This document shows positions 1 through 29,547 of a DNA stretch of 29,547 bases, one piece after another. Positions within the stretch are counted from its first letter, which is position 1. Each line of letters starts with the position of its first letter. The notes under the pieces were generated by a model, which worked only from the letters and a program-made list of their open reading frames with translations, was not told the origin of the DNA and made no database searches. The stretch comes from a virus, in the IMG/VR virus record IMGVR_UViG_3300005613_000311, positions 1 to 29,547 of that record; one strand, written 5' to 3'. Both the position numbers and the translations under genes were made by a program.

Positions 1-68
1 TTAGCTCAATTGGATAGAGCATTTGCCTTCTAAGCAAAGGGTTACAAGTTCGAATCTTGTAGGGAGTA
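1..68 (+). tRNA. tRNA-Arg (anticodon TCT), 5' end cut by window
   Basis: The window opens at tRNA position 7, so the first six acceptor bases are missing. The D stem GCTC/GAGC (4-7, 17-20), the anticodon stem TTTGC/GCAAA (22-26, 34-38) with loop CTTCTAA, and the T arm ACAAG-TTCGAAT-CTTGT (44-60) are all present. The anticodon is TCT at 29-31. The 3' acceptor strand is AGGGAGT (61-67) with discriminator A68, and CCA is not encoded. It reads AGA codons, which suits this AT-rich genome. Confidence 0.93.
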
Positions 69-75
69 CAAAAAT

Positions 76-146
76 TGTCCCATTGTGTAATGGCAGCACA
101 GCAGATTTTGGTTCTGTTAGTCTAGGTTCGAATCCTAGTGGGACTG
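76..146 (+). tRNA. tRNA-Gln (anticodon TTG)
   Basis: The acceptor strands TGTCCCA (76-82) and TGGGACT (139-145) pair except for a 1-72 U-U mismatch. tRNA-Gln often has a weak first pair, and the discriminator here is G146, as in bacterial tRNA-Gln. The D stem is GTGT/GCAC. The anticodon stem GCAGA/TCTGT (101-105, 113-117) encloses loop TTTTGGT with anticodon TTG at 108-110. The T arm is CTAGG-TTCGAAT-CCTAG (122-138). CCA is not encoded. It lies 7 bases after tRNA-Arg, so the two are probably processed from one transcript. Confidence 0.93.
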
Positions 147-150
147 CAAT

Positions 151-421
151 AATGGTATCAGTAGGTTGGAAAACCACTCCATCTTTTGTATATTTATACA
201 TGTAGCTGATGATTAATAGTTACAGCATTACTGGACCGGGGTTCGATACCCCGCATCTCCACTAAAAATTTAATCTCATATGGGGATGACAGGAATTGAC
301 AGGATGTAATGTACTATTATGAAGTTACACCTAAATTTAAATGGCGAATATGCCCTAGCAGCGGCTGCTTGAGCGAGGCTCAACCAAAAGCTAACGGCTT
401 GACCAATGTCGTTAAAGGTCA
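151..421 (+). ncRNA. ssrA: tmRNA (ssrA) in circularly permuted, two-piece order
   Basis: The 3' half of the tRNA-like domain comes first: T arm CGGGG-TTCGATA-CCCCG (237-253), acceptor strand CATCTCC (254-260) and A261. A 20-base spacer (262-281) follows, then the 5' end GGGGATG (282-288). The two acceptor strands pair fully and contain a G3-U70 wobble, the alanyl-tRNA synthetase identity element. Helix 2 also joins the halves: CATTAC (226-231) pairs with GTAATG (306-311), and AATAG (215-219) pairs with CTATT (314-318). The tag frame 343-372 reads GEYALAAAA then TGA. It could begin one codon earlier with N. After the tag come hairpin GAGC/GCTC (371-381) and a possible pseudoknot, TAACG (392-396) with CGTTA (410-414). 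Upstream hairpins (164-175, 187-200) may belong to the acceptor piece. tmRNA rescues stalled ribosomes together with SmpB, and no smpB is seen here. The outer limits are approximate. Confidence 0.88.
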
Positions 422-448
422 ATAGGGGACATAGTCCCCTATTTTTTT
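422..448 (+). terminator. Rho-independent terminator after tmRNA
   Basis: A 9-bp perfect stem, ATAGGGGAC (422-430) with GTCCCCTAT (434-442), has a 3-base loop and is followed by a run of T to 448. It ends the tRNA-tmRNA transcript just before the promoter-like element at 461. Confidence 0.93.
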
Positions 449-460
449 ATTCTTTTATTA

Positions 461-469
461 TATTTATAA
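461..469 (+). promoter_or_regulatory. TATTTATAA element, candidate late promoter
   Basis: The nine-base element ends exactly 5 bases before the ATG at 475, immediately after the tmRNA terminator, where a new promoter is expected. The same element and the same 5-base gap recur before the genes at 3058 and 21493. Confidence 0.55.
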
Positions 470-474
470 AAAAA

Positions 475-903
475 ATGATAAACATTAATAATATTTTTGG
501 TCATTTTTCTTCTGATGAAAATCCAGATGATAATGTTGGGGTATATCTTGATTTTACCCAAACCCCAACCTATTGGATAGGAATGTATAAAAAATTGATT
601 ATTAATTATAGACATTTCAATAAGATTTTGGCAAAATCATTGGCAGAATCAAATACTTCTGTAGGATCGATGGATACCATGGAAGAGGCAAGCGAGCGTA
701 TTATATACGCTAAAGCATGGGAATACATCCAAAATATTGATGTAACCGACCCAACCCACATCTCAGCTATTGAAAAATATTCTAAAGAATATTTGGATGT
801 AGCTTTAGAATTAGGTTTAAATTTTTTTGAAGAAATTGAAGAATATGAAAAGTGTATTCTGTTGAAGAAAATTTTAGATAAAGTAAAAGAATTTGCAGGA
901 TAA
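475..903 (+). CDS. Phage protein of unknown function, 142 aa
   Basis: I do not recognise this protein. The frame is open from 406, but the start at ATG 475 is preferred: the region before it is the tmRNA pseudoknot and terminator, and a TATTTATAA element ends 5 bases upstream. The product is acidic and mainly helical by appearance. It has an aromatic stretch near residue 30 (TQTPTYWIGMYKK) and a Glu/Lys-rich C-terminal helix. There is no signal peptide, membrane segment or cysteine pair. It is the first gene downstream of the RNA block and is probably transcribed separately from it. Confidence 0.75.
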   Translation: MININNIFGHFSSDENPDDNVGVYLDFTQTPTYWIGMYKKLIINYRHFNKILAKSLAESNTSVGSMDTMEEASERIIYAKAWEYIQNIDVTDPTHISAIEKYSKEYLDVALELGLNFFEEIEEYEKCILLKKILDKVKEFAG

Positions 904-927
904 TTTGGCCTCCCCAAAGTCTTTTTC

Positions 928-942
928 GTAACTTCAAACCAT
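928..942 (+). promoter_or_regulatory. GTAACTTYAAACCAT element, copy 1
   Basis: This 15-base sequence occurs again at 19311-19325 with one C/T change. Both copies directly follow a T-run and lie 16-30 bases before a gene start in very AT-rich sequence. It may be the upstream part of a second promoter class, different from the TATTTATAA type. Confidence 0.35.
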
Positions 943-971
943 CATTATTTTTTAATATATAAAATATTTTT

Positions 972-1160
972 ATGAAAAATCAAGAATTAATTGATAAGCG
1001 TTTTTTACAGATTGAAGGGAAACTTAAAACATTGAAACTTTTAATTTCTCATCAAACCTCAACTAACGAGTTTAGAAAGGAGATTGAAGCCACTGAAGAA
1101 ATTGTTAACGATTTAAAATCTATTATTGAGAGAGAAGCATCCCCTCTTCGATATGGTTAA
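972..1160 (+). CDS. Small phage protein of unknown function, 62 aa
   Basis: I do not recognise this protein. It is short, highly charged and predicted to be almost wholly helical, with heptad-like spacing of Leu and Ile (IEGKLKTLKLLI, then EEIVNDLKSII), so a small coiled coil is plausible. The ATG at 972 lies in an A-rich context without a Shine-Dalgarno sequence. It follows the GTAACTTYAAACCAT element and precedes the HD-domain gene by 17 bases, so the two are probably co-transcribed. Confidence 0.65.
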   Translation: MKNQELIDKRFLQIEGKLKTLKLLISHQTSTNEFRKEIEATEEIVNDLKSIIEREASPLRYG

Positions 1161-1177
1161 TTGAAAAAACATAGGTT

Positions 1178-1942
1178 ATGAAACTTACTGCTGAACAGAT
1201 TCAGAAAAATTGGGAAGTCTTTATACAAAATATTGAGACTTATATTACATCCCCTCGCAAAGAACAACTAATTGAATTTTATGAGAAATACCAGGATCGT
1301 ATTATGATGATGCCTGCTTCTCATAAAAAGGAATATCACAATGCTTTCCCTGGAGGGTATGTTGACCATGTTAATAGAGTAGTAAATTGTGCTATTTCAC
1401 TGGCAAATATATGGGCTGAACATAATGCTGATATGAGTACATTTACTATGGAAGAACTTATATTTTCCGCTATTAACCATGATTTAGGTAAAATTGGAGA
1501 CGAAAATCATGAAGCATATATTACCCAGACTGACCAATGGAGAAAAGAAAAGCTTGGAGAAGATTACAAATATAATACTCAGCTAGCATTTGCATCTGTT
1601 CCAGATAGAGGTTTATATTTGTTGCAATCTAATAACATTAAATACACATTTAATGAAATGATTGCTATTCAAACTCATGATGGTTTATATGATGAAGGGA
1701 ATAAGAAATATTTAATGACTTATCCCCCAGAACAAAAACCACGCACATGTATGCCCTTCATTCTCCACCAAGCCGATTTAATGGCATCTCGCATTGAATT
1801 TGAATTGGAGTGGTTATCTAATTTAAATAAACCCCAAAAACAGCTTTTACAGGAAAAATCAGAACCTAAAAAGTCTACCAAAACCAAAGCTTTAGGTACT
1901 ATTCAAAGTGAAAGCTTAAAAAATATGTTAGATAGTTTATGA
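1178..1942 (+). CDS. HD-domain metal-dependent phosphohydrolase, 254 aa
   Basis: The sequence shows the HD signature in order: H64 in the GGYVDHV segment, the H101-D102 pair in NHDLGKIGDE, a further His in the IQTHDGLYD segment, and a late Asp in HQADLMASRIE. HD enzymes hydrolyse phosphomonoester or phosphodiester bonds in nucleotides or related substrates using one or two metal ions. The substrate cannot be read from this sequence. The C-terminal 40 residues are Lys/Glu/Gln-rich and probably flexible. Its stop overlaps the start of the small membrane protein gene (ATGA), so the two are translationally coupled. A role in nucleotide turnover during infection is likely. Degradation of a signalling nucleotide is an untested alternative. 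Confidence 0.85.
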   Translation: MKLTAEQIQKNWEVFIQNIETYITSPRKEQLIEFYEKYQDRIMMMPASHKKEYHNAFPGGYVDHVNRVVNCAISLANIWAEHNADMSTFTMEELIFSAINHDLGKIGDENHEAYITQTDQWRKEKLGEDYKYNTQLAFASVPDRGLYLLQSNNIKYTFNEMIAIQTHDGLYDEGNKKYLMTYPPEQKPRTCMPFILHQADLMASRIEFELEWLSNLNKPQKQLLQEKSEPKKSTKTKALGTIQSESLKNMLDSL

Positions 1943-2214
1943 TAGCAATAATAATAATCTTATCGGTTATAGTCGTAATTCTTGGATTTACGACTTTTAA
2001 CCTCTTACGTAAAAACGAAGCTGCTGAAGATATTGTAATAAGTTATTTAGTTTATCTTGATAAAATTTCTCGTGTTATAGAATTAACAGATGAAAGATTG
2101 AAAAAAATTGATAGTAAAGGGACATTTAATAGTGATGATGAAGTAGGATTTTTCTTTAAAGAGATTAAACAACTACAAGACATTCTAAATGACTTCCAGC
2201 TAAGAAAACTTTAA
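1939..2214 (+). CDS. Small single-pass membrane protein, 91 aa
   Basis: The N-terminus is one strong membrane segment (about residues 2-22, rich in Ile and Val), followed by LLRKNEAAED and then a charged helical domain. By the positive-inside rule, the Arg-Lys after the segment places the C-terminal domain in the cytoplasm. There is no signal-peptidase or lipobox motif. The start overlaps the stop of the HD-domain gene by 4 bases (ATGA), and the sigma-factor gene follows 9 bases after its stop. Function is unknown. Coupling suggests that it anchors or partners the HD protein. Confidence 0.8.
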   Translation: MIAIIIILSVIVVILGFTTFNLLRKNEAAEDIVISYLVYLDKISRVIELTDERLKKIDSKGTFNSDDEVGFFFKEIKQLQDILNDFQLRKL

Positions 2215-2223
2215 AGAAAATTT

Positions 2224-3027
2224 ATGGATTCAATTATTAACCAACATTTACAGGGAAAACAAAAGAAAAGATATTTCACCCAGGAAACAGAAAATGCCAT
2301 TATTAACTATAATAGCACTCAATGTCCTAAATTGAAAAGTAAGATATATCAAGAAAAAATCCATTATCCTTTCTATAAACTAACCCAGAATATAATTCAC
2401 ACTTTTAAGTTTTATCATACTGAAGTTGAGAATTTAGAAGATCTTCAACATGAAATAATGGTATTTTTATTAGATAAAATCCATATGTTTGATCCTAGTA
2501 GGGGTGCTAAGGCCTATTCGTATTTTGGTACTATTGTTAAAAGGTGGTTAATATTATATAATAATAAAAACTATAGTAAAAAACTAAATAATTTACCTTT
2601 AAATGATCTAGAAATATATTCAGATTTAGATACATCAGATCCTAGTTTTATTCACTCACCTCAAAGAGAACATGATCTAGATTTTATTGTAGAAGAAGGT
2701 TTAGAGGAAACTGATGAATTATCATTTAAGGGTTATAAAAAGAATGATAAATTATCTTTTTTTATAGATAGGTATGTTGAATATTGCACTAAAAACATTT
2801 ATGATATTTTTCCTAAAGAAAGTGATGCTCGCATAGCTGATGCTGTTTTAGAATTATTTAGAAAGAGAGATTATATTAACATTTTTAATAAAAAAGCTCT
2901 ATATATTTTTATTAGAGAACAAGTAGATGTAAAAACTCCTAGAATAACTAAAGTAACTAAAAGACTCCATAGCATTTTCCAAGAAAAATATCTTTTATAT
3001 CTAGAGACAGATATTTTCCCTTCTTAG
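2224..3027 (+). CDS. Late-transcription sigma factor, T4 gp55-like, 267 aa
   Basis: Residues 70-110 match sigma-70 region 2: LEDLQHEIMVFLLDKI, then FDPSRGAKAYSYFGTIVKRWL. This is the standard pattern of core-binding helix, FDP-x-RG turn and aromatic-rich promoter-melting helix. T4 gp55 is 185 aa. This protein is longer, with an acidic insert (about 130-175) and a helical C-terminus. In T4, gp55 directs host RNA polymerase to late promoters with help from the sliding clamp. The gene lies directly upstream of virion genes, and the recurrent TATTTATAA element in this window is the natural candidate for its target. No region 4 helix-turn-helix is evident, as expected for the gp55 type. Confidence 0.83.
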   Translation: MDSIINQHLQGKQKKRYFTQETENAIINYNSTQCPKLKSKIYQEKIHYPFYKLTQNIIHTFKFYHTEVENLEDLQHEIMVFLLDKIHMFDPSRGAKAYSYFGTIVKRWLILYNNKNYSKKLNNLPLNDLEIYSDLDTSDPSFIHSPQREHDLDFIVEEGLEETDELSFKGYKKNDKLSFFIDRYVEYCTKNIYDIFPKESDARIADAVLELFRKRDYINIFNKKALYIFIREQVDVKTPRITKVTKRLHSIFQEKYLLYLETDIFPS

Positions 3028-3043
3028 ATCTTATAAGAAATAA

Positions 3044-3052
3044 TATTTATAA
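3044..3052 (+). promoter_or_regulatory. TATTTATAA element, candidate late promoter
   Basis: It ends 5 bases before the ATG at 3058, the same spacing as at 461-469 and 21479-21487. It would start the virion-gene transcript (3058-5680) just after the sigma-factor gene. Confidence 0.55.
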
Positions 3053-3057
3053 TAAAA

Positions 3058-3396
3058 ATGGGAAATTTAGATACTATAATATTTAAAGGAAAAAAGTTTT
3101 CTGATTTGCTAGAAGAAATATATTCAAATCAGAAAAAAAGGGAAGAACAGGTAAGAGCTTTAATTTCTGAATTAAAACCCTTAGTTCAAGAAATTGGAGA
3201 TGCTACTTTGATTGTTCCTCTTATTAAGGAATATTTAGAAATTGGAGTTAAAAATGATGACCATTTAATTAAAATGGCTACTATTATCCAAAGAGTAATC
3301 CAAAGCCAGAGCAATGAAAATGATTTTTCTATCTCAGAAGAGGAAAAAGCACAACTTTTAGCTGAAATAGATAAAATTGATAAGAGTAAAAAATAA
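3058..3396 (+). CDS. Conserved phage protein next to baseplate genes, 112 aa
   Basis: The sequence resembles a short helical protein that I recall next to virion genes in marine T4-like phages: FKGKKFSDLLEEIY near the N-terminus and VPLIKEYLEIGVKNDD in the middle. Its function is unknown. It is highly charged and ends in a Lys-rich tail. The stop and the next gene's start share one base (TAATG), so it belongs with the two structural genes downstream. A chaperone or minor baseplate role is a guess from position only. Confidence 0.75.
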   Translation: MGNLDTIIFKGKKFSDLLEEIYSNQKKREEQVRALISELKPLVQEIGDATLIVPLIKEYLEIGVKNDDHLIKMATIIQRVIQSQSNENDFSISEEEKAQLLAEIDKIDKSKK

Positions 3397-4643
3397 TGGC
3401 TTTAAGAGTAACGGGCAAACCGCAACAAAACTCAGGTGTAAATCAACAATCCTCAGTTGGAGGGATTTTTGCTGCTCGTGTTTCGTTTGTGATATTAAAT
3501 AATATAGATAATCCTCAAGTATTTAAACAAAAAGGTGAATGGTCTTCTATTGGGGGATTGTTTTTTAATAGTATAAAAACCCCAAACATTAGTGATAGCT
3601 ATGATATCGAAAATTTTGCTAAACCTCTATTCCCTAATAATCGTTTTATCCCTACAGTAAACGAGATTGTTTATATTCTAACACTACCAAATGCAGATAT
3701 TCAGTCTAATATTTCAGGTATAGAATATTATTATTTTCAACCTATTAATATTTGGAATAGCTGTCATCACAATGCAATTCCTAATCCTATTGGAAATGTT
3801 TTACTTCCCGAATCTCAGAAAAGAGATTATCAACAAACTGAAGCTGGAGCTGTTCGTAGAGTTACCGATGGGGGTACTGAAATTAATTTAGGAAAAACAT
3901 TTGAAGAACGTATAGATGTAAAAAACCTTCAACCCTATGAAGGAGATAACATTTATGAAGGTAGATGGGGTAATAGTATTAGATTGGGTTCTACAGTTTT
4001 AAACAGCAGTATTATTAATCCATGGTCAAGTGTAGGTACTAATGGTGATCCTATTATTATAATTAGAAATGGTCAGCATGATGATGGAAAGGAAGCCTGG
4101 ATTCCTCAGGTAGAAAATATAAATAAAGATAAATCTAGTATTTATTTAACTTCAACACAAAAAGTCCCAATTGAGGCCTCTAATACAAAATATGATTCAT
4201 ATAAGGAAGAACCTCCTGCAAAACCATCTGAATTCTCAGGGGAGCAAGTAATAATAAATTCTGGTAGGTTAGTATTCAATTCCGATGATAATCATATATT
4301 AATTAGCTCTCAAAAATCTATATCTTTTGGGGCTCAATCTGGGTTTCACTTTGATACACCTTCTAATTTTATAGTTCATATAGGAAAAGGAAAAGAAATT
4401 TTATTAGGTAATAAAAATGCTACTGAACCTATTATATTGGGTAACAAATTTTTAGATGATTTTAGTAAATTATTACAACAAATAATTAATCTAAGTACAG
4501 CACTCCAAACTCCAATAGGAACCCCATCCCCATTTATTCCTAATTCCTCTATCCCTGTTCCAGCTACTACCTTATTAAAGACTGCAACCCAACTATTAAA
4601 TAATATAGAAACCTATAAATCTAAAGTAACAAAATCTAAATAA
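3396..4643 (+). CDS. Baseplate-like virion structural protein, 415 aa
   Basis: The middle segment (about 75-235) has features I associate with a virion protein of marine T4-like phages: NEIVYILTLP, then an aromatic YYYFQPINIWNSCHHNAIPN segment, then EGRWGNSIRLGST and GDPIIIIRNGQ. This looks like an OB-fold, gpV/gp5-type domain. The C-terminal part (about 285-345, with GRLVFNSDDNHILISSQKS, then IGKGKEILLGN) repeats short beta strands, as in spike or VgrG/gp5 C-terminal regions. There is no lysozyme domain, unlike T4 gp5. The N-terminal 20 residues are Gln/Ser-rich and flexible. The gene shares one base with the next. Assembly at the baseplate hub is inferred from the family pattern, not shown. 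Confidence 0.7.
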   Translation: MALRVTGKPQQNSGVNQQSSVGGIFAARVSFVILNNIDNPQVFKQKGEWSSIGGLFFNSIKTPNISDSYDIENFAKPLFPNNRFIPTVNEIVYILTLPNADIQSNISGIEYYYFQPINIWNSCHHNAIPNPIGNVLLPESQKRDYQQTEAGAVRRVTDGGTEINLGKTFEERIDVKNLQPYEGDNIYEGRWGNSIRLGSTVLNSSIINPWSSVGTNGDPIIIIRNGQHDDGKEAWIPQVENINKDKSSIYLTSTQKVPIEASNTKYDSYKEEPPAKPSEFSGEQVIINSGRLVFNSDDNHILISSQKSISFGAQSGFHFDTPSNFIVHIGKGKEILLGNKNATEPIILGNKFLDDFSKLLQQIINLSTALQTPIGTPSPFIPNSSIPVPATTLLKTATQLLNNIETYKSKVTKSK

Positions 4644-5680
4644 TGTCTCTTAATAATTTGATAATATCTCAATTAACCAATGTTGCTGGGGAAGCATTTG
4701 ATTTAGATATAGCTATAGATAATCAAAAGAATAAACTTATAAAAGAAGTATCCAACCAGATCCAATCAAAAATTCCTATTCCTTTACCCATAAATGTTGA
4801 ATCTGCTCTTAAAGGTGAAATTGAATTACCTAGTAATTTTATATCACCCGAGTATATATCCCAAGCGGCATTAGCTGCAGGTATAGGAGTTCCACCCCTT
4901 ACTATACTACCTATTGATCTTAAAAATTCTGTTAACAGCACTTTAGATACTCTTGAAAATATATTAAATACCACAACCCAGGTAACTAATACATTACAAG
5001 GTTCATTGATATTATTACAAACCCCCATTAATACTTTAGATAAATTATCTTCTACTTTGGGGGCAGCTGTAACAGGATTAAAAACTGCAGTTACTACTAT
5101 AAAATTAGTCCCCTTCCCTACTTCAGTACCCCCTGGTATTGGTATCCCTGCCAATATTTTAACAACATTATCAGATGCGTTAGATTTTATAGGGAAAAAT
5201 ATAGATAAAATAGATGGACCTCTTAGTATAGTGTCTAATATTATAAAACAAATAAACGATATATTAAATCCTATTATAGAAAAATTAAATGATTTAAATA
5301 AAATCTTGAATATAGCTTTAACAACAGTTATCTTTATAAGAATGTTAATTAACTTTGGATCTAAAACAACCCAAGAACAAATAAATGAAGCTTTCCAAAA
5401 TTCTATTATCAACTCAATTAGATCACTAGATAATATTTCATTATCTCAAAATGAAGTATCTGAAGCCTCTCTCCCACCCTCTTATAAACAATTTGATCTT
5501 GTTTTAGAATATAATAGTGAAAATCCATACCAATTTCCTCAAAGAAGGATTAAAGGTACTAATTTAGAAACCAACCAAGTAATATACAACACCGAAAATG
5601 GAATGTACTCATTTAGTTCCTCAGTTCAAGTATTGTTTGATGAGATTAAATTTAGAATAGATTCATTAGAAAGAATATAA
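4643..5680 (+). CDS. Virion-associated protein rich in hydrophobic helices, 345 aa
   Basis: Most of the protein (about 85-240) is a run of Thr/Asn/Leu/Ile-rich amphipathic helices broken by Pro-rich turns such as PFPTSVPPGIGIPANI. The C-terminal 90 residues look globular, with FDLVLEYNSENPYQFPQRR and a closing FSSSVQVLFDEIKFRIDSL. It follows the baseplate-like gene with a one-base stop/start overlap (TAATG). I associate a protein of this shape with that gene in marine T4-like phages. The hydrophobic helices could mark a membrane-contacting or tail-tip part. A true integral membrane protein is less likely because the stretches are interrupted by polar residues. Confidence 0.65.
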   Translation: MSLNNLIISQLTNVAGEAFDLDIAIDNQKNKLIKEVSNQIQSKIPIPLPINVESALKGEIELPSNFISPEYISQAALAAGIGVPPLTILPIDLKNSVNSTLDTLENILNTTTQVTNTLQGSLILLQTPINTLDKLSSTLGAAVTGLKTAVTTIKLVPFPTSVPPGIGIPANILTTLSDALDFIGKNIDKIDGPLSIVSNIIKQINDILNPIIEKLNDLNKILNIALTTVIFIRMLINFGSKTTQEQINEAFQNSIINSIRSLDNISLSQNEVSEASLPPSYKQFDLVLEYNSENPYQFPQRRIKGTNLETNQVIYNTENGMYSFSSSVQVLFDEIKFRIDSLERI

Positions 5681-5687
5681 ATTATAA

Positions 5688-5696
5688 TATTTATAA
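5688..5696 (+). promoter_or_regulatory. TATTTATAA element of LRR cassette 1
   Basis: It lies within TAATATTTATAACCAAAA, 13 bases before the ATG at 5710. The same 18 bases stand before LRR cassette 2 (from 11504), where the homology between the two cassettes also begins. Each cassette therefore carries its own promoter-like element. Confidence 0.58.
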
Positions 5697-5709
5697 CCAA
5701 AAGTAGAAC

Positions 5710-6237
5710 ATGCAACCCAACATCTACAATTTCTTCAAATTTCTAGAGGATAAGGAAGGTAGGCCTATTCCTTTTAAAATTAAACTCATTCATGCCCCGG
5801 AAACTATTACTTCTGATGATTTAAATGTAAAAGGTAATCTTGATTTAGGAAATACTCCAATTACATCTTTACCTGAAGGTTTAACAGTAGGAGGCTTTCT
5901 TGATTTAGCAAATACTCCAATTACATCTTTACCTGAAGGTTTAACAGTGGAAGGTCATCTTTTTTTAAACAACATTCCAATTACATCTTTACCTAAAGAT
6001 TTACAAGTAGGAGGTTATATTAGTTTAATAAATACTAAAATTACATCTTTACCTGAAGATTTACAAGTAGAAAATTCTCTCACTTTAAAAAATACTCCAA
6101 TTACATCTTTACCTAAAGGTTTACAAGTGAAAGGTGATCTTTATTTAGCAAATACTCCTCTCGCTGAAAAATCTGACGAAGAAATAAAAGATTTGATTGG
6201 GCCTACCGGATTTATAAAAAGAAACATTTATAGATAA
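5710..6237 (+). CDS. Leucine-rich-repeat protein, cassette copy 1, 175 aa
   Basis: Residues 1-37 form a conserved head (MQPNIYNFFKFLEDKEGRPI, ending in APETITSDD). Five 20-residue repeats with pattern LxVxGxLxLxNTxITSLPxG follow, encoded by exact 60-base units starting at 5821, 5881, 5941, 6001 and 6061. A sixth half-repeat and the conserved tail LAEKSDEEIKDLIGPTGFIK end the protein. The repeat resembles the short LPX-type bacterial LRRs of secreted effectors, which fold as a curved solenoid for protein binding. There is no signal peptide or membrane segment. Close paralogues lie at 11528 and 29120. Function is unknown; protein recognition is inferred. The cassette sits between virion genes and a kinase gene, as an insert. 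Confidence 0.85.
   Translation: MQPNIYNFFKFLEDKEGRPIPFKIKLIHAPETITSDDLNVKGNLDLGNTPITSLPEGLTVGGFLDLANTPITSLPEGLTVEGHLFLNNIPITSLPKDLQVGGYISLINTKITSLPEDLQVENSLTLKNTPITSLPKGLQVKGDLYLANTPLAEKSDEEIKDLIGPTGFIKRNIYR
5821..6120 (+). repeat. Tandem 60-base LRR-coding units, array 1
   Basis: Five in-frame units of exactly 60 bases each begin with TTA and end with the codons for SLPxG/D. The ACATCTTTACCT core is shared by all. Arrays 2 (11639-12007) and 3 (29231 to the window end) use the same unit, with 63-base variants. Confidence 0.92.
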
Positions 6238-6242
6238 ATAAT

Positions 6243-7202
6243 ATGATATCATTAATACAACTTTTATATGAACAAGCTTTAAAACCTAAAGCTATATTAT
6301 TGGGGGGAGCTGCTGGTAGTGGTAAATCATACGTTATTAAAAATAAATTAGGCAATATAAAAAATGGAATATTTAAAAGTCAAACAAATTCTACCCCCTT
6401 TACATATCTTAACCCAGATGAATTTATTGAAAAGCAAAATTTACCATTAGCTAACGCTATGGTAGCATTTAAAGAACTTTTCCAAGATGTTAAAAGTAAA
6501 AATCAAAATATACTATGGGATACTACAGCTGCTAATATAAAAAACACCCTAAAACAATTAGAAGGATATGATGTTTTTATGGTAATGATTTATACTCATC
6601 CCATTGTTTCAGTTTTACGAAATTTTGAAAGAGATAGAAGTTTACCTTTAGAAGCAGTATTAAAAACTTGGGATCAAGTTTATAATAATATTGAAGAGTA
6701 TAGAAAAATGTTTGGTGATAACTTTACTTTAATACAAAATATTCCACCCGGATTTGAAAAACAAATTCAAGAATTCAATACTGCTGCTCATCAAGGTAAA
6801 GATGCTTTAATACAATATTTAGAAAATCTTACCCAGAGTAACCCAGATAAATTTAAATCTTCTTTTAATAAAGAATTTGAATTTGATACACCCGAAATAG
6901 AAAAGGCATTTAATCAAGTTCTTTCTCAAACTTCATATTCATCTAAAGATGAAAACATATTAAAAGGTATAAAAAAAGAATTCCAAAAAGAATTCCAAAA
7001 ATCAAACATAGAACCCGATTCAAATTTTTTAGAAAAGAAAATTTCTTCAGCTAGGAATACTCAAAGTAGAAATAAGCAAAATTATATACAAAACATAGAA
7101 GGGATTGTAAATAAATTAACTTCCCCACAATTTGAAGAAATTTTGCAACCTTTCTCTGAAACCGAAATTCAATCTAAATTAGATAAATTTATCAGAAATT
7201 GA
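6243..7202 (+). CDS. P-loop kinase, zeta-toxin-like, 319 aa
   Basis: A clear Walker A motif (GGAAGSGKS, residues 21-29) is followed by a PDEFIEK segment, WDTTAANIK, and a YTHPIVSVLRNFERDRSLP segment with several Arg. This layout is typical of zeta-toxin and polynucleotide-kinase-like P-loop enzymes that phosphorylate a small molecule or nucleic-acid end. The C-terminal 130 residues are Lys/Glu/Gln-rich and helical with no recognised fold. The first ten residues, MISLIQLLYE, resemble a T4 capsid-targeting peptide ending in L-x-E. The gene opens a three-gene overlapping operon; its TGA stop overlaps the TTG start of the next gene. The substrate is unknown. No cognate epsilon-type antitoxin is seen, so a plain toxin role is doubtful. 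Confidence 0.82.
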   Translation: MISLIQLLYEQALKPKAILLGGAAGSGKSYVIKNKLGNIKNGIFKSQTNSTPFTYLNPDEFIEKQNLPLANAMVAFKELFQDVKSKNQNILWDTTAANIKNTLKQLEGYDVFMVMIYTHPIVSVLRNFERDRSLPLEAVLKTWDQVYNNIEEYRKMFGDNFTLIQNIPPGFEKQIQEFNTAAHQGKDALIQYLENLTQSNPDKFKSSFNKEFEFDTPEIEKAFNQVLSQTSYSSKDENILKGIKKEFQKEFQKSNIEPDSNFLEKKISSARNTQSRNKQNYIQNIEGIVNKLTSPQFEEILQPFSETEIQSKLDKFIRN

Positions 7203-10200
7203 AAAATATTATTGCTATATTTGCCGGGGGATTTAAACCCCCAACTAAGGGCCATTTTGAAATTGCTAAAACAACATTAAACCAATACCCAGAAATAAAA
7301 ACTTTATATATTTTTATAGGTGGGAGTATAAGAAATAATATAAACCAAACCCAGTCTTTAGACATATGGAATGTATATTCGAAATATTTACCCAAACAAA
7401 TTAAAATTGTAAAAATTGAAGGATCTCCTATTAAAAGAGTTATAGATATAGCTAAAGAAAATCCTGATACAACAATATATCTTATATCTGGCACCAGAAA
7501 AGGCGATGTGCAAGATTTAATTGATTATCAAAATAAACTAAAACTTCAAAGTGTTTACAAAAATCTTGAAGTAAAGAATATTACAAAAGATTTAGATATT
7601 AGTGGAACTAAAGCTAGACAAGTATTAAATGAAAGTAGAGAAGAGTTTTTTAAATATTTACCTAATGAACTTACTCCTGGAGATAAAATAAAAATTTATA
7701 ATGTATTAAAACCATCTTTAGTTGAATCTGTCAACCATGGTACAATGAATAGATTAGAATTTTATAGACAATATTATAAAAATTTATCCCCTTCAGATTT
7801 TGAAGTTAATATTGAAGGTGATAATATTGTTATAGAAGGGGCTGTTCCTAAAATTCCCATAAAAGTAGTTTTTAATATATTTGAAAATATTAAGCCCGAA
7901 GAAGCCTATTCAGATATAGATTCAATTCAAACTTTAGTAGATGGGAAAAGACAAATTGCATTTATAGTTGAAAAAGCCAACACTCCCACAAATTGGGAAA
8001 ACATATTAAATGTTATAGAAGAACACAATTTACAAATGCTTCCTGTTAAAGGTAACCCATACAAAGCATTTGTAGTTTACACTCCCGAAACTAAAGCACA
8101 AGCTATGAAATTAAAAAAACTAGCTGAAAAATATGATGGATATCTAGCATCTAATGCTAATGAAGAAGATACTAGAGAAATTGGTAAGTTATTAGGATAT
8201 CGTGAAGAAGATATTGAAAAATATATTTCTGATAGAAATATAAATGAATATATCAAACCAGCTGATGAACAAACGGTTAACCCCCAAGAATTAAAAATGG
8301 GTATTAAAGTAGAAATGGAACACACCCAAAACCCAAAGATAGCCAAAACTATTGCACTCCAACACTTAGCTGAGGACCCTAAATATTATACTAAATTAGC
8401 AACCTTAAATTTAGAGGAAAACCAAAATTCAAATTTTGGGTACAGAGCAGGTGGATTCAACCCAGAATCCCCTTCAGAACGTCTTAAAGATAGAGGTATA
8501 GGTTTAGTAAACTCTAAAGTAGGTTTATTAGGTACTGGGTATTTTTTTGTGGGGGATATTGAAGAAGCTAAGAAATTAAGTAAAAAATTGGGAGGTAGAT
8601 ATAATACAATATCTAGAATAGATTTATCTGGGTATAAAATGTTTAGACCTGATAACCCTACAGAATTTTATGAGGGTGTAAGAGATACTACATTTTACCT
8701 TAATGGTTTATCTTTAAAAGATTTAGATGAACCTGAAACTCAAGAAAATATTGAAGATGCTATTGATGTTTTTTCAGATTATTTAAATCTTAATAGAGCT
8801 AAAGTAGAAAAAATATTTGAAGAGTATTTAAAAGATATTATTAAGAAGCAAGATGGTGATCTATTATCTAATAGATTATTATCTAATTATGATGGTATTG
8901 ACTTAAGAGGAACCCCATATGATGATTTTGGGGCTGGTTCTTTGATTTTTAATGGTAAATTAAAAGCCGGAACTTATGAAACCATATCATTAGATTCTTT
9001 AAATGAAAATGCAACATACTCAGAGCATATAGATTATAAACAACAAATTAAAGATTTAACTAAACACATGTTAAATCAAGGTATGAATATTATTCCACTA
9101 CCTAAAATAGTATTTAGACATAGGGATGTTAAAAATGCTGAAGATTTTTTAGGGAAAACTGCATACTATGATCCAAACAGTATGACAATTGTTCTTTATA
9201 CTGAAGGTAGACATCCTAAAGACATTGTACGTTCATTTAGTCACGAAATTTTTCATCATATTCAAAATTTAGAAGATAGATTAGGTAATATTACTACTAC
9301 AAATACTCAGGAAGATGATGTTCTAAACGATATAGAAGCCGAAGCCAATTTAAATGGTACAATGACATTTAGAAATTGGACTGATAGCTTGCAAGAGAAG
9401 AAAAGCAAAGATCCCTTTGGTTTAAATGCTTATGCTCAAGAATTAGCTCGTGGTTTAGAAGAAGATTTAGAAGAAGGTCGTAAAAAGAAAAAAGACCCTA
9501 AAAAAGGCACAGGTAAAAAACCTGAAAATAGTGGTCGTAGATTATACACAGATGAGAACCCAAAAGATACAGTAGGTATTTCTTTTAAAACAAAAGAAGA
9601 CATTGTTGATACTTTAAATAAAAAATCATTTAAAGCTAAATCACATGCTCGCCAATCTCAAATTATTAATTTAATTCATCAACGAGTAAGAGCTGCTTAT
9701 GGTAAAGCAAAAGATCCTGAGGTAAAATCTCGTTTAAAACGTGGTTTAGATTATATTGAAAAACGTAAAGAAGCATCTAAAGAAAAAACTAAACGTCTAA
9801 ATAAATTAAATGAGATAGACATATCTAAATATATTGGATCTTGGGTTGATACTAAAAAACTTAAAAGACCATCTAATTTTCCTGAAGCTATATTTCTTTA
9901 TCTTAAAAAAGGAGGATATACTAATAAAGGAGAAATATATAGAATTATAACTTTAGATCCGTTAGTTGTTATAATAAAACAAAACACAGAATATATAGAT
10001 TTAGATAAATTTTTAGAAGATAATCAAAATATAGAACCATATAGTGATTTATATAGTACTTATCAAGATGAAAAAGAGGTTGTAGCCCGCTTAGATCCTA
10101 ATTTCTCTTTTGAAGATATACATTACGCCAGCTCATCAGGTATGAATATGAATATGTATTTAAAAAATTTAGATAAAAATAAACTAAAAAATGATATTTT

Positions 10201-10933
10201 AAAAAAAGATCAAGGTAAATTATTATCATTTACTAAAGATAGAGATGCAGCTAATGATATTTTTTATACTTCTATTAGTTTTTTAGAAGATGATGAAGAT
10301 TTAGATGAAACAAAGGTAAAAGAAGCATCTAAAGAAAAAACTAAACGTTTACAAGCACAAAAAGAAAATGTAGCTCCTAATCATGATGGTAAGGCTGCTC
10401 CCTATGGTTCAGGATATAAAAAATTCAACAAAACCTACATACCAGAAGAATTAGAAAAAATAAAATACACCATATATTCAGACATGGATGGGGTATTAAC
10501 AGATTTTGATTTTCATTTTTATAAATCTACTAATGGTATTCTTCCAAGTGAATATGAAGTCAAATATGGTACAGATGAATTCTGGCGGCATATAGATAAT
10601 ATAGGTATCAGATTTTGGGCAGGAATGCCTTGGATGTCTGATGGTAAAATGTATTGGGATTATATCAAAAAATATAACCCTAAACTTTTATCAGCTCCAT
10701 CTCGTGACAAATCATCTAAAATAGGAAAGCATGCGTGGGTAAAAAAACACCTTCCAGGAACTAAATTAATACTATCTCCTGCCCCTCAAAAACAAAGATA
10801 TGCTTCTCCCAATAGCATATTAATTGATGATAAAGAATTAAATGTAGAACAATGGAAAGCTGCTGGGGGTATAGGTATTTTACATACTTCAGCTGAAAAT
10901 ACAATTAAAGAATTACAAAAATTAGGGCTATGA
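7199..10933 (+). CDS. Multi-domain (polyvalent-type) protein: nucleotidyltransferase, zincin, HAD phosphatase, 1244 aa
   Basis: Residues 1-150 are an NMNAT/cytidylyltransferase-type domain with GGFKPPTKGH (10-19, the T-x-GH form of HxGH) and ISGTKAR (134-140). About 400-620 is a mixed domain of unknown fold; an ADP-ribosyltransferase-like fold is only a guess. A zincin motif HEIFHH starts at H682, with E713 or E715 as possible third ligand. About 760-866 is a basic module opening with GRRLYTDENPKDTVG. A 174-residue module follows between two copies of KEASKEKTKR (857-866, 1041-1050). Residues 1090-1244 are a HAD phosphatase with DMDGVLTDFD (D1095, D1097), close in type to 5'(3')-deoxyribonucleotidases. 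The start is TTG, overlapping the kinase stop (TTGA). Fusions like this are known as polyvalent proteins of phages and conjugative elements, often delivered with DNA. The target is unknown. Confidence 0.82.
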   Translation: MKNIIAIFAGGFKPPTKGHFEIAKTTLNQYPEIKTLYIFIGGSIRNNINQTQSLDIWNVYSKYLPKQIKIVKIEGSPIKRVIDIAKENPDTTIYLISGTRKGDVQDLIDYQNKLKLQSVYKNLEVKNITKDLDISGTKARQVLNESREEFFKYLPNELTPGDKIKIYNVLKPSLVESVNHGTMNRLEFYRQYYKNLSPSDFEVNIEGDNIVIEGAVPKIPIKVVFNIFENIKPEEAYSDIDSIQTLVDGKRQIAFIVEKANTPTNWENILNVIEEHNLQMLPVKGNPYKAFVVYTPETKAQAMKLKKLAEKYDGYLASNANEEDTREIGKLLGYREEDIEKYISDRNINEYIKPADEQTVNPQELKMGIKVEMEHTQNPKIAKTIALQHLAEDPKYYTKLATLNLEENQNSNFGYRAGGFNPESPSERLKDRGIGLVNSKVGLLGTGYFFVGDIEEAKKLSKKLGGRYNTISRIDLSGYKMFRPDNPTEFYEGVRDTTFYLNGLSLKDLDEPETQENIEDAIDVFSDYLNLNRAKVEKIFEEYLKDIIKKQDGDLLSNRLLSNYDGIDLRGTPYDDFGAGSLIFNGKLKAGTYETISLDSLNENATYSEHIDYKQQIKDLTKHMLNQGMNIIPLPKIVFRHRDVKNAEDFLGKTAYYDPNSMTIVLYTEGRHPKDIVRSFSHEIFHHIQNLEDRLGNITTTNTQEDDVLNDIEAEANLNGTMTFRNWTDSLQEKKSKDPFGLNAYAQELARGLEEDLEEGRKKKKDPKKGTGKKPENSGRRLYTDENPKDTVGISFKTKEDIVDTLNKKSFKAKSHARQSQIINLIHQRVRAAYGKAKDPEVKSRLKRGLDYIEKRKEASKEKTKRLNKLNEIDISKYIGSWVDTKKLKRPSNFPEAIFLYLKKGGYTNKGEIYRIITLDPLVVIIKQNTEYIDLDKFLEDNQNIEPYSDLYSTYQDEKEVVARLDPNFSFEDIHYASSSGMNMNMYLKNLDKNKLKNDILKKDQGKLLSFTKDRDAANDIFYTSISFLEDDEDLDETKVKEASKEKTKRLQAQKENVAPNHDGKAAPYGSGYKKFNKTYIPEELEKIKYTIYSDMDGVLTDFDFHFYKSTNGILPSEYEVKYGTDEFWRHIDNIGIRFWAGMPWMSDGKMYWDYIKKYNPKLLSAPSRDKSSKIGKHAWVKKHLPGTKLILSPAPQKQRYASPNSILIDDKELNVEQWKAAGGIGILHTSAENTIKELQKLGL
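9767..9796 (+). repeat. 30-base direct repeat, left copy, inside multi-domain gene
   Basis: The 30 bases coding KEASKEKTKR are identical to 10319-10348. The copies are 552 bases apart (184 codons, in frame) and enclose a 174-residue module. Confidence 0.93.
10319..10348 (+). repeat. 30-base direct repeat, right copy
   Basis: Identical to 9767-9796. It joins the enclosed module to the linker before the HAD domain. Confidence 0.93.
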
Positions 10934-11505
10934 GTGATAATGTTTTAAAAAGAGAATTTAATAAACAAGACGTTCAACGTTTACGTAATTTAATTCAAGG
11001 AAAACAAAATGAAAAATCAGGTCAAAGTATAGGATACCAAAAAGATAAACAATTCTATAAAGAGGGAGATGTGTGGGAAGAAGATGGTAGAAAATGGACT
11101 ATTAAAAATGGGATTAAACAAAACATTACTAAACTAGATAAGGCTAAAAAAGCTATTATTGTTCCCCTGTTTTGTCCCAATTGTAAAAAATTAATGAAAA
11201 AACGTTTTGATCCTGACTATTATAATATTCACAAAATGTGTTACGATTGTGTTATAGATTTTGAACATGAACTTCAAAAAGTTGGTTTATTTGAAGAATA
11301 TGAAAAAAATATTATAAATTCTGAAATAGAAGGATTTATAACAAATTTTAAAGCGTATGTAAAGGATAAATTAAATGAATCTAATAACTCATTTATTACT
11401 GAACAAGGAGATGTTGAAAAATGGGGGGGTAATTTAGATAAGCAAAAAGTATTAAAATATTTAGATAATACTATTGAACATTTAGAATCTCTTAAAAAGT
11501 TGTAA
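10930..11505 (+). CDS. Zinc-ribbon phage protein, 191 aa
   Basis: Two cysteine pairs, C82-x2-C85 and C104-x2-C107 in CPNCKKLMKKRFDPDYYN and MCYDC, form a probable zinc ribbon. Before it is KEGDVWEEDGRKWTIKNGIK, a beta-rich stretch that I have seen in other phage proteins of unknown role. The C-terminus is helical and charged. The ATG overlaps the stop of the multi-domain gene (ATGA), so it is the third member of the coupled operon. Nucleic-acid or protein binding is likely for the ribbon, but the function is unknown. LRR cassette 2 begins at once after its stop. Confidence 0.75.
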   Translation: MSDNVLKREFNKQDVQRLRNLIQGKQNEKSGQSIGYQKDKQFYKEGDVWEEDGRKWTIKNGIKQNITKLDKAKKAIIVPLFCPNCKKLMKKRFDPDYYNIHKMCYDCVIDFEHELQKVGLFEEYEKNIINSEIEGFITNFKAYVKDKLNESNNSFITEQGDVEKWGGNLDKQKVLKYLDNTIEHLESLKKL

Positions 11506-11514
11506 TATTTATAA
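11506..11514 (+). promoter_or_regulatory. TATTTATAA element of LRR cassette 2
   Basis: It lies in TAATATTTATAACCAAAA, 13 bases before the ATG at 11528, and matches the element of cassette 1 base for base. It overlaps the end of the zinc-ribbon gene region, whose stop lies at 11503-11505. Confidence 0.58.
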
Positions 11515-11527
11515 CCAAAAATAGAGC

Positions 11528-12124
11528 ATGCAACCCAACATCTACAACTTCTTCAAATTTCTAGAGGATAAGGAAGGTAGGCCTATTCCTTTTAGAGTTA
11601 AGCTCATCCATGCTCCTGAAACTATTACTTCTGATGATTTAAATGTAAAAGGTAATCTTGATTTAGGAAATACTCCAATTAAATCTTTACCTGAAGGTTT
11701 AAAAGTGGGAGGTTTTCTTAGTTTATATAATTGTAAAAATCTTACATCTTTACCTGAAGGTTTAAAAGTGGGAGGTTCTCTTGATTTATATAATTGTAAA
11801 AATCTTACATCTTTACCTAAAGGTTTAAAAGTGGAAGGTTCTCTTGATTTAACAAATACTAAAATTACATCTTTACCTGAAGGTTTACAAGTGGGAGGTT
11901 CTCTTGATTTAACAAATACTAAAATTACATCTTTACCTGAAGGTTTACAAGTGGGAGGTTCTCTTGATTTATATAATTGTAAAAATCTTACATCTTTACC
12001 TAAAGGTTTACAAGTGAAAGGTGATCTTTATTTAGAAAACACTCCTCTCGCTGAAAAATCTGACGAAGAAATAAAAGATTTGATTGGACCTACCGGATTT
12101 ATAAAAGGAAACATTTATAGATAA
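11528..12124 (+). CDS. Leucine-rich-repeat protein, cassette copy 2, 198 aa
   Basis: The 37-residue head and the tail (LAEKSDEEIKDLIGPTGFIK) are almost identical to those of the protein at 5710, and the nucleotide match extends upstream through the promoter-like element. The middle differs: six repeats, three of 20 residues (NT-x-I type) and three of 21 residues (NCKNL type), at 11639, 11699, 11762, 11825, 11885 and 11945. The last two-repeat segment is identical over 123 bases to part of cassette 3. This shows repeat number and type changing while the ends stay fixed. Its predicted role, an LPX-type LRR binding surface, is inferred. It closes the bracket around the kinase, multi-domain and zinc-ribbon operon. 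Confidence 0.85.
   Translation: MQPNIYNFFKFLEDKEGRPIPFRVKLIHAPETITSDDLNVKGNLDLGNTPIKSLPEGLKVGGFLSLYNCKNLTSLPEGLKVGGSLDLYNCKNLTSLPKGLKVEGSLDLTNTKITSLPEGLQVGGSLDLTNTKITSLPEGLQVGGSLDLYNCKNLTSLPKGLQVKGDLYLENTPLAEKSDEEIKDLIGPTGFIKGNIYR
11639..12007 (+). repeat. Tandem 60/63-base LRR-coding units, array 2
   Basis: There are six units, of 60, 63, 63, 60, 60 and 63 bases. The 63-base type inserts one codon (NCKNL in place of NTKI). Bases 11836-11958 are identical to 29425-29547. Confidence 0.92.
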
Positions 12125-12131
12125 AATTAAA

Positions 12132-12401
12132 ATGAATTCTATAAAAGAAACTATAAAATTTATTATAGAACAAAATCCCAAATATTCTATTACAGAAACA
12201 ATTTCTGAATTAAAAGAAATAAAAGCTTTGGGTGAAATGCTAACAGAACGTAAAAAAGACTATCTCTGCCAAAGAGGTAAAGACTATATTAAAGCCCGTA
12301 AAGCCGCAGGTGAAAAATCTTCAGCATATTTATCAGGTAGGGCAGTTAAGGTTTGTAAAGGGCAAATAAAATTTAAAGGTAAAAAGAAAAAATCATATTA
12401 A
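12132..12401 (+). CDS. Small basic phage protein, 89 aa
   Basis: The C-terminal half has the pattern YLCQRGKDYIKARKAAGE, then SSAYLSGRAVKVCKGQIK, with two cysteines and many Lys. I have seen this short module in marine T4-like phages without a known role. The N-terminus (IKETIKFIIEQ) has an I-x-E site, as in several neighbours. It ends in a Lys run. The stop and the next start share one base (TAATG). Binding to packaged DNA is possible from its charge but unproven. Confidence 0.75.
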   Translation: MNSIKETIKFIIEQNPKYSITETISELKEIKALGEMLTERKKDYLCQRGKDYIKARKAAGEKSSAYLSGRAVKVCKGQIKFKGKKKKSY

Positions 12402-12679
12402 TGAATCGTCTTTTACTTAGAAAAATAATCAAAGAATCTCTTAGAGATTGGTTTGGAAAAGAACAATGGGTTAGAATTAATACCCAAGGCAATATTACAG
12501 GACCTTGTGGGACAATGAAAAAAGGTAAACCAACCACCCGTTGCCTACCTAAAGCCAAAGCCCAATCTCTAACTAAAGCTGAACGTAAAGCTACTGTAGC
12601 CAAAAAGGTACAAGGTAGTAAAAAAGGTAAACAATTTGTCCCAAATACAGAAAAAGCTAAATTTAAGAAAAAAAATTAA
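12401..12679 (+). CDS. Small very basic phage protein, 92 aa
   Basis: The protein is strongly basic. The recognisable stretch is SLRDWFGKEQWVRI, then GNITGPCGTMKKGKPTTRCL, followed by KAQSLTKAERKATVAKK. This small family recurs in marine phage genomes, and I cannot assign a function. The N-terminal helix RLLLRKIIKESL contains an I-K-E site like the capsid-targeting candidates nearby. Its start shares one base with the stop of the previous gene. The two basic proteins may act together as head-internal DNA-binding proteins, which is inference. Confidence 0.78.
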   Translation: MNRLLLRKIIKESLRDWFGKEQWVRINTQGNITGPCGTMKKGKPTTRCLPKAKAQSLTKAERKATVAKKVQGSKKGKQFVPNTEKAKFKKKN

Positions 12680-12681
12680 TA

Positions 12682-12690
12682 TATTTATAA
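12682..12690 (+). promoter_or_regulatory. TATTTATAA element, candidate late promoter
   Basis: It ends 14 bases before ATG 12705 and begins just after the stop of the basic-protein gene. It also decides the start of the next gene, because an in-frame ATG at 12636 would lie upstream of it inside the previous gene. Confidence 0.55.
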
Positions 12691-12704
12691 TAAAACACAA
12701 GAAT

Positions 12705-13307
12705 ATGAAAATCACAAAACTATTAGAAGAAATACAAGATATTCCTAACCCACAAGAAGAATTTTGGGTAATTGAAAATCCTAGAAATGGTCTCCAAGTC
12801 CACTCCACGGAATCATATGATGAAGCCCTTGATTGGGTTAATAAAGTTGACCCTGATGGTATGTTGGATTTTAACATCCGTCAACTTGAAGGAGAAACCT
12901 CCACAGATGATCTCTCCCCAGAACAAAAAGCTAATGTATTTGTTAGAGAAGCTAAAAAGGATAAAAAAGAAGAACCTGCTGAAGAGGAACCTGCTGGAGA
13001 GGAACCTGCTGAAGAAAAATCTGATGCTGAAGAAGAAAGTATAGACTTTGAAAGTACAGGGAGCCCTGAACAAACAATCCAAACAAACCTCCAATCAGCA
13101 CTTGAAGCTGCTAAAGAATTAGGTGATGATGTTCTTACTCAACAAATTGGGAATACTATCACATTTTTTACTCGTAAGTTTATAGTTGGTTTAGAAGATG
13201 AAGATAATGAAGATGCTCAAATCCCTTCTCCTTCTTTAGAAGAACCTACAGAATTAGATGAAGCATACAAAAATAAAATGTTGAGAATTGCAGGTATTTT
13301 AAAATAA
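12705..13307 (+). CDS. Acidic phage protein with EEPA repeats, 200 aa
   Basis: The start at 12705 is chosen over ATG 12636, which lies inside the previous gene and upstream of the promoter-like element. The N-terminus MKITKLLEE resembles a capsid-targeting peptide. Residues 20-65 look globular ([19 protein letters not shown]). A disordered acidic stretch with repeated [16 protein letters not shown] follows (about 87-115), then a helical part and the terminal motif [11 protein letters not shown]. The acidic low-complexity middle suits a head-core or scaffold-associated role, but no family is recognised. Confidence 0.75.
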
Positions 13308-13315
13308 TACACCCC

Positions 13316-13891
13316 ATGATTAATGAACGTAAACTCACCAAACCTGAACTTGAAAAGCGAGAAGATATAATCAACAAAATGAAAAAAAACAAGCGAGGTC
13401 TTGTTAAAAGGTATGGGAAAAATGCAGAACAGGTAATGTATGGTAGAGCAACTAAGTTAGCCAAACAAACAGCAGAAACTATGAACTCAGATAAATTGCG
13501 TGAGATAATTCAAGATGTTTTAAAAAACCATCAAAAGGCAGACTTAAATAAAGATGGTAAACTTTCCCCATACGAAGAAAATAGAGGAGCTGCCATTGAA
13601 AAAGCGATGCAAGTTAAAGAAGGAGATTTAGATTTAGGTCACCAAGATAACGAACCCCATATGCTTAAGGCTGATTTATACCGCATCGCCAAATATGCTA
13701 TGGAACTTTATAAAATGGTAGATCAATTTGAATATAAAGGTGAAGTTGATTTCCCTCACTGGTGGCAAGCGAAAATAATTAAATCAAAAGATGCTTTGGT
13801 AAGTGCTAAGCATTATTTAGATTTTGAGTTAAAAGAACCTGCCATTGATAACGCAGTAGATATTATGGTTAAAGAAGATTCTAACAAATGA
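13316..13891 (+). CDS. Phage protein with EF-hand-like loop, 191 aa
   Basis: The N-terminal part (residues 25-55) has [20 protein letters not shown], a short motif frequent in marine phage proteins. Residues 76-87 ([12 protein letters not shown]) fit the 12-residue EF-hand calcium loop, with D, N, D and a final E in the right places; only one loop is present. The C-terminal part ([20 protein letters not shown]) looks like a helical domain. Its stop overlaps the next start (ATGA). Calcium binding is a family inference from the loop. The role is unknown, perhaps virion assembly. Confidence 0.75.
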
Positions 13892-14349
13892 ATCCTGATC
13901 AGTTAAGAGAAAAAATACGGTTAATAATCCGTCAAATATATGGTATTCAACAAAAAGTTGATTACAAAGCCATTGAATATGATGAGTTAACCAAATTCCC
14001 AGAACTTAAGGCGGTTATAGTTGATTTATTAACGTCAGATTTCGATTATTTTTTGGCTTCCATTGATTGGGTTGCCCCCCGTCCTTCCACGTTTAGAATC
14101 AACTTAAAAAACGATCAAGAATTTTATCTAATTTGGAATGGTAGAAGTTGGATAGCTCAAGTGGAGGGTAAAAAGTATTACCTTTTAAATCTTCCTGAAG
14201 AACAAAATGCTATCCACGCTATAGCCCGCATATTACGATACGGAATCCCATCACCTCCAGAAGGAGAAGAAGAGGATATGGAAGATTTAGAAGATACAGG
14301 TGAGGAAGAAACACCTGAAGAGGCTCCTGAAGAAATACCCGAAATATAA
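13888..14349 (+). CDS. Phage protein of unknown function with acidic tail, 153 aa
   Basis: I do not recognise this protein. Residues 1-115 appear globular, with an N-terminal helix ([13 protein letters not shown]) and beta-rich [20 protein letters not shown]. The last 35 residues are Glu/Pro-rich and disordered ([15 protein letters not shown]). The start overlaps the stop of the EF-hand-like gene (ATGA), so the two are coupled. The acidic tail resembles that of the protein at 12705, possibly for the same assembly environment. Confidence 0.75.
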
Positions 14350-14356
14350 TATTATT

Positions 14357-15502
14357 ATGGATGTGTTAACAAAGTTTTTAAATAGGATATCTTATAAATT
14401 TCCTAAAGGTTATCCCAATATAAACGATCCCCAAGATAAAATTCTTATTGAAAATGAATTTAAAAAAATTGGGATTATATTAGAAGAAAATGGTTTTAAT
14501 GCTTTAACATTTTATGATTTAAAAAAACGTGGAGGTCCTCGTTTTACATTACTTGCTGATAAAATAGAAAGTAATGAACCTTTTAATTTGGTAAATGGAG
14601 AAGCTACCCCTTTAAAATTTATTAACCCAAACCATTCTGAGGTATTTAGATCTCAAGATGCTGATGAAATTAGAAAATTAGCAAGAGGTCAAGCTATAAA
14701 CATTTTCCCATTTTTCATAGATGATGCCGGAAATAAATACTCCATTTCAGATCTATTGAAAGACTCATATTTTGGTGGAAGGGGGAAGGGGTCAGGAACA
14801 GCAGTAGAAGATGCTAATTTAATATTATTAAATAATCTTATTAAAGAGAAAATAAAAGAAAATGAAGACCAACCTATCTCAATAGAGGTAAATGGTGAAA
14901 TATATGAAAATATTATAGGAGCTAAAACCCAACCAGGTGTTCCTAAATCGGATTTTAATTTAATTGATGTTGAAAACAATCCAGTAGTTTTTATTTCACA
15001 TAAAAAGGCAGGAGGAGCTCAAGCAGACGCTGGAGATTTTATTAGATGGAGTGGATATACTCAATATGCTAACCATCCTGAGGTAAAAGAATTTAATGAT
15101 GCTCTTAGAAACTTTCTCCAAAAAAATAATCTTACCCAACTTCCACCTAAAACTCGTTTTATTTCTCGTATAAAAGATGAAGAACTAATACGAAAACTTA
15201 TATATGGTCCCAAATATGGTAGTGAAAAATATAGTAAAGATAATATTAATGCTATATTACAGGGAATTATAGATTTAATTCCTTTAGAAGAAGGTTTATA
15301 TCAATTAACAGCCCAAAAAACCTTTTTCCCACCTGAAATACCTGAAGGAGAATATACACCATATTTAGCATCTGGTTACAGAGCAGACAGAAATATGTTT
15401 AATATTCCCACTAATGAGGCTATTGTTATGACTGAGAAAACTATTTCCAAATCCAGTAATATTTATAACCTGGAAAATGGTAAATTTGTTAAAATAAAAT
15501 AA
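14357..15502 (+). CDS. PD-(D/E)XK-like nuclease candidate, 381 aa
   Basis: The start at ATG 14357 is preferred over an in-frame ATG at 14300, which would overlap the previous gene by 50 bases. The middle of the protein shows an E in the GTAVEDANL helix, then PGVPKSDFNLID followed by NPVVFISHKKAGG. This is the order of a restriction-endonuclease-like core (E, D, x-x-K), with S replacing the usual D/E before the catalytic Lys. A conserved-looking DFIRWSGYT follows. Related phage proteins of this shape occur near structural genes. A role in DNA degradation or packaging is possible. The assignment rests on motif order only. Confidence 0.62.
   Translation: MDVLTKFLNRISYKFPKGYPNINDPQDKILIENEFKKIGIILEENGFNALTFYDLKKRGGPRFTLLADKIESNEPFNLVNGEATPLKFINPNHSEVFRSQDADEIRKLARGQAINIFPFFIDDAGNKYSISDLLKDSYFGGRGKGSGTAVEDANLILLNNLIKEKIKENEDQPISIEVNGEIYENIIGAKTQPGVPKSDFNLIDVENNPVVFISHKKAGGAQADAGDFIRWSGYTQYANHPEVKEFNDALRNFLQKNNLTQLPPKTRFISRIKDEELIRKLIYGPKYGSEKYSKDNINAILQGIIDLIPLEEGLYQLTAQKTFFPPEIPEGEYTPYLASGYRADRNMFNIPTNEAIVMTEKTISKSSNIYNLENGKFVKIK
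15460..15468 (+). promoter_or_regulatory. TATTTATAA element inside the end of the nuclease-like gene
   Basis: It lies in AATATTTATAACC, matching the intergenic copies, 42 bases before ATG 15511. Being within coding sequence it could be chance, but the position just ahead of the next gene fits the series. Confidence 0.4.
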
Positions 15503-15510
15503 TATAAATT

Positions 15511-16161
15511 ATGTGTGATTGTGGATGTGGAATATGTGATAAATCACAAAAAGGTATGATGCTTAATGAAAACATAGCCCCCAAACAAATACTATCTGAG
15601 GGTTTACAGTATCATATAAACCATAAAATTCCATTAACTGAACATGTTTATCGTGCAGGTTCTTCAGCGTATTTTAACCTGTGGGCTGAAGCTCGAGCTT
15701 TATATGCTAGAAATATTTTAGAAGTAAAAAACACAGATGATCTAGAGATTTTAAATGAAACAGATTTAGGTCATTTTGGGGTATTAGAAAATGGTACTCG
15801 TGTTCCTTTAGATTTTCCTATTGAATTAACTGATAGAGAAATTAAAAATCTTTTAGTTGAAGTTAAGAAAAAATCTAAAAAGAAAACTCCAAAACTAAAT
15901 AAACCCATGCGCTCGTCTTCTGGAGGTAAAGCATATAAAGTTTATGTTAGGGACCCTAAAACAGGAAACATTAAAACTGTACGTTTTGGTTCGGGGGGTT
16001 TAAGAGCAAAGTTGGATAATCCTAAGGCTAGGAAAGCCTTTGCAGCTCGACACAAATGTGGTACTGGGGAGCCAAAAACAAGTGCGCGATATTGGTCTTG
16101 TAGAATTGGTAGATATTGGAAATTATTAGGGGGTTCAAAAAATTTTAGTGGTTTTTGGTAA
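15511..16161 (+). CDS. Phage protein with Cys-rich N-terminus and conserved basic C-terminal domain, 216 aa
   Basis: The N-terminus has a dense cysteine cluster, CDCGCGICDK (residues 2-11), which could bind a metal. Residues 25-115 look like a separate acidic domain. The C-terminal 80 residues are a basic module common in T4-like marine phages: GGKAYKVYVRDPKTGNIK, then FGSGGLRAKL, KAFAARHKCG and ARYWSCRIGRYWKLLGG. Its function has not been assigned to my knowledge. A LNENIAPKQILSEG segment (residues 18-31) carries an L-x-E site as in its neighbours. The next gene starts one base after the stop. Confidence 0.75.
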   Translation: MCDCGCGICDKSQKGMMLNENIAPKQILSEGLQYHINHKIPLTEHVYRAGSSAYFNLWAEARALYARNILEVKNTDDLEILNETDLGHFGVLENGTRVPLDFPIELTDREIKNLLVEVKKKSKKKTPKLNKPMRSSSGGKAYKVYVRDPKTGNIKTVRFGSGGLRAKLDNPKARKAFAARHKCGTGEPKTSARYWSCRIGRYWKLLGGSKNFSGFW

Positions 16162-16162
16162 T

Positions 16163-16498
16163 ATGATAAAACTTATAGACATATTGAATGAAGATTTATT
16201 AAGTGATACTTATCAACTTAAAGGGGTATTAATAGTAAACCCTAAATTCAATTCATATACTAACATATCTTCAGATATTAGAGCCATTAAAGGTATTACT
16301 ATTTTAAGTGAAAGATATTATCCTAAAAGTGAAAAACTTTCATACCCAAAATACATTTTATCTATTAAAATTGATCCTTCCCCATTTGTAAAAGATGGGG
16401 GTTTTAATAAAGATTCAATTGATTATATAATTAAAGAAATTAAAAGTATTAAAGGGGTTATGAATTTTATTACTAATAGAAAAGTTACAAAAATTTGA
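16163..16498 (+). CDS. Small phage protein, ferredoxin-like fold possible, 111 aa
   Basis: The start at ATG 16163 is chosen because it follows the previous stop by one base. An ATG at 16148 would overlap that gene. The N-terminus MIKLIDILNED closely resembles the T4 Alt capsid-targeting peptide in shape. The rest alternates strands and helices (KGVLIVNPKF, SSDIRAIKGITIL, YILSIKIDPSPF, DYIIKEIKSIKGV), which fits a beta-alpha-beta-beta-alpha-beta fold. The stop overlaps the TTG start of the cupin gene (TTGA). Function is unknown. Confidence 0.72.
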   Translation: MIKLIDILNEDLLSDTYQLKGVLIVNPKFNSYTNISSDIRAIKGITILSERYYPKSEKLSYPKYILSIKIDPSPFVKDGGFNKDSIDYIIKEIKSIKGVMNFITNRKVTKI

Positions 16499-16755
16499 GC
16501 AAACCTTACATTGATAAAAAAATAAATTCTTCTATTATTAGAGAATTTTCAGATGATATAGATCCCATTGAATTACTTTGGCATCGAGATGAACATAACC
16601 GTGAAGTTGAAATATTAGAGGGACAAAATTGGAAATTTCAATTAGATAATCAACTTCCTGTAGAACTAAAAAAGGGAGATCATATATTTATACCAGCCAA
16701 AGAATGGCATAGAGTAATAAAAGGAAACACAACACTTAAGATCAAAATAAATTAA
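16495..16755 (+). CDS. Small cupin-domain protein, 86 aa
   Basis: A single cupin barrel fills the protein. H30 and H34 lie in LLWHRDEHNREVEILEG, and GDHIFIPAKEWHRV supplies H72, the usual pair of cupin motifs with metal-binding His. Stand-alone small cupins are common in marine T4-like phages, and their substrates are unknown. It starts with TTG, overlapping the stop of the previous gene by the TTGA junction; no in-frame ATG is available. Enzymatic or sugar-binding roles cannot be told apart from sequence. Confidence 0.82.
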   Translation: MSKPYIDKKINSSIIREFSDDIDPIELLWHRDEHNREVEILEGQNWKFQLDNQLPVELKKGDHIFIPAKEWHRVIKGNTTLKIKIN

Positions 16756-16758
16756 ATT

Positions 16759-19212
16759 ATGGGCTATTCTATAACTAAAGAAACATTACGCTTTCAAAAA
16801 CTTGCAGGTATTTCTACTTCTTCTCAGGATCTAATTTTAGAAGATCTTTTAGCAGAAACCTATATTGAATTATATTGTTTAGAAAATAATTTATTAAAAG
16901 AAAATCTAAATGAAGGGTTACTACGTAGATTAAGAGATGCTGCTAAAAAGTTTAGAGTAAATCCTATGGTTCCAATTGCGGCTTCACTTTTGTCACGTCT
17001 TAAACAAATGCTTACTCCTGAAGGATATGAAAAAATAATAAAAATAATTGAAGAATATAAAGGAAGTAAAAATCTAGAGGATGTAAAAAAATATATTGAT
17101 AGTAAACTTAACCCTAAATCAGTTAATGAAGCATTCCCTTTTGATTTATTTAGAAACAAAAAAACAGGAGAACCTAATATCTTAGCAAGGATAACAATAA
17201 TTTTGGTATGGTTGTCAATAACTTCTGCCTCTATTTTTAATGTGGCTAAAACAAATGCTGATAATGTCCCCCCAATTGATTCTGAATCAATAGAAACAGT
17301 AATGGATAATGTTGATTTTGATGATGGGAAAACCATCCCACTCTTTCCTGATCCTGATGAAGATGAGGGAGACTCAGATGAAGATACAAAAGATAATTCT
17401 GTAATTTCTACAGATAGTAATATAACAGTAGGATATAATACAGGAGATTATGAAATTAATGATGTTGAGAGAACTGTTAAATCAATAGGGGATGAAATAC
17501 TAAACAAACTTGATGGGAAAGTATTTGATCCTGATAGCAGAATTCCTATTACAGGTAAAATCTCAAACACCCCAGGAGATCAAGATGACAACCCTACAGG
17601 TCCTGATAAAACCGGATTAGCTGATCTAAGATTAGAAGCAGGATTAGACCTGGTAGACAAATTAGTTGATTATTTAACTTCTGAGTATCCTGATCAGTTT
17701 CCTGATAAAGAAGCCCTTAAAAGTGCTTTTGTAGATGGGGGAACCAATATTAATGATACAGGCCCCGAAGTTCCTAAAAATTCTTCTGAGGCTAAAGAAA
17801 ATCAGGTTACAGAATTTGATATTAGTGATGTAAAAGGTAAAGATATTCCTCCTGACTCTCCCGATTTTCCTGATCCTTTAACCTTTTTTAGAAGAGATAA
17901 ATACTTACAGCCCGATGGGAACAAATATTATATTATACTAGGATATTTTTTACCATTAATTACAAATAACAAACAACCTTCAAGAGAATTTATAGAAGTT
18001 CTTAATATAAAAGAAGGAGATGTTATTAATGATAAATTTATTAATGATAAACTTAATGATGATAACGTAACAAAAAACAAAAAGGTAACACAAATATTAA
18101 GTTGGGCACAAAAAGTTAAAAAAAATCCTAAATCTATTGGAAAGTTTTTTAATAGTTTAGATTCAAAAATTGATATTCCTTGGAAAAAGCGTGTACTCCT
18201 TAAACCAGGTAAAAGAGGTAAAGCTGCATTTACTGGAGGTATCTCTGCACCTAGCATCCCTACACCTAGCATTGGAAATATAGCAGAAACAAAATTATTT
18301 AAAATTTATGAAAATTTACTTTTAGAAGCAACAGTATCAGCATGGAAAGACCTCCCAGACTATGATGAATCTGCTGCTAAAAATAATTTGGGGGAATTAG
18401 TTTATATATATGTTTTTACTTGGGATCTTGAGGATAATGGAGCAATAGAATATGTAACTGGAATACAAGAAGATGGTACTATAAATAAAAATAATCCGTA
18501 TAGAGCAAGTGTAAATAGATTTAAAAACAAATATCCTATATTATGGAAAAAGGTAACAAATGATCTAACATACCTTGATTCCCAACCTGAAAAAGATAAA
18601 CCTACTACAGATCCTAAAAAATCACAAACAGTTACTATAGATACTAAATCTACAAAAAATACTCCGGAAACTGATAAAACAATCAAAGCTATTAATAATA
18701 ATAAAGCTTTAAAAGCAGCATTAAAAAATATAAATACGGTTGATGAGTTTAAAGAATTAATCTTAATTTACATAGAAAATCTTCCTTATTTTAATAATAA
18801 AGATGCAACGTTAAAAACTATTTTAAGAAAAATAAAAAGTCGAATTCAACCTCGAGATGAAAAAGGTAGATTTACTAAAATTGTAGAAAAAATAATTCAA
18901 CAAGAAATAATGTTATTAGAAGCTTCTAAATTACCTGATATTACCAGATCAGAAAAAATTATAAAAACCTATAATGCATTAAAATCTATTTTTCCTCAAA
19001 TAAACACTGAAGAAGAAGTAATACAATTAATAATAAGATCTGTTATACCTTACTTAAACCCTAATTTAAAAGGAAATGCTTCTTATTTAAAAAAAGCTAT
19101 TGAAAAAGCTCAAGCTGAATTAGGTAATAAAACTAATTTAAAAGAAATTTTTATAAAAGCTCTTAAAGAATATAAAAAAGAAAAGGAAACACAACACTCA
19201 AGATTAAAATAA
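16759..19212 (+). CDS. Large membrane-anchored phage protein, possible OmpA-like domain, 817 aa
   Basis: The N-terminal 140 residues are helical and include RFQKLAGIST and DLILEDLLAE, resembling cleavable head-targeting segments. One strong membrane segment lies at about 141-161. An acidic disordered stretch (about 190-215, Asp/Glu/Pro-rich) follows. Residues 220-306 may be a divergent OmpA/MotB-type peptidoglycan-binding domain: VGYNTGDYEIND, an Asp-rich loop after PITGKIS, and GLADLRLEAGLDLVDKL. The rest is Lys-rich with a Pro/Ser linker (ISAPSIPTPSIG, about 494-505) and helical repeats. It is the last gene before a terminator. It could be an ejected protein spanning the host inner membrane, or a lysis-related protein. 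Neither is shown. Confidence 0.62.
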   Translation: MGYSITKETLRFQKLAGISTSSQDLILEDLLAETYIELYCLENNLLKENLNEGLLRRLRDAAKKFRVNPMVPIAASLLSRLKQMLTPEGYEKIIKIIEEYKGSKNLEDVKKYIDSKLNPKSVNEAFPFDLFRNKKTGEPNILARITIILVWLSITSASIFNVAKTNADNVPPIDSESIETVMDNVDFDDGKTIPLFPDPDEDEGDSDEDTKDNSVISTDSNITVGYNTGDYEINDVERTVKSIGDEILNKLDGKVFDPDSRIPITGKISNTPGDQDDNPTGPDKTGLADLRLEAGLDLVDKLVDYLTSEYPDQFPDKEALKSAFVDGGTNINDTGPEVPKNSSEAKENQVTEFDISDVKGKDIPPDSPDFPDPLTFFRRDKYLQPDGNKYYIILGYFLPLITNNKQPSREFIEVLNIKEGDVINDKFINDKLNDDNVTKNKKVTQILSWAQKVKKNPKSIGKFFNSLDSKIDIPWKKRVLLKPGKRGKAAFTGGISAPSIPTPSIGNIAETKLFKIYENLLLEATVSAWKDLPDYDESAAKNNLGELVYIYVFTWDLEDNGAIEYVTGIQEDGTINKNNPYRASVNRFKNKYPILWKKVTNDLTYLDSQPEKDKPTTDPKKSQTVTIDTKSTKNTPETDKTIKAINNNKALKAALKNINTVDEFKELILIYIENLPYFNNKDATLKTILRKIKSRIQPRDEKGRFTKIVEKIIQQEIMLLEASKLPDITRSEKIIKTYNALKSIFPQINTEEEVIQLIIRSVIPYLNPNLKGNASYLKKAIEKAQAELGNKTNLKEIFIKALKEYKKEKETQHSRLK

Positions 19213-19271
19213 AACAATAAAATATTACATATAGCCTGATTCATAGCCAGGCGCATTAAATAAGCTTAAGG
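19213..19271 (+). other. Untranslated stretch with a hairpin, before terminator
   Basis: This 59-base gap contains the hairpin GCCTG/CAGGC (19234-19238, 19248-19252) with a 9-base loop, and the palindrome TAAGCTTA. It may be part of the 3' untranslated end of the 817-residue protein gene or a short 3'-end RNA. No gene is seen. Confidence 0.4.
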
Positions 19272-19310
19272 AAGCTGTGGCTCCAAATTTGGAGTTCACA
19301 GCTTTTTTTT
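19272..19310 (+). terminator. Rho-independent terminator
   Basis: The long stem AAGCTGTG (19272-19279) with CACAGCTT (19297-19304) continues into the palindrome CTCCAAATTTGGAG (19281-19294). It is followed by an unbroken T-run to 19310. It ends the operon of the 817-residue protein. Confidence 0.93.
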
Positions 19311-19325
19311 GTAACTTTAAACCAT
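19311..19325 (+). promoter_or_regulatory. GTAACTTYAAACCAT element, copy 2
   Basis: It follows the terminator T-run and precedes the oxidoreductase start by 16 bases, with AAATATAAAT between. It matches 928-942 except for one base. It is a likely promoter position, because transcription must restart here. Confidence 0.42.
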
Positions 19326-19341
19326 AAATATAAATCAATCT

Positions 19342-20643
19342 ATGAGATATAAAAACAAAATTGCAATTGTAGGAGCAGGAGTTGCAGGTGTAAATGCGGC
19401 TACAAAATTAGTAGATAATGGTTACCCTGGAGAACTTATCACAATAATCGATATGGGTAAAGACCCATACAATAGAAAACCTGAAGAAGTAATGACAGGT
19501 TTCCTAGGTGCAGGTGGTTGGAGTGATGGTAAATTAACCTATCATACTGCTATTGGGGGACATATGTCCAAGTATTGTGGTGAGGAAAAGGCAATGGAGT
19601 TAATGGATCAAGTTATCACCAATTTCAAACGTTTCCATCCTAAACCTGAAGAAGTACAATGTTCAAACCCACAAGCAGAACCAGATTTTATTAAACCATA
19701 TTTTGGTTTACGATTATTTCCTGTATGGCATGTTGGTACAGATTATCTACACGAGATTGGTAAAAATTGGTATGATTATTTAGTTGATAAGGGTGTTAAT
19801 TTTATTTGGGAAACTAAAGTAACAGATATTGATTTTGAATATCAAACTGTATATTGTGGTACAGATTTTCATTTCTACAAATATGACAAACTTATATTTG
19901 GGGTGGGTAAATCAGGTATTGACTTTGGTAAAAGATTAGCAGAAGAATATAATCTACCTACTGAAGCAAAATCAGTACAAATCGGAGCCCGTTTCGAAGC
20001 ACCACAACACCATTTCCAAAAACTAATCGATATTTCATATGACTTTAAATTATATCGTAAGTTTAAAGATAAAGGTGTTTCATTAAGAAGTTTTTGTACA
20101 AATAATAACGCTGCTTATGTAGCTGTAGAAGAAACATATGGAGATCATTCATACAATGGACATGCTAAAAAAGATGAAGCATATCGAAATAACATGACTA
20201 ATTTTGGTATTCTGATGGAAATTCAAGGAATTGAAAACCCATTTGAATGGTCACGTAATGTCGTTTCTAAATTGCAACATAACGGAACTGGTCTATATTA
20301 TAGTCCATCTCGTAAACCCTCTACTACTTCAGAAGGTAACAAAATAACATCCCACCAAATTGATAATTTAGATTTAGTTAAAGAAGTAATGGGTGGTTAT
20401 TTTCAGTATATAGAAGATTTTATTGAGGATATGAAGAAGGTATTCCCAACACTTAAAGATGATTATGGAATCTATATTCCGGAAGTAAAATATCTAAGCC
20501 CTGAACCACTTGTAAACTATAATAATTTATCATTAGTTGATTATCCCAATGTACATTTTGTAGGCGATGCTTTATCAGCTCGTGGTATAACTGTTAGTGG
20601 TGCTCAAGGTACTTATGTTGCTGAAGATATTTTGAATTCATAA
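19342..20643 (+). CDS. FAD-dependent dehydrogenase (COG2509-like), 433 aa
   Basis: The N-terminus has the dinucleotide-binding GAGVAG at 11-16 after IAIV. GAGGWSDGKLTYH then matches the GGxxSDGKL signature of the COG2509-type uncharacterised FAD-dependent dehydrogenases. Near the C-terminus, VHFVGDALSARGITVSGAQG is the second FAD-contact segment, with Gly-Asp binding the cofactor. Length is typical of the family and no parts are missing. Its substrate is unknown. It stands behind its own terminator and promoter-like region and leads a short metabolic cluster with the small protein at 20675 and the kinase at 20948. It is an auxiliary metabolic gene, unusual for a T4-like structural region. Confidence 0.85.
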   Translation: MRYKNKIAIVGAGVAGVNAATKLVDNGYPGELITIIDMGKDPYNRKPEEVMTGFLGAGGWSDGKLTYHTAIGGHMSKYCGEEKAMELMDQVITNFKRFHPKPEEVQCSNPQAEPDFIKPYFGLRLFPVWHVGTDYLHEIGKNWYDYLVDKGVNFIWETKVTDIDFEYQTVYCGTDFHFYKYDKLIFGVGKSGIDFGKRLAEEYNLPTEAKSVQIGARFEAPQHHFQKLIDISYDFKLYRKFKDKGVSLRSFCTNNNAAYVAVEETYGDHSYNGHAKKDEAYRNNMTNFGILMEIQGIENPFEWSRNVVSKLQHNGTGLYYSPSRKPSTTSEGNKITSHQIDNLDLVKEVMGGYFQYIEDFIEDMKKVFPTLKDDYGIYIPEVKYLSPEPLVNYNNLSLVDYPNVHFVGDALSARGITVSGAQGTYVAEDILNS

Positions 20644-20674
20644 ATTTTCTTATTATTTTTAAAATAAATTTGTT

Positions 20675-20944
20675 ATGGGAAATAAAATTTGGGAAGTAAA
20701 AACTATTAAAGTTAATAATGCATATTATCACTTATGTCGAGATTCAGAAGATGGAGATTGGAAATTACATAAATGGGATGGTCCCGCAATTGAACCATTG
20801 AAAGGTAGTAGTGAAAGGAAAAAATATTATCTTTATGGTATGGAATACACTAAAGATGAATTTGATTCTGCTGTGAGAGATAGAGAAGGAATTCCATTCC
20901 ACAAAACAGCAGCAGGTATTAAAAGTATGCGAAACGGAGCTTAA
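20675..20944 (+). CDS. Small phage protein of unknown function, 89 aa
   Basis: I cannot name this protein. It is rich in Trp, Tyr and Lys, with YYHLCRDSEDGDWKLHKWDG, then KKYYLYGMEYTKDEF. The spacing of aromatic and Gly residues suggests short beta strands, perhaps a MORN-like or jellyroll-like fold. It starts 31 bases after the oxidoreductase and ends 3 bases before the kinase, so it probably belongs to the same transcript. There is no signal or membrane segment. Confidence 0.72.
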   Translation: MGNKIWEVKTIKVNNAYYHLCRDSEDGDWKLHKWDGPAIEPLKGSSERKKYYLYGMEYTKDEFDSAVRDREGIPFHKTAAGIKSMRNGA

Positions 20945-20947
20945 ACT

Positions 20948-21478
20948 ATGAAGATAGGATTTTGTGGAACAGTTTCAGTTGGTAAAACTACTTTAGTTAA
21001 AGCTTTAACCAAGCTACCAGAGTTTAAAGACTATACATTTAGAACTGAACGTTCTAAATATTTGATGGAACAAGGTATTCCATTAAACACTGATTCAACA
21101 TTAAAAGGTCAATGTGTATTTTTAGCTGAACGTTCTTTAGAATTAATGCAAAAAAATATTATTACAGATCGAACTGTAATTGATGTGATAGCGTTTGCTA
21201 ATGCTTCAAAGTCTATGGATTTTTATGAAAAAGAAGATTTTGAACTTGTAGCATCTAAATTAATAGAAGATTATGATTATATATTTTATGTTTCTCCTAA
21301 GGGAGTAAAAATAGAAGATAATGGAGTTCGTGAAACGGATGCAGAGTATAGGGATTTGATTGATTTTATAATTCTTAATACTATTAATAGATATAGCCAC
21401 AGGATTAAAAATTACCATGAAATTCATGGTACTACAGAAAAACGTATTGAACAAATTAAAAGAACATTGTCTTTATAA
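20948..21478 (+). CDS. AAA_28/NadR-like P-loop nucleoside kinase, 176 aa
   Basis: The Walker A motif is GTVSVGKTTL (residues 7-16) right at the N-terminus. TERSKYLMEQG, an ITDRTVIDVIAF segment (DR acceptor motif) and YIFYVSPKGVKIEDNGVR with its lid Arg follow. This is the layout of the AAA_28 family, which includes the ribosylnicotinamide-kinase domain of NadR and related nucleotide kinases. The substrate could be nicotinamide riboside, a deoxynucleoside or another small molecule. It ends the oxidoreductase cluster, just before the TATTTATAA element that opens the packaging operon. Confidence 0.82.
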   Translation: MKIGFCGTVSVGKTTLVKALTKLPEFKDYTFRTERSKYLMEQGIPLNTDSTLKGQCVFLAERSLELMQKNIITDRTVIDVIAFANASKSMDFYEKEDFELVASKLIEDYDYIFYVSPKGVKIEDNGVRETDAEYRDLIDFIILNTINRYSHRIKNYHEIHGTTEKRIEQIKRTLSL

Positions 21479-21487
21479 TATTTATAA
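21479..21487 (+). promoter_or_regulatory. TATTTATAA element before packaging operon
   Basis: TAATATTTATAACCAAAATG runs from the kinase stop into the ATG at 21493, with a 5-base gap. It is identical through CCAAAA to the elements of LRR cassettes 1 and 2, and stands at the head of the terminase operon, where a late promoter is expected. Confidence 0.62.
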
Positions 21488-21492
21488 CCAAA

Positions 21493-21954
21493 ATGAAAGA
21501 CTATTATCAAATACTTAAAGATGCCTTATCTCAAAAGTGGCCTAAGGGGTCTGGTCCTCTTAATAAGTTAGAACAACTTAAAAAAAATGGGGATGAATTA
21601 GGGATTATAAAAATGTACAACCAATATAAAAGTATTGTTAAAGATTATAGACCTCCTACACGTTTTGATGAATCAAAGAAGATGACTAAAGAATCGTTTA
21701 AAGAATATATTCGCAATGAAATTATTGAAATGCTATCCCCAGATGATGCAGAAAAAGCTGCTGGAGATATAGAAAAAGCTTTGGGGGAAAGTGAAGATAC
21801 TATTCAAGGTCCTACCACCATCACAATCCCAGAAGAAATGCATTATGCTGATTTTGCCAAAGCTGTAGCAGAAGTTCTTATTAATGAGTATGGACAACAT
21901 AATTTTGAACCCTTTATGGAAATACTCCATAAAGAACTTGGGATGCAAATATAA
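21493..21954 (+). CDS. Phage protein upstream of terminase, 153 aa
   Basis: I do not recognise this protein. It is helical and acidic, with two parts: residues 1-60 (YYQILKDALSQKWPKGSGPL) and 65-153 (KESFKEYIRNEIIEMLSPDD, then a C-terminal MHYADFAKAVAEVLINEYG). The position one gene before the large terminase region raises the small terminase subunit as an option. The usual helical oligomer pattern of T4 gp16 is not clear, so this is left open. Its promoter-like element ends 5 bases before the start. Confidence 0.72.
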   Translation: MKDYYQILKDALSQKWPKGSGPLNKLEQLKKNGDELGIIKMYNQYKSIVKDYRPPTRFDESKKMTKESFKEYIRNEIIEMLSPDDAEKAAGDIEKALGESEDTIQGPTTITIPEEMHYADFAKAVAEVLINEYGQHNFEPFMEILHKELGMQI

Positions 21955-21959
21955 ATGTT

Positions 21960-22562
21960 TTGAAAACACCATTTAAAGATATTTTAATAGAAGCTAGTAT
22001 AGTATTAATATTAGTTTTGTTGTTGTTTCATATGGTTCCAAGGCTGTTTCCATCACCCTCAGAACCTCAAGTTATTACTAAAACTGAAACTGTATATGAT
22101 ACTATTAAAATTGAAAAGATCGTATATCAACCTCAATGGTATGATAGGATTATAACAAATATTGATACTATTATAGAAACAGACACAGTTTTTAGAGATA
22201 TTGATACTCTAGAAGTATTAAAAGATTATTATGCTAAATATGTTTATCAAGATACTATTAAATTAGATACTTTAGGATATTTAGTTATATTAGATACTAT
22301 TACAGAAAATAAGATATTTTCTAGGGAAACATCTTCTAATGTTCTTATCCCCATAACCACTATAACCAACACTGAAATATTAAATGAACGTGAATTTTAT
22401 GCAGGTATATCGGCAGCAGTAGTTCCAACTCAATTAAATTCTGTGGGTGCAGAATTTTTGTATAGAAGTAAAAACTATCATGCTTATGGGATAGGGTTAG
22501 GGATAAACCAAAATCTAGAACCTATATTATCTGCTCGTTTATATTGGAGAATTAATAAGTGA
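21960..22562 (+). CDS. Membrane-anchored protein, Bacteroidota-phage type, 200 aa
   Basis: The protein has an N-terminal anchor (about 11-27, EASIVLILVLLLFHMVP) and a long Thr/Asp/Ile-rich periplasmic stalk with repeated TxxDTIxxDT patterns. The C-terminal 60 residues alternate in the way of beta strands, ending in an aromatic (SARLYWRI). I recall proteins of this build (anchor, DYYxKxYxxDT stalk, beta tail) from Bacteroides and Flavobacteria phages, where no function is fixed. A spanin-like role is possible. The start is TTG at 21960, five bases after the previous stop. No in-frame ATG fits. The stop overlaps the GTG of the terminase gene. Confidence 0.72.
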   Translation: MKTPFKDILIEASIVLILVLLLFHMVPRLFPSPSEPQVITKTETVYDTIKIEKIVYQPQWYDRIITNIDTIIETDTVFRDIDTLEVLKDYYAKYVYQDTIKLDTLGYLVILDTITENKIFSRETSSNVLIPITTITNTEILNEREFYAGISAAVVPTQLNSVGAEFLYRSKNYHAYGIGLGINQNLEPILSARLYWRINK

Positions 22563-24133
22563 ATAAAGATATAAAACAAATAATAAAACAGGAATATTTA
22601 AAATGTGCCCAAGACCCAGTACATTTTATGAAAAAATACTGTTTTATTCAACACCCTCAAAGAGGAAGGGTGCTTTTTAGTCTTTATCCATTTCAAGAAA
22701 AAACTTTAAAACTTATACAAAAGAACCCATATTCAATTATATTAAAATCTCGTCAGTTGGGTATATCAACTTTAACAGCAGGTTATGCTTTATGGTTGAT
22801 GTTATTCCAAAAAGATAAAAACGTTTTATGTATTGCTACCAAACAGGAAACTGCTCGTAACATGGTTACGAAGGTTAAATTTATGTTTGATAGTTTACCT
22901 TCATGGTTAAAAATCTCAGCAGAAGAAAATAATAAGCTTTCATTAAGATTAAATAATGGTTCCCAAATCAAAGCCACCTCAGCAAACTCAGATGCTGGTA
23001 GATCTGAAGCTGTATCTTTATTGATTGTTGATGAGGCAGCATTTATTGAACAAATTGACAATATTTGGGCTTCTGCACAGCAAACTTTAGCTACGGGTGG
23101 AGGAGCTATAGTTCTTTCAACACCATATGGTACAGGTAATTGGTTTCATAAAACATGGGTTTCAGCTGAAAATAATGAAAATGATTTTCTCCCTATTAAA
23201 CTCCCTTGGTATGTTCACCCGGAACGAGATGAAAATTGGAGAAAACGTCAGGATGAATTGTTGGGGGATCCACGCTTAGCAGCACAAGAATGTGATTGTG
23301 ATTTTGCAACATCAGGTGATACTGTATTTTTCCCTGAATGGATTAATTATATTAGAGAACATACAGTAAGGGACCCATTTGAAAGAAGAGGAATAGACCA
23401 AAATTTATGGATATGGGAAACCCCAGACTATTCTAAAGAATACATGGCAGTAGCTGATGTGGCTAGGGGTGATGGTAAGGATTTTTCAACTTGCCATATA
23501 ATTGACATACAAAGTAACACACAAGTAGCTGAATATAGGGGTCAAATGCCACCTAAAGAATTTGGGTATTTTTTAGTGGGGTTAGCTACCGAATATAATA
23601 ATGCTTTATTAATAGTAGAAAATGCTAATGTTGGTTGGGCAACATTGGATGCTATAATTGAAAGAGAATATAGAAATTTATATTATAGTCCTAAGTCAGA
23701 CAGATTAACTGCTGAATCATATTTAAAAGTATATGAAACCGAAAATGATATGGTTCCTGGATTTACGTTATCATTAAGAACCCGCCCTCTATGCATAAAC
23801 AAATTTAGAGAATTTTTGGGTGATAATTCAGTAACTATTAGATCTAAGAGATTATTAGAAGAAATGAAGGTATTTATATGGAAAAATGGTAGGGCTGAAG
23901 CACAACAAGGATATAACGATGATTTGGTTATGCCATTTAGTATTGGTATGTTTCTACGTGATACATCACTTAGATTCCAAAAACAAAGTGTAGATATGGC
24001 CCGGGCAGCATTAAATAGTATTAAATCTAATACCTCCACATTTAGTGGGGGGTATTCACATAACAACAGGGTAGAAAACCCATATCGAATGGATATTGGA
24101 GGTAAGGCTGAAAATATTGATTGGCTTTTATAA
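22559..24133 (+). CDS. Terminase large subunit, T4 gp17-like, 524 aa
   Basis: The ATPase half shows the terminase Walker A SRQLGIST (64-71) and Walker B LLIVDEA (154-160; D158, E159). An STPYGTGNWFH coupling motif follows. The nuclease half has D300 in VADVARGDGKDFS, E354 in IVENAN and a late Asp in GYNDDLVM, the RNase H-type triad that cuts concatemers. Length is close to T4 gp17 (610 aa) minus the N-terminal extension. The motor sits on the portal (gene at 24145). The start is GTG at 22559, overlapping the previous stop (GTGA). Confidence 0.95.
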   Translation: MNKDIKQIIKQEYLKCAQDPVHFMKKYCFIQHPQRGRVLFSLYPFQEKTLKLIQKNPYSIILKSRQLGISTLTAGYALWLMLFQKDKNVLCIATKQETARNMVTKVKFMFDSLPSWLKISAEENNKLSLRLNNGSQIKATSANSDAGRSEAVSLLIVDEAAFIEQIDNIWASAQQTLATGGGAIVLSTPYGTGNWFHKTWVSAENNENDFLPIKLPWYVHPERDENWRKRQDELLGDPRLAAQECDCDFATSGDTVFFPEWINYIREHTVRDPFERRGIDQNLWIWETPDYSKEYMAVADVARGDGKDFSTCHIIDIQSNTQVAEYRGQMPPKEFGYFLVGLATEYNNALLIVENANVGWATLDAIIEREYRNLYYSPKSDRLTAESYLKVYETENDMVPGFTLSLRTRPLCINKFREFLGDNSVTIRSKRLLEEMKVFIWKNGRAEAQQGYNDDLVMPFSIGMFLRDTSLRFQKQSVDMARAALNSIKSNTSTFSGGYSHNNRVENPYRMDIGGKAENIDWLL

Positions 24134-24144
24134 AATAAAAATAA

Positions 24145-26052
24145 ATGGCAGATACAAGATTATTTACTAGATTACAGAGATTATTTTCAACAGATGTTAT
24201 ACTTCGTAACACTGGGGGAAACCAAATTAAAGTTTTTGATACTAATAAAATTCAACAATCAGGTCAATACGAAACTAATGCCCTAGTTGATAGATTTAAT
24301 AGAATTTATACTAACTCAGCTACTTCATTATATGGAGCCCAAACAAACTTTAACTATCAATATTTAAGACCATCTTTATATTCTGATTATGATGCTATGG
24401 ATACAGATGCTATTATAGCATCTGCTTTAGATATCATAGCTGATGAATCTACCCTAAAAAATGATATGGGTGAGGTGTTATCTATTCGTTCTTCGGATGA
24501 AAATATACAAAAAATTCTATACAATTTATTTTACGATATCTTAAATATAGAATTTAATTTATGGCCTTGGGTTCGCAATATGTGCAAATATGGTGATTTT
24601 TTCTTAAAGTTAGAAATTGCCGAAGAGTTTGGTGTTTACAACATTATACCCTATACTGCATTCCATATTGAAAGAATTGAAGGAAATATAGGAAATAACA
24701 GTGAAGGTAAACCTAATGATCCATTCAAAATTCAATTTAGATTTGACCCAGATGGAGTATCAGCCTCAGATTATGGATATTATAATGTGCCTAACTCTGG
24801 TAAACATGATAGAGCTATAATATTTGACAATTATGAAGTATTACACTTCCGTTTATTGACAGATATGAATTTTCTTCCTTATGGGAGGTCATATATTGAA
24901 CCTGCCCGTAAATTGTTTAAGCAATATACATTAATGGAAGATGCAATGTTAATTCATCGTATTGTTAGAGCCCCAGAAAAACGTATTTTCTACATGAATG
25001 TGGGTTCTATCCCGCCAAATGAAGTGGATGCATTTATGGAAAGAACTTTATCAAAGTTAAAAAGAACTCCATATATGGACCCTCAAACTGGAGAATATAA
25101 TTTAAGGTATAATATGCAAAATCTTTTAGAGGACTACTATATTCCTGTGAGAGGTAATGATCAAAACACTAAAATTGATAATTTAAGTGGTTTGCAGTGG
25201 GAGGGTATTAATGACGTAGAATATTTAAGAGATAAATTGTTTGCTGCTTTAAAGATTCCTAAAGCATTTATGGGATATGATGAAAACACTGATGGAAAAG
25301 CTACTTTAGCAGCTCAAGATATCAGATTTGCTCGTACTATTGAACGCATCCAGCGTATTATAGTATCAGAATTATATAAAGTAGCCATAATCCATCTCTA
25401 CACCCAAGGTTATAGAGATGAACAGTTGGGTAATTTTGAATTAGCACTAACTACTCCTTCTATCATTTATGATCAAGAACGAGTAGCCTTAATGAAGGAA
25501 AAAATGGATTTAGCTACAGCCATGGTTGATAGTAAATTATTCCCTTCAGATTACATTTATGATAAAATCTTCCACATTAGTGAAGATGAATATAATGAAT
25601 TTAGAGATTTAGTAGTAAAAGATTACGAACGTACCTTTAGATTAAGCCAAATTGAAAGTGAAGGAAACGATCCATTTAAATCAGGTCAATCGTATGGTAC
25701 ACCCCACGATTTAGCTTCACTGTATGGTAAGGGGAGAATCTATTCTGATCCCTCAAACCTACCCCCAGGCTATGATGAGAATAATGAAAAAACTCCATTG
25801 GGTAGACCTAAAGAAAAAGCAACAACCCGAAATTCTCAAGAAGATAATTTTGGGAAAGATAGATTAGGAGTTGCGGGAACAAAAGATGACTACAACAACC
25901 CTACCAAAAAGGCTTTAGCAATGGAACATACTCCCAATTTAGTTACCTTTATAAAATCTTTAGAACATTTGAGTCCTGAAAAGAAATTAATATTTGAAGG
26001 CAAGAAAAGATCAAATGATTTGTTTTTAGATGAATCTAATATTAAGGAGTAA
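24145..26052 (+). CDS. Portal protein, T4 gp20-like, 635 aa
   Basis: The sequence has typical gp20-family features: a YDAMDTDAIIASALDI region near residue 90, FDNYEVLHFRLL with SYIEPARKLFKQ in the middle, RAPEKRIFYMNVGSIP, and the stem-side LQWEGINDVEYLRDKLF and KIPKAFMGYDENTDGKATL. It forms the dodecameric ring at the head vertex through which DNA enters and leaves. The C-terminal 110 residues are Gly/Pro/Lys-rich, which is longer than usual in T4. It follows the terminase by 11 bases. In T4 the tail sheath and tube genes (18, 19) lie between 17 and 20; here they do not. Confidence 0.95.
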   Translation: MADTRLFTRLQRLFSTDVILRNTGGNQIKVFDTNKIQQSGQYETNALVDRFNRIYTNSATSLYGAQTNFNYQYLRPSLYSDYDAMDTDAIIASALDIIADESTLKNDMGEVLSIRSSDENIQKILYNLFYDILNIEFNLWPWVRNMCKYGDFFLKLEIAEEFGVYNIIPYTAFHIERIEGNIGNNSEGKPNDPFKIQFRFDPDGVSASDYGYYNVPNSGKHDRAIIFDNYEVLHFRLLTDMNFLPYGRSYIEPARKLFKQYTLMEDAMLIHRIVRAPEKRIFYMNVGSIPPNEVDAFMERTLSKLKRTPYMDPQTGEYNLRYNMQNLLEDYYIPVRGNDQNTKIDNLSGLQWEGINDVEYLRDKLFAALKIPKAFMGYDENTDGKATLAAQDIRFARTIERIQRIIVSELYKVAIIHLYTQGYRDEQLGNFELALTTPSIIYDQERVALMKEKMDLATAMVDSKLFPSDYIYDKIFHISEDEYNEFRDLVVKDYERTFRLSQIESEGNDPFKSGQSYGTPHDLASLYGKGRIYSDPSNLPPGYDENNEKTPLGRPKEKATTRNSQEDNFGKDRLGVAGTKDDYNNPTKKALAMEHTPNLVTFIKSLEHLSPEKKLIFEGKKRSNDLFLDESNIKE

Positions 26053-26063
26053 TAATTTTCATA

Positions 26064-26072
26064 TATTTATAA
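26064..26072 (+). promoter_or_regulatory. TATTTATAA element after portal gene
   Basis: It ends 17 bases before ATG 26090 in the only intergenic gap within the head operon, so it may give a separate late transcript for the head-core genes. Confidence 0.5.
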
Positions 26073-26089
26073 AAAAACAAATCCAATAG

Positions 26090-26953
26090 ATGCAGATAAA
26101 ACATTCTAAATATAAAAACACTGCCATCCTTTTTGAAATTTTAGTAAAGCAAATCACATCAGATACATTATCTGGTAAAGATTCTAATGCTACTAAAATT
26201 TTGAAGAAATATTTCTCACACACTGAGCTGGGGAAAGAATACAAGTTATATGAAACTATTACCAAATTTAGAAATATTAGTGAAGGTAAGGCAACAACCA
26301 TTATAGACACTATTATAGATACTTCTAAAAAACTTAACAGGAATAAACTTCGTAAAGAAAAATATAATCTTGTTAAAGAAATAAAAGAAAATTATAATAT
26401 TGATGAGATATTTAATATCAGAATAAAAGACTATAAAGCGTATGCTTCTGTTTATACTTTATTAGAATTATACAATACTGATAAATCTATAAACCCCCAA
26501 CAAATTATAGACAATAAAATCGTTTTATTGGAACATTTAACACAATCTCCAATAGATTCTGGTGGGGTTAAAGATGAAGTTTTACAAGAATTTATGTCTG
26601 CAGATAAAGATGTTAGAATATTAACATATAGAATATTATTAGATAGATTTAATGAAAAATATTCGGATTTAAATGCAAAGCAAAAACAAATATTAAAAGA
26701 ATATATTGAATCTGTAGATAGTACTTCTAAATTGAAAAGCTTCTACAATAATGAAATCTTAAATGTTAAAAGAACAATTTTTAATTATTCTAAAAAGATA
26801 GAAAACAAACCTGTTGCTATCAAATTGCAAGAAGTTTTGAAATATATTAAGGTTTTGGATAAAAATGAAAAGGCAACCGAAAAGCATTTAGTTGATCTGC
26901 TACAATATCATAACTTGGTAGATGAATTAAAAAATGCTCACAATGAAAAATAA
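26090..26953 (+). CDS. Conserved head-assembly-region protein, 287 aa
   Basis: The N-terminal IKHSKYKNTAILFEILVKQI, followed by DTLSGKDSNATKILKKYF and ELGKEYKLYE, is a pattern I associate with a protein coded between portal and protease genes in marine T4-like phages. It is long, helical and Lys-rich with no enzyme motif. By position it stands where T4 has 67 and 68, prohead core proteins. A core or scaffold role is inferred from location only. The next gene overlaps its end by 11 bases. Confidence 0.8.
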   Translation: MQIKHSKYKNTAILFEILVKQITSDTLSGKDSNATKILKKYFSHTELGKEYKLYETITKFRNISEGKATTIIDTIIDTSKKLNRNKLRKEKYNLVKEIKENYNIDEIFNIRIKDYKAYASVYTLLELYNTDKSINPQQIIDNKIVLLEHLTQSPIDSGGVKDEVLQEFMSADKDVRILTYRILLDRFNEKYSDLNAKQKQILKEYIESVDSTSKLKSFYNNEILNVKRTIFNYSKKIENKPVAIKLQEVLKYIKVLDKNEKATEKHLVDLLQYHNLVDELKNAHNEK

Positions 26954-27485
26954 TTCTCCTATAGATGAAATGTCTACAACTGGGGGAGGAGGTGGAGCTG
27001 CTTCTTTTACCCCTGGTACTGGAATGCAATATGCAACTCCTTTAGCATTTTCAAAAGGAAAAAAACCCAAACCCCCAAAATACATGTACAAACTAGGATA
27101 TAAATTAGTCAAAGAACTAAATAAAAACCCAGGCTCTACATTGGGTCCTGGCCCTTCAGCTAGTAATAAGGGAGTAAAGCAAAATGCATATGTTAAACAA
27201 TTCGGTTATAAATTAGTACCTGATAAAATTAAAAAATCAGGATTAGAAACTAAAAAATTATTTGAAGCTGAATCTCCTAAAGAATTCCAAGACCAAAGAA
27301 TTGCTGCTTTTGATGTAATTAGAGAAAAACTAAATGACGTTTATAAACTAATAGATAAAGGTAGAGAAGATACAATTGATTATTACCAAACTAATCCTGC
27401 TTCATATGCAGTTGTAATACCTACAGATTTAATTTTAGATTACTTAAATGATATTGAAATTTTATTAAACGAAGACGAAAAATGA
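26943..27485 (+). CDS. Gly-rich head-region phage protein, 180 aa
   Basis: The N-terminus is a Gly-rich flexible segment, EMSTTGGGGGAASFTPGTG then MQYATPLAF, which recurs in head-region proteins of marine T4-like phages. Residues 30-85 carry Lys/Pro-rich KPKPPKYMYKLGYKLV and a second, similar KQFGYKLV. The C-terminal 80 residues are helical. The ATG at 26943 is preferred over 26934 because it gives a shorter overlap (11 bases) with the previous gene. Its stop overlaps the next start (ATGA). Function is unknown; association with the prohead is probable from position. Confidence 0.75.
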   Translation: MKNNSPIDEMSTTGGGGGAASFTPGTGMQYATPLAFSKGKKPKPPKYMYKLGYKLVKELNKNPGSTLGPGPSASNKGVKQNAYVKQFGYKLVPDKIKKSGLETKKLFEAESPKEFQDQRIAAFDVIREKLNDVYKLIDKGREDTIDYYQTNPASYAVVIPTDLILDYLNDIEILLNEDEK

Positions 27486-28369
27486 AACAACCTACACTAC
27501 AAAATCAGTATAACCTAATCCAAGAAGGAAAAGGAAATAAAGAGATATTTTTAAAGGCTGCTAAAAAGTCATATCCTAACTTAATCCGTAATTCGGCTGG
27601 GTTTGATGAGGCAACAGCTATTTTAAAGAAAAGATCTATAATTGTAGAAAATCTTTTAGGGATAGGATTAGTATCTCAAAATACTACCCAACCTGATTGG
27701 TTTTCTATTTTTAATGATAAAATGGAAAACCTTCAAGAAGAAGCTAGAGTTGAAGAAAAGAAACCCACTAAAGAAGTGGTTGATTTAGAAACTCAAGGAT
27801 ATGATTATAAGGATAAATCTAATTCAAATAACAATCCTGGCTTTTTCCAAGGTTTCTATACTGAAATGAAAGATCCTAAAAACTGTGAAAAAAGTGTAGA
27901 AGAAATAACTGAAATGGTATCTAAAAACTTAGCTAAAGATCCACTTTTTTATGTAAAAGATGGTCAATTTGGTGTTAAAGGTATAGGATACACTGACGAT
28001 GTTCCCGGATTAGGAATACCAAAAGAACCACAGGGTAAATATAAATCTAGTGGGTATGGTGATATTAAAGAATCTCTAACTGAAGCTAAGAAAAAAAACC
28101 AAATTCAAGACTATATTAAAGAAGTTGAAAAACGAGGTTCAATAGCAGCTTTAGAAGCTAAAATGGCAGCTTTAGATGAGGCTATTGAAGAAAGAAGACA
28201 AAAACTTTCCTCTATTGAGGAAAATGAAGATATAGCTGAATTTATCAACCAATCTAGCTTAAAAGAAATTCAAAGGGAAATTAAAGAACTGGAAAAGGCT
28301 AAAGAAAAATATGCCAAACTACATGAAAAAATGGTTGATAACGAAAAACCAAAAAAAAGAAGTTATTGA
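27482..28369 (+). CDS. Head-region phage protein with C-terminal coiled coil, 295 aa
   Basis: The N-terminus, YNLIQEGKGNKEIFLKAAKK then YPNLIRNSAGFDEATAILK, is a conserved start that I recall from T4-like marine phages. The middle is Asn/Gly-rich with GFFQGFYTEMKDPKNCEKS and NLAKDPLFYVKDGQFG. The last 90 residues form a strong coiled coil of Ala, Glu and Lys. It may serve as scaffold or core by its coiled coil and place before the protease. The start overlaps the previous stop (ATGA). Confidence 0.8.
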   Translation: MKQPTLQNQYNLIQEGKGNKEIFLKAAKKSYPNLIRNSAGFDEATAILKKRSIIVENLLGIGLVSQNTTQPDWFSIFNDKMENLQEEARVEEKKPTKEVVDLETQGYDYKDKSNSNNNPGFFQGFYTEMKDPKNCEKSVEEITEMVSKNLAKDPLFYVKDGQFGVKGIGYTDDVPGLGIPKEPQGKYKSSGYGDIKESLTEAKKKNQIQDYIKEVEKRGSIAALEAKMAALDEAIEERRQKLSSIEENEDIAEFINQSSLKEIQREIKELEKAKEKYAKLHEKMVDNEKPKKRSY

Positions 28370-28511
28370 TGAAGATCCTTTAGAAGAAAATATGTTTCCT
28401 AGAAGTAAAAATTATGTCTCTATGGAAAGTGAATTGCCTGATTTTTCTTTGAACGAAACAAAACTTCGTAAAGCAATCCGTAATATTATTAGAGAAACAT
28501 TATCCAAATGA
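28311..28511 (+). CDS. Small protein before prohead protease, up to 66 aa, start uncertain
   Basis: The C-terminal LRKAIRNIIRETLSK and the junction with the protease gene (ATGA at 28508) make this frame look real. The start is doubtful. ATG 28311 overlaps the previous gene by 59 bases, whereas ATG 28391 (product MFPRSKNYVS onward, 40 aa) lies clear of it. The protein is charged and helical at the end, with an I-x-E site. Function is unknown, probably a minor prohead part. Confidence 0.55.
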   Translation: MPNYMKKWLITKNQKKEVIDEDPLEENMFPRSKNYVSMESELPDFSLNETKLRKAIRNIIRETLSK

Positions 28512-29107
28512 AACAACTTTTAATTGAAACTCTCCCTTTTAAGCCTACTCCCTTTTCTTTAACTGAAAGTAAACTTTCTGAAAAAGGAAATCCTATAGTA
28601 GGGGGAGTATTAGCTACAGCTGAAGTAAAAAACGGTAATGGTAGATATTACTCTAAAAAACTATGGGAAAGAGAAATTGAAAAATACATGGACTCTATCA
28701 AGGAAAACAGAGCCATGGGAGAATTAGACCATCCAGATTCAAATGTAGTTAACCTAAAAAATGTTTCCCACAATATTAAAGATATATATTGGGACGGAGA
28801 TAATGTTATGGGTAAAATAGAAATACTTCCAACCCCCTCAGGAAACATTCTTAAAGCTTTAATTCAAAGTGGCATAACGGTAGGAGTATCTTCTAGGGGA
28901 ATGGGCTCATTAAAACAAATGGGAGAAACTTTAGAAGTTCAAGATGATTTTGAACTTTTATGTTGGGATTTTGTTTCTACTCCTTCTAACCCGGGTTCAT
29001 TTATGGAAATTTTAAAGGAGGGATTATCCAAACCAACAAATAAATATGATAAAGTTAATTCTATTATAACAGAGATCTTATGTTCGATGGGGAGTTGTCC
29101 TTTATAA
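28508..29107 (+). CDS. Prohead core protease, T4 gp21-like, 199 aa
   Basis: Catalytic-type residues stand in family motifs: H75 in GELDHPDS, S128-S129 in GVSSRGMGS, and D154 in CWDFVSTPS. The N-terminal GNGRYYSKKLWE is also typical. In T4, gp21 cleaves head-core and capsid proteins after (L/I)-x-E during maturation and then digests itself. Length is close to T4 gp21 (212 aa). Its own N-terminus MKQLLIETLP has an L-x-E site. The start overlaps the preceding small gene (ATGA). LRR cassette 3 follows within 13 bases, where scaffold or capsid genes would be expected. Confidence 0.94.
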   Translation: MKQLLIETLPFKPTPFSLTESKLSEKGNPIVGGVLATAEVKNGNGRYYSKKLWEREIEKYMDSIKENRAMGELDHPDSNVVNLKNVSHNIKDIYWDGDNVMGKIEILPTPSGNILKALIQSGITVGVSSRGMGSLKQMGETLEVQDDFELLCWDFVSTPSNPGSFMEILKEGLSKPTNKYDKVNSIITEILCSMGSCPL

Positions 29108-29119
29108 AAAAATTGTACA

Positions 29120-29547
29120 ATGAAACCTAACATCTACAATTTCTTCAAATTTCTAGAGGACAAGGAAGGCAGACCCATTCCTTTTAAAACTAAACTCCTC
29201 TATGCTCCTGAAACCTTCACCCCTGAGGAATTAGATATAAAAGGTAATCTTGATTTAGAAAATACTCCAATTACATCTTTACCTGAAGGTTTAACAGTAA
29301 GAGGTGGTCTTGATTTATCAAATTGTGAAAATCTTGAATCTTTACCTAAAGGTTTAGAAGTGGGAGGTTATCTTTTTTTAAACAACACTCCAATTACATC
29401 TTTACCTAAAGGTTTAAAAGTGGGAGGTTCTCTTGATTTAACAAATACTAAAATTACATCTTTACCTGAAGGTTTACAAGTGGGAGGTTCTCTTGATTTA
29501 ACAAATACTAAAATTACATCTTTACCTGAAGGTTTACAAGTGGGAGG
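29120..29547 (+). CDS. Leucine-rich-repeat protein, cassette copy 3, truncated by window end
   Basis: The start MKPNIYNFFKFLEDKEGRPI matches copies 1 and 2, but the head is more diverged (FTPEELDIKG in place of TSDDLNVKG). Five repeats are visible, from 29231, 29291, 29354, 29414 and 29474, with a sixth cut by the window edge. Repeats 4-5 are identical to part of copy 2 over 123 bases. Its upstream region has only TTTATAAAAA rather than the full TATTTATAA element. It is inserted right after the prohead protease. Function is as for the other copies: an inferred LPX-type LRR binding surface. Confidence 0.85.
   Translation, partial: MKPNIYNFFKFLEDKEGRPIPFKTKLLYAPETFTPEELDIKGNLDLENTPITSLPEGLTVRGGLDLSNCENLESLPKGLEVGGYLFLNNTPITSLPKGLKVGGSLDLTNTKITSLPEGLQVGGSLDLTNTKITSLPEGLQVG
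29231..29547 (+). repeat. Tandem 60/63-base LRR-coding units, array 3 (incomplete)
   Basis: Units of 60, 63, 60, 60 and 60 bases are followed by a cut unit. Units 4 and 5 differ from each other by one base. The array continues beyond the window. Confidence 0.9.

Follow-up and report, generated by a model that had tools for sequence, protein, structure and literature searches.

A circularly permuted tmRNA gene on a T4-like phage and its likeness to the one-piece tmRNA of Bacteroidota

Circularly permuted tmRNA genes, which run in the order acceptor half, spacer, tag half, are described from Alphaproteobacteria, Betaproteobacteria and Cyanobacteria and are represented in Rfam by RF04321 (formerly RF01849-RF01851). 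The phage gene described here shares this order with its bacterial counterparts, as well as the pairing of acceptor and helix 2 across the spacer, the G3-U70 pair and a tag reading frame. The likeness has limits: the phage gene and its homologues score 59-71 bits against RF04321, compared with 113-162 in bacteria, and the phage gene does not encode CCA, has UUGAC in its D-region and begins its tag with glycine (GE..) rather than alanine. The alphaproteobacterial T loop also differs from that of the phage gene.

Permuted tmRNA on phages, mainly marine ones, is already published and not new. Among 133 distinct structures of phage tmRNA in 2021, ARAGORN called 53 two-piece, 50 of these from marine or aquatic phages (PMC9004378), and a 2025 tmRNA database holds 79 phage sequences (PMC11915505). 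The examples from Methylophilales phage Melnitz and from pelagiphages (PMC9004378) resemble the present gene in being permuted and in belonging to T4-like marine phages. The Melnitz tmRNA, however, is reportedly alphaproteobacterial in kind and linked with an early promoter and with a riboswitch for glutamine (PMC9004378), whereas the gene described here has Bacteroidota relatives, is preceded by a motif of the kind that precedes the phage's structural genes, and shows no riboswitch by Rfam. The notion that such genes are absent from annotated records was discarded, several phage records already annotating SsrA. No paper on permuted tmRNA in Bacteroidota phages was found in the open-licence literature, taken without supplements, and the Bacteroidota-phage lineage appears to be the unreported part.

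A further close counterpart is the one-piece tmRNA that Flavobacteriia carry (RF00023; with tags such as GENNYALAA). It shares with the phage genes a D-region of the form UUUUGACAG or UUUGACAG, a UUGGAC before the T stem, the lack of an encoded CCA (in most) and tags that begin with GE, and in one phage homologue (L217) the T arm and acceptor are identical to those of a Flavobacteriales one-piece tmRNA (L360). The two differ in gene order, and the phage gene has one post-tag pseudoknot and encodes a much shorter RNA.

Gene form and conserved structure

The window analysed here is the whole of IMG/VR virus record IMGVR_UViG_3300005613_000311, 29,547 nt in length. Positions 151-448 of this 29.5-kb record contain a circularly permuted (two-piece) tmRNA gene, at a level of agreement beyond chance. 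The Rfam model RF04321 (tmRNA_permuted) matches 202-372 with 66.4 bits (E 6e-11, cut-off 47). The one-piece model RF00023 reaches 34.6 bits, under its cut-off of 47, and matches the 3' part alone, which rules out a one-piece identity. ARAGORN, which is independent of Rfam, calls a permuted tmRNA (tmRNA*) at 171-463 with the tag GEYALAAAA. A preliminary description, made from the letters of the sequence, had proposed a permuted gene and a comparison of the Rfam models; the scores of both models, the ARAGORN call and the covariation in relatives described below bear it out.

All parts of the gene lie on the plus strand. The acceptor (3') piece at 201-261, delimited by RF04321, ARAGORN and covariation, comprises one side of helix 2, the T arm, the 3' half of the acceptor stem and the discriminator A261. 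Its T arm occupies 237-253 (stem 237-241/249-253, loop TTCGATA), as seen in the sequence, the RF04321 match and the homologue alignment. The acceptor 3' half CATCTCC (254-260) pairs with GGGGATG (282-288) to form a perfect 7-bp stem in which G3 pairs with U70; all of its cells are paired in the homologues (100%), and no CCA is encoded at its 3' end. Between the halves lies an intervening sequence of 20 nt (262-281), which is expected to be removed. The tag (mRNA-like) piece at 282-422, placed by ARAGORN, RF04321 and the alignment, has its expected 5' end at the acceptor 5' half and continues through the D-region, the opposite strands of helix 2, the tag, hairpin H5 and a pseudoknot.

Helix 2 consists of three segments: an outer one (201-207/323-329), with two-sided changes at 4/5 aligned pairs, and middle (214-220/313-319) and inner (226-231/306-311) ones that are exact inverted repeats and covary. 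The preliminary description had correctly placed helix 2 across the spacer, but as a two-part helix it was too short. The T arm, both acceptor halves, the spacer and G3-U70 all lie exactly where it had put them, and the tag frame, post-tag pairing and terminator that it named can all be located. ARAGORN reads the tag frame, GEYALAAAA and a stop, at 343-372, followed by H5 (369-383, pairing 369-374/378-383), an inverted repeat that covaries in homologues, and by an H-type pseudoknot at 393-422 (393-398/408-413 and 399-404/417-422), both stems of which persist among the homologues; in the second stem each of the five pairs shows two-sided change. An intrinsic terminator, recognised from the sequence, closes the gene at 421-448 (stem 421-430/434-443, then a T run).

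Homologues were sought by several routes. A query of IMG/VR with the neighbouring gene at 2224-3027 returned 80 loci, 16 of which carry a permuted tmRNA by ARAGORN. A pattern built around the tag matched 56 IMG/VR contigs and nothing in GTDB species genomes, an earlier generic pattern having missed the window tmRNA itself, whose D-region is too short for it by one base; a DNA search with the window region among annotated phages gave no match. From IMG/VR 42 distinct homologues were obtained, all on T4-like contigs related to the window, and 37 of them were aligned. Under the proposed structure 95.6% of pair cells in the 37-sequence alignment are standard. Two-sided compensation occurs at 23 of 43 pairs, where shuffling gives a mean of 14.4, and covariation scores 0.364, with 0.171 for shuffled alignments. 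With the partner strand shifted by one base, pairing falls to about 44%, a control biased in favour of the structure, which was drawn from one member; compensatory changes are unaffected by that bias. G3-U70 is invariant (37/37). The acceptor and helix 2 thus retain their pairing across the spacer, helix 2 with covariation, in the homologues that the preliminary description had proposed to compare. Neither of the two outcomes that it had named as fatal to its reading, lack of a tmRNA model match and loss of this pairing, is seen.

The tag is conserved as well. A complete frame with its stop is retained in 42/42 sequences, 41 related sequences have GEQV[EK][LM]AMAA at the tag position, and codon variation is mainly synonymous or exchanges Leu and Met. 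The spacer varies from 16 to 90 nt. In four homologues (L211, L233, L234 and L240) it includes an inserted AT-rich palindrome, about 50 nt long, with TATATTCA..GATATAAT repeats, and on one phage contig (L210:3480-3844) the spacer contains a complete tRNA-Ala (TGC) gene. A permuted tmRNA of nominally archaeal origin has been reported with this layout, tRNA-Ala lying in the intervening sequence (PMC11915505). Its presence in L210 suggests, as a possible explanation of that entry, that a contig from a phage was binned into an archaeal MAG. The one archaeal MAG with a related terminase gave no match for a permuted tmRNA.

Phage, host and promoter context

Homologues of portal gp20, prohead protease gp21 and terminase gp17 mark the record as a T4-like phage. 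Among annotated terminases, that of Flavobacterium phage immuto is the nearest (57%), followed by that of Microcystis phage Mel-JY01 (52%). The best GTDB terminase match (78%) is in a Flavobacteriales MAG; most of the nine best lie in Bacteroidota-labelled MAGs, Flavobacteriaceae included, and 1 in Maricaulis. MAG binning is weak host evidence, here in agreement with the isolate phage immuto, and a host in Bacteroidota is probable. Members of this group normally carry a one-piece tmRNA, found in 96 of 99 sampled Bacteroidota genomes; a permuted match turned up in 1 of 395, inside a phage-like region. On all three points, T4-like phage, Bacteroidota host and one-piece tmRNA in that group, the preliminary description had anticipated these results. 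The single permuted locus (L367/L475), with tag GKVIQMNNAPVRLAA, adjoins phage-type DNA polymerase, helicase and exonuclease genes and is likely a prophage. Contig C23 (L365, L476) of the Flavobacteriales MAG NAT55 carries a second, one-piece tmRNA with the tag ADTSVLALAA; the contig is small, the MAG also holds related phage contigs, and this tmRNA is possibly phage-borne.

The gene at 2224-3027 has a weak match to sigma-70 region 2, just under the Pfam cut-off, and is a putative gp55-like sigma. Relatives that carry the tmRNA keep it in a constant location, about 2.1-2.7 kb upstream of this sigma-like gene. The tmRNA is present in 11 of the 30 related loci with enough upstream sequence; about half of the relatives without it carry tRNA genes upstream, several at the place of the tmRNA.

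Just 5' of the tmRNA lies a promoter-like motif, ATATTTATA at 190-198, with TATTTATA at 191-198, identified by motif statistics and by a distance to the tmRNA that hardly changes among the homologues. Of 243 TATTTATA sites in 60 related loci, 61% fall 3-21 nt before an ORF start, compared with 6-21% for permuted-letter versions. Within the window the motif occurs at 191, 461, 3044, 5688, 11506, 21479 and 26064, and it also precedes the ORFs at 480, 3058, 5710, 11528, 21493 and 26090. By analogy with the T4 late promoter TATAAATA, whose reverse complement is TATTTATA, it is probably a late-type promoter of this phage lineage. The proteins encoded at 5710-6237 and 11528-12124 are paralogous, with ITSLPEGL-type repeats and near-identical ends.

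Origin of the permutation and proposed role

A source in one of the groups known for permuted tmRNA, as the preliminary description had implied, finds little agreement in the gene itself, which is nearest in sequence and tag to Bacteroidota one-piece tmRNA. Three sets of genes were compared: 32 permuted genes from Bacteroidota phages, 53 from other phages and 22 alphaproteobacterial ones (the Pseudomonadota reference loci had alphaproteobacterial-type tags, and no set was labelled betaproteobacterial). An encoded CCA is found in 0/32, 44/53 and 18/22 of these, respectively, and UUGA in the D-region in 31/32, 3/53 and 0/22. Gly-first tags occur in 32/32, 2/53 and 0/22, a count that is partly circular since 25 T4-like sequences were grouped by tag; no such circularity affects the counts for CCA and the D-region. 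Assignment to the alphaproteobacterial or cyanobacterial subtype (Ala-first tag, UCGAC, usually CCA) was rejected, with Gly-first tags in 25/25, UUGA in 25/25 and CCA in 0/25. The nearest tRNA-like domain (TLD) belongs to a Bacteroidota one-piece gene in 21 of 25 cases.

Trees of these genes, which rest on about 76 columns, point the same way with less uniformity. When both reference sides were constrained alike and the two trees compared directly, placing the phage genes on the Bacteroidota side was better by 58 lnL units (AU p 0.02, SH p 0.06). Under other, weaker constraints a single clade of all permuted genes was not rejected (AU 0.16 and 0.28), searches less informative than the direct comparison. 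A model built from the lineage failed as a group separator, giving no clean split: it scores other phage permuted tmRNAs at up to 68 bits and those of Bacteroidota phages at 20-79 bits. Given these mixed tests, a fourth circular permutation of tmRNA, arising in Bacteroidota phages from the one-piece gene of a host and now common to unrelated T4-like and crAss-like phages whose hosts keep the one-piece form, is favoured but not claimed as shown; its chances are put at about even. If it is true, a rare rearrangement of three bacterial groups also arose in the viruses of a fourth, and phages supply hosts that already have a rescue RNA with one that is built differently.

Could all permuted tmRNAs instead share one origin? 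The permutation may have happened a single time, in Alphaproteobacteria or phages of theirs, for instance; the gene would then have passed through marine phages and later been adapted to Bacteroidota hosts by convergence or by recombination of its tRNA-like ends and tag with host ssrA. Permuted tmRNAs are indeed common in other aquatic phages (PMC9004378), several other phage genes reach 60-68 bits with the lineage model, 4 of 25 TLDs are closest to other phage permuted genes, and the two weaker AU tests leave one permuted clade standing. Such a history would, however, demand parallel change in the D-region, the tag and the loss of CCA, and the direct two-hypothesis test disfavours it; it is regarded as possible but doubtful.

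Two further readings concern function rather than descent. The RNA might inhibit host trans-translation by titrating SmpB as a decoy, an action reported for a molecule of phage DS6A that consists of the TLD only; in E. coli, tmRNA is inhibited by a TLD-like molecule, according to the work cited in PMC4131195 and PMC11915505. A TLD-only RNA of the DS6A type is ruled out here by the presence of tag, H5 and pseudoknot, and the conservation of a tag frame and stop throughout the homologues, followed by H5 and a covarying pseudoknot, none of which a decoy needs, makes a decoy role improbable. A gene that has lost its function by decay, or is a mere passenger, is less likely still: the patchy distribution, with just 11 of 30 related loci carrying the gene, would suit it, but it is contradicted by strong compensatory change and an invariant identity pair across divergent phages.

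The reading that is preferred, with somewhat better than even confidence, is that of a working permuted tmRNA of a T4-like Bacteroidota phage, derived from the host gene by a separate permutation, composed of two pieces and acting in ribosome rescue with host SmpB. By analogy with established tmRNA biology, a single transcript would run from the TATTTATA promoter, starting near 200-205, as far as the terminator. Cleavage in front of G282 would be the work of host RNase P, 3' processing would take the spacer away up to A261, and a host enzyme would add CCA. The two pieces would then be held together by the acceptor stem and the three-part helix 2, with alanine charged onto the G3-U70 acceptor. 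This RNA is predicted to bind host SmpB and to rescue ribosomes that stall late in infection, adding the tag GEYALAAAA and so directing the products to host proteolysis. SmpB (PF01668) was not found in eight long phage contigs, so that function would depend on the host protein. The preliminary description had likewise suggested that the gene could sustain ribosome rescue in infected cells, or else put tags on host products. On this account the gene would be a rearranged Bacteroidota one-piece tmRNA, separate from the permutations of Alphaproteobacteria, Betaproteobacteria and Cyanobacteria, and the rearranged form would be common to phages of Bacteroidota.

Carriers in other phage groups

A distant search with a relative reached other carriers by way of the T arm: Chryseobacterium phage MA9V-3, Maribacter phage Panino and the crAss-like phages cr125_1, cr114_1, cr10_1 and cr50_1. 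ARAGORN calls a permuted tmRNA in 6/6 of these, and all except cr125_1 pass the RF04321 cut-off; their GenBank records annotate the gene simply as SsrA. They resemble the window gene in their Gly-first tags, UUGAC D-region and lack of encoded CCA, traits found in Flavobacteriia one-piece tmRNAs but not in other permuted genes, and cr125_1 and cr114_1 also have the AACGGC..GTCGT post-tag pattern in common with its lineage, but they belong to unrelated phage groups, with other tags and mostly longer spacers. With T4-like and crAss-like carriers and with Chryseobacterium and Maribacter isolates, the purpose of phage tmRNA and any advantage of a two-piece form during infection would become testable.

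The crAss-like loci hold further small RNAs. A tRNA-His lies within the permuted tmRNA spacer of cr114_1 (L489:745-817), and RAGATH-9 and RAGATH-22 RNAs are found upstream of crAss-like permuted tmRNAs (L485:489-657, L489:221-388 and L491:57-223). The Cellulophaga phages phi40:1 (L487) and Calle_1 (L488) have the one-piece form by both ARAGORN and Rfam, with an unusually long tag, AQIEANMEAVNAILNLEVAVGV.
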